Assembly: GCF_008520305.1 (NCBI RefSeq)
Contig: NZ_ML703285.1
Location: forward strand, 100,654 to 164,653
Length of the DNA stretch: 64,000 nucleotides
Reading direction: 5' to 3'
DNA from: Mesorhizobium sp. SARCC-RB16n
GTDB lineage: Bacteria; Pseudomonadota; Alphaproteobacteria; Rhizobiales; Rhizobiaceae
In this document: one piece after another, positions 1 through 64,000 of the stretch
Numbering within the stretch: the stretch's first letter is position 1
Layout: each line of letters starts with the position of its first letter
Program-made: the position numbers and the translations under genes
Notes under the pieces: generated by a model
Database searches by the model: none
What the model was told of the DNA's origin: nothing
Seen by the model: only the letters and a program-made list of their open reading frames with translations

Positions 1-873
1 CCGGACGGTGTCCGGCTTCTGCTTGGCCCGGGGCGCTGGGACGGCGGCAAGGAAGGCGAGGGCGACTTCGCCAAGGGCGCCGGGCTGAATGATACGCAAG
101 CCGAGGCCGTTCTTTTGGCGACCGCGCGAAATGCGCAGGCTGGCCTGGATGCCAGCGTCAGCGGGAACGCGGTCTACCAGGAGGGCGTTGGCGAACTCGC
201 GACGATCGAAGCCCTGGTCAGGGCCACCGGATATGCCGAGGACCGCATCGCCATGGATCGTTCCGTCGTGCGCGGCCTGGAATATTACACCGGTCCCGTC
301 TTCGAGGCCGAACTGCTGGCCGAAATCCCCAACGAAGACGGCCAGATCGTGCGCTTCGGATCGGTCGGCGGCGGCGGTCGCTATGACGGCCTGGTTTCCC
401 GCTTCCGTGGCGAGCCGGTTCCGGCGACCGGTTTTTCCATCGGCGTCTCCAGGCTGATGACGGCGCTGAAGAACCTCGGCAAGCTCGACAGCGCCGATGT
501 GATCGCGCCGGTTGTCGTGCTGGTCATGGACAAGGACACCGAAAGCCTCGGCCGCTACCAGAAAATGGTCTCGCAATTGCGCGCCGCCGGCATCCGCTCC
601 GAAATGTATCTCGGCGGCGCCGGCATGAAGGCGCAGCTCAAATATGCCGACCGGCGCGGCTGTCCGGTCGCAATCATCCAAGGCGGCGACGAGCGCGCGA
701 AGAGTGAGCTGCAGATCAAGGACCTGATCGAAGGCGCGCGCATGTCGGCCGAGATCACCGACAACGCCGAATGGCGCGCAGCAAGGCCGGCGCAGGTGAC
801 GGTGGCGGAAAGCGAACTGGTCACCGAGGTGAAGAAGATTTTGGCGGCGCAGGCCGGCGAGCGCGCGAAATAA
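1..873 (+). CDS. hisS: Histidyl-tRNA synthetase, C-terminal part (5' end outside window)
   Basis: Class II aminoacyl-tRNA synthetase that charges tRNA(His) in the cytoplasm. The frame is open from base 1, so the N-terminal motifs lie upstream of the window. The piece present has the histidine-binding signatures [11 protein letters not shown] (near 268-300) and GGGGRYDGL (near 370-395) and the class II motif 3 GFSIGVSRL (near 430-456). An anticodon-binding domain follows to the stop. It lies 11 bases upstream of hisZ, a paralogue of this enzyme, as is common in alphaproteobacteria. Only the missing start is uncertain. Confidence 0.95.
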
Positions 874-884
874 GAGCGCGGCCA

Positions 885-2006
885 GTGACCTCCCGCTACC
901 CCGCCATCGCAGCCGACATCACCACCCTCTTCGCCGCGCGTAACACACATGCCGTCGAAGTCGCGGTGCTGCAGCCGGCCGATCCGTTCCTCGACATGGC
1001 CGGTGAGGATCTGCGCCGCCGCATTTTCCTCACCGAGAGCGAGAACGGGCAGACGCTCTGCCTGCGGCCCGAATTCACCATTCCCGTCTGCCTCGACCAT
1101 ATAGCCAGCCAGGCCGGCACGCCGCGCCGCTACTCCTATCTCGGCGAAGTGTTTCGCCAGCGCCGCGAGGGCGGCAATGAGTTCTTCCAGGCCGGCATCG
1201 AGGATCTCGGCGACCGCGACACGGCTGAAGCCGATGCCCGCTCGGTCGCCGACGCGCATGCGCTGCTGTCGCTGGTGCTGCCCGGCCAGTCGCTGGCGGT
1301 CACGCTCGGTGACCAGGGCATCTTCGAGGCAGTGCTGGCGGCGCTCGGCCTGCCGCGCGGCTGGCGCATGCGGCTGGCCCGCGCCTTCGGCTCGGCGCTG
1401 ATGCTGGAGGCAGCACTCGCCGATCTTGCCAACCCGCCACGCAACAGCCAGCTCTCTGGCGATGTTGCGGCGCTCGTCCTCGATGGTGATCTGGACGGTC
1501 TTTCCCGGCACATTGCCGACGGCATGGAGAAGGCCGGCCTGTCGGCATCCGCCGGGCGCGCGCCATCGGATATCGCTCGGCGGCTGATCGAGAAAGCCGA
1601 ATTGCGCAGCGTGCGGCTGTCGAACGAGGCCTTCGCGGCATTGAAGGGTTTTCTGGCGATCGACGTGCCGCTCGATGGCGCGGCGCAGGCGCTGGATTCT
1701 TTCGCCGCTGGTGCCGGGCTTTCATTGGGTTCCGCGTTGGAAAAGTTCGCCGCTCGCGCCAAGGCAATCGAGGCGCATGGCTTGCCCTCGGGAGAAATCC
1801 GCTACGATGCCGCTTTCGGCCGTCCGCTCGATTATTACACCGGCATCGTCTTCGAAATCGCGGCCGCTAATGGCGAGCGTCCCCTGGCCGGTGGCGGGCG
1901 TTACGACAGGTTGCTGACGCTGCTCGGCGCCAAGACCGCGATCCCCGGCGTCGGCTTCTCGGTGTGGCTCGACCGCATCGAGGCGTTGCGGGGGGCGGCA
2001 TCATGA
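885..2006 (+). CDS. hisZ: ATP phosphoribosyltransferase regulatory subunit HisZ
   Basis: Catalytically inactive HisRS paralogue that assembles with short-form HisG to make active ATP phosphoribosyltransferase, the first step of histidine biosynthesis. The 373 residues keep HisRS-like blocks: [10 protein letters not shown], an [11 protein letters not shown] stretch, a degraded [10 protein letters not shown] motif and [10 protein letters not shown] place the start at the GTG at 885 ([11 protein letters not shown]), 11 bases after hisS. An in-frame ATG at 771 would run deep inside hisS in another frame and adds a tail unlike HisZ. The stop overlaps the hisG start (ATGA), so translation is probably coupled, which fits a fixed-ratio complex. 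Confidence 0.93.
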
Positions 2007-2701
2007 TCACACTGGCGATCCCATCGAAGGGTAGGCTCAAGGAGCAGTCCCTGGAGGTGCTGGCCAAGGCCGGCCTCGCCGTCAGCCTGCGGGGAGACGA
2101 GCGTAAGTATCACGCCCGCGTCGAGGGCCTGAACAATGTCGAAGTCGCTTTCCTGTCTGCCTCCGAAATATCGGGCGAGATTGGCCAGGGCGCGGTCGAT
2201 CTTGGCATCACCGGCGAGGACCTGGTGCGGGAAAATCTCGCCGACTGGGAAGCGCGGGCCGAGATCGTCGCCCGTCTCGGCTTCGGCCATGCCGATGTCG
2301 TGGTCGCGGTGCCCGACATCTGGCTCGATGTCGACACCATGGCCGATCTCGACGACGTCGCCGCCGATTTCCGCCAGCGTCATGGCCGGCGGCTCAGGAT
2401 CGCCACCAAATACTGGCGGCTGACGCAACAGTTCTTTTCGCTCAAGCACGGCATCCAGGTCTATCGCATCGTCGAGAGCCTCGGCGCCACCGAGGGCGCG
2501 CCGGCGGCCGGCCTTGCAGACGTCATCGTCGACATCACCAGTACGGGCTCGACGCTGCGCGCCAATCATCTCAAGGTGCTGGGCGACGGCGTGGTCCTGA
2601 AATCGCAAGCCTGTCTGGTGGCCTCGAGGAAGACACGTGCGGCCGCCGACGAAGCCGTCCTGCGCGACATCGCAGCGAAGATGGCGGCCACGGTCGCATA
2701 G
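2003..2701 (+). CDS. hisG: ATP phosphoribosyltransferase, short form
   Basis: Condenses ATP with PRPP to phosphoribosyl-ATP, the committed step of histidine synthesis. At 232 residues it is the short HisG class without the C-terminal ACT-like regulatory domain, so it depends on HisZ, encoded just upstream with a 4-base overlap. It starts [12 protein letters not shown], typical of the family. The PRPP-binding loop [12 protein letters not shown] lies near residues 177-188. The ATG at 2003 is preferred to an upstream ATG at 1964, which sits inside hisZ. Confidence 0.95.
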
Positions 2702-2794
2702 CGATCCTTCAGGGAAGGAGTTCCAGTACCATCGACGGGATTTCCAGCATCCCGGCAGGCTGATAGGTTCAGCCAGTCTTGGGAGGAGACAGCG

Positions 2795-4567
<1,773 letters not shown>

Positions 4568-4574
4568 GGCGGGA

Positions 4575-6206
4575 TCAGCCGCGTCGTACAAAGGCACTGA
4601 TGCTGTCGAGCAGCGACTGCTGGTCGCCGACCCAGAACCAGTGGTCGTCGCCGTCGACCTCGATGAACCGGGCGCCCGGAATCCTGGACGCGAGGAACCG
4701 CCCGGCCTCGATGCGCACGGCGCGGTCGCCGGAACGGTGGAGGACCATCGTCGGGGCGGAGACTTTTGCCAGCAGGTGACGGACATCGGCGTCCCGTAAT
4801 GCCTCGAGCAGGCCCGCGACCGCGCCCGGGCTGGAGGCCGCCCTGAGCAATCCGGCCCACCAGGTCCTCGCCTGACGGTCGCCAGTGAGGCTTGGGGCGA
4901 AGGTTTCGATTTCCGCTGGGCCACCCCAACCCGCGAGCAGGCGTTGCTTCCACAGATCATACTGCGCGACGGTCAATGCGTAGGGATAGTCGGGTGCACG
5001 GCTGCCTTTCGCCAGCGAGCCCCAGAGAACAAGGCCGCTCAGCCGATCGGGATGCGCGACCGCGAAGCGGATACAGCCCGGCCCGCCCTCCGACGCGCCG
5101 ACCAGCAAGGCCCGGCGGCTGCCGGCCGCGTTCATGACCGCCAGAATATCCTGCGCCGTTGCCTCGACCGTGGGACGGGCGCCGACCCGGTCGGAAAGTC
5201 CCATGCCGCGCCGGTCGAAGAGGATCAGGCGACCCAGGCGCGAAACCGCGGTCAGCCAGTTGCGGCAGCCTGGGTCTTCCCAGATACGCTCGACATGCGA
5301 AATGAAGCCGGGAACAAGCACGATGTCCGTCGGGCCGCTGCCGACGATCTGGTACGCGATGTGGATGCCGTCCACCGCGACGTAGCGCGTCCTGGGCACG
5401 TCCAAGGTAGCGTCCTGAGTTGGCTCGCGCAGCATGGCTAGCGTGGCGGGGTCCGGCGCTACGCCGAGTTCGTCCCGCAAGAGCCGGATGCACGTCTCGA
5501 TCTGGCGCTCGGCCGCTGCCCTGTCCCCGGCGGCCAGGTGGACACGGATCAAGTGGCGGTGCGCGCTTTCGCTCAAAGGGTCGAGCGCCGTCAGCCGTGT
5601 CGCATGAACGACCACGCCGCGCGGCTCGCCGCCGGCGATCTTGGCTTCGACGAGCCGCTCCAGCGCCTGCACCAGCCGGCCGCGCAAGGTCTCTCGCCGG
5701 AAGAAGATCCATTCCTCGAATTCCGGACAGTCCGGCAGTGAGAAGCCGGCGAGATAATCGTCGTTGTAGACGTCGGCTGCCTCATCGAGCGAGCGGGAAT
5801 TGCAGGCCTGCTCGAAAACCCTGGTGTCGATCTCGGCGGACAAGGCTGGGTGCAGGCTCAGCGAGGCGCCTGTGGCGGCGATGATCTCTCTGCCGAACGC
5901 GATGCGGATTTTATAGAGGGTCCGCCGAAGGCGGGCGCGAGCGGCCTGTTCGTCGGTCTCGGGCCACAGAAGCGTGGCGACGACATCGCGCGCCACCGGC
6001 CCGCTGGCCTCGGCCAGGTAGATGAGGAGCGCTGCCGCCTTGCGCAAGGCAAGTTCCACCCGCCGGCCGTTCAAGCGGAACTCCGGAAAACCCAGAAATC
6101 GGAATTCCAATCGCTCCATCGATCCGACCACGGCCATGCGGGGACGCTGAGGGGACGCCGGCCTTCTATCCATTCCCACGACATCGGGCCGATCGGGCCC
6201 GATCAT
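4575..6206 (-). CDS. BTAD-type (SARP-like) regulator fused to an alpha/beta hydrolase
   Basis: A 543-residue two-part protein. After a short leader, residues 30-125 form an OmpR-like winged-helix region of the SARP/AfsR kind (MERLEFRFLG, then a segment ending RARLRRTLYKIR). Residues about 125-265 form a bacterial transcriptional activator domain of TPR-like helices. The C-terminal half is an alpha/beta hydrolase with nucleophile elbow GASEGG (S372), an acid in HRSGDRAV (D494) and DDHWFW (H522), so the triad looks complete. Such hydrolase domains are also found fused to adenylate cyclases. It could be a ligand-sensing regulator or an enzyme with its own DNA-binding unit. The start at 6206 has an AAGGGAG site 4 bases upstream; a start at 6119 (MERLEF) is the alternative. 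Confidence 0.8.
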   Translation of the reverse strand: MIGPDRPDVVGMDRRPASPQRPRMAVVGSMERLEFRFLGFPEFRLNGRRVELALRKAAALLIYLAEASGPVARDVVATLLWPETDEQAARARLRRTLYKIRIAFGREIIAATGASLSLHPALSAEIDTRVFEQACNSRSLDEAADVYNDDYLAGFSLPDCPEFEEWIFFRRETLRGRLVQALERLVEAKIAGGEPRGVVVHATRLTALDPLSESAHRHLIRVHLAAGDRAAAERQIETCIRLLRDELGVAPDPATLAMLREPTQDATLDVPRTRYVAVDGIHIAYQIVGSGPTDIVLVPGFISHVERIWEDPGCRNWLTAVSRLGRLILFDRRGMGLSDRVGARPTVEATAQDILAVMNAAGSRRALLVGASEGGPGCIRFAVAHPDRLSGLVLWGSLAKGSRAPDYPYALTVAQYDLWKQRLLAGWGGPAEIETFAPSLTGDRQARTWWAGLLRAASSPGAVAGLLEALRDADVRHLLAKVSAPTMVLHRSGDRAVRIEAGRFLASRIPGARFIEVDGDDHWFWVGDQQSLLDSISAFVRRG

Positions 6207-6329
6207 GAGACTCCCTTGGAGCGAGAAATGTCACTGGTCAATACTCTCATCCACCATTGCACTGCAGGGCCTGTTGCCGGCGGTGGCGCCCCTGTTGGCG
6301 CTGCCGGCGCAGGGCACGGAGGCTGAGAC

Positions 6330-6971
6330 ATGTGTCAATCCTGTCTCTCCTGGTACGCGCGCTGCATGGCTCCCTACTTCGTCCACGTCGGCTGTTCGGC
6401 CCGCGTTTTCACGCATATGCGACGGCGCCTGATCCCACGGGCAGACGGCGTTGTCGTCGAGGTCGGTTTCGGGTCCGGCCTGAACCTTCCCTATTACGAC
6501 GCCGGCAGGGTGAAGCGGCTGGTCGGCGTCGATCCCGACGGCACGATGCTCGGCCTGGCCGAACCGAAGAGCCGTTCCTTGCCATTCAATGTCGACTGTA
6601 TCCGGGCCAGCGGTGAAAGACTGCCGTTGACCGACACCTTCGCCGACACGGTCGTCGTCACCTACGCCTTCTGCACCATTCCGGATCCCGAGGCGGCGCT
6701 GACCGAGATCCGGCGCATCCTGAAGCCCACGGGCCGGCTGATCTTCATCGAGCACGGCCAGGCCGAGGGGCCGCGCTGCCGCAAATGGCAGGAGCGTCTG
6801 AACCGGCCTTGGGGCCGACTCGCCGGCGGCTGCCACCTCAACCGAGATCCATTGCACCTGATCCGGGCGGCGGGCTTCCATGTCGTCGAAGCGGAGCGTC
6901 AGCGCTTCCGGCTACCCTTCTGGCAGTTGGGAAGCCACCATGCTGGCATCGCGATACCCCCAACGGGCTGA
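6330..6971 (+). CDS. Class I SAM-dependent methyltransferase
   Basis: A 213-residue Rossmann-fold methyltransferase. SAM-binding motif I is VVVEVGFGSGLNLP (41-54), followed by an acidic VGVDPDG strand-2 loop. Motif IV/post-I regions read FADTVVVTYAFCTIPDP and LKPTGRLIFIEHG. The pattern fits the UbiE/METTL7-like group, which methylates small or lipid substrates; the actual substrate is unknown. The N terminus MCQSCLSWYARCM is unusually cysteine-rich. GGAGG at 6318-6322 supports the ATG at 6330. It lies divergent from the BTAD-hydrolase fusion gene (123 bases between starts), so the two may share a control region. Confidence 0.8.
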   Translation: MCQSCLSWYARCMAPYFVHVGCSARVFTHMRRRLIPRADGVVVEVGFGSGLNLPYYDAGRVKRLVGVDPDGTMLGLAEPKSRSLPFNVDCIRASGERLPLTDTFADTVVVTYAFCTIPDPEAALTEIRRILKPTGRLIFIEHGQAEGPRCRKWQERLNRPWGRLAGGCHLNRDPLHLIRAAGFHVVEAERQRFRLPFWQLGSHHAGIAIPPTG

Positions 6972-6986
6972 TGCGCCTTCGCCCCG

Positions 6987-7661
6987 CTATCGCCGTCCGC
7001 CGCGTATTTCCACCGGCCTCGGCGCCGAACCCGGCTCCTGGACCCGCGGGCCGAGCAGCACTTCGCCGAACAGCGGCTGGTAGCTCCGGCGCACCGCCGG
7101 GTCCTCCTTGAAGGACAGAGCGTATTGGCCGATCTGGTGGAAATAGGTGATGCGGGCCCTGACCAGGCTCTCATCCTCGGGATAGCCCATGGCGCGGAAG
7201 GAGCGGATCAGGAGTTCGATGCGCAGGTCGTCGATATCCTTGACCTCCTGCGCCAGTTTTTTCGAAGTTCGCGACCAGTCGCGCACGGCGAGGTCGAGCA
7301 GGGGGCTGAACGGCGCCTCGTCCACCCAGACATGCACGATGTCGGTGAAGAACTGTAGGCCGTCTATATCTAGCATCTCGCGCATCGCCCAGAAGGGCTG
7401 GCAATTGATATCTCGCCATTCCTGCAACAGGCCGTCGCGAAGATCGGCCAGGCTGGTGAAATGGAAATAGAAGCTGCCGCGCGTCACCTTGAACTGCTTC
7501 GCCAGGCGGTCGATCTTGACCTCGCCGATGCCGTGCTTCTCCAGCACCTTGCGCGCCGCTGATATCCAGGCCTCGCGGCTCAGCGTCTGCCGCGCCGCCT
7601 TCGGGCGCAGGGCGGCTTTGGACGATCTCTTGCTTTTGGCCGGGGCGCTGTCCGATTTCAT
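6987..7661 (-). CDS. TetR-family transcriptional regulator
   Basis: A 224-residue TetR-type repressor with a basic N-terminal tail (KSKRSSKAALRPKAAR). The helix-turn-helix is around residues 45-75 (IDRLAKQFKVTRGSFYFHF), and a C-terminal ligand-binding helical region follows. It lies 103 bases downstream of, and on the same strand as, the nucleoside hydrolase gene, so the two probably form one transcript. The perfect 14-base palindrome at 8772-8785, upstream of that hydrolase and of the divergent dioxygenase, is the natural candidate operator. The ligand is not predictable; a substrate of the neighbouring enzymes is likely. Confidence 0.85.
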   Translation of the reverse strand: MKSDSAPAKSKRSSKAALRPKAARQTLSREAWISAARKVLEKHGIGEVKIDRLAKQFKVTRGSFYFHFTSLADLRDGLLQEWRDINCQPFWAMREMLDIDGLQFFTDIVHVWVDEAPFSPLLDLAVRDWSRTSKKLAQEVKDIDDLRIELLIRSFRAMGYPEDESLVRARITYFHQIGQYALSFKEDPAVRRSYQPLFGEVLLGPRVQEPGSAPRPVEIRGGRR

Positions 7662-7764
7662 CCGATCAAGACCTTCATCGCACGCGCAACGCCCGCAAAT
7701 CCGTTCGCCGGCTCCGATGCGCTTCGCGACTCATCAAGCGTCCATCTATCGCGGAAGGCGCGAC

Positions 7765-8709
7765 TCAGGGCAATGCGCTGATCCGCTCCAGCATCAGTTC
7801 GAAGAACGGCGCCGGATCGATGCGCCGCAGGACGTTGCAGTTCTTGCGGCGCCCGGTCACGTGCCACCAGTCGACGACGGTCATGCCGATCGTCTCCGGC
7901 GAGACGATGTCGACCGTCACCGCGCACTGGCGCTGTTCGTAGATCTGCGGCGCCAGGAGATAGCCGGTGACGCAGGCATCGTGAATGGGGCGTGCCGGCG
8001 TCTCGAATTTGTGGGTGCCGTATTGACGGTAGAAGTCGGCCAGGTTCGCGGCCTCGATCGCGGCGCGGCTGCCGGTGGCGCGCAGGCGCTCCAGCCATTC
8101 GGGCGTCATCAGCGCGGTGTAGGTGCAGTCGATGCCCGCCATGGTCACCGGCGCGCCGCTATCGAACACCTTGTGGGCGGCATGCGGGTCGACGAAGATG
8201 TTGAACTCCGCGGCCGGCGTGGCGTTGCCGCCCTGGAAGAAGCCGCCACCCATCAGAACCACTTCGCGCAGGCGCGGCACGATCCTCGGCTCCATGGTCA
8301 TGGCCATGGCGAGGTTGGTCATCGGCCCGAGCGTGCAGACGGTCAATTCGCCTTCCGGCGCCTCCATGATGGCGCGCACCATGTAGTTGACCGCGTGTTC
8401 GTCCTGCAGGGGCGTCGCCGGTTCGGGAAGATCGGCGCCGTCGAGGCCGGTTTCGCCGTGGACATATTCGGCGGTGATCAGCTTGCGCACCATCGGTGCC
8501 GGGCATCCGGCATGGACCGGCACGTCCGGCCGCCCGGCGAGTTCGACGATCTTCAGCGCGTTCTTCGAGGTCAGGGCAAGCGGCACGTTGCCGCCGACCG
8601 TGGTGATGCCGACCACATCGAGTTCATCAGGCGACCCCAGCGCGAAGAGGATGGCGAACGCGTCGTCCTGCCCCGGATCGGTGTCTATGATGATCTTGCG
8701 TGGTGCCAT
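7765..8709 (-). CDS. Nucleoside hydrolase (IU_nuc_hydro family)
   Basis: Ribohydrolase expected to split a nucleoside into free base and ribose in the cytoplasm. The 314-residue protein opens with the calcium-binding signature DTDPGQDD (residues 9-16). It carries LGPMTNLAMAM, EFNIFVDPHAA and a C-terminal PIHDACV segment, all characteristic of the IunH/RihA-C fold. The start at 8709 (MAPRKIIID) places the signature at the usual position; upstream in-frame starts at 8796 would read through the promoter region. It is divergent from the dioxygenase gene across a 103-base gap containing a palindrome, and is followed by the TetR gene. Base preference cannot be read from the sequence. Confidence 0.9.
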   Translation of the reverse strand: MAPRKIIIDTDPGQDDAFAILFALGSPDELDVVGITTVGGNVPLALTSKNALKIVELAGRPDVPVHAGCPAPMVRKLITAEYVHGETGLDGADLPEPATPLQDEHAVNYMVRAIMEAPEGELTVCTLGPMTNLAMAMTMEPRIVPRLREVVLMGGGFFQGGNATPAAEFNIFVDPHAAHKVFDSGAPVTMAGIDCTYTALMTPEWLERLRATGSRAAIEAANLADFYRQYGTHKFETPARPIHDACVTGYLLAPQIYEQRQCAVTVDIVSPETIGMTVVDWWHVTGRRKNCNVLRRIDPAPFFELMLERISALP

Positions 8710-8771
8710 GATGCCGCGTCCTTCGTTTTGCGATCGAAAGCCTATTGATGAGGCCGTTTGGATGTGTAGAA

Positions 8772-8785
8772 ATACAGTACTGTAT
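8772..8785. promoter_or_regulatory. Perfect 14-bp palindrome, candidate TetR operator
   Basis: ATACAGTACTGTAT is a perfect inverted repeat in the 103-base gap between the divergent nucleoside hydrolase (start 8709) and dioxygenase (start 8813). Its place and symmetry fit an operator for the TetR repressor encoded at 6987-7661, controlling both directions. This is inferred from position; I do not recognise it as a described consensus. Confidence 0.6.
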
Positions 8786-8812
8786 CTTATGTTCAAGACA
8801 GGGTGTTCGAAA

Positions 8813-9826
8813 ATGGATGCACAAGAGCGCGGCGATTTTTCCGAAATTCCGATCCTCGATGTCTCGGCGCTCTATGGCGACGACGAAGGCGCGATCCGGG
8901 CAACGGCAGCGACACTGCGCCGTTATCTCGAGACGATCGGCTTCCTCTATGTCACCGGCCATCCCATTCCGCGCGCCGATGTCGAAGCGGTCCGCGAAGC
9001 CTCCAAGCGCTTCTTCGCCTTGCCCGAGGCGGAAAAGGCGAAGTTGAAGATCGACAAGAATTTCCGCGGCTACCTGCCCTTTGCCGGCTCGACCATCGTG
9101 ACCTCGTCGGTGGCGACCGTCAGCAAGCCGAACCAGAGCGAATCGATCTTCTTCATGCACGAGGTCGGCGCCGATGATCCCCGGGCCTTGGCCGACAAGC
9201 CGCTGCAAGGCCCCAATCAGTGGCCTGATGAGGCCGCCGTGGCGGGTTTCAGGCAGACGATCGAGCATTATGTCGATGAGATGGGCACGCTCGCCCGCAA
9301 GATGGTGCGCGCCATCGCGCTCTCGCTCGGACTACCCTCCGACAGCCTCGACCGCCATTTCGAGCAGCCGACGACCTTCCTGCGACTGCTGCACTATCCG
9401 ACACAGCCCCAGGAGGAGGGGCTTTTCGGCTCGGCCCCGCACACCGACTATGGCTTCATCACCCTTTTGGCGCAGGACAATGTCGGCGGCCTCGAGGTGA
9501 AGAACAAGGCCGGCGACTGGGTTCCCGCGCCCCCGGTCCCGGATTCCTTCGTCATGAATGTCGGCGACATACTGGCACGCTGGTCGAACGACCAGTTCGT
9601 CTCGACGCCGCACCGCGTCATCAACCGCTCCGGACGCGAGCGCTATTCGCAGCCCTTCTTCTTCGATCCCTCGATGGACGAGACTATCGAAGCACTGCCG
9701 GTCTGCGTGCCGGCCGGCACACAGCCTAAATACGCGCCGGTGCTCTATGGCGATTATCTGATGGAGCGCATCGACAAGAATTATCACTACCGCAAGAAGA
9801 AGGCGGCCGAAGCCGCCGCTTCGTAA
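8813..9826 (+). CDS. 2-oxoglutarate/Fe(II)-dependent dioxygenase, isopenicillin N synthase-like
   Basis: A 337-residue non-haem iron oxygenase. It has an N-terminal DIOX_N region (IPILDVSAL) and a double-stranded beta-helix core with iron ligands H210, D212 (HTDYG) and H267 (TPHRVIN). The RxS motif for 2-oxoglutarate is at R277/S279 (RYSQPFF). All ligands are intact. Relatives range from isopenicillin N synthase to fungal thymine-7-hydroxylase; given the neighbouring nucleoside hydrolase, oxidation of a base or nucleoside product is a reasonable guess but unproven. An in-frame ATG at 8789 is the alternative start. It is the first gene of a run continuing into an ABC transporter. Confidence 0.88.
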   Translation: MDAQERGDFSEIPILDVSALYGDDEGAIRATAATLRRYLETIGFLYVTGHPIPRADVEAVREASKRFFALPEAEKAKLKIDKNFRGYLPFAGSTIVTSSVATVSKPNQSESIFFMHEVGADDPRALADKPLQGPNQWPDEAAVAGFRQTIEHYVDEMGTLARKMVRAIALSLGLPSDSLDRHFEQPTTFLRLLHYPTQPQEEGLFGSAPHTDYGFITLLAQDNVGGLEVKNKAGDWVPAPPVPDSFVMNVGDILARWSNDQFVSTPHRVINRSGRERYSQPFFFDPSMDETIEALPVCVPAGTQPKYAPVLYGDYLMERIDKNYHYRKKKAAEAAAS

Positions 9827-9904
9827 GGGATGCCGGGCCCGTGCCGGCTGCCGGCGCGGGCTTTGCCGGAAGACTGCAAACAAGGACAAGAAAGGGGAAC
9901 AGCA

Positions 9905-10762
9905 ATGAACAGATATCTGCGAATGACCAGCCTTGCGCTGGCGATCTCCGCCACCGTCTGGGGCGGGGTTTCCAAGGCCGCCGATGTGCCGAAATCGGCT
10001 GAGGTGAAAGCGAGCGGAACGCTCGCCGTCGCCAACACGCTGGACTTCGCGCCGTTCGAATATCTCGACGCCGACGGCAAGCAGACCGGCATCATCATCG
10101 AACTCGCGGGCGAGGTGGCCAAGCTCGTCGACGCCAAGCTCGATATCCAGCGCACGCCGTTCCCGTCGATGATCCCCGGCCTTGCGGCCGGGCGCTTCAA
10201 GATCGCCTGGGAGACCTTCTCGGCCACGCCCGAGCGCCTGAAGCAGGTCGATTTCGTCATGTTCCTGAAGGCCGGCCTGGCCGTCTCCACGTCGCCGGAC
10301 AAGAAGACGAGCTTCAGCGGCGATACGCCGCTTTGTGGCAAGCGCATCGGCGTCTCGGCCGGCAGCGCCTCGGATTTCCTGGTCGACAAGCTCGGCAAGG
10401 AGTGCACCGACAAGAGCCAGAAAGCCATCGAGAAGTCGGTGTTCAATTCCTCGACCGACATCGTCCAGGCCGTGCTTTCGGACCGGGTCGACGCGCGTAT
10501 GGACGATGCCACCGCATCGAGCTATTTCGAGGTGACGAGCAAGGGCCAGCTGGTGGTCCTGCCGACGCTTTACGAGGTCGCGCCACTCGGCATGGCGATC
10601 GCCAAGGGCGACAAGGAGACCGCCGACATGATGGTGGCGGCACTTGCCGAGCTGTTCAAGAACGGCACCTACAAGGCTATCCTGGACAAGTACGGCATGG
10701 GCGCATACGCCATCAAGGAACCCTACTTCGTCGGCTCCATGGACGCGCTTCGCGCCGAATGA
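9905..10762 (+). CDS. ABC transporter substrate-binding protein, polar amino acid type
   Basis: Periplasmic solute receptor of the SBP_bac_3 family, 285 residues. It has a cleavable Sec signal (hydrophobic stretch SLALAISATVWGGVSKA, cut near AAD). The mature start reads SGTLAVANTLDFAPFEYLD, followed by GIIIELAGEVAKL and a second-lobe KRIGVSAGSASD, as in amino-acid/opine receptors. AAGGGG a few bases before the ATG at 9905 supports this start. It follows the dioxygenase gene by 78 bases and precedes permease and ATPase genes, with a hairpin immediately after the stop. The ligand is unknown; the enzymes beside it suggest a nitrogenous compound rather than a plain amino acid. Confidence 0.9.
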   Translation: MNRYLRMTSLALAISATVWGGVSKAADVPKSAEVKASGTLAVANTLDFAPFEYLDADGKQTGIIIELAGEVAKLVDAKLDIQRTPFPSMIPGLAAGRFKIAWETFSATPERLKQVDFVMFLKAGLAVSTSPDKKTSFSGDTPLCGKRIGVSAGSASDFLVDKLGKECTDKSQKAIEKSVFNSSTDIVQAVLSDRVDARMDDATASSYFEVTSKGQLVVLPTLYEVAPLGMAIAKGDKETADMMVAALAELFKNGTYKAILDKYGMGAYAIKEPYFVGSMDALRAE

Positions 10763-10768
10763 GATTAC

Positions 10769-10796
10769 CCGGCGCCTGATCATCGGTCAGCGCCGG
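10769..10796 (+). terminator. Intercistronic hairpin after substrate-binding-protein gene
   Basis: Inverted repeat CCGGCGCCTGA / TCAGCGCCGG with one bulged base and a 7-base loop, starting 6 bases after the receptor stop. It has no T-run, so it is more likely a 3'-end stabilising or partial-termination hairpin that raises receptor over permease expression than a full terminator. Confidence 0.5.
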
Positions 10797-10818
10797 CCAG
10801 CAATCTGGAGATCCATCG

Positions 10819-11760
10819 ATGGGCGTTGCCCACCCGACCGACATCGGCGTCGAGCCAGGCGTTTCCGCCGCTGTGTCACGACTGACCGTCGTGCCGCAGC
10901 GCCGCTATGGCATCTGGGTCGGCACGGCGTTCGCCCTGCTGCTGGCCTTCCTGATCATTCGCGCTTTCGCCAGCAACCCGGCCTTCGCGTGGGGCACGGC
11001 CGTCGGCTACCTGTTCCACCCCTCGATCATGCGCGGCCTGGGCAACACGCTGATGCTCACCGTCATCATCATGGTTCTGGCGATCGTGGTCGGCACCGTC
11101 ATCGCCATCATGCGGGTGTCGCCGAGCCCGGTGCTGCGCGGCTTTTCTGGCGTCTATGTCTGGTTCTTCCGGGGTGTCCCCGCCCTGATCCAGCTGATCT
11201 TCTGGTTCAACCTGTCGCTGCTGGTGCGCGAAATCTCGCTGACGCTGCCATTCCTCGGCACACTGTTTTCCGTACGCACCAATGATTTCATAACCCCGTT
11301 CTTCTCTGCCGTGGTGGCGCTCTCGCTGTGCGAGGCCGGCTACATGGCCGAGATCATCCGCGCTGGCATCAAGTCGGTGCCGTCCGGCCAGTCGGAGGCG
11401 GCGAGCGCGCTCGGCATGCCCTACCGCATGATCCTGAAGCGCATCACCTTGCCGCAAGCCATGCGCTTCGTGCTGCCGCCGACCGGCAATGAGGCGATCA
11501 ACCTCCTGAAGATGACCTCGCTGGTGACATTCATCGCGGTCGATGACCTGTTCTACACGGCGCAGAGCATCTATGCGCGCACTTTCGAGACGATCCCGCT
11601 GCTGATCGTGGTCGCCTTCTGGTATCTCGCCGTGGTCAGCATCATGTCGGTGGGGCAGCATTTCCTGGAGCGCCATTTCGGCCGCAGCGATATCAGGCGA
11701 GAACCCCTGACGATGCGCGCCTTGCGCAACGCCGTCAGCCTGCGCGGCGTTGCCCGATGA
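10819..11760 (+). CDS. ABC transporter permease, polar amino acid (HisM/HisQ) type
   Basis: Inner-membrane channel subunit, 313 residues. A cytoplasmic N terminus of about 30 residues is followed by a first membrane helix ([16 protein letters not shown]) and several more. The EAA loop reads [22 protein letters not shown], which docks with the ATPase. A single permease gene suggests a homodimer. It overlaps the ATPase start by 4 bases (ATGA), showing translational coupling. The [16 protein letters not shown] and [15 protein letters not shown] segments are typical of the amino-acid family. Confidence 0.9.
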
Positions 11761-12563
11761 GCGATGTGAAGTCCGAAAATCGTACCCGCTTCGGCGTGCC
11801 GGCCAACTCCATGGTGTTCGCGCGCGGCGTGCGCAAGACCTATGGCCAGCTTGAAGTTCTCAAAGGCGTCGACCTCGATGTACCGGAGGGATCGGTAGCC
11901 TGTATCATCGGCCCGTCGGGATCCGGCAAGAGCACGTTCCTGCGCTGCATCAACCATCTCGAAAAGCTCAGCGGCGGCATCCTGCTCGTCGACAGCCAGT
12001 TCGTTGGTTACGACCTCCAGGGCGACAAGCTCTATGAGGTGAAGGACGACCTTCTCTGCCAACGGCGCGCCGAGATCGGCATGCTGTTCCAGTCCTTCAA
12101 CCTGTTCTCGCACATGACGGTGATGGAGAACTTGATCGAGGCGCCGACGCAGGTACGTCGGATCCCGCTCGACCAGGCGAAGGCCGAGGCGGAAGTCCTG
12201 CTGCGGCGCGTCGGCCTCTCCGACAAGGTCGACCGCTATCCGCGCGAACTGTCCGGCGGTCAGCAGCAGCGCGTCGCGATCGCGCGCGCCATGGCGATGA
12301 AGCCCAAGGTGCTGCTCTTCGACGAGCCGACCTCGGCGCTCGATCCGGAACTGGTCGGCGAGGTCCTCCAGGTCATGCGCGACCTTGCCGAGAGCGGCAT
12401 GACGATGGTCGTCGTCACCCACGAGATCGGCTTTGCCCGCGAGATCGGTGACCAGCTCGTTTTCATGGACGGCGGTGTGATCGTCGAACGCGGCGTGCCG
12501 CGCGAGATGATTGCCAATCCGACTTCGCTGCGGACCCGCGAGTTCCTGTCGCGGGTGCTGTAA
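11757..12563 (+). CDS. ABC transporter ATP-binding protein, polar amino acid (GlnQ/HisP) type
   Basis: Cytoplasmic ATPase that powers the preceding permease. The 268 residues include Walker [10 protein letters not shown] (52-60), Q-loop [11 protein letters not shown], signature [14 protein letters not shown], Walker [15 protein letters not shown] and switch histidine [12 protein letters not shown]. An extra loop between Walker A and Q-loop ([15 protein letters not shown]) resembles that in opine/histidine transport ATPases. It starts inside the permease stop codon and ends the operon, converging on oxyR with a 19-base gap. Confidence 0.93.
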
Positions 12564-12582
12564 CGCCTGGTTTGACCCGCTG

Positions 12583-13491
12583 TCAGGCCGCCAGCACCGC
12601 CGTGCCGAGGCCCCGGATAATCTTCGCCAGTTCGACGCATTCGCCATGCCGCGCGTTGTTGCGTCGCCAGGCAAGGCAGATCATGCGCTGCGGCATCGGC
12701 TCCTGGAACGGCACGATCTTGAGGTCGGGGATCGTGCCGGCCGGCCCCACCGCCATTTCGGGGATGAGCGTGACGCCGAGCCCGTGCGCCACCATCTGCA
12801 AGAGGGTGGTCAGGCTGGTGGCGCCGTAGCTTGCCATCGCCATCGGCCGCACATTGCCGCAGACGGCGAGCGCCTGTTCGCGCAGGCAATGGCCTTCTTC
12901 CAGCAGCATCAGTCTTTCCAGCGCCGGGCTCTCGGGTGGAACCGGCGGCGAGGCAAAGGCCGGATCGCCTGACGGCACGGCCAGGAAGAACCGGTCGGGA
13001 AACAGCGCTTCGGTGATCAGCCCGGGATGATCGAGCGGAAGCGCGGCGATGAAGGCGTCGAGCTTTCGCGATGCGGTGTCCTCGACCAGGGAGGTGGTGA
13101 CCGCCTCGCGCAGTTCGAGCAGCAAGGCCGGGAAATGCCTCTTCAGTTCGGGCAAGGCACGCGGCAGAAGGTAGGGCGCGACAGTCGGGATGATGCCCAG
13201 GCGGAACCGTCCCTCCATGGCCGTGCGGCCTCGCCGGGCCGTCGTTTCCACGTCACGTATGTCGGCCAGGATGCGCTCGATACGCGGCAGCAGGGCGATC
13301 GCGTCATCCGTCATGCGTACCGACTTGCCACCGCGTTCGAACAGCCGGCAGTTCAGCCGCTGCTCCATTTCGGCGATCTGGGAAGACAGCGCCGGTTGGC
13401 TGACACCGGCAAGTTTCGCCGCACGCCCGAAATGCAGCGTCTGCGCCAGCGCGTCGAAATAATGCATTTGGCGAACTGTCAATCCGATCAT
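12583..13491 (-). CDS. oxyR: Hydrogen-peroxide-sensing LysR regulator OxyR
   Basis: LysR-type activator of peroxide defence, 302 residues. The N-terminal helix-turn-helix is FGRAAKLAGVSQPALSSQIA (residues 21-40). The redox loop LEEGHCLREQALAVC holds C202 and C211, nine apart as C199/C208 in E. coli OxyR, so disulfide sensing should be intact. It is divergent from katG across 179 bases, the classic arrangement. The ATG at 13491 (MIGLTVRQMHYF) gives the normal length; a longer reading to 13656 would run through the katG promoter. Confidence 0.95.
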   Translation of the reverse strand: MIGLTVRQMHYFDALAQTLHFGRAAKLAGVSQPALSSQIAEMEQRLNCRLFERGGKSVRMTDDAIALLPRIERILADIRDVETTARRGRTAMEGRFRLGIIPTVAPYLLPRALPELKRHFPALLLELREAVTTSLVEDTASRKLDAFIAALPLDHPGLITEALFPDRFFLAVPSGDPAFASPPVPPESPALERLMLLEEGHCLREQALAVCGNVRPMAMASYGATSLTTLLQMVAHGLGVTLIPEMAVGPAGTIPDLKIVPFQEPMPQRMICLAWRRNNARHGECVELAKIIRGLGTAVLAA

Positions 13492-13514
13492 GCGGTCAAG
13501 CCTATCATAAGAAA

Positions 13515-13536
13515 TTCCTATCGAAATAAACAGGAA
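13515..13536. promoter_or_regulatory. Possible OxyR-binding region between oxyR and katG
   Basis: The gap 13492-13670 must hold the control sites of the divergent pair. The AT-rich stretch near 13500-13550 has an inverted repeat TTCCT-N12-AGGAA and two CTAT elements 16 bases apart. They do not match the four-element ATAG/CTAT spacing of the enterobacterial OxyR consensus, so this is a weak positional call. Confidence 0.3.
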
Positions 13537-13616
13537 AGGCAATTTGTTTTTATCGCCGGTGTGGCCTAGTCTGGACCGGTTCCAGATTGGCGCGGGCCGC
13601 TGGCCGCCCCCAAAAT

Positions 13617-13664
13617 CTCGGCAAAAATCAACCTCGGCAAAATCAAACCTCGGCAAAATTGGAG
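13617..13664 (+). repeat. Three tandem 16-bp repeats in the katG leader
   Basis: CTCGGCAAAAATCAAC, CTCGGCAAAATCAAAC and CTCGGCAAAATTGGAG follow each other without a gap and end 6 bases before the katG ATG. The third unit carries the GGAG ribosome site at 13661-13664. The repeats may be slippage products that tune translation, or regulator sites; their function is unknown. Confidence 0.75.
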
Positions 13665-13667
13665 TGA

Positions 13668-15878
<2,211 letters not shown>

Positions 15879-15895
15879 TCCGAGCTTGAGGACGT

Positions 15896-15930
15896 AAAAA
15901 AGGGGCGCGGGCCACGGCCCGCGCCCTTTT
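15896..15930. terminator. Bidirectional intrinsic terminator between katG and aqpZ
   Basis: An A-tract (15896-15901) precedes GGGCGCGGGCC (15903-15913). A 2-base tip and the complementary GGCCCGCGCCC (15916-15926) follow, then TTTT. The A and T flanks make it work on both strands, which suits the convergent katG and aqpZ genes. Confidence 0.88.
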
Positions 15931-15948
15931 GCGTTCAGGCTTTGGAAA

Positions 15949-16626
15949 TCAATCCTTCTCGAAGATACGCGCCTTGGCGACGACGCCGGCAATGGCGCCG
16001 CCGATCAGCGGTGCGACGATGAACAGCCAGAGCTGGCTGAGTGCGGCACCACCGGTAAACAGCGCCGGGCCGATCGAACGGGCCGGATTGACCGAGGTGC
16101 CGGTGACCGGGATCATGGCGAAGTGAATGCCTGCCAGCGTCAGGCCGATGACCAGGCCGGCAAAAGCCGTCGAGTGCTTTTCAGCGGTAACGCCGAGGAT
16201 TACCGTGACGAAGGTGAACGTGCCAATCAGTTCCCACAGGAACGCCGAGCTCATGCCCCATTTCGTCTCGTCCCAGCCATTGGCGCCAAAGCCGCCGGTG
16301 TGGCCGCCGGCCTGGCCGGAAACGATGATCCACAACGCCAGCGAGGCGATGATGGCGCCGATGATCTGCGCGATCCAGTAGGGGATGACGTCCTTGGCCG
16401 GCAGCCGGCCGGCAAGGAACACGCCGAGCGTCACCGCCGGATTGAGATGCGCGCCCGAAATCGGGCCGATCGCATAGGCCGCCGCGATCAGGCCGATGCC
16501 GAATGCCAGGCCGATGCCCTCCTGGCCAAGCGGCAGCGCGCCGCCGAAGCCGCCCGTCACCACCGACGCCGTGCCGATGAACACCAACAGAAATGTGCCT
16601 AGAACTTCCGCCAGATAAGTCTTCAT
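15949..16626 (-). CDS. aqpZ: Water-selective aquaporin AqpZ
   Basis: Six-helix membrane channel for water, 225 residues. Both half-helix NPA boxes are present: SGAHLNPAVT (NPA 62-64) and GTSVNPARS (NPA 180-182). The selectivity-filter arginine R183 and a histidine in GIHFAMIPVTG (H168) mark the narrow AqpZ type rather than a glycerol facilitator. It converges with katG on a shared terminator. On the coding strand a GAGGAGAGGG stretch lies just before the ATG at 16626. Confidence 0.95.
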   Translation of the reverse strand: MKTYLAEVLGTFLLVFIGTASVVTGGFGGALPLGQEGIGLAFGIGLIAAAYAIGPISGAHLNPAVTLGVFLAGRLPAKDVIPYWIAQIIGAIIASLALWIIVSGQAGGHTGGFGANGWDETKWGMSSAFLWELIGTFTFVTVILGVTAEKHSTAFAGLVIGLTLAGIHFAMIPVTGTSVNPARSIGPALFTGGAALSQLWLFIVAPLIGGAIAGVVAKARIFEKD

Positions 16627-16947
16627 TGCCCTCTCCTCGTGACGATCCGCCGGTCCACGTTTTCCGCGCCGCGAATCATGGCGGCTAGAGTATTCCCAAC
16701 CGAAAAACTTGGAAAGCAGAGCTGTAGCGCTACGTGCCGTGCTTGCGGTCGCCAGTTATGAACATTAGAGATCTTTCATCTATTGATCGATCTGTTGTCG
16801 TCGGCAGGAGAGATTTATTGGTCGGGCAAATTTCGCTGGCCATGGTCAGGCTGCCTCCTCGTTGCAAGACGAAGCGGGGTTCAATCCGGACCTGAAAGGC
16901 TCTAAGAGCAGGCCGAAAGATCTGTGCTCGATTTGATGGAATGACGA
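16627..16947. other. 321-base gap upstream of aqpZ and rsmB-like gene
   Basis: Lies between two divergent genes and must contain both promoters. The middle (16740-16830) is AT-richer than its surroundings. I see no open frame with coding-like codon use, no clear hairpin and no recognisable operator. Confidence 0.5.
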
Positions 16948-18237
16948 ATGCGACTGGGCGGACGGCTGGCTGCGGCTATCGAAGTGCTGGAGGACATTGG
17001 GCGGCGTCACCGGCCGGTGGCCGACGCGCTGAAGGACTGGGGCCTTTCACATCGCTTCGCCGGCGGGGGTGATCGCGCCGCGATCGGCAACATCGTCTAC
17101 GACGCGCTGCGCCACAAGCGCTCCGCCGGCTGGTTGCTGGGCGAAGACACGCCGCGCGCCATCGGCTTCGGGGCGCTGCTGCTCGAGTGGAGCCAGACGG
17201 GGCAGTCGCTCAACGCCGCGCTCGAGGGTGATAAGTTCGCGCCGCCGCTGCTGAGCCCCACCGAACTCCAGGCAATCGCGGAACGCCGGCTTGCCGACGC
17301 GCCGCTCGCGGTTCGCGCCGACATACCCGATTGGTGCGAACCGCTTTTCGAACGGGCCTTTGGCGAGACATGGGTCGAGGAGGGCGCGGCGCTCGCCACC
17401 CGTCCCCCGCTCGACATCCGGGTCAACACGCTTCAGGCCGATCGCGCCAAGGTCTTGGCCGAACTGGAACAGACCGGTGCCGCCGCCGCGCGGATCGCAC
17501 CCTACGGTATCCGCATCCCGCCGATCGACGGCGACGGCCGACACCCGAACGTGCAGGCCGAGCCGGCCTTCCAGAAGGGCTGGTTCGAGGTCCAGGACGA
17601 GGGGTCGCAAATCGCGGCAGCGCTTGCCGGCGCGACGGCTGGCATGCAGGTGCTCGACTTCTGCGCCGGCGCCGGCGGCAAGACGCTGGCGTTGTCGGCG
17701 GCGATGGACAATCACGGTCAGATCTTCGCCCACGATGCCGAAAAGGCGCGGCTGGCGCCAATCTTCGACCGCATCCGCCGTTCTGAGACCCGCAATGTGC
17801 AGGTCGCCACCAAGCCGGCCGAGCTTGCCCCGCTGGTGGGCCATATGGACATAGTGCTGGTCGATGCGCCCTGCACCGGCAGCGGCACCTGGCGGCGTCG
17901 CCCCGACGCCAAATGGCGGCTGACGGAGAGACAACTCGACGCCCGCAAAGGCGAGCAGGCGACGATCCTCGATGCCGCCAAGATGTATGTCAAACCCGGC
18001 GGCCTGCTGGTTTATATCACCTGCTCGGTGTTCGACGAGGAAAATGGCGAACAGGTCGCGGCGTTTCGCGAGCGGCACAGCGGTTTTGCCCCGATCGATC
18101 ATCGCCAGCTCTGGGACAGCCGCTTTCCAGGCCATGCTGCCGCGATGCGGATCGGTGCCCTGGGTGGCATTTCGCTCTCGCCGGCGCTGAGTGGCACTGA
18201 CGGATTTTACTTCTGCGCCATGCGTCGGGCGGACTGA
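16948..18237 (+). CDS. RsmB/NOP-family RNA (cytosine-5) methyltransferase
   Basis: Probable rRNA m5C methyltransferase, 429 residues. The N-terminal half resembles the NusB-like RNA-binding part of RsmB. The SAM-binding core starts VLDFCAGAGGKTLALS (235-250). Both cysteines of the m5C mechanism are present: C309 in VDAPCTGSGTWRRRPD and C359 in YITCSVFDEEN. E. coli RsmB methylates C967 of 16S rRNA; whether this protein has the same target cannot be told. It begins a same-strand series running to guaA. Confidence 0.87.
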   Translation: MRLGGRLAAAIEVLEDIGRRHRPVADALKDWGLSHRFAGGGDRAAIGNIVYDALRHKRSAGWLLGEDTPRAIGFGALLLEWSQTGQSLNAALEGDKFAPPLLSPTELQAIAERRLADAPLAVRADIPDWCEPLFERAFGETWVEEGAALATRPPLDIRVNTLQADRAKVLAELEQTGAAAARIAPYGIRIPPIDGDGRHPNVQAEPAFQKGWFEVQDEGSQIAAALAGATAGMQVLDFCAGAGGKTLALSAAMDNHGQIFAHDAEKARLAPIFDRIRRSETRNVQVATKPAELAPLVGHMDIVLVDAPCTGSGTWRRRPDAKWRLTERQLDARKGEQATILDAAKMYVKPGGLLVYITCSVFDEENGEQVAAFRERHSGFAPIDHRQLWDSRFPGHAAAMRIGALGGISLSPALSGTDGFYFCAMRRAD

Positions 18238-18378
18238 GCCCTACCGGATCCGCCACCAATTCGCGTCCACTTGGCCGGCGACGGCCAACGAGGCCAATTG
18301 TTGCAGTGCAGCAATTGAGATTGCCTGCCGCTCATGCCTCTGCGATAAGCTTTCCCGGCAAACGTGAAGGCAACGGCG

Positions 18379-18837
18379 ATGGCAGCAAAGATCGTACCGG
18401 CTCCGGACTATGAGGATCGCGTCAGGACGTCCTTCGCGCGCCAGCAGGCGATGGCGACGATCGGCGCCGAATTGACATTGGTGACACCCGGCATCATCGA
18501 GATCGAGATGCCCTATTCGGCCGCGCTGACCCAACAACACGGTTTTCTGCATGCAGGCGTCATTTCGACGGCGCTGGACTCGGCTTGCGGCTATGCCGCG
18601 TTCTCGCTCATGCCGGAGAATTCCGGCGTGTTGACCATCGAGTTCAAGGTCAACCTTCTGGCGCCGGGCCGGGGCGAACGCTTTCTGTTCCGCGGTTCGG
18701 TAACCAAACCCGGCCGCACCATCATCGTTGCCGACGGCCAGGCCTATGCCTTCGCCGCCGACGGCGAGGCCAAGCTGATCGCCACCATGACCGGCACGAT
18801 GATGACGATGGTTGGTCGCGACGGCATAGCAGGATGA
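18379..18837 (+). CDS. PaaI-like hotdog-fold thioesterase
   Basis: A 152-residue 4HBT/PaaI-family protein, probably hydrolysing an acyl-CoA thioester. The fold signature is HGFLHAGVISTALDSACGYAA, with the family's catalytic acid represented by the D in ALDSACG. The core strand LTIEFKVNLLAPGRG follows. Hotdog enzymes work as dimers or tetramers. A GTG at 18364 is an alternative start 15 bases upstream. Only 4 bases separate its stop from the next ATG, so the two genes are probably co-transcribed. Confidence 0.8.
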   Translation: MAAKIVPAPDYEDRVRTSFARQQAMATIGAELTLVTPGIIEIEMPYSAALTQQHGFLHAGVISTALDSACGYAAFSLMPENSGVLTIEFKVNLLAPGRGERFLFRGSVTKPGRTIIVADGQAYAFAADGEAKLIATMTGTMMTMVGRDGIAG

Positions 18838-18841
18838 TCCG

Positions 18842-19507
18842 ATGAGCAACGTTGTGCGCATTGGTGGCAAGGACGTCCTTTTCGTCATGGCGGCACAGGC
18901 CGAATACGGGCCGCATTTGCAGCGGCTGTTCACCCCGCTGATGACGGGTGTCGGCCCGGTCGAGGCCGGCGTCCGGCTGGGCGCCGAGCTGTCCTGGTTG
19001 AAATCCGCAAAAGCATTGCCGGACCTTGTCGTATCGCTCGGCTCGGCCGGCAGCCGGACCCTGGAACAGACGGAAATTTATCAGGCCATCTCGGTCGCCT
19101 ATCGCGACATCGATGCCTCGCCGCTGGGCTTCGAGAAGGGCGCCACACCGTTTCTCGACCTGCCGGTGACCGCACCGCTGCCGTTGCGTATTCCCGAAAT
19201 CAAGCAGGCGACATTGTCGACCGGCGGCGCAATCATCACCGGCGCGGCCTACGAAGCGATCGTCGCCGACATGGTCGATATGGAGACCTTCGCCTGCTTG
19301 CGTGCCTGCCAGCTTTTCGGCATTCCGCTCATCGGGCTGCGCGGCATTTCGGACGGCGCGGCTGATCTCAGGCATGTCGGCGATTGGACCGAATATCTAC
19401 ACGTCGTCGACGAAAAGCTGGCCGACGCCGTCATGCGCCTCGAAAGGGCGATCGGCTCGGGCATGCTCCGGCCGGCAGCACCCCGTGACGAGGCGATACC
19501 GCTCTGA
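18842..19507 (+). CDS. 5'-methylthioadenosine/S-adenosylhomocysteine nucleosidase family protein
   Basis: A 221-residue PNP/UDP-family nucleosidase that would release adenine from MTA or SAH. The catalytic layout is visible: an N-terminal glutamate (MAAQAEYG, E21), the ribose-site motif VDMETFACLRACQ and the catalytic aspartate in GLRGISDGAADL. It is somewhat shorter than E. coli MtnN (about 232) and lacks part of the middle. Phosphorylase activity cannot be excluded. It lies directly after the thioesterase and before guaA. Confidence 0.8.
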   Translation: MSNVVRIGGKDVLFVMAAQAEYGPHLQRLFTPLMTGVGPVEAGVRLGAELSWLKSAKALPDLVVSLGSAGSRTLEQTEIYQAISVAYRDIDASPLGFEKGATPFLDLPVTAPLPLRIPEIKQATLSTGGAIITGAAYEAIVADMVDMETFACLRACQLFGIPLIGLRGISDGAADLRHVGDWTEYLHVVDEKLADAVMRLERAIGSGMLRPAAPRDEAIPL

Positions 19508-19562
19508 AAGTCTGCTGACGCAACCCATTGCGTCGACTCGTTTCTTTCTCTAAAGGCTCGCC

Positions 19563-21125
19563 ATGACGACAGCCAATCACACCGACACCGTCCTGATTGT
19601 CGATTTCGGCAGCCAGTTTACCCAGCTCATCGCCCGCCGCATCCGCGAAGCCGGCGTGTTTTCCGAGATCGTGCCGTTCCAGTCGGCCGAAGCCGCGTTC
19701 AAGCGCATCAACCCGAAAGCGGTGATCCTGTCGGGTGGTCCAGCCTCGACATCGGACATCGGCAGCCCGCGCGCGCCACAGATCGTCTTCGACGCCGGTG
19801 TGCCGGTGCTGGGCATCTGCTACGGCCAGATGGCCATGTGCGTGCAGATGGGCGGCGTCGCCGAAAGCTCCAACCATCGCGAATTCGGCCGCGCCTTCGT
19901 CGAGATCGAGAAGGACAGCCCGCTGTTCGAGGGCCTTTGGGCGACCGGCCAGCGCCATCAGGTGTGGATGAGCCATGGCGACCGCGTCATCGCCCTGCCG
20001 CCGGGCTTCGAGGTGTTCGGCAAGTCGGAAAGCTCGCCCTTCGCCATCTTCGGCGATGTCGAGCGCAGGATGTACGGCATCATGTTCCACCCCGAGGTGG
20101 TGCACACGCCGGACGGCGCAAGGCTGCTCCGGAACTTCGTCCACAACATCGCCGGCATCGAAGGTGACTGGACGATGCGCGCCTACCGCGAGCACGCGGT
20201 CGAGGCGATCCGCAAGCAGGTCGGCAAGGGCAAGGTCGTCTGCGCGCTCTCGGGCGGCGTGGACTCCTCCGTCGCGGCGCTGCTCATCCACGAGGCGGTC
20301 GGCGACCAGCTCACCTGCATCCTCGTCGACCACGGCCTGATGCGCAAGGACGAGGCCGCCGGCGTGGTGGCGATGTTCCGCCAGCACTACAATCTGCCGC
20401 TGATCCTGGTCGACGCCTCGGAAAAATTCATCTCGGCGCTGGAAGGCGAGGCCGACCCGGAAAAGAAGCGCAAGACCATCGGCCGGCTGTTCATCGAAGT
20501 GTTCGAGGACGAGGCGAAGAAGCTCGGCGGCGCCGACTTCCTGGCACAAGGCACGCTCTATCCCGACGTCATCGAAAGCGTCTCCTTCACCGGCGGTCCG
20601 TCGGTGACCATCAAGTCGCATCACAATGTCGGCGGTCTGCCCGAGCGCATGAACATGCAACTGGTCGAGCCGCTGCGCGAACTGTTCAAGGACGAGGTGA
20701 GGGCGCTGGGCAAGGAGCTTGGCCTGCCCGAAAGCTTCATCGGACGCCATCCCTTCCCAGGCCCCGGCCTCGCCATCCGCTGCCCCGGCGGCATCACCCG
20801 CGAGAAGCTGGAGATCCTGCGCGAGGCCGACGCCATCTATCTCGACGAGATCCGCAAGGCCGGCCTCTACGACGCGATCTGGCAGGCCTTCGCCGTGCTG
20901 TTGCCGGTGCAGACCGTCGGCGTGATGGGCGACGGCCGCACCTACGAATTCGTCTGCGCACTGCGCGCCGTCACCTCCGTCGACGGCATGACAGCTGACT
21001 TCTACCACTACGACATGGCCTTCCTAGGTGCCGCCGCCACCCGCATCATCAATGAAGTGCGCGGCATCAACCGCGTGGTTTATGATGTAACGTCAAAGCC
21101 GCCCGGAACAATCGAGTGGGAATGA
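19563..21125 (+). CDS. guaA: GMP synthase (glutamine-hydrolysing)
   Basis: Converts XMP, ATP and glutamine to GMP in purine synthesis, 520 residues. The N-terminal class I glutamine amidotransferase has C86 (LGICYGQM), H176 and E178 (MFHPEVVH). The ATP pyrophosphatase domain has the PP-loop LSGGVDSS (229-236). The C-terminal dimerisation domain ends ...[10 protein letters not shown], the conserved tail of the family. The gene is intact. The 3' end of guaA is a known target of some genomic-island integrases, and here it is followed by gene fragments. Confidence 0.97.
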
Positions 21126-21367
21126 TTCAGGCCTTCTGGATCATTTCAGCGAGTTCAACACTTCGCAGGATATCAGCCTGCCGCTGTGGGGCCTCGACCA
21201 CGGCAGCTTTTCGCTCTCCTGGCTTTTGACCAATCCCATCAACAACAAGGCAACGCTGACGCGCGATGGCGAGGGCGTTGCGCTGTCGCTTGGTCACGAA
21301 TTCACAACGCTGGACCCGAACGCCGCGATGACGCTTGTTCTGCATCTCGGCGAGGCCGACCCGCTTG
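21126..21367 (+). pseudogene. Unidentified gene fragment immediately after guaA
   Basis: The frame directly after the guaA stop reads SGLLDHFSEFNTSQDISL and on through WLLTNPINNK and EFTTLDPNAAMTLVLHLG. It has the high third-position GC of real genes in this genome but no start codon at its front. Coding-like character stops near 21367, where a different frame takes over. I do not recognise the family. It looks like an internal piece of a lost gene, without a start and running out of frame at its 3' end. Confidence 0.45.
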
Positions 21368-21622
21368 ATGGAACACAGCGGGATCGATTTCGGCGTCTTT
21401 ACCTGTGACCCGCCCCTCGCCGGTTTTTACTCCCGGGTGGGAGCATGGCCGATTGTGCCGGATGCAGTGCTGGTCGGAAGCCGGGCAACAGGTGCCTTGC
21501 GCAGCGATACGCTGGGCAAAGTCGTGTTGATGCGTCTTTTTTCGCCGAAGGCCGTTACGGCCGGATTGGAGATCACCCGCGCAACGATCGATCTTGATCT
21601 CCCGGTCGGGCAGTTCTGGTAA
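21368..21622 (+). pseudogene. Remnant of a GNAT-type N-acetyltransferase (C-terminal part)
   Basis: Eighty-four residues reading GIDFGVFTCDPPLAGFYSRV, then GAWPIVPDAVLVGS and LGKVVLMRLFSPKA. This looks like the last third of a GNAT fold (the strand/loop where the protein contacts its substrate), with the acetyl-CoA-binding N-terminal part missing. It begins exactly where the previous fragment loses coding character, in another frame, so a deletion or recombination joined two broken genes. From about 21640 to 21760 a third short coding-like stretch ends LLMGISLAARE in yet another frame. I see no intact gene up to 21812. Confidence 0.5.
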
Positions 21623-21812
21623 GCTCGTATCGGAGGGAGGAATCTCTGTGGGCCGCCACCCATCCAAGTCACCACTCGGCGAAGGAGCCGTCCCTGTCGC
21701 GACAGATCGGGTTGGCCAGCGATCTTCGCGATCTGCTCATGGGAATCTCGCTGGCTGCCCGCGAATAGGCCTGTTTGCATTAGACATCAAAAGCACCAGA
21801 TGCGGGATTGCG

Positions 21813-21858
21813 CCGCAAATGGTCTTGTTGTACGAACGTTCAACAAGACCATTTGCGG
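21813..21858. promoter_or_regulatory. 46-bp palindromic operator upstream of the CocE-type hydrolase (copy 1)
   Basis: A near-perfect palindrome with 23-base halves and 2 mismatching positions, centred between 21835 and 21836. Its inner 24 bases (21824-21847) are the half-sites CTTGTTGTACGA and ACGTTCAACAAG. The same core, with three base changes, lies at 36915-36938. The central TTG-N-ACG-N2-CGT-N-CAA form is like the operators I recall for BetI-type repressors, and a BetI-like TetR is encoded at 29314-29994. The right arm ends 9 bases before the TTG start at 21868. Confidence 0.75.
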
Positions 21859-21867
21859 GTACCTGCC

Positions 21868-23877
21868 TTGGTAAGAACCGAATTTCCCTTTGCCGTCGAA
21901 ACGGTCGATCCTCTTTGGATCGTGCTGGCCGACGGCACCCGCATCGCTGCCACTTTATGGCGCCCACGTAGTGAGGCCGCGGTACCTGTCGTCGTCGAAA
22001 TGGTTCCCTATCGCCGCCGCGACGGCACGGTGGCGCGCGACGTCGACATCCATCCCTGGCTCGCCGGCCACGGCATTGCCTGCGTCCGCATCGACATTCG
22101 CGGCTCCGGCGATTCCGACGGCGATCTGGCCGACGAATATCTGCCGCGCGAACAGGAGGATGCCTGCGAGATCATCGCCCATCTTGCAGCACTGACCTGG
22201 TGCAACGGCAAGGTCGGCATGACCGGCATTTCCTGGGGAGGCTTCAACGCGCTGCAGGTCGCGGCGCGTCGGCCGCCGGCCTTGAAGGCAATCATCGCCA
22301 ACTGCGCCACCGACGACCGTTATGCCGACGACATCCACTATATGGGCGGCGCGCTTTTGACCGAGCAGGAGATGTGGTCGAACTTCATGCTGGTGAAGAA
22401 GACGATGGCGCCCGACCCACAGATCGTCGGCGATGCTTGGCGCGCCATGTGGATGGGTCGGCTTGCGGCGACAACCTCGCTGTCGGAAATCTGGCTCGCG
22501 CATCAGCGCCGCGACGATTACTGGCGACAGGGCTCGGTCTGCGAAGACCACTCCGCCATCGAATGCGCGGTCATGGCCGTCTGCGGCTGGGAGGACAGCT
22601 ATTCGAATTTCGTGCCGCGCCTGCTTGAGCATCTGCCGGGACCGAAGCTTGGCATTGTCGGGCCGTGGTCGCATGCCTATCCCTGCCGCGGTGCGCCGGG
22701 ACCGCTGATCGGCTATCTGCAGGAGGCGCTGCGCTGGTGGCGCCATTGGCTCGCCGGCGAAGACACCGGCATCATGGACGAGCCACTCTACCGCGTCTGG
22801 GTAACGGGAGAGGAGCGGCCGCAACCTTTCTATCTGCCCGATCATGCGGGCAACTGGGCCGCGGAGGATGCGTGGCCATCGCCGCGCATCGAGCGCCGTG
22901 TGTTGCACCTGAATGCCGCCGGATTGCGCCGCGAATCCGCTCCGGGCGCTGTGCTTTCCGTCCGCTCGCCAGCCACCGCCGGGCGTGATTGCGGCCGCTG
23001 GGGCGGTTATGGCGGCTCCTGTCCGGACATGCCCATCGACCAGCGCCGCGAGGACGGCATGGCGCTTTGCTTCGATACGCAACCGCTCGACGATGACCTG
23101 ACCCTGCTTGGCGCGCCGGAACTCGATCTGCTCGTCACCGTCGACCAGCCGCATGTCAACCTCGCCGCACGGCTCTGCGATGTCTATCCCGATGGCACCT
23201 CGGCGCTGATGACCTATGGCGTGCTCAACCTCAGCCATCGCGACAGCCACGAGCATCCGACGCCCTGTCCAGTCGGAACGCCGTTCCGTGTGCGACTGAA
23301 GCTCAACGATTTCGCCCGCACCATTCCCAAGGGCCATCGCATCCGGCTGGCGCTGGCCAACCAGCACTGGCCCGTCCTGTGGCCACAACCGCACCTGTCG
23401 ACGCTGTCGGTCGCGACCGGCGACAGCACGGTCATGCTTCCGCTGCGCCCGCCGTCGTCGCGCGACCGCGATGTCCGCTTCGAGGCGGCCGAAACCGCGC
23501 CGCCGGTTCCGACCACGACGCTGGATGAAGGCTTCGACCGTCGCGTCGTCACCGACGATGTCGGCAGCGGCATTCAGACCATCGCGCTGACCTCGGACCA
23601 TGGACGCAGGCGCTATGACGATCGCGCCATCACCGTGTCCTCAGCCAACAGCGACACGATGAGCATTCGCGCCGATGATCCGCTGTCGGCGAAACTCGTC
23701 ACCGAATATCGCTGGGCGATCGCAAGCGCTGGAGCCGACACGGAAGCGACGGCATTGACCGAACTGACATCGGACGAAACCCATTTCAACCTGAGTTGGT
23801 GTGTCGAGGCGCGAGAACGGGGCAAGCTCGTCCACAGCGCCTCGGCGACGCGGCGCATCAGGCGCGATTTCGCCTGA
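21868..23877 (+). CDS. CocE/NonD-family (S15) alpha/beta hydrolase
   Basis: A 669-residue serine hydrolase of the X-Pro dipeptidyl-peptidase/cocaine-esterase/acylase group, expected to cleave an ester or amide. The N-terminal hydrolase domain has nucleophile S122 (TGISWGGF), probable acid D243 (CGWEDSYSN) and H269 (GPWSHAYP). The oxyanion region is near VPYRRRDG. A C-terminal jelly-roll domain follows (from about 390; RLALANQHWPVLWPQ). No signal peptide is present. No ATG fits; I use the TTG at 21868 (VRTEFPF), only 9 bases past the operator, so a normal ribosome site is absent. It is first in a seven-gene same-strand run with an ABC transporter. Confidence 0.85.
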   Translation: MVRTEFPFAVETVDPLWIVLADGTRIAATLWRPRSEAAVPVVVEMVPYRRRDGTVARDVDIHPWLAGHGIACVRIDIRGSGDSDGDLADEYLPREQEDACEIIAHLAALTWCNGKVGMTGISWGGFNALQVAARRPPALKAIIANCATDDRYADDIHYMGGALLTEQEMWSNFMLVKKTMAPDPQIVGDAWRAMWMGRLAATTSLSEIWLAHQRRDDYWRQGSVCEDHSAIECAVMAVCGWEDSYSNFVPRLLEHLPGPKLGIVGPWSHAYPCRGAPGPLIGYLQEALRWWRHWLAGEDTGIMDEPLYRVWVTGEERPQPFYLPDHAGNWAAEDAWPSPRIERRVLHLNAAGLRRESAPGAVLSVRSPATAGRDCGRWGGYGGSCPDMPIDQRREDGMALCFDTQPLDDDLTLLGAPELDLLVTVDQPHVNLAARLCDVYPDGTSALMTYGVLNLSHRDSHEHPTPCPVGTPFRVRLKLNDFARTIPKGHRIRLALANQHWPVLWPQPHLSTLSVATGDSTVMLPLRPPSSRDRDVRFEAAETAPPVPTTTLDEGFDRRVVTDDVGSGIQTIALTSDHGRRRYDDRAITVSSANSDTMSIRADDPLSAKLVTEYRWAIASAGADTEATALTELTSDETHFNLSWCVEARERGKLVHSASATRRIRRDFA

Positions 23878-23895
23878 GGCGAGGGGAGGAAGGCC

Positions 23896-24846
23896 ATGCT
23901 TGCGTATGCAGTGAAGCGCATCGGTCTCGGTATCCTGATCCTCGTCCTCGTCATGGTCGCGATGTACGCGGCCGTCTTCCTGGTTCCGGGCGATCCGGCA
24001 ACCGTCGCACTCGGTCCGCGCGCAACGCCGGAACTGAAGCGGCTGCTGATCGAGCGCATGGGCCTCGACCAGCCGGTCTGGTGGCAGATCGTCGAATTCT
24101 TCCGCAACGCGCTGACCGGCAATCTCGGTTACGACGTCTGGTCGAACCGGCCGGTTTCCACGCTGGTGCTGGAGGCACTGCCGAACACGCTGATCCTCAG
24201 CCTGACGGCACTTTCGGTCGCGCTCCTCCTCGGCGTGCCGCTCGGTTGCCTGTCGGTGATGCGGCGCGGGACGGCAGCCGATGCGGTCATCGGCGTGCTC
24301 TCCGTCGGCGTCATCGCCGTGCCGTCCTTTGTCGTCGCCATCTATTCGCTGCTCGTCTTTGCCGTCACGCTGCGCTGGCTGCCGGCCATCGGCGCGGGCG
24401 AGGCGGGTGACTTCATCAGCCAGGCCAAGGCGCTGGTCATGCCGGCCGCGGCGATCGCGCTGGGCTGGATCGGCTACATCGCCCGCATGGTGCGTGCCTC
24501 GATGATGGAGGTGATGGGGGAACCGCACATCCGCACCGCGCGCTCCTTCGGCCTGCCAGAGTGGAAGATCGTCTCCAAATACGCTCTGCGCATCGCCATC
24601 ATCCCGACCATCTCGCTGGTCGCGGTCGGCTTGGGCAGCATCCTCTCCAGTGCCGTTTTCGTCGAGGCGGTGTTTGCCCGGCCAGGCATCGGCAAGCTGA
24701 TCACCGACGCCGTCAACACCCGCAACTATCCGGTCGTCATGGGCACGGTGCTGATCATGACCGCCATCTACGTCTCCATCACCATTGCCGCCGATCTCTT
24801 GATTGCGCGGCTCGATCCGAGGGTGCGCGATGTCTTCCGTGGCTGA
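23896..24846 (+). CDS. ABC transporter permease, oligopeptide (DppB/OppB) type
   Basis: Inner-membrane subunit of 316 residues. The first helix is at the N terminus (GLGILILVLVMVAMYAAVFL), followed by the periplasmic loop PGDPATVALGP typical of DppB, then further helices. The EAA loop is HIRTARSFGLPEWKIVSKYALR. GGGGAGGAAGG lies upstream of the ATG. It overlaps the next permease by 17 bases. Peptide-type transporters of this family also carry opines, nickel complexes and small betaine-like compounds. Confidence 0.9.
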   Translation: MLAYAVKRIGLGILILVLVMVAMYAAVFLVPGDPATVALGPRATPELKRLLIERMGLDQPVWWQIVEFFRNALTGNLGYDVWSNRPVSTLVLEALPNTLILSLTALSVALLLGVPLGCLSVMRRGTAADAVIGVLSVGVIAVPSFVVAIYSLLVFAVTLRWLPAIGAGEAGDFISQAKALVMPAAAIALGWIGYIARMVRASMMEVMGEPHIRTARSFGLPEWKIVSKYALRIAIIPTISLVAVGLGSILSSAVFVEAVFARPGIGKLITDAVNTRNYPVVMGTVLIMTAIYVSITIAADLLIARLDPRVRDVFRG

Positions 24847-25713
24847 GGCCTCCCTGTCCACGCCCGATCGACAACGGTTCGCGCTGTTGCGTGCACTGCT
24901 TGCGGATCCGTTTACCGGCGTGGCGCTGATCCTGGTTACGGGCTTCCTCGTCACCGCGATCCTCGCGCCGTGGCTGGCGCCCTATTCCCCGGTCAAGATC
25001 GATGTGCTGCACAAGCTGCAGCCGCCATCGGCCGGACACTGGTTCGGCACTGATCATCTCGGCCGCGATCTCCTGTCGCGCGTCATCTACGGCGCGCGCA
25101 CGGCGCTGACGATCGCCATGATGTCGGTGGCCATCGCCGGCGCCATCGGCCTGCTGCTCGGCCTGATCGCCGGCTACGGCCCGCGCTGGCTGGATGCTAT
25201 CCTGGTGCTGAGCTTCGACAGCCTGAACTCGCTGCCGATGATCATGTTCGCGCTCGCCATCATCACCGTGCTCGGCGCCGGCGCCGGCACGCTGATCATC
25301 GTCATCGCGGCGACCTCATTCCCGAGCTATGCCAGGCTGATCCGGGCGCAAACGCTGGCGCTGAAGAACAGCGATTACATCCTTGCCGAACGCCTGATCG
25401 ATGCGAGTGCCGCGCGCATCATCTTTATCCATCTCCTGCCCAATGTCGTCGGCCCGCTGATCATCCTTTTGTCGATGGATATCCCGGTCGTCATCATGGT
25501 CGAGGCTGGTTTGAGCTTCCTCGGCCTGGGTGTCCGGCCGCCGACGCCGTCCTGGGGCTCGATCCTCTATGACGGCTACACCTCGATCCGCTCCGCGCCT
25601 TTCATGGTCATCTTCGGCGGGCTGCCGCTGGTGCTCGCCACGCTTGGCTTCACTTTCCTCGGCGAAGGCCTGCGTGACTATCTCGATCCGCGCCTGCAGT
25701 TGCGGAGGCCGGC

Positions 25714-25717
<4 letters not shown>
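24830..25717 (+). CDS. ABC transporter permease, oligopeptide (DppC/OppC) type
   Basis: Partner permease of 295 residues. It has an N-terminal OppC-like leader, a helix GVALILVTGFLVTAILAPWL and the family block GTDHLGRDLLSRVIYGAR. The EAA-like loop is DYILAERLIDASAARIIFIH, and the end reads GEGLRDYLDPRLQLRR. The ATG at 24830 sits inside the end of the preceding gene. An in-frame ATG at 24803 is less likely because it adds nine residues overlapping the upstream gene. The stop overlaps the next ATPase start (ATGA). Confidence 0.9.
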
Positions 25718-26675
<958 letters not shown>

Positions 26676-26679
<4 letters not shown>

Positions 26680-27710
26680 GCCCGCTGCTCGCCGTCGAAG
26701 AGCTCTCCGTAAGCTTCACCAGGGGCGGCTTGCTCAACCGGCTGATCAATCCGTTCCCGCTGCCAGCCTTCAACGTCATCGACGGCGTGACGCTGTCGCT
26801 GATCCCGGGCGAGACGCTCGGGCTGGTCGGCGAATCCGGCTCCGGCAAGACAACGCTCGCCCGCACCATCCTCGGTCTCGTGCGCGCGGCAGCGGGCCGT
26901 ATCGTCTTCGAGGGCAGGGATGTTGCGACGCCGGCCGATTTCCGTGCCATGCGCCGGCGCTCGGCGATGATGTTCCAGGACCCGGTCGCATCGCTCAGCC
27001 CGCGCCTGCGCATCGGTACGCTGCTCACCGAACCGCAGATCATCCAGGGGCTGCCGATGCCGGACCGCCGTGCGGCGGCGAAAGCGCTGCTGGCGTTGGT
27101 CGGCCTGCCGGCCTCGTTCGTCGACCGCTTTCCGCATGAACTGTCGGGCGGACAGGCGCGCCGGGTCGGCGTCGCGCGCGCCCTGGCGATGAAGCCGCAT
27201 CTGCTGCTCGCCGATGAGCCGACCGCCGGCCTCGATGTCTCGGTGCAGGGCGATGTGCTCAACCTGATCGGCGAGCTGAAGCGCGAGCTCGGTTTCGCCG
27301 CCATGGTCGTCACCCACAACCTGGCCATGATCCGTCACGTCAGCGACCGGCTCGCCATCATGTATCTCGGCCGGCTGGTCGAGACGGGGCCGACGCAAGA
27401 CGTGTTTTCCGCGCCGATGCATCCCTACACCGCGACGCTGATCCAGTCGGAGCCGATACCCGATCCGCGCCGGCGCAGCCAGAACCCTGCCGTCACCGGC
27501 GAGATCCCGAGCGTATTCCGGCGGCCTTCGGGCTGCGAATTCCACACACGCTGCCCGATCGCACGCGAGCGCTGCAGGACCGAGGCGCCGGTCTATCGGC
27601 CGATGGGCGCCGATCGCATGGTGCGCTGTCATTTCCCGCAGCAGACAGGCGGGCAAGAACGGGAAGCCCTTCTCACGCGCTTCCGCAAACCAAAGGGGAA
27701 ACTGACATGA
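26676..27710 (+). CDS. ABC transporter ATP-binding protein, oligopeptide (DppF) type
   Basis: Second ATPase of the transporter, 344 residues. Walker A is GESGSGKTT, the signature LSGGQARRVGVARA and Walker B LLLADEPTAGLDVS. The peptide-family C-terminal region ends PSGCEFHTRCPIARERC. Near the N terminus, between strand 1 and the usual first loop, there is a short insertion (GGLLNRLINPFPLPAFN). The signature LSGGQARR, in place of LSGGQRQR, is a minor variant. The ATG at 26676 overlaps the stop of the previous gene. Confidence 0.92.
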
Positions 27711-29269
27711 CGCAATGGACCATGGACAGACGTGCATTCCTGAAAGCGGCCGGCGTACTCGGCGCCGGCCTGGCGATGAAGCCGGATTTCGCCTGGTCGG
27801 CCGTCGGCGACACGCTGCGCATCCGCATGGAAGGTGACCTGCAGTGCCTCGATCCTGCCTTCATGAATGGCGGCATCGAGGATGTCATGATGCGCGGCAT
27901 CTATGTCTCGCTGAACCATTTCGGCGACATTCGGAAAGGCTCGCCCTGGTCGCTGTGGGGCGCCGAAAAGCTCGAACAGAAAGACCCGAAAACCATCGCC
28001 TTCACCTTGATCGACGGGCTGAAATGGTCTGGTGGATTCGGCGCGGTCACTGCCGACGACGTGAAATTCTCGTTTGAGCGCATAGCCGACAAGGCCCTGT
28101 CGTCGCCCTGGGCCTATCAGTTCGAAAAACTCGACCGCGTCGAGGTCGTCGATGCCCGCAACGGCATCATCCATTTGAAAGAGCCATACCAGCCGATCTT
28201 CGTCACCAGCCTGCCCTACTACGGCGGCCACATCATCAGCCGCGCCGGCACGGAGAAGGCTGGCGGCAAATTCACCACCCAGCCGCCGGCGACCTGCGGT
28301 CCTTATCTCTTCTCGGATTGGCAGCAGAAGCAGAAGGTGACGCTATCAGCCAATCCGGACTGGCCGGGACCGAAGCCGGATTTCGGCAAGGTAGAGATCT
28401 ATGTCGTGTCAGACGATCAGGCAGCCCAACTCGCCTACGAGGCCGACGCGTTCGACTACACCAAGATCGCCATTTCGGCGACCAAGGCCGTCAAGGCGAA
28501 GCCGCTCGCGGACACGAACCTGATCGAGGCCCAGTCGACCCGTTATGTCTGGCTGACCATCAACATGCTGAGTCCGCGCCTCAAGGACCTGAAAGTCCGC
28601 CAGGCCGTGCAGTATGGCGTCGATGTCGGCCAGATCCTGACCGGCGTCTATGACGACCTGACGAAGCGCTCGACCGGTGTCGTCCAGCCCGGTACCAAAT
28701 TCGCGCGCGCTAGCAATTTGATCGCCGCGCCAGACTATGCGAAGTCGGCGGCGCTTTTGGCGGAAGCCGGCGTCAGCGACCGGTCGCTGACGCTGACCGT
28801 GATGAATGATTCCATCCGCACCGCGACTGCCCAGATCATCCAAGCCAGTCTGGAACAGGCCGGCATAAAGGTCGAGATCCAGCCCTATGACGAAGCCGCC
28901 TTCTGGGGTGTCGGCGACAAGACGCAGGGCGATGGCTACAAGAACATCGACCTGGCACTGATGGACTTCGCCGGCGGCATCGATCCTTCCGAAAATCTGG
29001 TCTGGTTCCGCCCCGACCAGATCGGCGCTTACAATTGGTCCGGCTTCGACAGCCCCGAGTTCGAGACAAGCTACCAGCAACTGGTGGCGGAAAGCGACGA
29101 TGCCAAGCGGGTTGCCCTGTCCAACCGAATGGAGGACCTGATGGAGCAGTCCGGCGGCTTCTTGTTCATCTGCCATCAGCCGCTGGTCGCCATCCACAAG
29201 ACCGCATTCGATCCGGTCATCTATCCCGACGGTCACCCCAATCCGGTGCTGTTCAAGAAGAAGGCCTGA
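27707..29269 (+). CDS. ABC transporter substrate-binding protein, SBP_bac_5 type, Tat-exported
   Basis: Periplasmic receptor of 520 residues. The signal peptide has a twin-arginine motif (MDRRAFLKAAGVLGAGLA, residues 6-23), so it is probably exported folded by Tat. The family core follows: LDPAFMNGGIEDVMMRGIY, FSFERIADKALSSP and the hinge segment SNLIAAPDYAKSAALLAEAG. The family binds peptides, nickel-chelates or small cationic compounds. The gene is last in the transporter order and overlaps dppF by 4 bases. Its ligand is inferred only from context (quaternary amine or conjugate). Confidence 0.9.
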   Translation: MTQWTMDRRAFLKAAGVLGAGLAMKPDFAWSAVGDTLRIRMEGDLQCLDPAFMNGGIEDVMMRGIYVSLNHFGDIRKGSPWSLWGAEKLEQKDPKTIAFTLIDGLKWSGGFGAVTADDVKFSFERIADKALSSPWAYQFEKLDRVEVVDARNGIIHLKEPYQPIFVTSLPYYGGHIISRAGTEKAGGKFTTQPPATCGPYLFSDWQQKQKVTLSANPDWPGPKPDFGKVEIYVVSDDQAAQLAYEADAFDYTKIAISATKAVKAKPLADTNLIEAQSTRYVWLTINMLSPRLKDLKVRQAVQYGVDVGQILTGVYDDLTKRSTGVVQPGTKFARASNLIAAPDYAKSAALLAEAGVSDRSLTLTVMNDSIRTATAQIIQASLEQAGIKVEIQPYDEAAFWGVGDKTQGDGYKNIDLALMDFAGGIDPSENLVWFRPDQIGAYNWSGFDSPEFETSYQQLVAESDDAKRVALSNRMEDLMEQSGGFLFICHQPLVAIHKTAFDPVIYPDGHPNPVLFKKKA

Positions 29270-29313
29270 ATGCTTTCATGGACACGAAGGACGCAATCGA
29301 TTAGCTGGGGTCC

Positions 29314-29994
29314 ATGACCGAAGCGGGATCAGCCCCTGAAAAACGCAAGCGCGGCGCCAAGAAATCGCCGCCGCGCTTCAGCCGCGAACAGGCGGATGTG
29401 CGCCGCTCCATGCTGATTGAAGCGGCGACGCGCTGCCTGTCCGTCGGCGGCATAGGCGCCTTCACCATCGATCGCATCTGCAGGGAGGCGGGCGTCTCGC
29501 GCGGCCTCATCAACCATCACTTCGAAAGCCTCGACGGGTTGCTGGTCGAGGTCTACAAATCCTCGCTCTACGCCAGCGTCAACAACCAGATCGCCGAGGC
29601 CAAGCGCCGCCGCGCCGAAGCGTCGGACTGGCCCCCGGAGGCTTCGCTCGCCGCCTTGGTGCGCTCCAACTTCTCGCCGGATTACTTCAGCCGCGAGAAC
29701 CTGCTGATCTGGCTGTCGCTGTGGGGCGAGATCGCCGTCAATCCGCGTCTTCAGGCAGCGCATCGCGAGCTTTACGACGCCTACCGGGCGGAGTTGGCGG
29801 AGGATATCGCGGCTGTTGCCATACCGCGACTCAGGCAAGTCGATGCTCCCTCGCTGGCGCGCAATTTCATCGCCTTGGTCGACGGGCTGTGGCTGGAATG
29901 GTGCCTCGATGAGAGCGTGGTGACGCCACAGGCCGCGGAGGCGGCAGGGTTTGAGATGCTCGAGGCGCAAGTGGGGCCGCTTCGCGACGGCTGA
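29314..29994 (+). CDS. TetR-family regulator, BetI-like
   Basis: A 226-residue repressor with a basic N-terminal tail. The helix-turn-helix reads FTIDRICREAGVSRGLINHH, followed by FESLDGLLVEVY, a pattern I associate with BetI, the choline/betaine-responsive repressor. It has BetI-like length plus a C-terminal ligand-binding helix bundle. It is 44 bases downstream of the receptor gene. The two palindromes at 21813-21858 and 36905-36948 have the TTG-N-ACG-N2-CGT-N-CAA centre expected for such a protein, so it is the best candidate to control both units. Confidence 0.82.
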   Translation: MTEAGSAPEKRKRGAKKSPPRFSREQADVRRSMLIEAATRCLSVGGIGAFTIDRICREAGVSRGLINHHFESLDGLLVEVYKSSLYASVNNQIAEAKRRRAEASDWPPEASLAALVRSNFSPDYFSRENLLIWLSLWGEIAVNPRLQAAHRELYDAYRAELAEDIAAVAIPRLRQVDAPSLARNFIALVDGLWLEWCLDESVVTPQAAEAAGFEMLEAQVGPLRDG

Positions 29995-30020
29995 ATGGGA
30001 GGGCAGCGCTTCTTCGCACC

Positions 30021-30043
30021 TTGCCGGGCCAAGCCGGCAGTTT
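30021..30043. terminator. Weak hairpin between convergent tetR and lysR genes
   Basis: TGCCGG (30022-30027), a 6-base loop and CCGGCA (30034-30039), then GTTT on the plus strand. The stem is short, but it lies in the only gap where both convergent transcripts could end. Confidence 0.35.
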
Positions 30044-30077
30044 CCGCCTCACGTCCCTCTTGCTTCTTGCACAGCGG

Positions 30078-30932
30078 CTATGCGGTCATCTGCCTGAGCG
30101 CCTTGAGCAGGCGAATATGGGTGTGGGAATGATGGTGCCTGACATGAACGGCCGAATAGATGGGATGTGAAATCTTTGGCGCATCGACGACGAACTCCGC
30201 CACGCCCTCCTGCCGCAACCTGGTCGCCACCGTCTCGGTAACGAAAGCGGTGCCGCCCCGGCTTCGCAAGAGATAGGCGACAGCGCCGCCATTTCCGGTC
30301 GAGACCGGGGTGCTTTCAAGCTCCGGCAGCATCTGCTTGTGGGCGCGGTTGAAGAAAGCCGAATAGTTAGCCCGGATATAGTCGGCCGGCGTGACCGCAC
30401 CGAAGGCAAGGCCACGCGTCGAGACCATGACGAAATTCTCCTCGGCGATCTGCTCGTAATGCATGTCCGGCAGGTGCTGCGGCGAATAGAGCACCGCCAG
30501 ATCGAGGCTGCCGGTGGTGAGGTCGAGGATCATCTGGTTGGAGTAGTCGATCTCGACGTAGATCGCCAGTTTGGGCATCGTCGCCCGCACCCATTCCAGC
30601 CATCCTTCCAGCACGCGCTCGTAAAGCTCGAACTGGATGCCGATGCGGATCAGCCGGTCGAACTTGCCGACCGCCTGGATTTCGTGACGGGCGTCGAGCC
30701 AGCGCAACCTGACCGCGCGCGCATGCTCCTCGAACCTCAGCCCGGCGACGGTCGGTTCCGTGCCGCTCTTGCCGCGGATGAAGAGCTGCTTGTCCAGCAA
30801 TGCCTCGAGCGCGCGGATGCGGCTTGAAACGGTCGACTGGGTGATGCCCAGCCGCTCCGCCGTCCTGTTGAAGTTGCGGGTTTCGATCAGGTCCAGGAAC
30901 GTGTCCAAGAGTTCGATCTGCATCTCGGCCAT
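30078..30932 (-). CDS. LysR-family transcriptional regulator
   Basis: A 284-residue LysR protein. The N-terminal winged helix-turn-helix reads NFNRTAERLGITQSTVSSRI (residues 20-39), followed by the usual linker and periplasmic-binding-like effector domain. It is divergent from the amidohydrolase/Rieske/HD operon. The gap contains an ATC-N9-GAT element at 30991-31005, the classical LysR target form, so it most likely activates that operon in response to a pathway compound. M4 (start 30923) is an alternative start. Confidence 0.88.
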   Translation of the reverse strand: MAEMQIELLDTFLDLIETRNFNRTAERLGITQSTVSSRIRALEALLDKQLFIRGKSGTEPTVAGLRFEEHARAVRLRWLDARHEIQAVGKFDRLIRIGIQFELYERVLEGWLEWVRATMPKLAIYVEIDYSNQMILDLTTGSLDLAVLYSPQHLPDMHYEQIAEENFVMVSTRGLAFGAVTPADYIRANYSAFFNRAHKQMLPELESTPVSTGNGGAVAYLLRSRGGTAFVTETVATRLRQEGVAEFVVDAPKISHPIYSAVHVRHHHSHTHIRLLKALRQMTA

Positions 30933-30988
30933 CCAGCGCCAGGAATTCCTCCAATGGCTAACGCTTTTCGGGCCGGTCCGACAACGGG

Positions 30989-31007
30989 TAATCGGATTCT
31001 TCGATTA
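30989..31007. promoter_or_regulatory. LysR-type binding site (ATC-N9-GAT)
   Basis: TAATCG-N7-CGATTA is a perfect 6-base inverted repeat with 7-base spacer, containing the LysR-family T-N11-A/ATC-N9-GAT form. It sits between lysR (start 30932) and the divergent amidohydrolase gene (start 31074), about where an activator would contact RNA polymerase. Confidence 0.65.
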
Positions 31008-31073
31008 ACATCTCGCCGCTGGCTGCGTTGCCGGTCCTGCCTTGGAAGCGCACGGTTGACGCAATTCCCACCC

Positions 31074-32177
31074 ATGGCAGGCAAGACACCCATGTTCATC
31101 GTCGACACCGACGTCCACAATTACTGGTCCAGCGCCGAGGTTCTGCTTCCCTATCTCGAGCCCTACTGGCGCGATTTCCTGGTGCGCGGCGAAAAGCCCG
31201 GGCCTAGGGGAAGCTTTCCGCACGGCCACCGTCCGTGGCTGCATCCCGAGGGGTTCTCTCGTAACGACATCAAGCCGCAGACCGAGGAAGACAATTATCT
31301 GATCATGAAGGAGAAGCACCTCGATCTCTATGACATCGATGTGGCGATCCTCACCGCCGACGAGCCGCTGGAAGCCTCGACGCTGGCTAACTACCACTAT
31401 GCCAACGCGCTGGTGAGGGCCTATAACGACTACATGATCGACTGGTGGCTGCCAAAGGACAGCCGCTTCAAGGGATCAATCATCATTTCGCCGACCGACC
31501 CGCACGGTGCCGCAGCCGAGATCCGGCGCCTCGGCGGCCACAAGGACATTGTGCAGGTTCTGGCCAGCCACGGCGCGCAGCGCCCTTACGGCGATCCCTT
31601 CTATCATCCGATCTACGAGGCCTGCGCCGAGGTCGGGTTGCCCTTCGCCATCCATTTCGGCGGCCAGGGCGGCGTCAACCACAATGCGGTCGCCAGCGGT
31701 CCGACTGCCTACTACTGGGAAACGCACGCCTTGCTCAGCCAGCCGGCGATGACCCATGTGGTCAGCATGATCTCCAACGGCGTGTTCGAGAAATATCCCG
31801 ACCTCTATTTCGTGGTCATCGAATGCGGCGTGTCCTGGGTGCCGTCGCTGATGTGGCGGCTCGACGCCAACTTCAAGGCACTGCGCAAGGAGACGCCGTG
31901 GCTGAAGATGCTGCCGTCGGAATATTGCCGCCGCAACATCCGCTTCAGCACCCAGCCGCTGGAGCAACCGCAGAACGTGAAACATCTGTGGGAGACGTTG
32001 GAGCACATGGACGGCCAGAACACATTGCTCTTCGCGTCCGACTATCCGCACTGGGATTTTGACGCGCCGACCAACCTGCATATTCCACCGGCCTGGCGCG
32101 ACAAGGTGATGGGACTGAATGCGCTGGAGGTCTACAAGCGTATCGAGGTTCCGGCCGTCACTGCGAGGGTCGCCTGA
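31074..32177 (+). CDS. Amidohydrolase_2-family metal-dependent hydrolase (ACMSD-like TIM barrel)
   Basis: A 367-residue TIM-barrel protein of the group that includes ACMS decarboxylase and related hydrolases/decarboxylases. Visible metal-site elements are FIVDTDVHNYW at the N terminus, FAIHFGGQGG in the middle, the strand YFVVIECGVSW and the closing FASDYPHWDFD. The first motif is D-V-H rather than H-x-H, as in many members of this subgroup. The ATG at 31092, preceded by AGGCAAG, is a plausible alternative start. The stop overlaps the next gene (TGATG). Its substrate is unknown; the partners point to an amine-derived intermediate. Confidence 0.8.
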   Translation: MAGKTPMFIVDTDVHNYWSSAEVLLPYLEPYWRDFLVRGEKPGPRGSFPHGHRPWLHPEGFSRNDIKPQTEEDNYLIMKEKHLDLYDIDVAILTADEPLEASTLANYHYANALVRAYNDYMIDWWLPKDSRFKGSIIISPTDPHGAAAEIRRLGGHKDIVQVLASHGAQRPYGDPFYHPIYEACAEVGLPFAIHFGGQGGVNHNAVASGPTAYYWETHALLSQPAMTHVVSMISNGVFEKYPDLYFVVIECGVSWVPSLMWRLDANFKALRKETPWLKMLPSEYCRRNIRFSTQPLEQPQNVKHLWETLEHMDGQNTLLFASDYPHWDFDAPTNLHIPPAWRDKVMGLNALEVYKRIEVPAVTARVA

Positions 32178-32554
32178 TGAGCGCCGCTGCAACCGCTCCG
32201 GCGCTGACCTTTGCCTGCAAGGCCGCCGAGGTCGCTGTCGGCAAGCCCAGGATCGTCACCATCGGCCGCATCCGCGTCGGCATCTTCCAGCTCGCGGATG
32301 GCTATGCTGCCCTGCTCAACATCTGCCCGCATCGGGCAGGCCAGCTTTGCGAGGGGCCGATCTCTGGCACCACCAGGCAAACGGACAACACGGAGTTCGT
32401 CTACGAGCGCGCCGGCGAGCTCATTCGTTGCGCCTGGCATGGATGGGAGTTCGACATCCGGTCCGGCAAATGCCTCGTCGACGAGAAGCTCAGGGCGCGC
32501 ACCTTTCCCATTCATGTCGACGGCGACGACATCTATCTCGAAATGCGCCGCTGA
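32177..32554 (+). CDS. Rieske [2Fe-2S] ferredoxin
   Basis: A 125-residue single-domain Rieske protein. The cluster ligands are C50 and H52 (ICPHRAGQL) and C85 and H88 (RCAWHGWEFD), forming the CxH...CxxH pattern. There is no catalytic mononuclear-iron domain and no membrane anchor, so it should be a soluble electron carrier or a small accessory subunit. The stretch between the ligand pairs is long, with an inserted GTTRQTDNTEFVYERAG loop. It is translationally coupled to the amidohydrolase (TGATG) and lies 33 bases before the HD gene, so one of these two enzymes probably receives its electrons. Confidence 0.88.
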   Translation: MSAAATAPALTFACKAAEVAVGKPRIVTIGRIRVGIFQLADGYAALLNICPHRAGQLCEGPISGTTRQTDNTEFVYERAGELIRCAWHGWEFDIRSGKCLVDEKLRARTFPIHVDGDDIYLEMRR

Positions 32555-32587
32555 CGGCCACGTGCCGCAAATCTTGGAGTTTCGACA

Positions 32588-33217
32588 ATGGAAACCGTGA
32601 AGTTCACCCAGATGAAGGATGGCGACGGCGAGGACTATGCCTTCCTGACCGAACACGAAACCGAATATGCCGCCGGCACGGCCGACCGGCTGCTGGCGGC
32701 CATGGTCGAACTCGACAAATCGCTGTCAGGCTACAAGGTGACGCGGCTCGGCCATTCGCTGCAGGCCGCCACGCGCGCCTGGAATGCCGGCGCCGATATC
32801 GACTGGGTGGTGTCGGCGCTGCTGCATGACATCGGCGACGTCTACGCTCCCTACAATCACGACGAATACGCGGCCGCCATCCTGCGTCCCTTCGTGCGCG
32901 AGCAATGCGCCTGGGTAGTGGAAAAGCATGGCGATTTCCAGCTGATCTACTTTGGCGAGCATGTCGGTGCGAACCCACACAAGCGGGACGCGTTCAGGGA
33001 CAACGCCTATTTCGACGACTGCGCCGAGTTCTGCGAGAAATGGGACCAGTCGAGCTTCGATCCGGACTATCCGACACGGCCGCTGAACTTCTTCGCGTCG
33101 TTGGTGCGGGAAGTGTTCGCCCGCAAGAGCCACGATCCCGCCGTCGTCAGGCCCGGAATGCGCATTGCGATGTCGGATGACGCGACCGCCGCCGAGCGGT
33201 CGGGCAGTAGCGCTTGA
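32588..33217 (+). CDS. HD-domain protein, candidate mixed-valent diiron oxygenase
   Basis: A 209-residue HD-domain protein. Potential metal ligands are H56 (RLGHSLQAA), H80-D81 (LLHDIGD), H91 (YNHDEY), H114 (VEKHGDF) and an aspartate near 153-160. This H...HD...H...H...D set can hold two irons. The 24-residue spacing H56-H80 equals that of H34-H58 in the oxygenase PhnZ, and a Tyr (Y49) precedes the first histidine as in that group. HD proteins of this kind are either phosphohydrolases or oxygenases (PhnZ, TmpB, myo-inositol oxygenase). Pairing with a Rieske protein in a non-phosphate operon favours the oxygenase reading, but this is inference. It is the last gene of the operon. Confidence 0.72.
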   Translation: METVKFTQMKDGDGEDYAFLTEHETEYAAGTADRLLAAMVELDKSLSGYKVTRLGHSLQAATRAWNAGADIDWVVSALLHDIGDVYAPYNHDEYAAAILRPFVREQCAWVVEKHGDFQLIYFGEHVGANPHKRDAFRDNAYFDDCAEFCEKWDQSSFDPDYPTRPLNFFASLVREVFARKSHDPAVVRPGMRIAMSDDATAAERSGSSA

Positions 33218-33292
33218 CGAGGCTGAGATATTTTTCCAGGGCCTGAACCCCCCGCTTTGTCCTGCCCGATTTCTCCCTAGAAGGGTGCCCCT

Positions 33293-34831
33293 TCAATTCA
33301 GTGGCGAGCCACCTTCGCGCTTACGGCGCTCCATATAGTCGCGCAGCGCTTCGTCGATGCCGGGATCGATCGGCGGCTGCTCGTATTCGGCGACCATGCG
33401 CTTCCAGACGACATTGGCGCGCTCGCGCGCGGTCACCTGGCCGCGCTCAATCCAGGTGTCGTAATTGTCCCAGTTGGATACCAATGGCGAATAGAAGGCG
33501 CGCTCGTAGCGCTGCATGGTGTGGGCGGCGCCAAAGAAATGCCCGGCCGGGCCGACCTCGCGCACGGCCTCCAGCGCCAGCGTGTCGATGTCAACGACCG
33601 GCGGATCGAAATAGGCCGACATCATCTGCAGCATCTCGGCATCGATAACCAGTTTCTCGAACGATGCCGTCAGGCCACCGCCGAGCCAGCCGGCGGCGTG
33701 CATCACCAGATGGGCGCCGCCCATCAGGCAGCCCCACAGCGACATGGCGCTCTCATAGGCCGCCTGTGCATCGACCGAATTGGCGGCGGTGACGTTGCTG
33801 GACCGGAACGGCACGCCGATCAGGCGGCTGAGCTGGCCGGTGATCTGTGCCGCCTGGGTGTATTCGGGCGTGCCGAAGGCCGGGGCGCCGGTCTTCATGT
33901 CGACATTGGAGGTGAAGCCGCCATACATCACCGGCACGCCGGGTTGCACGATTTGGGTCAGCGCGATGCCGGCCAGCGCCTCGGCATGCTGCTGCGACAG
34001 AGCGCCGGCCAGCGTCACCGGGCTCATCGCACCAGCCAGCGTGAACGGCGTGATGACATTGACCTGTCCGTGTTCAGCCAGCGCAATCAGCCCCTCGGCC
34101 ATCGGCTCATCGAGCTGCAGCGGCGAATTGGTGTTGATGATGCCGGTGAACGAAGGCATCTCCCGGACGAGGTCCTCGCGCGTGGTGCCGAGCGAAATCG
34201 CCACCATCTCCAGCGCGTCGATGGTGCGTCCACGCCCGAGCGCCTGCGGCTGCCAGTTCTTGTCGAGAAGCGTGATCTCGGCATAGTAGAGGTCGAGGTG
34301 ACGGGTGTTCTGGTGCAGGTCGAGCGGCTCGAACGGCCCGCCGCCTTCCTGATGCAGCACGTTGAACGATTGGATCAGCTTGAGGTAGTCGCACATCTCC
34401 GCATAGGTTCCGGGCCGGCGACCGCGATCATTGTCCATGACATAGGCCGGTCCGCCCACCGACGACAGGATGCAATGCCGTCCGCCGACCTTGACGTTCT
34501 TCTCAGGGTTGCGGGCGCGCAGTTCAAACGACGACGGCACCGTGGCTATGCGCTCCATGATCATGGCGCGGTCGAAACGCACGCGCATCTCGCCTTCGTC
34601 GACATCACAGCCCGCCGCGCGATAGAGCTGTCGTGCCCGCGGCTGCAGCACCCGCATGCCGATCTCTTCCAGGATGGTGAGACCCGTCTCGTGGATCGAC
34701 CGCACCTGGTCGGCCGACAGGATCTCGATCGGCGCGTACGGCCGTGTCAGCTGCTTCCAGGGGCGCTGAGCGATGCCGCCGATTTCGCGCTGCGGGCGGC
34801 CGGGTCTGCGACGGGCTGTACTGCGTTCCAT
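33293..34831 (-). CDS. Trimethylamine methyltransferase (MttB/MtgB) family protein, non-pyrrolysine
   Basis: A 512-residue member of the MttB superfamily, whose characterised non-pyrrolysine members (such as MtgB for glycine betaine) move a methyl group from a quaternary amine to a corrinoid protein. The family core is seen in ILSSVGGPAYVMDNDRGRR, EGGGPFEPLDLHQNTRHLDL, the PVMYGGFTSNVDMKTGAPAF stretch and MGGAHLVMHAAGWLGGGLT. There is no in-frame amber codon. Its first 85 bases overlap the end of the upstream flavoprotein gene, which implies tight coupling. No corrinoid protein gene is in the window. Confidence 0.85.
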   Translation of the reverse strand: MERSTARRRPGRPQREIGGIAQRPWKQLTRPYAPIEILSADQVRSIHETGLTILEEIGMRVLQPRARQLYRAAGCDVDEGEMRVRFDRAMIMERIATVPSSFELRARNPEKNVKVGGRHCILSSVGGPAYVMDNDRGRRPGTYAEMCDYLKLIQSFNVLHQEGGGPFEPLDLHQNTRHLDLYYAEITLLDKNWQPQALGRGRTIDALEMVAISLGTTREDLVREMPSFTGIINTNSPLQLDEPMAEGLIALAEHGQVNVITPFTLAGAMSPVTLAGALSQQHAEALAGIALTQIVQPGVPVMYGGFTSNVDMKTGAPAFGTPEYTQAAQITGQLSRLIGVPFRSSNVTAANSVDAQAAYESAMSLWGCLMGGAHLVMHAAGWLGGGLTASFEKLVIDAEMLQMMSAYFDPPVVDIDTLALEAVREVGPAGHFFGAAHTMQRYERAFYSPLVSNWDNYDTWIERGQVTARERANVVWKRMVAEYEQPPIDPGIDEALRDYMERRKREGGSPLN

Positions 34832-36897
34832 GGCTTGGTCCCTGTGGGAAAAACTGGTCGCTCGCGCAGCGGTATTGCTGCCCCTGCCGGCAGGTCGATA
34901 TGGCGGGCGTACTTGTGGCCGGAATGCACCGCGTCGGCGATCGAGGACGGTGCCAGGCAGTCGCCGATCCGCGTGATTGACGGGTTGTTCTCGCGCTTGC
35001 GCGCACTTGCCGCGGAAAGCGCGTCGAACAGCGCCTGTTCGGCGATGCGTCCCGTCACCAGCACCAGCGTGCCGAAGTCGCGGCGCGTGACCCGGCCGGT
35101 GTAGGTGCAGGCGAATTCGGCAACGCCGTTCGCTGCCGACATCAGGCTTTGCGACAAGAGCAGGCCGATGCCGCTTTCCATCAACCGCTTCTGGACGAAG
35201 AACTGCTCGTCGGTCATCTGCGTCCAGCTCGACACCACTGGCAGCGGCGTGGCGATGGTCACCGCGTGGCCGGCAACGCGCAGTTTCTCCGCCAGCGCAC
35301 CGCCCATGAAATAATGCTCGTCGTCATAGACCAGCACCGGACCCGTTACCGGGACTCCGGCGAAGATGTCGTCCGGCGTCAGGATCGACGGCGACGCCTT
35401 GATCCCGACCGGCATCTCGACGCTGGCGCCGACACCGTCGCGCCGCCAGAAGCTGCCGGTCGCCAGCACGACATGGTGGACGCCGAGCGACAGCACGTCC
35501 TCGGCGTCGAGCCGGCTCCCGGGATAGATCTCGACCGATGGCTGCTTGCCGAGCATGTGCAGGCGGTGGTCGCGTACCCGCGCCCATGACGCCAGCCCGG
35601 GCAATGTCGCCTCCCGCGAGACGCGGCCGCCGAGCGCGTTGCCGGCTTCGGCCAGCATCACGCCATAGCCGCGCCGGCCAAGCGTCAGTGCGCATTCGAG
35701 CCCTGCGGGGCCGCCGCCTACCACCAGCACGCGCGCTTCCGAACCCTTGTTGTCGACCTGTTCGGGATGCCAGCCGCGTCGCCATTCCTCGCCGATCGTC
35801 GGGTTCTGGGTACAGCGCAGCGGCACGCTTTCATTGTTGGCCGAGCGGCAGATATTGCAGCCGATGCATTCGCGGATATCGTCCTCGCGTCCCTCGAAGA
35901 TCTTCTTCGGAAGGAACGGGTCGGCGATCGACGGGCGCGCCGCGCCGATGAAATCCTGGATGCCACGCCGGATCTGGCCGACCATGGTGTCCGGCGAGGT
36001 GAAGCGCCCGACGCTGACCACCGGTTTTGTCGTCAGCCCTTTGACGAAGCCGACATACTTTTCCTGAAAACCTTCCGCGCTGAAGCGTGACGATTTGGAA
36101 TCGTTGCCGAGCGAACCGGCAACATTGATGTCCCAGAGATCCGGCAGCTCGGCCAGCATCTCGATGATCTCGCGCCCTTCGCCTTCCGAGGTGATGCCGT
36201 GCGGGCCGTGCAGTTCATCGACCGCCAGCCGCACCGCCACCGCGCATGTCTCGCCCACCGCCTCTTTCGTTTCTTCGATCATTTCGCGCAGCAGCCGCAC
36301 GCGGTTCTGCAAGGCGCCGCCATACTCGTCGGTGCGGCGGTTGGTGCGGCGCGACAGGAACTGGAACGGCAGGTAGTCGTGCCCGGCATAACAGTAGACG
36401 ATGTCGAACCCCGCCCGCCGCGCGCGGATCGCGGCTTCGCGCTGCCAGCGACGGAAATCGCTGATGTCCTGCCGGTCCATGGCGCGCGCGCCGCCGGGCT
36501 GGACGAATTTCGCCGGCTGCGCCGAGGGCGCCAGCAGTGGTTCGCGCGTCAGCCGGTTGTTGGTGTGGGCGCCGCCATGCCACAGCTCGACCGCTGCCAG
36601 GCTGCCATGCGCGTGGATGGCGTCGGCGGTGCGTGCCAGGTCGCGGACATCGTCCTCATCCCACAGCGACAGGAAGCCAAACGGCGAGTCGTCGGAACTT
36701 GGATGGATCGAGCAATATTCCGTCGAGACCACGCCCCAGCCGCCTTCGGCCTTGATGCCGCGCAAGGCCGCGCCACTCTGGGGCTTCTGGTGGCCCATGC
36801 CGGTCGCATGCGGGGTCTGGTAGAAGCGGTTCGGCGCGGTGACGGGCCCGATGCGAACCGGTTCGAACAGGATTTCGTAGCGGGGATTGCAATGCAT
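34747..36897 (-). CDS. TMADH-like Fe-S flavoprotein (N-methylproline/dimethylglycine demethylase type)
   Basis: A 716-residue protein of the trimethylamine dehydrogenase/2,4-dienoyl-CoA reductase family, as in StcD and DgcA, which oxidatively demethylate betaine-derived amines. The N-terminal old-yellow-enzyme barrel binds FMN (residues 1-335). A 4Fe-4S site has C344, C347, C350 and C362 (CIGCNIC...RC). Then comes an FAD/NAD Rossmann part with GGGPAG (394-399) and a second nucleotide-binding domain. The ATG at 36897 is 7 bases from the palindromic operator and lacks an evident ribosome site. It is the first gene of the unit with the MttB-family gene. Confidence 0.85.
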   Translation of the reverse strand: MHCNPRYEILFEPVRIGPVTAPNRFYQTPHATGMGHQKPQSGAALRGIKAEGGWGVVSTEYCSIHPSSDDSPFGFLSLWDEDDVRDLARTADAIHAHGSLAAVELWHGGAHTNNRLTREPLLAPSAQPAKFVQPGGARAMDRQDISDFRRWQREAAIRARRAGFDIVYCYAGHDYLPFQFLSRRTNRRTDEYGGALQNRVRLLREMIEETKEAVGETCAVAVRLAVDELHGPHGITSEGEGREIIEMLAELPDLWDINVAGSLGNDSKSSRFSAEGFQEKYVGFVKGLTTKPVVSVGRFTSPDTMVGQIRRGIQDFIGAARPSIADPFLPKKIFEGREDDIRECIGCNICRSANNESVPLRCTQNPTIGEEWRRGWHPEQVDNKGSEARVLVVGGGPAGLECALTLGRRGYGVMLAEAGNALGGRVSREATLPGLASWARVRDHRLHMLGKQPSVEIYPGSRLDAEDVLSLGVHHVVLATGSFWRRDGVGASVEMPVGIKASPSILTPDDIFAGVPVTGPVLVYDDEHYFMGGALAEKLRVAGHAVTIATPLPVVSSWTQMTDEQFFVQKRLMESGIGLLLSQSLMSAANGVAEFACTYTGRVTRRDFGTLVLVTGRIAEQALFDALSAASARKRENNPSITRIGDCLAPSSIADAVHSGHKYARHIDLPAGAAIPLRERPVFPTGTKPWNAVQPVADPAARSAKSAASLSAPGSS

Positions 36898-36904
36898 TGG
36901 ATCT

Positions 36905-36948
36905 GGTGAATATGCTTGTTGAACGATCGTACAACAAGCATATTCGCC
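36905..36948. promoter_or_regulatory. 44-bp palindromic operator upstream of the demethylase gene (copy 2)
   Basis: Palindrome with 22-base halves and 2 mismatching positions, centred between 36926 and 36927. The inner 24 bases (36915-36938) are CTTGTTGAACGA and TCGTACAACAAG, differing from copy 1 at 21824-21847 in three positions only. The outer arms differ from copy 1 but are again self-complementary. It ends 7 bases before the ATG of the minus-strand demethylase gene. It is the probable target of the BetI-like TetR at 29314-29994. Confidence 0.75.
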
Positions 36949-37073
36949 CTTTGGGCAAAACGCAATCCCAATGCCGCTATGCGCATGCGGCGACGCGCCA
37001 CAGCCGGGCTCGGCGGTCAATCGGCAACCCGAGGGTCGCCATTCTATCACTCCATCGTGACAGGTAGGCTCGT

Positions 37074-37982
37074 TCAGTCAGCTCCGTTCGGATCCAGCAT
37101 CCCAAAGATCGAGACCAGAAGGATGGCGGCAAGGCCGAGGCCGACCTCGACGAGCGTCCCTGTCCGAATCGCCGCGACGGCCGATGCACGGTTGCGGCCG
37201 AGACGCGGCACGAACCAATAGCGGTTGAGGACCGCGGCCGCCGTCATCCCTAGGACAACGACGACCTTTGCCGTCAGCAATGTCCGGTAGGTCGATGACC
37301 AGCCGAGCGGCCAACCGACGATGAATAAACTGTTGCCGATCCCGGACAGGATCGCCAGCGCGACCACCCAGTGGCCGGCTGTCGAGAAGCGGCGGAGGGC
37401 AAGTCCGGCTTCCGCCTTGAATTGCGGCTGGTCGAATCTTGAAAGCACGATCAGCAGCGGCAGCAGCGCGCCGAACCATGCGCCGGCGGAAAGAACGTGC
37501 AGGACATCGTTGAGCGGATGGAGAATGCCTTGCCAGCCATCCTGCATGACGGAGTGTCCGCCAAGCGCGAGGCTGGCCAGCGACAGGGCGGACGCAATTG
37601 CCGTCGCTGCCGGTTTGAGACGGGCGGGAAAGAGTTGCGACAACACCAGGACAACAACAGCCACAAGCTGTGCCAGCCACGCCGTGCCGACGCTCGTGGA
37701 CGTCAAGACATCCGTCAGAATCTGCGTGTCGACGGCATCCGGCCAGCCGTCGCCGATCATCGCGGTCTGGATTGGCAAAGCGAAAGCCGTGCTGACCAAA
37801 GCAAGCCAAACCGCCACAAGGCGAAAAATTGCCAGCCTGTCTGCTACCGACGTTGCCAGGCGTTGTGGCACAAGCGTGGCAAGATAGCCGAAGCTGCCCC
37901 AGAGCATCATCAGCATGGCATCATGAACGAAGCGGCAGGCCATCAGGAGCGTGTCCGGCGTCATGGGGCGGCCGGGTGACAC
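37074..37982 (-). CDS. copD: CopD-family copper resistance membrane protein
   Basis: A polytopic inner-membrane protein of 302 residues with about eight hydrophobic segments. It has the histidine-bearing signature of CopD (HSVMQDGWQGILHPLNDVLH, then VLSAGAWFGALLPLL) and a second conserved helix pair near HWVVALAILSGIGNSLF. It is thought to move copper across the membrane with CopC. It is the last gene of a three-gene operon on this strand, separated from copC by a perfect palindrome. Confidence 0.88.
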   Translation of the reverse strand: MSPGRPMTPDTLLMACRFVHDAMLMMLWGSFGYLATLVPQRLATSVADRLAIFRLVAVWLALVSTAFALPIQTAMIGDGWPDAVDTQILTDVLTSTSVGTAWLAQLVAVVVLVLSQLFPARLKPAATAIASALSLASLALGGHSVMQDGWQGILHPLNDVLHVLSAGAWFGALLPLLIVLSRFDQPQFKAEAGLALRRFSTAGHWVVALAILSGIGNSLFIVGWPLGWSSTYRTLLTAKVVVVLGMTAAAVLNRYWFVPRLGRNRASAVAAIRTGTLVEVGLGLAAILLVSIFGMLDPNGAD

Positions 37983-38018
37983 AACACGAGGAGATTTACC
38001 ATGGGAAGCGGAGCGAAG

Positions 38019-38042
38019 GAGGGGGCACGATCGTGCCCCCTC
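38019..38042. terminator. Perfect 24-bp palindrome between copC and copD
   Basis: GAGGGGGCACGA followed directly by its exact complement, so as RNA it folds into a very GC-rich hairpin. It lies 7 bases after the copC stop and 36 bases before the copD start. No T-run follows on the transcribed strand, so partial termination or mRNA end protection that keeps CopC above CopD is likelier than full termination. A dimeric regulator site is an alternative. Confidence 0.55.
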
Positions 38043-38049
38043 TGATCGA

Positions 38050-38418
38050 TCAGGGCTTCACGGTGAATTTGTAGTCGCCGTGGGTCTTGTGACCGTCCTG
38101 GGAGAGCGCGTGCCACTCAACCTTATAGGTACCGGCGGCAAGCCCGGCGGGCACATTGACCATGTATGTCTTGTCGCCGCCCATCAGCATGGCATTGTCG
38201 GTCTTGACCTCCTTTTTGTCAGGTCCGGTCACCTTCACGCCGGTGAATTTCAGGTTGAGCTCCTCGGAGAATTTGAGGTCGAGTTCCGTGGGGGCTTCTT
38301 TCACGGTTCCGCCGACCGGAGGCTGGGCACCTTCCAGATGAGCGTGGGCAAAGGCAACGCTTGACAGGCCGATGGACGAGAGAGCTACGACCGTGGCAGA
38401 AAAAATGACTTTACGCAT
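38050..38418 (-). CDS. copC: CopC-family periplasmic copper-binding protein
   Basis: A 122-residue secreted protein. The Sec signal peptide is MRKVIFSATVVALSSIGLSS, cut after AFA. The mature protein begins with the Cu(II)-binding histidines HAHLEGAQPP, followed by an Ig-like fold (LDLKFSEELN). The C-terminal YKVEWHALSQDGHKTHGDYKF carries more histidines and the acidic residue of the Cu(II) site. It lacks the Met-rich Cu(I) loop of Pseudomonas CopC, so it probably has a single Cu(II) site. It lies between the DUF2946 gene and copD. Confidence 0.92.
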   Translation of the reverse strand: MRKVIFSATVVALSSIGLSSVAFAHAHLEGAQPPVGGTVKEAPTELDLKFSEELNLKFTGVKVTGPDKKEVKTDNAMLMGGDKTYMVNVPAGLAAGTYKVEWHALSQDGHKTHGDYKFTVKP

Positions 38419-38475
38419 TTGGGTGTTCCTTGTGTTCAGGCAACCTTGGTTGACCTGACGTGAGACGATTTTTTG

Positions 38476-38859
38476 CTATGCAAGGACTGGTTTGGCCCAA
38501 AGGGGAGGCGCACGCGGGCTCAGCGGCTGCAGTTCGCTGCGTCGCACCGGATCAGTTGGCGGGCGCTTGCTGTCGGACGATACCGCAAACCGCAAGGACT
38601 GGCCTGCAACTTGAACCGTTTCAGGAATGATGCCGGTGGACGCGTCGCATCCGAACAGGCAGCAATCGCAGTCGTGGCAGCCATTGTGGGGCGTCCTGGA
38701 GGAGCCGTCGGCGTTCGATGTGCAGATTGCATTACCGAACGCATCAAGGGGCGAGGCGGATGCTTGAATGCCAGCCCACTGCCCTGCCAGGAAGGCTGCT
38801 TGGATCACCAGAGCAATGGCCGTCATCCAAAACGGCGATGTCTTTCGCAGCCTTGGCAT
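38476..38859 (-). CDS. DUF2946-family cysteine-rich protein
   Basis: A 127-residue protein with an N-terminal hydrophobic segment (FWMTAIALVIQAAFLAGQW) that could be an anchor or signal. A cysteine cluster, CHDCDCCLFGC (about residues 61-71), follows. The C-terminal end LSPRAPPLWAKPVLA is Pro-rich. These features fit DUF2946 proteins, often found with CopC/CopD and suspected of metal handling. It is the first gene of the copper operon, 57 bases before copC. No function is proven. Confidence 0.65.
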   Translation of the reverse strand: MPRLRKTSPFWMTAIALVIQAAFLAGQWAGIQASASPLDAFGNAICTSNADGSSRTPHNGCHDCDCCLFGCDASTGIIPETVQVAGQSLRFAVSSDSKRPPTDPVRRSELQPLSPRAPPLWAKPVLA

Positions 38860-39040
38860 CGCCGAGATCGTCCCTTCCGGCTTTCTATATCAGCCACCGT
38901 CGCTGCTGAGCATAGGCGCAGCTTGCGGCAAGGTGAAGCGCTATAGACGAGCAAGTCAGGATGGCAGCGACTTGGCGAAAGGAATCGGCAATCCATACCG
39001 GCTTTGCCGGCCAGTTTTCATGCTCCCGATAATCTGTGGG

Positions 39041-39655
39041 TCAGGCCCGAACCATCTTAGGTTCTTCCATCTGTTCCATCCTCTGGAGAAGGCCATCGAG
39101 GTCCCGCCATGGTTCGTCGGGATCTTCCGGTCCAATGCTGATGCGCAGAATAGCGCCCTGTGCTGTCCATTCATTGACGGTGCGGTCGCCCTTGACCGCC
39201 ATTGGCGCGATCAGGCTGCGGGTGCCGCCCCAGGATGCACCGATGGCGAATATTTTGAGCCCGTTGAGGGCCTCCGTCAGCAAGTGGTCGACACCCGGCT
39301 TAAGCACTATGCTGAAGACGCCGGTGGAGCCCCTAAAAATCCCGAGCCCAGAATTCGTGTCCAGGGCAAGAAGGCAGTGCCGGGTGAAGAACGCGCGCAA
39401 CTGCTGGTGAAAGCAAAAGATTGTGTGCGAACTCTTCGGATATCCGCCCGATATGAGCTACCCGAACGCCCATCGTCTCCAAACCGCGCAAAGCCATCGC
39501 TGCCTCGTCCGGAGAGACGCCGATGCCGAGATCGCGAATGACGACCTTGATTTTTTGCCGGAGGTCCAGATCGGATACCGTGACGGAGCCCAGCAGCAGG
39601 TCCGAATGGCCCCCGATATACTTGGTCAGCGCCTCGACCGCGAAATCCGCGCCTG
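39041..39655 (-). pseudogene. Cystathionine beta-lyase (metC) remnant with frameshift
   Basis: Read on the minus strand from about 39655, one frame gives DFAVEALTKYIGGHSDLLLG, then GVSPDEAAMALRGLETMGVR and SPAVARVLHPALPSCPGHEF. The lysine of LTKYIGGHSD is the PLP attachment site of the Cys/Met metabolism family. Near 39335-39339, at a run of five A on the plus strand, the frame shifts. The protein continues as GSTGVFSIVL, FAIGASWGGTRSL and LRISIGPEDPDEPWRDL to the stop at 39041. The N-terminal half is missing: upstream the sequence becomes the EAL fragment. Clearly nonfunctional. Confidence 0.8.
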
Positions 39656-40291
39656 GCGTTTGGCCGCCCCGTTCCGTACCATCTCGAGCGCCTGTTCGGC
39701 AGATATTGGTGCACTGAACACATAGCCCTGCGCTTCATGGCAACCCTTCTCTCTTACCATTGCCAATTGAGTGGCTGTTTCCACGCCCTCTGCCGTAATT
39801 GTCATCCCCAAATTGCGGCCAAGACCGGCCATGGCCTCCACTATGGCCTCCGGCTCGCGCCGGCCGGCGGGCTGGATGATAAAGCTTCGGTCCAGCTTGA
39901 TCTTGTCGAATGGAAACCGGCTCAGGTAGCTCAACGAGGAAAAGCCAGTCCCAAAGTCATCCATAGCGATGCGCACGCCGAGCCGGCGAAGTTGGTGCAG
40001 GATTTCTAGATTTGCTTCGGTGTCTTGCAACAGCACCGATTCGGTGACTTCCAACTCAAGTCGGCCGGCACTAAGACCACTATAAGAAAGGGCTGAAGCG
40101 ATCGTGAGTGGAAGTGTTGGGCGAATCTGGACGGCGGACAGGTTGACGGCAACCTTGATCTGATCCGGCCAACGGCTTGCCGCGCGGCAAGCCGTGCGCG
40201 TCACCCACTCTCCAATCGCAACGATCTCACCGGTTTCTGCGAGATCAGTGTGGATGGGAAGTAGGCGACCATGCGCCACGCAAGCATGCAT
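39626..40291 (-). pseudogene. EAL-domain c-di-GMP phosphodiesterase remnant
   Basis: Open reading frame of 221 codons matching most of an EAL domain: TGEIVAIGEWVTRTACRAAS, VAVNLSAVQI, LELEVTESVLL, MDDFGTGFSSLSYLSRFPFD, IKLDRSFI, ITAEGVET and AQGYVFSAPISAEQ. The opening ExL (EAL) motif and any sensor domain are gone; homology starts only near 40262. At its 3' end the frame runs about 30 bases into the metC remnant. Because the EAL glutamate that binds the catalytic metal is missing, the product, if made, should be inactive. Confidence 0.75.
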
Positions 40292-40390
40292 TTGTTAATG
40301 GGGTACTATCGCCACCAACCCGCGCAGAAAATTATCGATTATTCGAATGGGAAAGACACGCAAGTGCTTCCGGTCTGTTTAAGGCCTTGC

Positions 40391-41212
40391 TTATGGAGTG
40401 TCGCGGACCGTGCCCGAGAACAGGACCGAGCCGCGCTGCTCGAGAAGCGAACTCGACGTGTAGTCCACGATCGAGAGCCCCCCATCGGCGACCAAGGTCT
40501 GACCCGTGATGAATGAAGCTTCATCGCTCGCCAGGAACGCCACGGCCGCAGCGATTTCGGCCGGCGTCCCCATCCGGCCGAATATGCTTGGCGGCACCGT
40601 CCAATCGCCGGCGCTACCCGAAGCCGGGGCCTCTATATCGGTTGCGGTGGCAATCCAGCCAGGGCTGACGCAGTTCGCCCTGATTCCGAAGGGAGCGCCT
40701 TCAATTGCCAGCGAGCGCGTAAGCGCTTCGACGGCCGATTTGGCGACGCAGTACAACCCCCAATTGCCGTGCAGTGTGGCGGTGGACGAAATGTTTACAA
40801 TCGCGCCTCCGCCGCAATCCCGTATCAGCGGCATGGCGTAGGAAGACACAAAATAGGTGGAATCCAGGTTGGCGCCCCGCATCTTGTCCCATCTCACTCC
40901 GGGACGATCGCCCGGCTCAATGCCGCTGCGGCGCGAACCAGCACCTGCGTTGTTGATCACGACACGCAGCCGCCCCCAACGGCCGATCTGGCCGATCAGG
41001 TCCTCGACTTGATGCTCCTCGGACAGATCGCATGCGAAAAAGCGCGCTTCGCCTCCGATCGCCCCTGCTTCCGCTTCAACGGCGCGACCCTTCTCGCGAT
41101 CGCGACCTGCGAAAGCCACCCTGGCTCCCTCTCTCAGGAAATAGTGGACGATCCCGTGTCCTATCCCCGAATTCCCGCCGGTCACCAGGACGTCCTTGCC
41201 TTTGAACCGCAT
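40391..41212 (-). CDS. SDR-family oxidoreductase
   Basis: A 273-residue short-chain dehydrogenase/reductase. The NAD(P)-binding TGGNSGIG motif and an R in FAGRDREKG after strand 2 suggest NADP preference. NNAGAG follows, then catalytic S, Y and K in NISSTATLHGNWGLYCVAKS. The C-terminal ITGQTLVADGGLS is the usual cofactor-proximal segment, here followed by a longer tail than normal (about 27 residues). AGGAG stands 8 bases before the ATG at 41212; M at 41218 is the alternative. The substrate is not predictable. The gene is isolated, next to the decayed EAL remnant. Confidence 0.85.
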   Translation of the reverse strand: MRFKGKDVLVTGGNSGIGHGIVHYFLREGARVAFAGRDREKGRAVEAEAGAIGGEARFFACDLSEEHQVEDLIGQIGRWGRLRVVINNAGAGSRRSGIEPGDRPGVRWDKMRGANLDSTYFVSSYAMPLIRDCGGGAIVNISSTATLHGNWGLYCVAKSAVEALTRSLAIEGAPFGIRANCVSPGWIATATDIEAPASGSAGDWTVPPSIFGRMGTPAEIAAAVAFLASDEASFITGQTLVADGGLSIVDYTSSSLLEQRGSVLFSGTVRDTP

Positions 41213-41535
41213 GGTCATCTCCTGCTCGCCACTGGCGCGCAGACGTGCACCAAATGCGGCATCTCTGATCACCTCTCCGTAGAGTGGCGTGAATAAACAA
41301 GGATATATCTCGTCATTCAAATCAGCATGAACCACAACTGACAAAGGATTAGGCATCGATCGTTGGGACGCGCCTTTCGGATGCTATGACAACAACGCGC
41401 CGGCGCTGGGTCGCGCACGGTTGGCCTCGAAGTACTATACGCGCAACGGCCCACGACGCCCGCGCCTGGGCCGACAGTTGCCTGCCGTGTGCGGCGATCC
41501 GACGGTAGTCATAGCGGCCGTAGTCTTATGACCAG
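41213..41535. other. 323-base gap between the SDR and Lrp genes
   Basis: The side near 41290-41400 is AT-richer and holds the probable SDR promoter; the side near 41400-41520 is GC-rich. I see no coding frame, no stable hairpin and no recognisable site. Confidence 0.4.
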
Positions 41536-41976
41536 CTACGTTAGCCGCGCTCGGGTCGTGCGTGGCGTGGCCAGGAGAAGGCTGGTTTCGCTTCCTGTGA
41601 TGCCGGCAATGAGTCGGATGCGGCGCAGAACGGCATCGAAATCAGTCAGCGATGCTGTCCCGAGCTCGACCACCAGATCCCAGCGGCCATTGGTGGTATG
41701 GATGGTCGAGACCTCCGGGAAGCCACCCAGTGCACGGACCACTCGGTCGGCGGCATGGCCCTCTATCTCGATGAGCATGATGCCGCGGATGCGCTGATCG
41801 ACGGCGTCGGCGCGCAGCACCACGGTGTAGCCGATGATCTCGCCGGATCGTGCCAGTCGCTCCATACGAGCCCTGACCGTGGCGCGCGAGACGCCGAGAT
41901 CGACGGCAAGATCAGACACGCTGCGGCGCGCATCATGCCGTAGCAAGGTCACGAGGCGTTCGTCCAGCGCATCCAT
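41536..41976 (-). CDS. Lrp/AsnC-family transcriptional regulator
   Basis: A 146-residue Lrp-type regulator. The N-terminal helix-turn-helix reads RRSVSDLAVDLGVSRATVRA, and the RAM/ACT-like domain GIMLIEIEGHAADRVVRAL mediates ligand binding and octamer formation. It is divergent from arginase and ornithine cyclodeaminase genes, so it probably activates arginine catabolism in response to arginine or ornithine. The shared gap contains TTGATCAA (41989-41996), a short palindrome that may be part of its site. Confidence 0.88.
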   Translation of the reverse strand: MDALDERLVTLLRHDARRSVSDLAVDLGVSRATVRARMERLARSGEIIGYTVVLRADAVDQRIRGIMLIEIEGHAADRVVRALGGFPEVSTIHTTNGRWDLVVELGTASLTDFDAVLRRIRLIAGITGSETSLLLATPRTTRARLT

Positions 41977-41988
41977 CGAGGTACCATT

Positions 41989-41996
41989 TTGATCAA
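41989..41996. promoter_or_regulatory. Short palindrome in the lrp-arginase gap
   Basis: TTGATCAA, 13 bases upstream of the lrp start and 114 bases upstream of the arginase ATG, in an AT-rich stretch typical of Lrp-family sites. The call is positional only. Confidence 0.25.
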
Positions 41997-42109
41997 TTTC
42001 GCCGCCATTACGATAAACAATGCTTTTCGGATTGCCAATTCACCCTGTTCATATCGCCGGCTCGCCATGGTCTTCTCCTGGCCATTCGAAACTGGTCGTT
42101 GGGAAAACA

Positions 42110-43042
42110 ATGCGTTGCAGAATCGTCGGGGCGCCGGTGCAGGACGGCGCTGGCAGAATGGGATGCGAGATGGGGCCGAGCGCGCTGAGGACCGCCGGCC
42201 TGACCGGGATGCTGTCCGGCCTGGGCCATGCCGTGGAAGATATGGGTGCCGTCCAGCCAATTCCGGTAAGGCGCGTCGTGCATGGCAACCTGGCACTCAA
42301 GGCTCTGCCTGAAATATCGGCGTGGACCTCGGCCATTGCCGAGGCCGCCTACGCGGCGAGCGACGATGCCATGCCGATCTTTCTCGGCGGCGACCATTCG
42401 ATCTCAGCAGGAACCGTATCGGGCCTTGCCCGCCGGGCCGCCGAGACCGGACGCCCGCTGTTCGTGCTGTGGCTCGACGCGCATCCGGATTTCCACACGC
42501 TCGACACCACCGCCAGCGGCAATCTGCATGGTGTTCCGCTGGCCTACGCCAGCGGCCAGCCGGGTTTCCACGGCTATTTTCCGGATCTTCCGGCTGCAGT
42601 CGATCCATCGCGTATTTGCACCATGGGACTTCGCAGTGTCGATCCTGCCGAGCGCAGAGCCCAAAACGAGGCAGGCGTGACTGTGCACGACATGCGCGCC
42701 ATCGACGAGCATGGCATCGCGCCGCTGCTGCGCGCTTTCCTGGGGCGCGTGTCGGCGGAAGCCGGCCTGCTGCATGTCAGCCTCGATGTAGACTTCCTCG
42801 ACCCGTCAATCGCGCCGGCGGTCGGCACCACGGTCCCCGGCGGCGCGACGTTCCGCGAGGCGCATCTGATAATGGAGATGCTGTCCGATAGCGGCCTCGT
42901 CTCAAGCTTGGATCTTGTCGAGCTGAACCCCTTTCTGGACGAGCGTGGCCGAACCGCGACGCTGATGGTCGACCTGACGGCCAGCCTGATGGGCCGCCGC
43001 ATCATGGACCGCCCGACCCGCAGCCATTCCGGGAGCTTTTGA
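42110..43042 (+). CDS. Arginase
   Basis: Hydrolyses arginine to ornithine and urea, 310 residues. The dinuclear manganese ligands are in FLGGDHSISAG, WLDAHPDFHT and VSLDVDFLDPS, all intact. The start MRCRIVGAPVQDGAGRMGCE is typical of the family. The ATG at 42110 follows GGGAAAAC; an upstream ATG at 42020 would read through the control region. Its TGA overlaps or abuts the cyclodeaminase start, so the two steps arginine to ornithine to proline are made together. Agmatinase is possible but less likely given the partner gene. Confidence 0.9.
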   Translation: MRCRIVGAPVQDGAGRMGCEMGPSALRTAGLTGMLSGLGHAVEDMGAVQPIPVRRVVHGNLALKALPEISAWTSAIAEAAYAASDDAMPIFLGGDHSISAGTVSGLARRAAETGRPLFVLWLDAHPDFHTLDTTASGNLHGVPLAYASGQPGFHGYFPDLPAAVDPSRICTMGLRSVDPAERRAQNEAGVTVHDMRAIDEHGIAPLLRAFLGRVSAEAGLLHVSLDVDFLDPSIAPAVGTTVPGGATFREAHLIMEMLSDSGLVSSLDLVELNPFLDERGRTATLMVDLTASLMGRRIMDRPTRSHSGSF

Positions 43043-43044
43043 TC

Positions 43045-44100
43045 GTGACCACGGCAAAACTGAACGTCGTCCCCTTCGTCAGTGTCGACCGCATGATGAA
43101 ACTGGTGAACGTCATAGGCGTCGAGCGCTTCCTCACCGAGCTCGCCAGCTACATCGAGGAAGATTTCCGGCGCTGGGATCTGTTCGACAAGACGCCCCGT
43201 ATCGCCTCGCACAGCCATGACGGCGTCATCGAGCTGATGCCGACAAGCGATGGACGCCTCTACGGCTTCAAATATGTCAATGGCCATCCGAAGAACATGC
43301 GCCAGGGTCTGCAGACGGTCACCGCTTTCGGCGTGCTCGCCGATGTCGGGAACGGTTACCCGATGCTGCTCACCGAGATGACCATCCTGACCGCCCTTCG
43401 AACCGCCGCCACGTCTGCCGTCGCCGCCAAGTATCTGGCGCCGAGCGGAACTCGCACCATGGCCATCATCGGCAATGGCGCCCAGTCGGAATTCCAGGCG
43501 ATCGCCTTCAAGGCGCTGACCGGTGTCGATAAGCTGAGGCTGTATGACCTTGATCGGTCCGCGTCACTAAAGTGCGCGAAGAACCTGGCTGGGATGGGCT
43601 TCGACATCACCATCTGTGGGAGTGGTCAGGAGGCGGTCGAAGGTGCCGGGATCATCACAACCGTCACCGCCGACAAGCAGTGCGCCACCATTCTCACCGA
43701 CAACATGGTCGGTTCCGGCGTCCACATCAACGCCGTCGGCGGCGATTGCCCCGGCAAGACCGAACTGCACAGAGACATCCTGCTGCGCTCCGATATCTTC
43801 GTCGAATTCCCGCCGCAAACACGCATCGAGGGTGAGATCCAGCAACTGGATTCCGGTCATCCGGTGACTGAGCTCTGGCAAGTAATCGCCGCCAAGACGC
43901 TAGGGCGCCGCGATGCCAAGCAGATCACACTGTTCGATTCAGTCGGCTTCGCCATCGAGGATTTTTCGGCACTGCGCTATGTGCGCGACCAGTTGCAGGC
44001 CACAGGTCTCTATGAGGAACTTGATCTGCTGGCCGATCCCGACGAGCCGCGCGACCTGTTTGGCATGCTGCTGAGGGCGGCCCTGCAGCCGGCCGCTTGA
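43045..44100 (+). CDS. Ornithine cyclodeaminase
   Basis: NAD-dependent enzyme turning ornithine into proline and ammonia, 351 residues. The family region GRLYGFKYVNGHPKNMRQGL is present. The Rossmann motif is AIIGNGAQSEFQAIAF, with a following YDLDRS, and VGGDCPGKTEL forms part of the active site. The length matches Agrobacterium Ti-plasmid Ocd. GGGAG (43031-43035) nine bases upstream favours the GTG at 43045; a TTG at 43039 overlapping the arginase stop is an alternative. Confidence 0.92.
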   Translation: MTTAKLNVVPFVSVDRMMKLVNVIGVERFLTELASYIEEDFRRWDLFDKTPRIASHSHDGVIELMPTSDGRLYGFKYVNGHPKNMRQGLQTVTAFGVLADVGNGYPMLLTEMTILTALRTAATSAVAAKYLAPSGTRTMAIIGNGAQSEFQAIAFKALTGVDKLRLYDLDRSASLKCAKNLAGMGFDITICGSGQEAVEGAGIITTVTADKQCATILTDNMVGSGVHINAVGGDCPGKTELHRDILLRSDIFVEFPPQTRIEGEIQQLDSGHPVTELWQVIAAKTLGRRDAKQITLFDSVGFAIEDFSALRYVRDQLQATGLYEELDLLADPDEPRDLFGMLLRAALQPAA

Positions 44101-44422
44101 GGAAGTTGCGAAAGCCAGGCAGGTTAGACTGTGGCAATCTGAAAGCAAATGCGCGCGTCGTGCTGGTGCTTTAACTCTGGCGAACTGCTCAAAGGCATGT
44201 TCGACGGCGACCCCTTCGCGCCGCCCCGGCACTCATGACCTAAACGCCTGACCATCAAGCGGTCCTGGCGACGTCTAGCTACCGATCCTGTTTACGTGTC
44301 CGCTTTCTAGCTGCCTTCCGGGCGAAGAGGCTCTGAAAGTCGCAACGTCGAGAACAGTTGGCGAGGTCGCGGAAAGAGGAGCATAGTGCAGGCGCCCGAA
44401 AAGGCAGCCAGGGAGGAAAACC
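44101..44422. other. 322-base gap after ornithine cyclodeaminase
   Basis: One frame reads WCFNSGELLKGMFDGDPFAP to a stop near 44237, which might be the tail of a lost gene, but it is too short to assign. GGGAGG at 44411-44416 is the ribosome site of the next gene. Nothing else is recognisable. Confidence 0.35.
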
Positions 44423-44833
44423 ATGCCTAAAGTTTCGGAACTTTTCTTCAAGACAGCAATCGTATTTCTCATCCTGGGAATCGGAGCCGGCCTGCAGATG
44501 GCGATCTCTGGCGATCACGGCGCCTTCCCGGCTCACGCCCATATCAACCTCTTGGGGTGGGTGACGAGCGCGATATTCGGCGGGTACTACGCACTGAACC
44601 CAGCCAAGGCAGCGCGCCGGATCGCCATGATCCATTACGGCATGTACACAGTTGGCATCGTGGTGATGCTTCCCGCCCTTTACCTCATGCTCCAGAGCGG
44701 ACGGGCAGACCTCGAACCGATCGTCGCCGGTGGCTCGCTCATTGTGGCCGCGGCAGTGCTGGTGTTCGCCTTTGTGGTCTTCTCAACCGAGACGGCGCGC
44801 TCCGCAGCGGTGCTACCGTCGACAGCGCGTTGA
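44423..44833 (+). CDS. Small four-helix membrane protein with haem-oxidase-like histidines
   Basis: A 136-residue integral membrane protein with four hydrophobic segments (starting near residues 10, 42, 72 and 102). The loop/helix AHAHINLLGWVTSAIFGGYY resembles the histidine-rich helix of haem-copper oxidase subunit I (CcoN/NorB family). Similar small proteins are often labelled cytochrome-c-oxidase-like. It is too short to be an oxidase and lacks the other haem and copper ligands. It may be a haem-binding or sensor membrane protein, or a domain remnant kept as its own gene. A GGGAGG ribosome site precedes it. Confidence 0.6.
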   Translation: MPKVSELFFKTAIVFLILGIGAGLQMAISGDHGAFPAHAHINLLGWVTSAIFGGYYALNPAKAARRIAMIHYGMYTVGIVVMLPALYLMLQSGRADLEPIVAGGSLIVAAAVLVFAFVVFSTETARSAAVLPSTAR

Positions 44834-45337
44834 ACCGAGAGGATTACACAAGGCCGGGGATCCGCGGCGACGCCGGCGGCTCCGGTAAGGACCGATTGAC
44901 GCTGATTGCCTGCAATTCGAGGACGGCGGTTTCGCGCGTTATCTCGGCAACATCGTCAACAACATTCGGGCATGGGAATGCCGCCGGCTACTATTTGCTC
45001 AAGCATCAGTCGCATCAAGATCCCAACATCTGGGTGTCGATCACCTGCGAGGCGACGCCGCTTTCGCGGGTAAGCATAGCAAGGTGGTGAACTGATCAGG
45101 ACCTGGAAGAAGCAGCGACGGAAGCTTCTCGAGAATTGCCGGCGGATTCATCGCGCGACATTCTGTAGGCGTCTATTGGCCAACGGCTGCCCAAAGGCCT
45201 GCTACATCAGGCAATTGCTCTGATCGTTATGCGCGGCTCATCGATCACGAGGGAACTTTTCCGGGCATAAAGACGAACTTCGTCGCGAAATGTCTGCCGG
45301 ATTTCGGTATAGCCTCTTCCTCCTATGGGAGGGCACA
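44834..45337. other. 504-base gap before hupE with possible decayed coding sequence
   Basis: A stretch near 44918-45090 gives short coding-like readings such as EDGGFARYLGNIVNNIRAWE, but frames break quickly and no start or ribosome site is present. I see no RNA gene or strong hairpin. It may be the remains of a lost gene; the family is not identified. Confidence 0.35.
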
Positions 45338-45949
45338 GTGGGCGAATGTAATCCAGTCGGAACCCGCAGTCTTTTGTGCTGCTTGTTGATGGCAGTAGTC
45401 GTGCTGTTGGCGGTGCCGACGACGGGGCAGGCCCATATCATTCAATCGGGGACAGGGGGATTTGGCAGCGGTTTCGAGCATCCGTTGACCGGCCTCGATC
45501 ACTTTCTGGCGATGTTCGCCGTCGGCCTATGGGGCGCGCAGATCGGGGGACGATCGATCTGGACGCTGCCGGTCGCATTTCCACTGATCATGGTTCTCGG
45601 TGGCGTCGCTGGCATTGCGGGGATCCCTCTGCCCGGCGTGGAAGTCGGAATCGCGCTTTCGATGATCGCGTTGGGACTGGCTGTTGCATGCGCTTGGCAC
45701 CCCGCAGAATGGATCGCATTGCTGTTGATCGCAGTGTTTGCGATCTGCCACGGACATGCTCACGGCGCGGAGTTGCCGAACGCAGCCGACCCGGCCGACT
45801 ACGCGATCGGGTTTGTCATCGCCACCGGCCTGATCCATCTTCTTGGCATTGGGGTCGGGCTTGTTTTAGGCAAGCCGTTTGGCGGGCGGTTGTCGCGGGC
45901 GCTGGGCGGGCTGATCGCGGTTGGAGGCGTTTATTTCCTTGTCGCCTGA
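45338..45949 (+). CDS. HupE/UreJ-family membrane protein
   Basis: A 203-residue membrane protein. A signal-like first helix is followed by the HupE signature GFEHPLTGLDHFLAMFAVGLWGA near the mature N terminus. More helices follow, with a second histidine cluster FAICHGHAHGAELP. HupE/UreJ proteins transport nickel (or in some cases cobalt) for hydrogenase or urease. The GGGAGGG ribosome site four bases upstream supports the GTG at 45338 rather than an ATG at 45290. Arginase upstream makes urea, so a nickel need for urease is conceivable, but no urease gene is in the window. Confidence 0.85.
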   Translation: MGECNPVGTRSLLCCLLMAVVVLLAVPTTGQAHIIQSGTGGFGSGFEHPLTGLDHFLAMFAVGLWGAQIGGRSIWTLPVAFPLIMVLGGVAGIAGIPLPGVEVGIALSMIALGLAVACAWHPAEWIALLLIAVFAICHGHAHGAELPNAADPADYAIGFVIATGLIHLLGIGVGLVLGKPFGGRLSRALGGLIAVGGVYFLVA

Positions 45950-46739
45950 GAAAAGGACGGAACGGCCAGCCGCCAGCGCCTGGCTGCGCTGGTCTGGCCC
46001 CGTGTTGGCGTTCGCGGGCGCTGCGGCGATCTGCGCCCTCGCATTGGAGACGCAGTCCGAACGTACTGTCACGTCATGGTGGATACTCAATAGCGGCCTT
46101 TCCCCGGAGCGCGTCATTCCGCTTGCGGGACTGGGGGTGGCGATCGCTCTGGTGCGCGGACGCCATGTCGTTGTCGCACCGGTGACATTTCTTCTGGGCG
46201 TCGTGCTCGGGATGCTCTTTCGGGATCGGTATCTCGCGCTCATGGCGGGCGTCCCCGGGGCGACAACGCATCTTTTCCTGACCGGGCCAGTTTCGGCTCT
46301 GGCGGCCGGTATGCTGCTCCTCATGCCTGCCCGTGCCAGACCATGGTTTCTTCCCCTTGTCGCCGTGCTGATTGGCGCCATGCTTGGTGTCGCCACAACG
46401 CTCACCGACCCCACCTTGAATGATCCGGCAATCTCGCTGATCGCCATTCTCATCGCACTGTGGATCCTGGCCGTCATTGGCCTTAGCGGGCAGGCCTTCT
46501 GGCGAGGCTGGTTCCCGATCGCCGCTCGAATCCTTGGCAGCTGGCTTATTGTGATCGGCCTCCTTGTTGGAGGAGCGGCGGTTGCCACCAGGCCTCCGGT
46601 GCTCGCGCCGCTGCCGCCGCGGGAACCGTTGCCGTTACCCGAGGGCGGAGCGAACGCTCGCCGCTTCGAAACACCGTTTCCACAAGTGAATCGGCCGCGC
46701 GATCTTTCGGGGTCCGGTGCACGGCGCTCCCTTCCGTGA
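45921..46739 (+). CDS. Membrane protein co-located with hupE, function unknown
   Basis: A 272-residue protein with about seven hydrophobic segments and a proline-rich cytoplasmic or periplasmic tail (LAPLPPREPLPLPEG). It overlaps the end of hupE by 29 bases when started at the TTG at 45921; the TTG at 45939 is an alternative. I do not recognise the family. Same-strand overlap suggests it works with HupE. Confidence 0.55.
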   Translation: MEAFISLSPEKRTERPAASAWLRWSGPVLAFAGAAAICALALETQSERTVTSWWILNSGLSPERVIPLAGLGVAIALVRGRHVVVAPVTFLLGVVLGMLFRDRYLALMAGVPGATTHLFLTGPVSALAAGMLLLMPARARPWFLPLVAVLIGAMLGVATTLTDPTLNDPAISLIAILIALWILAVIGLSGQAFWRGWFPIAARILGSWLIVIGLLVGGAAVATRPPVLAPLPPREPLPLPEGGANARRFETPFPQVNRPRDLSGSGARRSLP

Positions 46740-46834
46740 ACAAGCGTCGTCAAAGCTGCCGTGAACCTGGCCAAACATTGCCGACAGCCATATCCGTATC
46801 GCGCACGATGCCGGGTCTCGCCGCCGATGCATCG

Positions 46835-47905
46835 CTATCCGTCCGCGTCCTGGACAGCAGCTACCCTGGCAAGCGCGGTTCGCGACATGCGCACAATCTC
46901 TGGCCGCACCGTGATCTGTGTTTCGCGGAATGACTGGCGGAACGCGCTTGGCGACTGGCCAAACTGGGCGGTGAACGCCTTGGTGAAAACCGATGGGTAG
47001 GAAAACCCACACGCGTAGGCAATATCCTTGATGTCGCGTTCTTCGTAGAAAAGCAGGTTGCGCGCCGCCTGGAGCCGAGAACGAAGGTAGAGCTGATTTG
47101 GCGTCTGGTTGAATTGGCGAAGGCAGTAGCGCTCCAGCGTCCGTACCGAGATACCTAGGTGGCGCGCGAGGCTCTTCGGCGACAATGGGAAATCGAGATT
47201 GTCTTCCATCAACCCCACGATCCTGTGCGACAGGGAAGGCTGTGCCTCGCCAATCGCATCATCGTCGGCTCGCTGCCTATGAATGGCTTCGCGCGGCGTA
47301 TGGATGAGCGCATTGGCGACTTCCTTGGCAAGGCTCGTTCCGCGCAACCTTCCGATCAAATCGAGCATCATGTCGAGCGTCGCCACCCCGCCCGCGCAGA
47401 AAGCAAGTTGACGATCGATGAAGTAGATCTGGTTCTTTGTCTCGGCCCTCGGAAAGTGCTCAAGGTAAGATGATACCGCTTCCCAATGCACAACGGCCTC
47501 GCGATCGCCGGTGAGGCCGGCTGCCGCAATGGCGAAGGCGCCCGTGTCGAGGCCGATGATCATCGACCCATGCCGGTAGGCATTGCGCAAGGCTCCGCGA
47601 ACATTGGCGGATATATTCTGCGTCGGCAGATTGCCTTCCAGGACCACTACAAAGTCACAGCGCGGAAAGCTGGCCAGGTCGTGGTTCGAGGCAACCCACA
47701 TGCCGTTGCTGGCCCGTACCGAGTCGCCCGAGTCCGAAATCATGATCCATTCGAAAAGACCCTGACCGCTGTTCTGGTTGGCTATGCGCAGTGCCTCCGT
47801 CGCCATGATCAGGGCATTCATGGGAAATTCGGGTTGCAGCAGGAAGGCGAACCGCGGCCGGCGGTTGGAAGCGGCTGCGATGACCGGATTCGTATCTGTG
47901 ACCAT
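46835..47905 (-). CDS. GlxA-type AraC-family regulator (DJ-1/PfpI-like sensor)
   Basis: A 356-residue regulator with an N-terminal GATase1/DJ-1-like sensor (residues 15-200; FAFLLQPEFPMNALIMATEA) and a C-terminal AraC double helix-turn-helix. The latter has SPKSLARHLGISVRTLERYC and DIKDIAYACGFSYPSVFTKA (residues 240-325). This architecture is shared by GbdR, CdhR and ArgR-like activators of betaine, carnitine and amino-acid catabolism. It is divergent from the large ABC/catabolic operon starting at 48104 and is the most likely regulator of it. Confidence 0.88.
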   Translation of the reverse strand: MVTDTNPVIAAASNRRPRFAFLLQPEFPMNALIMATEALRIANQNSGQGLFEWIMISDSGDSVRASNGMWVASNHDLASFPRCDFVVVLEGNLPTQNISANVRGALRNAYRHGSMIIGLDTGAFAIAAAGLTGDREAVVHWEAVSSYLEHFPRAETKNQIYFIDRQLAFCAGGVATLDMMLDLIGRLRGTSLAKEVANALIHTPREAIHRQRADDDAIGEAQPSLSHRIVGLMEDNLDFPLSPKSLARHLGISVRTLERYCLRQFNQTPNQLYLRSRLQAARNLLFYEERDIKDIAYACGFSYPSVFTKAFTAQFGQSPSAFRQSFRETQITVRPEIVRMSRTALARVAAVQDADG

Positions 47906-47983
47906 GACAAGCGTCTGGGAAAATTACCGATGACGTTGCAGATATATTATGTGACGCTACGGATCAACTCTTAGGGCGCCAAT

Positions 47984-48001
47984 TGGCCAACACTGTGGCC
48001 A
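47984..48001. promoter_or_regulatory. Inverted repeat in the control region of the large catabolic operon
   Basis: TGGCCA, 6 bases, TGGCCA: two self-complementary hexamers forming an 18-base interrupted palindrome, 102 bases before the first gene of the operon and 78 bases from the divergent regulator start. It is a possible activator or repressor site, called by position and symmetry only. Confidence 0.35.
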
Positions 48002-48103
48002 CGCCGAGAGCACGTTGTGGAACGGTCTCGACGAGGGAACATAGAAAAATAAGCTCTAACAGAGCGTGGCGAGCGCCTTGCGCATGCCGCGTGGGAGGTT
48101 GTC

Positions 48104-49444
48104 ATGGATTTGACTTCATTGAACAAATCGACTTTTGCTCTGAACCGCCGGACACTTCTGAGGTCGGCCGCGGCAGCTGGGGTAGGGCTTGCCGTTCCGC
48201 ACATCTGGACTGGTCGCGCCTCGGCCGCCAACCCGACCGAGATCGTGCACTGGAGCTGGCTCGCCGCTTCCGACGGCGAAGTGTGGGCCAAGATGATCAG
48301 CAACTTCAACGATGCCCACAAGGACAAGGGCGTCCAGATCCGCATGGAGGTGGTTCCGGAAGAGCAATATGTGACCAAGGTGCTCGCGGCCTCGGCCACC
48401 GGCAAGGCGCCAGACTTTGGCTGGGGCACGGCGGGAAAGTCCGCCCAGCTGGCGCGCGACGAGGTCATCATACCGCTTGATGATCTCATCGCCAGTTCGG
48501 GCCTCGACCTTGCCGACTTCAGCGCGTCGTCGATCACGGCCTCGCGCTACCCGAAATACGACAACAAGGTCTTCATGATCCCGATGGACCTGATGAGCCT
48601 TCAGCCTGAGATCAACCTCGATCATGTCAAGGAAGCAGGCCTCGACGCCAGCAAGCCGCCGATGGATGGCGACACGCTCCTGGAATGGGCGAAGGCCATG
48701 ACCAAGCGCGAAGGCGACAAGGTCACACGTTCGGGGATCATGATGACCGGTTCCGGCGTTCAGCCCACCGTCACGTGGGGCATCGTCGCGGAGCAGATGG
48801 GATTCCAACGCGCGAGCGCAGATCTAAAGACCGCGTGCGTGAACCCCGAGGCCGGTAAGGCGGCCATGCAATGGGTGCTCGATCTTTTCGACAAGCACAA
48901 GGTTTCGACCCGCGACGTCACCGACCGCTACAAGGCTTTCGGAACGGGACAGGGCTCGATCTTCTGGACCGGTCCGTGGACGCTCAACGGTTACGTCGCG
49001 CAGAAACTGCCGTTCAAGACGGCGCTGTTTCCCAAGATCGGCGCCAAGCATGTCACCTATTTTGAGATGGGTGGCCTGGAGTTCTACAAGCAGGCTGACC
49101 CTGGTCGCCACGAGGCGACGATGGCGGCCGTCAAATGGCTGTCGGACAACAGCTTCCTGTGGACGACGGTCGGGCGTGGCGCCTCGCCACGCAAATCGAT
49201 CCTGGGGCGCCCGGACTACAAGACCGCCGGCAGCCCCTGGGATATTCGCGGCGCCTTCGTCGATGGAATGAGCTTTGCCACCGTCGGCGAGATCCCGGTG
49301 GTAAACGGCCCGAACTTCACGATCTACTCGGGCGGAAATTTTCTCGCCAAGACGCTCGAGGGCGTATGGTCGGGACAGACGACGATGGACGCCGCGATGC
49401 AGCAGATCCAGGCGCAGTGGCAATCGGACCTGGACGAAGGCTGA
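48104..49444 (+). CDS. ABC transporter sugar-binding protein (CUT1), Tat-type signal
   Basis: Periplasmic receptor of 446 residues in the SBP_bac_1 (MalE/UgpB) family. The signal peptide contains a twin-arginine motif in LNRRTLLRSAAAAGVGLAVP (residues 13-32), cut near ASA. The mature protein has EIVHWSWLAASDGEVWAKM at its start and PDFGWGTAGKSAQLA in the first lobe, typical of sugar-oligomer receptors. GGGAGG precedes the ATG. It is first in an operon with two permeases and a UgpC-type ATPase. Ligand unknown; a mono- or oligosaccharide, or glycerol-phosphate-type compound, is expected. Confidence 0.9.
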   Translation: MDLTSLNKSTFALNRRTLLRSAAAAGVGLAVPHIWTGRASAANPTEIVHWSWLAASDGEVWAKMISNFNDAHKDKGVQIRMEVVPEEQYVTKVLAASATGKAPDFGWGTAGKSAQLARDEVIIPLDDLIASSGLDLADFSASSITASRYPKYDNKVFMIPMDLMSLQPEINLDHVKEAGLDASKPPMDGDTLLEWAKAMTKREGDKVTRSGIMMTGSGVQPTVTWGIVAEQMGFQRASADLKTACVNPEAGKAAMQWVLDLFDKHKVSTRDVTDRYKAFGTGQGSIFWTGPWTLNGYVAQKLPFKTALFPKIGAKHVTYFEMGGLEFYKQADPGRHEATMAAVKWLSDNSFLWTTVGRGASPRKSILGRPDYKTAGSPWDIRGAFVDGMSFATVGEIPVVNGPNFTIYSGGNFLAKTLEGVWSGQTTMDAAMQQIQAQWQSDLDEG

Positions 49445-49520
49445 TCCCGGGATAGCTTCCCGGGACCTTGGCTGATCCCTTGCCCCGTCGCGGCCCCGTC
49501 GCGCCGAACATCGCGACGGG
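49445..49520 (+). terminator. Two hairpins after the sugar-binding-protein gene
   Basis: TCCCGGGA-TAGCT-TCCCGGGA at 49445-49465 begins directly after the stop codon. A second perfect stem, CCCGTCGCG with an 8-base loop and CGCGACGGG, lies at 49495-49520. Neither has a T-run, so they probably protect the receptor mRNA end or cause partial termination before the permeases. Confidence 0.55.
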
Positions 49521-49556
49521 AGCGCCCGACCATTGCCGCAAGACGGACAGATCGAC

Positions 49557-50459
49557 ATGACAACGGCAATCCTGCAAGGCCACGCCGACTTCGGAGCCGA
49601 GCGCCACCCGACCGATCGCGCGGGTTATCTGCTCGTCGCTTTCTTCGCGCTGCCGTTCTTCCTGTTCAATATCCTTCCGGTGCTGTTCGGCGTCTATGTC
49701 TCGTTCACCCGCTGGAGCATTGTTGGTGCGCCAAGATGGGTCGGACTCGACAATTTTCACAAGGCGTTCGCCGACCAGTGGGTCGCTGTCGCCTTCAAGA
49801 ACGTCTTTCTCTACGGCCTCGTCATCGTACCCTGCGTGACTGGGCTCGGCCTGCTGTTCGCGCTTTACGTGAACAAGCGCTATCCGCTATCTGGCTTGGC
49901 GCGCACGCTCTTTTTCGCCCCTACGGTGGTGTCGGCGACGGTGATCGGGCTTGTATGGGTCTGGATGCTCGACACCCAGTATGGGCTTGTCAACTACTAC
50001 CTGTCCTTTCTCGGTTTCGACGACATCCCCTGGCTCACCTCCACGCGCTGGTCGCTGGTCGGCGTCAGCATTGCTTCGGTGTGGTGGGACCTGGGCCTTG
50101 CCTTCGTGCTGTTCCTGGCTGCCTTGCAGGATATTCCAGGCGAGATCATCGACGCCGCGCGGGTGGACGGCGCCAACCGCTGGGAGCGGTTCAAGCATGT
50201 GATCCTGCCGCATCTGCGACCCGTCATCAGCATGGTGGTGACGCTGCAGTTGATCTCGACGCTGCGCATCTTCAGCCAGGTCTACGTCATGACCAATGGC
50301 GGTCCGGCCAGTTCCTCGTCCTCGCCGATCCACTACATCTACAATCTCGCGATTGTCAGGAACCTGTTCGGTTACGCGGCTGCGGTTTCCCTCATGCTGT
50401 TTGCCCTGATCCTCGCGATTACCGCCGCCCAGCGCTTTCTCCTCAGGGAGCGCGCATGA
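49557..50459 (+). CDS. ABC transporter permease, CUT1 sugar type (MalF/UgpA)
   Basis: Inner-membrane subunit of 300 residues with six predicted helices. The first is AGYLLVAFFALPFFLFNILP. The typical WVGLDNFHKAF segment follows helix 1, and the EAA loop is EIIDAARVDGANRWERFKHVILP. The ATG at 49557 is preferred; an in-frame ATG at 49533 overlaps the second hairpin's flank. The stop overlaps the next permease (ATGA). Confidence 0.9.
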   Translation: MTTAILQGHADFGAERHPTDRAGYLLVAFFALPFFLFNILPVLFGVYVSFTRWSIVGAPRWVGLDNFHKAFADQWVAVAFKNVFLYGLVIVPCVTGLGLLFALYVNKRYPLSGLARTLFFAPTVVSATVIGLVWVWMLDTQYGLVNYYLSFLGFDDIPWLTSTRWSLVGVSIASVWWDLGLAFVLFLAALQDIPGEIIDAARVDGANRWERFKHVILPHLRPVISMVVTLQLISTLRIFSQVYVMTNGGPASSSSSPIHYIYNLAIVRNLFGYAAAVSLMLFALILAITAAQRFLLRERA

Positions 50460-51325
50460 TGACCGCCTGGATCGACGAAAAGCTCGAGGCGCGCGGACTG
50501 GAGCGAGCGGATTTGCTCATCTGGCCGCTCGGCCTGGCCGTTGCCGTGCTCTGGTCATTGCCTTTCGTGTGGATGGTTTCGACGTCGTTCAAGTTTCCAG
50601 GCGATGTCATGACCAAGGACATCGAATGGCTCCCCCACCGCATCACCTTGAACAACTACATCAAGGTCTTCGACTACCCTGTCATACGCTGGGGCTTCAA
50701 CAGCGTCGTGCAGGCGACGGTATCGACGTTCCTTTGCGTTCTGTTCGGTGCGATGGCCGGCTATGCGCTGGCGCGTATGCGGTTTCCGGGCCGCGACACG
50801 CTGTTCTATATCTTCCTGGCCTCGCTGATGATACCCACCGAGGTATCGGTGATCCCGCTGTTGCTTGGCTTCATCAAAATGGGCTGGGCAAGCACCTACC
50901 AGGCCCTCATCCTGCCGTCGATCAGCAACGTCTTCAGCGTCTACATCTTCCGCCAGTTCTTCATGTCGTTCCCCAAGGAACTGGAAGAGGCGGCAAAGAT
51001 GGACGGTGCGGGTCCGTTCAACCTGTTCTTCCGCATCGCATTGCCTCTGGCGCGGGCGCCGGCGATCGCGGCTTCGGTCATTATCTTCACCCTGAACTGG
51101 AACAATTTCCTGTGGCCGCTTCTGGTCACCTTCGACGAATCGATGAAGACGCTTCCAGTCGGCGTGGCAGCCTTCACGCCCGTGGTCGGGACGCGCACGC
51201 AGATCGAGGGATTCAGCGTCGCCATGGCCGCGGTGACGATCCTCAGTATCCCAAGCCTGGCGCTGTTTTGCTTCCTGCAACGCTACTTCATCCAGGGCCT
51301 TTCCCAAGGCAGCGTGAAACAATGA
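50456..51325 (+). CDS. ABC transporter permease, CUT1 sugar type (MalG/UgpE)
   Basis: Partner permease of 289 residues. The N-terminal helix carries the MalG signature LPFVWMVSTSFK. The middle helices include IPTEVSVIPLLLGFIKMGW, and the EAA loop is ELEEAAKMDGAGPFNLFFRI. The C-terminal end RYFIQGLSQGSVKQ is the normal tail for this family. It starts within the stop of the first permease and itself overlaps the aldehyde dehydrogenase start (ATGA). Confidence 0.9.
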   Translation: MMTAWIDEKLEARGLERADLLIWPLGLAVAVLWSLPFVWMVSTSFKFPGDVMTKDIEWLPHRITLNNYIKVFDYPVIRWGFNSVVQATVSTFLCVLFGAMAGYALARMRFPGRDTLFYIFLASLMIPTEVSVIPLLLGFIKMGWASTYQALILPSISNVFSVYIFRQFFMSFPKELEEAAKMDGAGPFNLFFRIALPLARAPAIAASVIIFTLNWNNFLWPLLVTFDESMKTLPVGVAAFTPVVGTRTQIEGFSVAMAAVTILSIPSLALFCFLQRYFIQGLSQGSVKQ

Positions 51326-52791
51326 CCTTGAGAACCTATTCCCGCACCGACCTTATCGATCCTTTGCCGGGCCAGCATTTCATTGACGGCAAATGGCGGA
51401 ATTCCGCCGACGGCCGGACATTTGAAACGATCGATCCCAGCACGGAGGCGGTGCTGGCAATCGTGGCGCGCGGCGATGCCATCGACATCGATGCAGCCGT
51501 CAGGGCCGCGCATCGCGCGCTGCGTGGTGACTGGGGCGGCTTGAGCCCGGCCGATCGCGGACGACTGCTCTTCAGGCTCGCGGAATTGCTGGAATCGGAA
51601 GCCGAGCGATTTGCGCTGCTCGAAACGCTCGATGTCGGCAAGCCGGTGAAGGAGGCGCTCGGCGACATCCGGGGCGTGTGCGCGACGCTGCGTTACAATG
51701 CCGGCGCCGCCGACAAGATGGAGGGGGCGACGATTCCGCTCGGCCGCGATTTCGTCGACTTCACCATGCTGGAGCCGGTCGGCGTGACCGGCCATATCGT
51801 CCCCTGGAATTATCCGCTGGGCATGGTTGCGCGATCGGTCGCGCCGGCACTTGCCGCCGGCTGTACGGTTGTCATCAAGCCCGCCGAGCAATCGCCGCTG
51901 ACGGCGCTGGCCTTCGCCGAACTTTGCCAGAGGGCGGGATTGCCCGACGGCGTGGTGAATGTCGTGGCGGGCTTTGGCGAAGACGCCGGGGCGGCGCTCG
52001 TTTCGCATCCCTTGGTGCGCGGCATCACCTTCACCGGATCGGTCGAGACCGGGCGCAAGATCTATGCCGGCGCGGCACAGGGGCTGAAGCCCGTGGTGCT
52101 CGAACTCGGCGGCAAGAACCCGATGGTTGTATTCGAGGATGCCGATCTGGAAAGGGCCGCCTTCGACGCCCTTGACGGGGCTTTCGGCAACAGCGGCCAG
52201 GTCTGCTCCTCGTCGTCGCGGTTCCTGCTGCATCGATCGATCCGCGAGGAATTCCTCGATCGACTGGCGGCGGGCGCGGCCCGGCTGACCGTCGGCCGAG
52301 GCCTCGACAATTGCGATCTCGGGCCGCTGGTCTCGAAGGAGCAGCATGCCAAGGTACGATCCTACATCGACGAAGGCCGCGCAACGGGAGCGGCCGTGCG
52401 GCTAGGCGGCGGTCGTCCGAAGGGGCTCGAGACCGGCTATTTCGTCGAGCCGACCATCTTCGACGGCGTCGATCCGGCCAGCAGACTGTCCCGCGAAGAG
52501 ATCTTCGGTCCCGTTGCAGTGGCGCTGTCCTTCGACACCGCCGCCGACGCGCTCGCCATGGCCAACGGCCTCGGCTTCGGGCTCGTCGCTGGCGTTTACA
52601 GCCGTGACATCTCGCGCGCTCTGGCATTCGCCCGCGACGTCGAGGCCGGCTCGGTCTGGATAAACGGCTGGTTCATCGGCGGCGTGCAGGCCCCGACCGG
52701 TGGCATCAAGGAAAGCGGAGTCGGCCGTGAGCGCGGATTGCCCGGCATCCGCAACTATTTCAACATCAAGAACATCGGCATCCGACTGTAG
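51322..52791 (+). CDS. NAD(P)-dependent aldehyde dehydrogenase (first of two)
   Basis: A 489-residue ALDH-superfamily enzyme. The catalytic cysteine is C295 (GNSGQVCSSSSR), the general base E261 (VVLELGGKNP), the oxyanion asparagine in HIVPWNYPLG and the cofactor motif FTGSVETG. It resembles betaine-aldehyde and gamma-aminobutyraldehyde dehydrogenases, but in a sugar-transport operon a sugar-derived aldehyde (such as a semialdehyde or lactaldehyde) is more likely. It is coupled to the permease by a 4-base overlap. Confidence 0.9.
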   Translation: MTLRTYSRTDLIDPLPGQHFIDGKWRNSADGRTFETIDPSTEAVLAIVARGDAIDIDAAVRAAHRALRGDWGGLSPADRGRLLFRLAELLESEAERFALLETLDVGKPVKEALGDIRGVCATLRYNAGAADKMEGATIPLGRDFVDFTMLEPVGVTGHIVPWNYPLGMVARSVAPALAAGCTVVIKPAEQSPLTALAFAELCQRAGLPDGVVNVVAGFGEDAGAALVSHPLVRGITFTGSVETGRKIYAGAAQGLKPVVLELGGKNPMVVFEDADLERAAFDALDGAFGNSGQVCSSSSRFLLHRSIREEFLDRLAAGAARLTVGRGLDNCDLGPLVSKEQHAKVRSYIDEGRATGAAVRLGGGRPKGLETGYFVEPTIFDGVDPASRLSREEIFGPVAVALSFDTAADALAMANGLGFGLVAGVYSRDISRALAFARDVEAGSVWINGWFIGGVQAPTGGIKESGVGRERGLPGIRNYFNIKNIGIRL

Positions 52792-52826
52792 GCCGTAAGA
52801 TAAGACCCAAAAGAGGAAATCAGGGA

Positions 52827-54035
52827 ATGACTGTTATGAGAGACGTTGAACACTTCACGATCTTCAAGGATAAGGCGCATTGCGTCAACCAGATCGCGAC
52901 ACGGCTTCTAAAGAACGGCGATATATTGGCGGTGTTCAACGAAGAGCGCTTCCCGTTCCATCACGACAGCGGCCAGACGCTGATGACCCGCTCCAGGGAT
53001 GGCGGCAAGACCTGGAGCCCGCCAAAGGTCGTGCTGCCGTGGTCCGAAACGCAGGGCAACTGGGACTGCGGCATCTGCGAAACGCAGGATGGCACGCTCA
53101 TCGTCAACCTGACCATCACCGGTTTCTTCAAGCGCGGCATCAAGCCTGAACAGCCATCGTGGAGCTCTCATCCCAACACCAAGGAATGGGGCGACTGGAC
53201 CTGGGCCTACAAGACGCAGGCCTGGCTCGGCACCTTCGTCGTCAAGTCGAAGGATGGCGGCGAGACCTGGACCCAGCCCATCCCGGTCAATGTACGCCCG
53301 CTCAAGCATGGCGGCTGCCGCCTCGGCTGCTGGGAGCTGCCGAACGGCTCGCTGCTGATGGGTCTCTACGGGCGTATTCATGGCTATGAGGAAGAGGGTG
53401 AAGGCGAAAGCACGCGCTCGGCGTTGATGCGCTCGGACGATGGCGGCGACAATTGGGAGTATTTCTCGACGCTGGGCTACGACCCGGCCAGCATCATCGA
53501 CTATGAGGAGCCCGGCCTGGTCAGGCTCGCGGACGGCAGGCTGGTCTGCTTCATGCGCACGCATGTCAATCCGACCAGTGACGCCAAGAACATGGTCATG
53601 ATCGTTTCCGAGGATGACGGCTTCAGCTGGACGCCACCGAAGTGGACCAACATCTGGGGCTATCCGCCGGAGCTGATCGCTCTTCAGGATGGCCGCTATC
53701 TGATGGTTTACGGTTATCGCCGGCCGCCTTATGGCGTGCGTGCGATCATTTCGGACGACGGCGTAACCTGGGATGTGAAGAACGAGTTCGTTATTCGCGA
53801 GGGCGGCGTGCCCGGCCAGACCGTGACCGAGACCCCCGGTTCGAGCCGCATGACACCGGCCTCCGGCAAGATCGAGGGCGGTGGTGTCGACTGGAACCAC
53901 CCCGGCATCTACCAGCACATCGGCTATCCCAGCGTCGTACAGACGCAGGACGGCTCGATCGTGTGCTCGTATCACGAATGGAGCGACGATCCGAAGCCGC
54001 TGCAATATGTCCGTTGCACGCGCTTCCGGATCTGA
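52827..54035 (+). CDS. Asp-box (BNR) repeat protein, sialidase-like fold, copy 1
   Basis: A 402-residue beta-propeller-type protein with five Asp-box motifs: SRDGGKTW (56-63), SKDGGETW (141-148), SDDGGDNW (203-210), SEDDGFSW (261-268) and SDDGVTW (309-315). Asp-boxes mark the exo-sialidase six-blade fold. No signal peptide is present, so it should be cytoplasmic, and I do not find the FRIP motif that carries the first catalytic arginine of true sialidases. It may hydrolyse or isomerise an imported glycoside. It is followed after 9 bases by a second such gene. Confidence 0.75.
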   Translation: MTVMRDVEHFTIFKDKAHCVNQIATRLLKNGDILAVFNEERFPFHHDSGQTLMTRSRDGGKTWSPPKVVLPWSETQGNWDCGICETQDGTLIVNLTITGFFKRGIKPEQPSWSSHPNTKEWGDWTWAYKTQAWLGTFVVKSKDGGETWTQPIPVNVRPLKHGGCRLGCWELPNGSLLMGLYGRIHGYEEEGEGESTRSALMRSDDGGDNWEYFSTLGYDPASIIDYEEPGLVRLADGRLVCFMRTHVNPTSDAKNMVMIVSEDDGFSWTPPKWTNIWGYPPELIALQDGRYLMVYGYRRPPYGVRAIISDDGVTWDVKNEFVIREGGVPGQTVTETPGSSRMTPASGKIEGGGVDWNHPGIYQHIGYPSVVQTQDGSIVCSYHEWSDDPKPLQYVRCTRFRI

Positions 54036-54044
54036 GCCCTGAAG

Positions 54045-55229
54045 ATGACATCCGGCGTGGCAGCGTTGATACCTCGAATGGATCATCAGACGGTCCATTG
54101 CGATCCGCATGCATACAGCGCGCATCCGCATCTCGCGGTTGCGGCCAACGACAATTGGCTGCTGGTCTTCACGCAGTCGCGCCGCCGTGCTGGGGTTCTG
54201 CATCCACCGCAGGACCCGCTGTACTGCAACATGCTGATGCGATCGGCGGACGAGGGGAGAAGCTGGTCGGCTCCTTCCGTCGTCCCCGACTTCGGCTGGC
54301 AAGGCGTGGAATGCGCCGGCCTCACCCCGCTGCGTTCGGGCGCTGTGCTGCTGAACCAGTGGCGGTTCGACTGGCATACGCTCGCCTACGCGCAGGCCTA
54401 TCTTGCCCCGGGCGCCTATACAGGGCCGGAGCAACTGATGGGCGCTGAAGCCATGGCCGCCGAACTCCAGGACTGGACGCCGCGAAACTCCACGCTTTCC
54501 GAAAGCTACCCCTGGGCACGCGCTGGCGGGCAGACATGGGTCCATCGTTCGGTAGACGGCGCAAACACCTTCACGGCGTCGGCGCGCATCGACACGTCGC
54601 CTTTCAGCGGCGGCTATGGAATGCGCGGTGGAATCGAGGTCGGCGGCGAAATCATGCTGCCGCTCTGCGATGTACCGAACTATGCCGCGGTCTTCACCGT
54701 ACGGTCGGGCGATGGTGGCCAAAGCTGGTCCAAGCCGCGCCTTGTCGCGGCGGGCGAGGGGCATGCCTTCGAGGAGCCGGCACCCATCCTGCTGCGCGAT
54801 GGACATATCGTCATGCTCCTGCGCGACAACGTCTCGCGCATCCTGCATGTCGTCGGTTCGGCGGATGGCGGTGTCTCATGGAGCGCCCCGTCGCCGACCG
54901 GAATCAAGGACTATCCAGCCGACATGGTGGAACTCGACCACGGCCGCATCGCCTGCGTTGCGGGAAGACGGCGCGCGCCGTTCGGCATCGCGCTCTACAT
55001 CTCCCAAGACAAGGGAAACAGCTGGAATTCGGCCGATCCCTACATGGTCCGCTCGGGCCTTCCCAACCGGGACCTGGGCTATCCGTCGTTGGCGCTGCGC
55101 GCCGACGGCAGTCTCTACGTCGTCTACTACGCGCAGGATTCCCAAGGCATCACAGGTATCCATGCCAGCGTTCTGGTGCCCGACGCTGATGGCTGGCGCC
55201 AGGAAGGACTTGCTTATGGCCAAGGTTGA
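54045..55229 (+). CDS. Asp-box (BNR) repeat protein, sialidase-like fold, copy 2
   Basis: A 394-residue protein with Asp-box-like motifs RSADEGRSW, RSGDGGQSW, GSADGGVSW and SQDKGNSW, and a weak one at RSVDGANTF. An early HPHLAVAANDNWLLVFTQSR strand is typical of the fold. It is clearly different in sequence from copy 1, so the pair is not a recent duplication; a heteromeric pair or two steps on one substrate is possible. There is no signal peptide. An ATG at 54078 is an alternative start. Its last 14 bases overlap the ATPase gene. Confidence 0.72.
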   Translation: MTSGVAALIPRMDHQTVHCDPHAYSAHPHLAVAANDNWLLVFTQSRRRAGVLHPPQDPLYCNMLMRSADEGRSWSAPSVVPDFGWQGVECAGLTPLRSGAVLLNQWRFDWHTLAYAQAYLAPGAYTGPEQLMGAEAMAAELQDWTPRNSTLSESYPWARAGGQTWVHRSVDGANTFTASARIDTSPFSGGYGMRGGIEVGGEIMLPLCDVPNYAAVFTVRSGDGGQSWSKPRLVAAGEGHAFEEPAPILLRDGHIVMLLRDNVSRILHVVGSADGGVSWSAPSPTGIKDYPADMVELDHGRIACVAGRRRAPFGIALYISQDKGNSWNSADPYMVRSGLPNRDLGYPSLALRADGSLYVVYYAQDSQGITGIHASVLVPDADGWRQEGLAYGQG

Positions 55230-56316
55230 GCTATCGGGCGTCTCCAAGAAATATGGCGAGAAGATCATTATCCCAGGCGTCGATCTGACGGTCGAGCATG
55301 GTGAATTCCTGGTCTTCATCGGTCCATCGGGCTGCGGAAAATCGACGTTGCTGCGCATGATCTGCGGCCTGGAGCCGATCAGCGGCGGCTCCGTGGCGAT
55401 CGGCGGCAAGCCGATGCGCGGGGTGCCGCCGGCAAGTCGTGGCGTGGCCATGGTGTTCCAGAGCTATGCACTCTATCCCCACAAGACGGTTGCCGAGAAC
55501 ATGGCCTTCTCCTTGCTGATGCAGGGCATGCCCAAAGCCGAGCGCGACAGGAGGGTCGCCGCCGTCGCCGACACGCTTCAGCTTGGCCCACTGCTGGGGC
55601 GGCTTCCCAAGGAGCTTTCCGGAGGACAGCGCCAGCGCGTGGCGATCGGCCGGGCGATCGTGCGCGAACCCGAAGTGTTCCTGTTCGATGAGCCGCTGTC
55701 GAACCTCGATGCCGAGTTGCGCGTTCAAATGCGGCTCGAACTCGCCAAGCTGCATAGAAGCCTTGGCGCCACGATGATCTATGTCACGCACGATCAAACC
55801 GAGGCGATGACGCTGGCCGACCGGATCGTGGTGTTGCGCGATGGCGTGATCGAGCAGTTCGGAACCCCGGCGCAGATCTACGACGCGCCCTGCAACCGTT
55901 TCGTCGCCGGCTTCATGGGGGCGCCCAAGATGAGTTTCCTCGAGGCCGCGATCGAGAGGCAGGATGGCACGCGCCTGACGCTGCAAATCCCGGGAACCAC
56001 CGGCGGCCTCGAAGTCGACCTAGCGCGCCCGACGGCGCTCTCCGGCAATGTGACCGTCGGCATCAGGCCCGAGCATTTCAACACCCACCGCGCGGCCGGT
56101 CCGCGGCTACGGGCCGTCGTCGAGTTCGTGGAGCGGCTCGGCGGCGAGAGTTTCCTGCATGCGCCGGCGCATCCGGCCGGCGCTCTCATCATGCGCCAGG
56201 GCAACGAGGACGCGAGAACCGTCGGGACGGGACCATGCGAGGTAGGGGTCGATTGGAGCAAGGCGCAGTTGTTCGCCAAGGATGGCAAGACGATTGCGCT
56301 CAAACGGGAACTTTAG
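55216..56316 (+). CDS. ABC transporter ATP-binding protein, CUT1 sugar type (UgpC/MalK)
   Basis: ATPase of 366 residues that powers the CUT1 permeases encoded upstream. Walker A is GPSGCGKST, Q-loop FQSYALYPHKTV, signature LSGGQRQRVAIGRA, Walker B VFLFDEPLSNLD and switch YVTHDQTEAMTLADR. A C-terminal TOBE/OB regulatory domain (from about 240) contains VTVGIRPEHF. It is separated from its permeases by three enzyme genes, an uncommon order. The ATG at 55216 lies inside the end of the preceding gene. Confidence 0.93.
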   Translation: MAKVELSGVSKKYGEKIIIPGVDLTVEHGEFLVFIGPSGCGKSTLLRMICGLEPISGGSVAIGGKPMRGVPPASRGVAMVFQSYALYPHKTVAENMAFSLLMQGMPKAERDRRVAAVADTLQLGPLLGRLPKELSGGQRQRVAIGRAIVREPEVFLFDEPLSNLDAELRVQMRLELAKLHRSLGATMIYVTHDQTEAMTLADRIVVLRDGVIEQFGTPAQIYDAPCNRFVAGFMGAPKMSFLEAAIERQDGTRLTLQIPGTTGGLEVDLARPTALSGNVTVGIRPEHFNTHRAAGPRLRAVVEFVERLGGESFLHAPAHPAGALIMRQGNEDARTVGTGPCEVGVDWSKAQLFAKDGKTIALKREL

Positions 56317-56409
56317 GGTCAGGACCTCCTTCGCGCCGCGTGTCCTACGTGCGCGAGTGAGGGTCAAAGCGAAACACTGGATGGCGCCGGCGCCGGCCCG
56401 CAAGAGGAG

Positions 56410-57378
56410 ATGACCGTGGACTTTGAAAAACTGAAATCGCGGCTGGCTGGATGCTACGTGACGATACCGACGGCATTCGAGGACAGCACCGGCTTTCCGA
56501 TTAATCATCAGGCGATCAGGGCCTATGTGGGCTTTTTGATCGAAAATGGCCTTAACACCGAATACGCCACGCTGCTGGCTGGCGGGGCGGCCGGCGACTT
56601 TTCGACCATGTCGTTCGAAGAGCGGATCGGCGTTGGCGAAACCGTTGTCGACGAAGCACGGGGGCGTGTTCCCCTGGCATTTGGCGGGCAATCGACCAGC
56701 ACGCTGGAACTGGTGCGGCTGGCGCAGGCGGCGCAGTCGATGGAGTTTGATTTCCTGCAGGTCTCGTGCCCGTTCTACTTCACCCATACGGAAGCCGATT
56801 TCGAGGAGTTTGTCATGGCCGCGGCAAAGGCGGCGCCCCGCATCGGCATCATCGTCTACAATACGTTCTGGACGTCGACGAGCCTGTCATTCGGCATGAT
56901 CGATCGTCTGGCCAAGATCGACAATGTCGTCGGCTTGAAATGGGCGACGCCGCGAACCGACGCCATGGAGTTCGAGGACGTCACGTCCAATTTCTCCAAG
57001 CGCTTCACCATCATCGACAACAATCTGTTCTTTCCCTACTCGGCGATGCCGTCGCTGGGCGCGCAAGCCTTCGAGGTGCATCTCTGCAACTATTGGCCGG
57101 AATGGGGAATAAAGCTGATCGATGAGGTCAAGGCGCAGAACTACACCGAGATCGCGCGCATGATGGTGGAGGAGGCCATGCCGTTCTACAAGTTATGGGT
57201 CGAGATCGAGAAAGGCTACACGAGCGGTGACGGCTATCTCGACAAACTGTGCATGGAATTGATCGGGCTGCCGTCGAGCCGCTGCCGCCCGCCGACGCGT
57301 GACATTCGCCAGAACTATCGTGCCAGGACGCTTGACATGATGCGAGCCGCGGGCGTGCCGCGCCTCGTGGCCAACTAG
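56410..57378 (+). CDS. DHDPS/N-acetylneuraminate lyase family aldolase or dehydratase
   Basis: A 322-residue class I TIM-barrel enzyme. The Schiff-base lysine is K177 (VVGLKWATP) and the catalytic tyrosine is Y150 (IIVYNTFW). The carboxylate-binding motif, usually GTTGE, is here GGAAGDFST (58-66). The family covers dihydrodipicolinate synthase, N-acetylneuraminate lyase, KDG aldolase and 5-dehydro-4-deoxyglucarate dehydratase. Context favours a 2-keto-3-deoxy-sugar-acid lyase or dehydratase. Between the MalK-type ATPase and the second transporter. Confidence 0.83.
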   Translation: MTVDFEKLKSRLAGCYVTIPTAFEDSTGFPINHQAIRAYVGFLIENGLNTEYATLLAGGAAGDFSTMSFEERIGVGETVVDEARGRVPLAFGGQSTSTLELVRLAQAAQSMEFDFLQVSCPFYFTHTEADFEEFVMAAAKAAPRIGIIVYNTFWTSTSLSFGMIDRLAKIDNVVGLKWATPRTDAMEFEDVTSNFSKRFTIIDNNLFFPYSAMPSLGAQAFEVHLCNYWPEWGIKLIDEVKAQNYTEIARMMVEEAMPFYKLWVEIEKGYTSGDGYLDKLCMELIGLPSSRCRPPTRDIRQNYRARTLDMMRAAGVPRLVAN

Positions 57379-57429
57379 GAAAGCATAGGGAACATAACAA
57401 GAAGCAACAAACCAACAGGAGCGACTGCT

Positions 57430-58428
57430 ATGACCAATTTCAAGAATTTGATGCTCGGAGCCGTGGCAACCACCATGTTGCTCGTCAGCGCCGCCAAAGC
57501 CGACGACGATGTGAAGCTACGCCTCAACTGGATGTATTACGGCTCCCATGCCGGCTTCGCCCTCGGCAAGGTGAAGGGTTTCTACAAGGATGCCGGGATC
57601 AATCTCGATATTCGTTCAGGCAACGGTTCGGGCTCCGCTCACCGCCTCGTCGCGAATGGCGACAGCGACTTTTCCTATGGCTCGTGCGGATCGATGGTGA
57701 ATCTCGCCTCGCAGGGCGCCGCGCTGATCTCGGTAGCGGTGATCGACGCCATGGGATCGGATGCGATATTGGTTCGCCCCGACGCGGGCATTGCGAAAAT
57801 ATCAGACCTCAAGGGCAAGAAGCTGCTCACCACATCCAATGCCGGCGTCAACACCTTCTTCCCGATTGTCCTTTCCACGGCCGGCCTTGCGTCTTCCGAC
57901 ATCACGCTCACCAACGTGCCCGACGGCGCGCTCGTATCGAGCTATCTGCAAGGTGCCGGCGACACGGTGGGCATGCTTGGCGGCATCGACGACAAGCCGG
58001 CCGAGATCAAGAAGAACGGCGGCGCCGCGCCGGTGGTCTTTCCTTATTCGAGCTATGGCGTGAACCAGATCGGATATTGCATCGTGGCTCGAAAGGAGAT
58101 GGTCGCGAAAAACCCAGACCTCGTAAAACGCTTCGTGCAGGCGACCATCAAGTCCTACAAGGCGGCCGAGGCCAATCCTGATGCCGCGATCGCGGCGATC
58201 GGCGACATCGTCGGCGGAACGATGAACGAGGACGAGGGAAAAGCGCAGGCCCGCGCGGTGCTCGATGTGACGCTCAGCCTTCTCTATTCGGCCGCGAACA
58301 AGGACAAGACCCTCGGCCTCAACGTGCCCTCCGATTGGGAAAGCATGGTGACCCTGATGAAGAAGTACAATGACCTCGACCCCAAGGTCGCGGCCACGCA
58401 GTTCTACACCAACGACTTCGTCAAGTAA
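57430..58428 (+). CDS. ABC transporter substrate-binding protein, NMT1/TauA-SsuA type
   Basis: Periplasmic receptor of 332 residues. The Sec signal is NLMLGAVATTMLLVSAAKA, cut before DDD. The family start is VKLRLNWMYYGSHAGFALGK, then GFYKDAGINLDIRSGNGSG and a SDFSYGSCGSM loop that lines the ligand site. Such receptors bind sulfonates, nitrate, pyrimidine precursors or other small anions. It begins the second ABC transporter of the operon; a stem-loop follows the stop. Confidence 0.87.
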   Translation: MTNFKNLMLGAVATTMLLVSAAKADDDVKLRLNWMYYGSHAGFALGKVKGFYKDAGINLDIRSGNGSGSAHRLVANGDSDFSYGSCGSMVNLASQGAALISVAVIDAMGSDAILVRPDAGIAKISDLKGKKLLTTSNAGVNTFFPIVLSTAGLASSDITLTNVPDGALVSSYLQGAGDTVGMLGGIDDKPAEIKKNGGAAPVVFPYSSYGVNQIGYCIVARKEMVAKNPDLVKRFVQATIKSYKAAEANPDAAIAAIGDIVGGTMNEDEGKAQARAVLDVTLSLLYSAANKDKTLGLNVPSDWESMVTLMKKYNDLDPKVAATQFYTNDFVK

Positions 58429-58435
58429 TCGGCGG

Positions 58436-58462
58436 ACCGGAGTGGCTTGCCGTCACTCCGGT
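58436..58462 (+). terminator. Hairpin after the NMT1/TauA-type receptor gene
   Basis: Perfect 9-base stem ACCGGAGTG / CACTCCGGT with a 9-base loop, 7 bases after the receptor stop and 31 bases before the ATPase start. It is followed by TC-rich sequence without a true T-run, so again more like an mRNA-stabilising or partial terminator. Confidence 0.5.
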
Positions 58463-58493
58463 TCCTCGCGCCGTGCAGTAACAGATTGGACCG

Positions 58494-59261
58494 ATGAATC
58501 CGCTTATCGAACTTGAGGGCGTGCAGAAAGTGTTCGGATCAGGCCCGGGCGCCCTGCACGCGTTCGGACCGGTCGACCTGAAGGTCGAGAAGGGTGAGTT
58601 CGTCTCGCTGCTCGGGCCGTCCGGATGCGGCAAATCCACCCTCATGCTTATGATCGCCGGACTGCTCAACCCTACGAGGGGGCGTATCGCCATCGACGGG
58701 CGCACCGTCGCCGGACCGCAAACCGACATCGGCATTATGTTCCAGGACAACACGCTGGTGCCGTGGCGCACCGTGCGAGGAAACATCGAGCTGCAGCTGG
58801 AACTGAGAGGTCTGTCGCTGGCCACCCATCGCGCCAGCGTGGACGAATTGCTTGTTTCGGTCCACCTTCAGGATTTCCAGCGACGCTACCCGCACGAGCT
58901 CTCCGGCGGGATGCAGCAGCGCGCCGCCTTCTGCCAGGCATTGGTGCATCAGCCCGCGACCATGCTGCTCGACGAGCCGCTCGGCAAGCTCGACGCCATG
59001 ACCCGGGAAGCAATCCGCACCGACCTGCAGGCACTGTGGATGCAGCGCCATCCGACGGTTGTGTTCGTAACCCACTCCATCGAGGAGGCTATCCAGCTCT
59101 CGACCCACGTTGCCATCATCACGCCGCGACCCGGACGCATCGAGCGCATCATTTCCCTCGATCTGCCTTATCCACGCGATTTCGAGGTCAAGAGCAGTCC
59201 GCAATTCATCGGCTACGTCCGACAGGCACAGGAGATATTTCGCGGCTATGGCGTCCTTTGA
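58494..59261 (+). CDS. ABC transporter ATP-binding protein, nitrate/sulfonate type (SsuB/TauB)
   Basis: ATPase of 255 residues. Walker A is GPSGCGKST and the Q-loop FQDNTLVPWRTV, characteristic of the nitrate/sulfonate/taurine group. The signature is LSGGMQQRAAFCQA, Walker B MLLDEPLGKLDAMT and the switch FVTHSIEEAIQLS. It overlaps the permease start by 14 bases. Confidence 0.92.
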   Translation: MNPLIELEGVQKVFGSGPGALHAFGPVDLKVEKGEFVSLLGPSGCGKSTLMLMIAGLLNPTRGRIAIDGRTVAGPQTDIGIMFQDNTLVPWRTVRGNIELQLELRGLSLATHRASVDELLVSVHLQDFQRRYPHELSGGMQQRAAFCQALVHQPATMLLDEPLGKLDAMTREAIRTDLQALWMQRHPTVVFVTHSIEEAIQLSTHVAIITPRPGRIERIISLDLPYPRDFEVKSSPQFIGYVRQAQEIFRGYGVL

Positions 59262-60054
59262 TCGCCCCTCTCGACCGGAGCGCGCGGCCCGCTGGATTGC
59301 GCGGTCCTGGATGTCCATTACCTTCTTCGCGGCGTTCTTCCTGGTCTGGCAGTACTCCATCGTCTGGTTCGGAATCCCGCGCTACATCCTGACGCCCCCG
59401 TCGGTGATCGTTACGAAGGGCTGGGCGGATATCGACCGGCTGCTCTACTACACCTGGATTACCGGCGTGGAGGTCGTGCTGGGTTATGCGGTGGCGGTGA
59501 TTCTGGCGCTGCCGCTTGGTCTCGCCATCGCATTCTCGTCCGTCCTGCGTCGAACGATCTATCCGTTTATCGTCTGCGTCGAAATGGTGCCCAAGATCGC
59601 CTTTGCGCCGCTTTTCATCTCCTGGCTGGGTTTCGGCCTGCTACCCAAGGTGATCATCGTCTTCCTGGTCTGTTTTTTTCCCATCGTGCTCAACGCCATT
59701 CTCGCGTTCAGTTCGCTTAGCGAGGAGCTATCGCGCTTCAGCGTCTCGACCGGCGCGGGCGTATGGCGCACCTTCGTCAAGGTCCGGCTGCCAGCGGCGC
59801 TGCCGCAATGCTTCGTCGGCTTCAAATACGCCGCGATCAACGCGACAGTCGGCGCCGCCATCGCGGAGTTCATCGGCTCGGACCAGGGGCTCGGCTTCTA
59901 CATCCAGATCGTCACCGGTAACATGCGTCCAGACCTTGCCTTCGCGGGCATCTTTTTCCTGACAATCCTGGGCCTCGCTCTGTTTGGCGTGGTCACGCTC
60001 GCCGAGCGCCTTCTCATTCCCTGGCATATTTCGGTGCGGCGCCAGTCACACTGA
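59248..60054 (+). CDS. ABC transporter permease, nitrate/sulfonate type (SsuC/TauC)
   Basis: Permease of 268 residues with about six helices. The first is MSITFFAAFFLVWQYSIVWF. The periplasmic-side ILTPPSVIVTKGW is usual in SsuC, and the EAA-like loop is SRFSVSTGAGVWRTFVKVRLP. The end (LFGVVTLAERLLIPWH) is also typical. It starts within the ATPase gene. Completes a second, independent ABC system in the same operon. Confidence 0.9.
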   Translation: MASFDRPSRPERAARWIARSWMSITFFAAFFLVWQYSIVWFGIPRYILTPPSVIVTKGWADIDRLLYYTWITGVEVVLGYAVAVILALPLGLAIAFSSVLRRTIYPFIVCVEMVPKIAFAPLFISWLGFGLLPKVIIVFLVCFFPIVLNAILAFSSLSEELSRFSVSTGAGVWRTFVKVRLPAALPQCFVGFKYAAINATVGAAIAEFIGSDQGLGFYIQIVTGNMRPDLAFAGIFFLTILGLALFGVVTLAERLLIPWHISVRRQSH

Positions 60055-60083
60055 ACTCGTAACGCATCCGACGGAGATAAGAC

Positions 60084-61589
60084 GTGACCCTGACCAAAGA
60101 CAGCGCCCACGCGATCGCTTCGAAGCTGGCCCCAAACGGTCTGGCCTTCATCGACGGCAAATTCACCGCGGCAGCGGACGGCGCGACCTTCGACACCATC
60201 AACCCGGGGACCGGCGAGGTCATCGCGGCTGTAGCGCACTGCGGCAGCGCCGATGTCGATCGCGCCGTTCAGGCCGCCCGCAGATCCTTCGACGACGGCG
60301 CATGGTCGCGCGCGGCTCCCGAGTTTCGCAAGGAGGCGCTGTTGCGGCTCGCCGACCTCGTACGCGCCCATGCCGACGAACTCGTCGTCCTCGAAAGCAT
60401 CGACAGCGGCAAGACCGTCACCGACTGCGCCAACGAGATCGGGCGCGAGGTTCCAAACTTCTTCCAGTGGTATGGCGAACTCGCAGACAAGTCATTCGGC
60501 AAGGTCGCACCCACGGGCGAAAATGCACTGGCGCTTATCGTCAAGGAGCCGGCCGGCGTCGTCGGCCTCGTCCTGCCATGGAATTTCCCGCTGCTGATGG
60601 CGGCCTGGAAGATGGCGCCCGCGCTCGCCGCCGGCTGCTCTGTCCTGGTGAAGCCCGCCGAGCAGACGCCATTATCCGTCCTGCGCCTGGCCGAACTGGC
60701 ACAGCAAGCCGGCATCCCGGATGGTGTGCTCAACGTGTTGCCGGGCCTCGGCGAAACAACGGGTCAGGCGATCGGCCGACACCCCGATATCGATATCGTG
60801 TCGTTTACCGGGTCGACCGAGGTTGGCGGCTATTTCCTGCGCTATGCCGGCGAAAGCAATCTCAAGGTGATTGGCCTGGAGATGGGCGGCAAAAGCCCGT
60901 TCATCGTACTGGATGATGCCGATCTCACCGACGACCTGATCGAGCATGCCGCGATGTCGGCGTTCTGGAATGGCGGCCAGAACTGTTCCGCGAACATGCG
61001 GCAGCTCGTCGACCGCGGCCTGGCCGAGGAGTTCGCGCATCGCGTCACCGTCCGCGCCAAGGCATTCCGGGTCGGCGATCCGCTCGATCCCGAGACCAAC
61101 ATCGGCGCCATGGTCACCGCCGAACACCAGACCCGCGTGATGGGCTACATTGAGCGCGGATCGGCCGAAGGCGCCCGCTTGCTGACCGGCGGCGGCACGG
61201 CGGGGCCTGGCTACTTCATCGAACCGGCTGTCTTCGCCGATATGACGCCCACGATGAGCATTGCCCGCGAGGAGATCTTTGGCCCTGTCCTGGGCATCCT
61301 GCCGGTGACTGGAATGGAGATGGCGCTGCGGATCGCGCGCGATACCGACTACGGCTTGCACGCGACCGTGTTCACCAAGGACATCGACCGCGCCATCCAC
61401 ATGGCGCGGCGATTGCCTTGCGGGACAGTCTCGGTCAACGGCTTTTCCGAAGGCGACATCAAGACACCTTTCGGCGGCTACAAGCGCTCCGGCTCGTTGG
61501 CGCGCGACAATGGCACGGAGGCCATGGACCAGTATGTGCAGACCAAGACGATCTGGATCAGCACGACGCCGCCGACGGGCGCGCGGTGA
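60084..61589 (+). CDS. NAD(P)-dependent aldehyde dehydrogenase (second of two)
   Basis: A 501-residue ALDH with C301 (GGQNCSANM), E266 (GLEMGGKSP), LVLPWNFPLL and FTGSTEVGGY. The sequence class (PuuC/gamma-glutamylaldehyde-like) differs from the other ALDH of the operon. The GTG start at 60084 follows GGAG by a normal distance. The stop overlaps the dehydrogenase gene start (TGATG). Probable role: oxidation of the final semialdehyde or aldehyde of the pathway. Confidence 0.9.
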   Translation: MTLTKDSAHAIASKLAPNGLAFIDGKFTAAADGATFDTINPGTGEVIAAVAHCGSADVDRAVQAARRSFDDGAWSRAAPEFRKEALLRLADLVRAHADELVVLESIDSGKTVTDCANEIGREVPNFFQWYGELADKSFGKVAPTGENALALIVKEPAGVVGLVLPWNFPLLMAAWKMAPALAAGCSVLVKPAEQTPLSVLRLAELAQQAGIPDGVLNVLPGLGETTGQAIGRHPDIDIVSFTGSTEVGGYFLRYAGESNLKVIGLEMGGKSPFIVLDDADLTDDLIEHAAMSAFWNGGQNCSANMRQLVDRGLAEEFAHRVTVRAKAFRVGDPLDPETNIGAMVTAEHQTRVMGYIERGSAEGARLLTGGGTAGPGYFIEPAVFADMTPTMSIAREEIFGPVLGILPVTGMEMALRIARDTDYGLHATVFTKDIDRAIHMARRLPCGTVSVNGFSEGDIKTPFGGYKRSGSLARDNGTEAMDQYVQTKTIWISTTPPTGAR

Positions 61590-62497
61590 TGGAAATCGCG
61601 GTGTGCGCAACGCTCTCGCGTGAGCAGCTTGCCCGCCTCACAAGCGGGGTCGGGGACCTTCCCGTCAAGCTGTTTGCCGAGGATGCGCCATGTGATTGCG
61701 AGATCGTCTTCGGCAATCCAGAAGCGTCCATTGTCTCGGCCAATGCCAAACTGCGCTGGATGCAGCTCGAGTCCGTTGGCTTCGGCGAATATGTTGGCCT
61801 CGACTGGACGCGTCCCGAGGGCCGGGTCACCGTTACCAATCTTGCCGGCTTCTTCGCCGATCCGGTGGCCGAGACCGCGCTTGCCGGCATCCTCGCGCTT
61901 TATCGTGGCATCGATGTCCTGGTCAGGTTCCAGTCCGAGCATCGCTGGGTAGGGGATCCGCTGAGGGCGAGCCTGCGCAGCCTAAAGGGCGCGGCGGTCG
62001 TGCTCGTTGGCCACGGCGCGATAAACCGGCGTCTCGCCGAATTGCTGGTGCCCTTCGGGTGCTCGATCAAGCCAATCACGCGAAGCAGCCCCGCCTCGGT
62101 CCTCGATGAGGCTTTGGGCCAAGCGGATCTTGTCGTCTGCACGGCGCCCGACGCCGCTGGGACAAAAAGCTTGTTCGATGTCGCGCGGCTGGCCAAGCTG
62201 CCGGCCGGAGCGGTCTTCTGCAATTTCGGCCGCGGGTCGATCGTTGACGAAGACGCGCTTGCCGATGCGTTGGAAGAGGGTCGCCTGGGCGGAGCCGTGA
62301 TCGACGTGACTCGCCAGGAGCCGCTGCCGTCCGGCCACCGCTTCTGGGCAACGCCAAATCTGATCCTGACCCAGCATTCAGGCGGCGGGACGGCCGACGA
62401 GCTGGACCGCAAGATCGATCTCTTTCTCGCCAACCTTTCGCGCTTCCGCGCCGGCGTGCCGCTCGAAGGCGTCGTCGATTTCTCACGAGGATACTGA
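61589..62497 (+). CDS. D-isomer-specific 2-hydroxyacid dehydrogenase
   Basis: A 302-residue NAD(P)-dependent enzyme. The Rossmann motif is VVLVGHGAINRRLAE (137-151, the usual GxGxxG appearing as GHGAIN). Catalytic R215 (NFGRGSIVD), E244 (TRQEPLP) and H263 (LTQHSGG) are all present. It acts on a 2-hydroxy or 2-keto acid such as glyoxylate, hydroxypyruvate or a sugar-acid product. It is coupled on both sides (TGATG overlaps), so it is an integral step of the operon. Confidence 0.88.
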   Translation: MEIAVCATLSREQLARLTSGVGDLPVKLFAEDAPCDCEIVFGNPEASIVSANAKLRWMQLESVGFGEYVGLDWTRPEGRVTVTNLAGFFADPVAETALAGILALYRGIDVLVRFQSEHRWVGDPLRASLRSLKGAAVVLVGHGAINRRLAELLVPFGCSIKPITRSSPASVLDEALGQADLVVCTAPDAAGTKSLFDVARLAKLPAGAVFCNFGRGSIVDEDALADALEEGRLGGAVIDVTRQEPLPSGHRFWATPNLILTQHSGGGTADELDRKIDLFLANLSRFRAGVPLEGVVDFSRGY

Positions 62498-63696
62498 TGA
62501 CCGACATCGTCCAAATCCGCTGCATCCTGCTGTCGTCGCCCTACGCCGATGCGGACGACCCCGAGATCAAGGAATGCTTTCCCAACGGTCCCAAGCGCAC
62601 CATTGGCATGGTCGAGGTCACGCTCGACAATGGCGTGACAGGATTGGGAGAGGGCTACCTGGCGGTGTTCGCGCCGCTGGTCTTCCAGTCGATCGTCGAC
62701 CTCTGCCGCCCCCAGGTGCTCGGCAAGGACGGCTTCGACATAGACCGCAGGGTCAAGGACCTCCGCAGCCTGTGCGATTACTGGTCGCTTCAAGGAGCCG
62801 CGCGCCATGTCATCGCGGCCTTTGAGATCGCGCTGCAGGATGCGAAAGGTAAGAGTCTCGGCATTCCCGTCCATGAACTGCTCGGCGGCGCGCAATCGGA
62901 CTCTATACAAATCTATGGTTCAGGCGGGTGTTGCGACCAGAAACACCAGTTCATGCGTGAGATGGACATGCTCGGATCGCTGGGTATCGAGATCTACAAG
63001 ATCCGTTCGGTCAAGCGCGACATCCTGCGCACGGCGTGGGTTCTGGACGAAGCAGGCCGACGCGGCATCAAGGTCGGCGTCGACATGTGCCAGAATCTGG
63101 CCGATCCGCCACAGGCGGTCGAGGACGTCGTCGCCTTCGTCGAAGCCGTGCATGCGCTGACCGATCAGCGGATGGTCTTCCTCGAGGAAGCTCTGGGTCC
63201 TGACCAGCCCGATGCTTTTCGTGAACTGCGCGGCCGTATCGACGTGCCGGTCTGTGGGGGCGAGATCGTCACCACGCCCAAGGAGATGATCGAGCGCATC
63301 AACGCCGATGTCTACGATTTCGTCCAGCCCGACGCCTCGGTGATGGGCGGAATTTCGGCGGTCATGGACGTATTCGAGGCGGCCAGGGCCAAGGGGACCG
63401 ACGTGGTGGTGCATGCCTGGGGCGGTGCCGCCGCAATCATGGCCAGCTATCACGCCGCCTTCGCTGCGGGCGGAAAGCTAGTCGAATATCCGATGCTGTA
63501 TTTTCCGCTCGGCGCCGAGATGATCGGCGACCAGGGACGCATCGAGGGTGGCCGCCTGATCCGCCCAACCGCGCCGGGACTCGGTCTTACGCTCACTCCC
63601 GAAATGGAAGCGCGCTATCCTTTCGACGAAACAGCTGTCTATTCCTGCGTCCTCACGGACTGGGGCCCGCCGCTCGACACTTATTGGCGAGATTGA
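62497..63696 (+). CDS. Mandelate racemase/muconate lactonizing (enolase) superfamily protein
   Basis: A 399-residue enolase-superfamily protein of the mandelate racemase subgroup, most members of which dehydrate sugar acids. The barrel base K168-x-R170 (YKIRSVK), Mg ligands D196 (GVDMCQN), E230 (FLEEALG) and E256 (CGGEIVT), and the dyad D279 (QPDAS) with H306 (VVVHAWGG) are seen. The arginine at the second position of the K-x-K motif is a variant to note. It ends the operon. The likely reaction is acid sugar to 2-keto-3-deoxy acid, feeding the DHDPS-family enzyme upstream. Confidence 0.88.
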   Translation: MTDIVQIRCILLSSPYADADDPEIKECFPNGPKRTIGMVEVTLDNGVTGLGEGYLAVFAPLVFQSIVDLCRPQVLGKDGFDIDRRVKDLRSLCDYWSLQGAARHVIAAFEIALQDAKGKSLGIPVHELLGGAQSDSIQIYGSGGCCDQKHQFMREMDMLGSLGIEIYKIRSVKRDILRTAWVLDEAGRRGIKVGVDMCQNLADPPQAVEDVVAFVEAVHALTDQRMVFLEEALGPDQPDAFRELRGRIDVPVCGGEIVTTPKEMIERINADVYDFVQPDASVMGGISAVMDVFEAARAKGTDVVVHAWGGAAAIMASYHAAFAAGGKLVEYPMLYFPLGAEMIGDQGRIEGGRLIRPTAPGLGLTLTPEMEARYPFDETAVYSCVLTDWGPPLDTYWRD

Positions 63697-64000
63697 CCCA
63701 TTAGCCTCGCCACCTTGGGGAAGGCTAGCCGGCTGTGACACCCCCATGCCCTATGGCGGTGGAGGCGCTATGGCGTCTAGCCTGAAGTCATTCTCGCCGT
63801 TCGGCCATGGAGACGGGCGTCGGCGCAATTCGGCGACAACAGCTCGCTTTGGCCGTTTGCTAGACTAGACGCTGCATCATCTGTCCGGCGTTGCCGAACG
63901 CCAGGTGCCACCATCGGACGGTTGCGAGTTGCACCGGCGAATGTCGAAAACGGACACTCGGTATCGTTTTCGCTAAATTGGATTATATTAGAAGTACGTG
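63697..64000. other. 304-base region after the catabolic operon, to window end
   Basis: Contains a 40-codon ATG frame at 63746-63868 with no ribosome site, not convincing as a gene. AGGCTAG and CTAGCCT (63722 and 63776 region) form a loose inverted repeat too far apart for a terminator. The last 60 bases become AT-rich, as expected for a promoter of a gene beyond the window. Confidence 0.35.

What the first reader, a model, noticed from the sequence alone, without database searches (positions are those of the whole stretch)
21813..36948. Two nearly identical palindromic operators bracket a 15 kb catabolic block
Sequence shows: 46-bp (21813-21858) and 44-bp (36905-36948) palindromes share a 24-bp core with half-sites CTTGTTGnACGA and nCGTnCAACAAG, with only three base differences between the copies. 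One precedes the CocE-type hydrolase/ABC transporter/TetR run on the plus strand; the other precedes the demethylase/MttB genes on the minus strand. Family knowledge: TTG-N-ACG-N2-CGT-N-CAA is like BetI-type operators as I recall them, and the TetR between the two copies is BetI-like. Inference: a local regulon with one repressor, not just adjacent genes.
Basis: partly seen in the sequence, partly recalled or inferred. Interest (0 to 1): 0.88.

Follow-up and report, generated by a model that had tools for sequence, protein, structure and literature searches.

The report
Two-site TetR regulon with palindromic operators
Two matching DNA switches face each other across a 12-17 kb nutrient-use gene block in Mesorhizobium and are probably controlled by the repressor gene between them; the extra-long mirror-image arms around each switch look as if one arm was sometimes copied onto the other during DNA replication.

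Summary
Observation confirmed: the palindromes are the window's two strongest inverted repeats; their 24-bp cores differ at 3 positions. Comparison supports the regulon. A close relative of the TetR at 29314-29994 occurs in 40 of 146 genomes of the genus; all 40 have the core at <=2 mismatches, 39 at <=1. Of 106 genomes without it, none has the core at <=1 mismatch, two at 2. In 35 of the 40, one site precedes the CocE-ABC-TetR operon and one the amine dehydrogenase/MttB operon. Distant TetRs lie within 200 bp of the same core in 20 of 23 sphingomonad loci. The TetR is BetI-like but misses both NCBIfam BetI cut-offs. The less ordinary part lies outside the core: the outer arms differ between sites and species yet mostly stay reverse complements. 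At site A the two main palindromic forms are opposite one-arm corrections of one mismatched ancestor; at site B the core centre is flipped in three genomes. I infer template switching at an operator. Site B gives weaker support, and a selected hairpin or wider protein contact is not excluded. Binding is untested.

The parts
21824..21847 (.). site A operator core CTTGTTGTACGAACGTTCAACAAG
   Evidence: found before cocE in 36 A loci (window included); 22-bp core exact in 33, one mismatch in 3
21813..21823 (.). site A left outer arm (upstream side); sequence not conserved, complementary to right arm
21848..21858 (.). site A right outer arm (gene side)
36915..36938 (.). site B operator core (palindromic; before the minus-strand operon)
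   Evidence: found before dmd in 38 B loci (window included); 22-bp core exact in 29, one mismatch in 8, two in 1
36905..36914 (.). site B outer arm, gene side (minus-strand gene)
36939..36948 (.). site B outer arm, upstream side; contains part of a possible -10 (TATGCT, by eye only)
   Evidence: the promoter scan found no promoter at its threshold
21868..23877 (+). CocE/NonD-type hydrolase
   Evidence: TIGR00976, 210.9 bits, above its cut-off of 66.3
23896..24846 (+). ABC permease (dipeptide/opine type)
24830..25717 (+). ABC permease (start uncertain)
25714..26679 (+). ABC ATPase
26565..27710 (+). ABC ATPase (start uncertain)
27707..29269 (+). family-5 solute-binding protein
29314..29994 (+). 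TetR-family repressor with BetI-type C-terminal domain and a conserved basic N-terminal stretch; predicted binder of both sites
30078..33217 (.). optional cassette (LysR, amidohydrolase, two further genes), between the TetR and mttB genes in 6 loci, window included
   Evidence: three of its genes lie outside the block in L142
33293..34831 (-). MttB-superfamily methyltransferase (no in-frame stop, so not a pyrrolysine form; below the TIGR02369 cut-off)
34747..36897 (-). dmd (name given here): trimethylamine/histamine-dehydrogenase-like flavoenzyme

Best explanation
The two sites are operators of one local repressor, the BetI-like TetR encoded between them as the last gene of the cocE operon. 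Without inducer (probably a methylated amine, betaine or ester taken up by the ABC system) a TetR dimer sits on the 22-bp core TTGTTGnACGnnCGTnCAACAA just upstream of each start codon and blocks two convergent operons: import, hydrolysis and TetR itself from site A; dehydrogenation and methyl transfer from site B. The long outer arms are not part of the conserved operator. They most likely arose because the core is an imperfect inverted repeat on which replication now and then switches template, copying one arm as the reverse complement of the other and sometimes flipping the centre. Shown by comparison: the sites, their context, TetR co-occurrence, core conservation, and arm complementarity despite sequence turnover. 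Inferred: binding, inducer, repression, and the template-switch origin of the arms.
For: Regulon: no further copies up to 2 mismatches in three whole genomes; TetR in 40 of 146 genomes, core at <=2 mismatches in all 40 (39 at <=1) and in 2 of the other 106 (0 at <=1); fixed architecture; recognition-helix stretch GVSRGLINHHF identical in the 36 relatives' TetRs printed; a related TetR within 200 bp of the core in 20 of 23 sphingomonad loci. Arms: complementarity over 11 pairs is 0.778 (A, 36 sites) and 0.761 (B, 38), against shuffled means of 0.577 and 0.642, 0 of 2000 shuffles reaching either. Two opposite one-arm corrections at A: at pairs 2-4 the commonest unpaired forms are T.G, C.C and G.A; 16 sites keep the left bases and 10 the right. 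At A, three branches gain >=3 pairs in the left arm (null mean 0.008) and three in the right (0.032), 0 of 1000 each. Core centre reversed (T7/T16 to A7/A16) in 3 of 38 B sites, one being L129, whose sister L143 is not reversed.
Against: No binding, expression or transcript data. Even at A, reconstructed pair-making arm changes (34) are slightly fewer than pair-breaking ones (40), and 4 branches lose >=3 pairs against 3 that gain >=3. At B, arm changes are not clustered on branches (9 observed, null mean 8.4, 948 of 2000 reach it), pair-breaking changes (65) far outnumber pair-making ones (10), and the arms change more slowly than the flanks (3.5 and 5.6 against 7.5 per column), so there the palindrome looks ancestral and decaying; the one B branch with a gain of >=3 leads to the L126 group. 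Sphingomonad sites have the same core but little arm complementarity, although the same process should act there. Of 16 other non-Mesorhizobium loci, 9 show no TetR relative in the fetched stretch. Right-arm indels in several A sites inflate apparent multi-base changes. L-type arms may reflect one event plus recombination. Columns were reconstructed independently.
Confidence: 0.7

Rival explanations
1. The outer arms are kept by selection for a hairpin: a 5' leader RNA stem next to the start codon, or a DNA cruciform, as a second layer of control. Covariation then comes from ordinary compensatory mutations.
For: Strong covariation; a sharp end of pairing after pair 12 at site A (24 of 36 at pair 12, 1 of 36 at pair 13); >=7 of 11 pairs in 27 of 36 A and 31 of 38 B sites; at B the arms change more slowly than the flanks.
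Against: Nine of 36 A and 7 of 38 B sites have <=6 of 11 pairs although the adjacent gene is present. At A the arms change about as fast as the flanks (L 4.1, R 4.6, flanks 4.6 and 5.1 changes per column; core 0.18). The commonest unpaired states at pairs 3 and 4 (C.C, G.A) are not wobble steps. Rfam has no match in 18000-40000. If TATGCT at site B is the -10 (by eye; not called by the scan), the left arm is not transcribed.
Confidence: 0.25
2. The protein reads more than the core: the basic N-terminal stretch (KRKRGAKK in the window) reaches A/T-rich minor grooves in both arms, or further dimers bind there, which selects for symmetric arms.
For: At site A, positions 5-8 outside the core are A/T in 75-97% (left) and 86-100% (right) of 36 sites; a block at positions 3-7 in B is 87-100% (left) and 68-100% (right) A/T; sphingomonad sites are A/T-rich at positions 5-6 (0.85, 0.76, both sides pooled). 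The basic stretch is largely conserved. Minor-groove binding by such an extension in another TetR (SimR) is recalled, not looked up.
Against: It explains A/T content but not the covariation of G/C-containing pairs at 2-4 and 9-10. The same TetR would have to read different arm sequences at A and B in one cell.
Confidence: 0.3
3. A dispersed mobile palindrome (MITE or REP type), or chance.
For: Long palindromes with divergent arms are typical of such elements (general knowledge).
Against: Three whole genomes have two copies and no others up to 2 mismatches; no genome of the 146 has more than two at <=2 mismatches; the same two contexts recur; 0 in shuffles of the window.
Confidence: 0.01
4. Another regulator, such as the LysR at 30078-30932, uses the sites.
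For: A LysR gene lies inside the block in the window.
Against: The LysR gene is inside the block in 6 loci (window included) of those compared, while the sites are present without it in the others; the TetR is present in all 39 genomes of the genus with a site at <=1 mismatch; 25 more distant loci with the core carry a related TetR.
Confidence: 0.03

Closest known systems
BetI regulons of Proteobacteria, e.g. the two BetIs of Ruegeria pomeroyi DSS-3 (PMC12442346; search listing and passages seen)
   Same: TetR with BetI-type C-terminal domain, a palindrome with TTG...ACG/CGT...CAA half-sites, control of quaternary-amine-type catabolism, short local regulon.
   Different: The published box is ATTGACG*CGTCAAT; here one more base lies within each half-site, two bases lie at the centre and TTG is doubled. 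Both NCBIfam BetI cut-offs are missed. In the block itself there are no betA/betB-type genes; instead CocE, a dipeptide-type ABC system, MttB and a TMADH-like enzyme.
Quasipalindrome correction / template switching between inverted-repeat arms (yeast genes: PMC8604942, abstract, one results section and passages seen; RNA genes: PMC8794818, outline with abstract and opening text; E. coli: PMC7202029, search listing only)
   Same: Arm homogenisation, multi-base jumps to perfect pairing, parallel events, and inversion of the spacer between perfect arms.
   Different: Here it is proposed for a bacterial transcription-factor operator, with the core held by selection and only the arms free to be copied.

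Membership tests
TetR family, BetI-type C-terminal group | TetR_N and TetR_C_6 Pfam domains above gathering score | tested here: met
   45.4 against 24 bits; 77.5 against 27 bits
BetI (equivalog) | NCBIfam TIGR03384 / NF001978 score cut-off | tested here: not met
   94.7 against 201.3 and 94.9 against 118 bits
BetI (equivalog) | betI box ATTGACG*CGTCAAT | tested here: not met
   core TTGTTGnACGnnCGTnCAACAA differs in half-site and centre spacing from the box quoted in PMC12442346
BetI (equivalog) | adjacent choline-oxidation genes | tested here: not met
   families found for the genes of the block; genes further away in the genome were not searched
Local TetR regulon | sites limited to operons linked to the repressor gene | tested here: met
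   exceptions at the 2-mismatch level: G064, G071 and one extra hit in G136
Local TetR regulon | repressor binds both sites and is released by inducer | not testable with these tools
   needs EMSA/footprint and a deletion strain
Template-switch-corrected inverted repeat | one arm becomes the reverse complement of the other in multi-base jumps | tested here: inconclusive
   site A: jumps above null, but pair loss as frequent as gain; site B: no clustering and mostly pair loss
Template-switch-corrected inverted repeat | spacer inversion between arms | tested here: met
   3 of 38 B sites and 0 of 36 A sites; sister comparison L129/L143; pattern as described in PMC8604942. Two separate point mutations are not excluded

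The most novel reading that the evidence does not exclude
A repressor's palindromic operator acts as a seed for its own growth: selection holds the 22-bp core while template switching repeatedly copies one flank onto the other, so operators become 44-46 bp palindromes whose arms evolve in concert without being needed. Arm covariation, usually read as proof of a functional hairpin, would then be a mutational by-product at transcription-factor sites.
Probability: 0.45. Interest if true: 0.6.

Novelty: new member of a known kind. Interest (0 to 1): 0.42.

Why it matters
It gives an uncharacterised BetI-like repressor a precise 22-bp candidate operator, two target operons and a clear test, and links it to sphingomonad repressors that sit beside the same core. 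If the arm-copying reading holds, it is a natural series showing that long perfect palindromes and compensatory changes at operators can arise by mutation alone, a caution for predicting hairpins and footprint lengths from covariation.

Tried and rejected
Rejected: dispersed or mobile repeat; a regulator other than the TetR; BetI proper; a known RNA element (0 Rfam matches at gathering score in 18000-40000). The first pattern typed had one N too many and found nothing; it was corrected. The consensus promoter scan found no promoter at either site, so the -10 mentioned here is by eye only. IQ-TREE ancestral reconstruction failed and was replaced by my own joint reconstruction. In the genus search at <=2 mismatches the backwards-read control pattern also hit once each in 10 of 146 genomes, so single 2-mismatch hits such as those of G064 and G071 are at chance level. 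Paper searches for template switching at operators: 0 papers; 2 each, listings only and only loosely related. MttB with Mesorhizobium gave 2 papers (listing only). One loosely related paper came from the first BetI search. One of the 10 paper searches was not used.

Rows left out: L151 and L152 (2-mismatch sites without the TetR) were not used in arm analyses. G138, G139 and G075 carry sites, but their loci were not fetched, so their arms were not compared. L140 lacks mttB and is absent from the B tree. Rows L143 and L145 are partial in the A tree. Counts at A include right arms with indels. Arm sites were assigned to cocE or dmd by lying within 200 bp of the gene start.

Full report
Observation. 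The 24-bp core occurs at 21824-21847 and 36915-36938 only, with three differences between copies and none found in 100 shuffles. Outside the core the two sites share little: site A has arms CCGCAAATGGT/ACCATTTGCGG and site B GGTGAATATG/CATATTCGCC, each nearly self-complementary.

What lies between. Plus strand: a CocE/NonD hydrolase, a dipeptide/opine-type ABC system with a family-5 binding protein, and a TetR with BetI-type C-terminal domain. Minus strand: an MttB-superfamily methyltransferase (best solved matches 4yyc, a putative trimethylamine methyltransferase, and 9yce, glycine betaine methyltransferase) and a flavoenzyme closest to histamine and trimethylamine dehydrogenases. In the window's enzyme the residue aligned to the cysteine of wild-type TMADH 'PHC' is alanine; that this cysteine carries the covalent FMN is recalled. 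The block fits uptake and dismantling of an N-methylated compound, perhaps an ester; the substrate is not known.

Regulon test. A scan of genome contigs gave 81 stretches with the exact core, 80 of them listed: 42 from Mesorhizobium, 23 from sphingomonads and 16 others. Three Mesorhizobium whole genomes have exactly two sites at <=2 mismatches. In 146 genomes of the genus of G002 (reached through L008, a Mesorhizobium loti record), 42 have a site at <=2 mismatches; the backwards-read control hits in 10. A close relative of the window's TetR (E <= 1e-30) is in 40 of 146, and all 40 are among the 42; the other two (G064, G071) have one 2-mismatch hit each. At <=1 mismatch the split is 39 of 40 against 0 of 106. 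In 34 relatives both sites lie in one locus; with the window the spacings run from 10.6 to 16.9 kb. G029 has the sites on two contigs. Wherever a locus was read, site A precedes cocE and site B the dehydrogenase gene. G019, G136, G138 and G139 have one site at <=1 mismatch; in G019 and G136 it is site B, and G136 has a further 2-mismatch hit elsewhere; the gene context in G138 and G139 was not read. G075 has two 2-mismatch sites.

Outside the genus. A TetR of about 31-36% identity lies within 200 bp of the core in 20 of 23 sphingomonad loci; in the other three the site is within 200 bp of the end of the fetched stretch. Of the 16 other loci, 7 have a TetR relative in the stretch (3 within 200 bp) and 9 have none. 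Among the 25 loci with a more distant TetR, the mechanically chosen TetR start is 5-17 nt from the core in 11; in most of the rest the mechanical start ran through the site, and in L009, L025 and L040 the TetR is about 2.8 kb away. This is good comparative evidence that this TetR group reads this core. It is not a binding experiment.

Is it BetI? Not by the tested criteria: both NCBIfam BetI models score under their cut-offs, and the box reported for an alphaproteobacterium, ATTGACG*CGTCAAT (PMC12442346, passages), differs in spacing. It works like BetI in outline.

The arms. Oriented by gene, 36 A and 38 B sites (window included) were compared. At A, core columns average 0.18 changes on the tree, against 4.1 and 4.6 for left and right arms and 4.6 and 5.1 for flanks; at B the figures are 0.59, 3.5, 5.6, 7.5 and 7.5. 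So at A the arms show no sequence conservation of the core's kind; at B they are somewhat slower than the flanks. Yet complementarity over 11 pairs is 0.778 (A) and 0.761 (B), against 0.577 and 0.642 on re-dealing partners, 0 of 2000 each, and it falls to 0.18-0.36 when slid by one or two positions. At A, pairing stops abruptly after pair 12 (24 of 36, then 1 of 36).

Direction. A sites fall into 16 with a right arm beginning GAG, 10 with a left arm ending GCC or ACC, the window's own form, and 9 with <=6 pairs. Among these 9 the commonest states at pairs 2, 3 and 4 are T.G (6), C.C (7) and G.A (4). The first palindromic type keeps the left base and has a matching right base; the second keeps the right base and has a matching left base. 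They look like the two opposite corrections of one mismatched ancestor. Both types and an unpaired form lie in one ten-row clade of the cocE-permease tree (L130 unpaired, L129/L143 of the first type, seven of the second; some forks there are weak). Against a null of independent change along the same tree, site A shows three branches gaining >=3 pairs in the left arm (null mean 0.008) and three in the right (0.032), 0 of 1000 each (gains are counted against the child's other arm). One-arm clusters of >=3 changes at A: 17 against a null mean of 8.0 (maximum 15 in 2000). Against this, pair-breaking changes at A (40) are as common as pair-making ones (34): the arms are lost as well as made.

Site B is weaker. 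Its left arm ends GAATATGC in 31 of 38. Reconstruction makes the palindrome ancestral, with 65 pair-breaking and 10 pair-making changes and no clustering (9 against 8.4, 948 of 2000). One branch, to the L126 group, gains >=3 pairs in both arms (reached by 4 and 7 of 1000 simulations). The close pair L113/L116 differs at five places in 140 bp, three of them in the right arm, and all three alter pairing, but the direction is unclear. A separate sign is the centre of the B core: position 7/16 is T/T in 30, A/T in 5 and A/A in 3 (L114, L129, L140); at A it is T/T in 36 of 36. A/A is what an inversion of the centre gives. L129's sister L143 is T/T; L114 and L140 are sisters on the cocE-permease tree, so two events are likely. 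Arm homogenisation and spacer inversion together are the marks described for template switching between inverted-repeat arms in yeast (PMC8604942, one section read), and template switching has been reported to create and mend RNA stems (PMC8794818, abstract and opening text).

Alternatives for the arms. A selected hairpin or a wider protein contact remain possible. A/T-rich blocks at positions 5-8 (A) and 3-7 (B) on both sides are conserved, sphingomonad sites are A/T-rich at positions 5-6, and the TetR has a largely conserved basic N-terminal stretch, so some arm contact is plausible. It would not by itself explain the covariation of G/C-containing pairs. The low arm complementarity in sphingomonads counts against a purely general mutational account, unless promoter elements there forbid arm copying, which is a guess.

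Verdict. An ordinary kind of regulon, newly delimited and well supported by comparison, with an unusual and testable evolutionary feature in its operator arms.

Noticed in passing
window:34747-36897 (-): The dehydrogenase behind operator B exists in two forms: 88-95% identical to the window's in L133, L136, L147 and only 49-54% in 34 other loci, all behind the same operator, which suggests enzyme replacement under a kept switch.
   Followed up: partly
window:30078-33217: A LysR/amidohydrolase/HD-domain cassette sits between the TetR and mttB genes in 6 loci, window included; three of its genes lie outside the block in L142, so it looks like a movable accessory module.
   Followed up: partly
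window:34747-36897 (-): The residue aligned to the TMADH cysteine of the 'PHC' motif is alanine here (as in 6l6j), so the covalent flavin link of TMADH may be missing.
   Followed up: no
L011:5316, L042:6708, L023:6162 and other sphingomonad loci: The same 22-bp core lies beside a 31-36% identical TetR gene in sphingomonads, an apparently autoregulated relative with unknown targets.
   Followed up: partly
window:36943-36959 (-): A short terminator-like match lies just upstream of site B on the same strand, overlapping its upstream arm (0.2 expected in shuffles).
   Followed up: no
window:42020-44100: Arginase-family and ornithine cyclodeaminase genes lie together on the plus strand.
   Followed up: no
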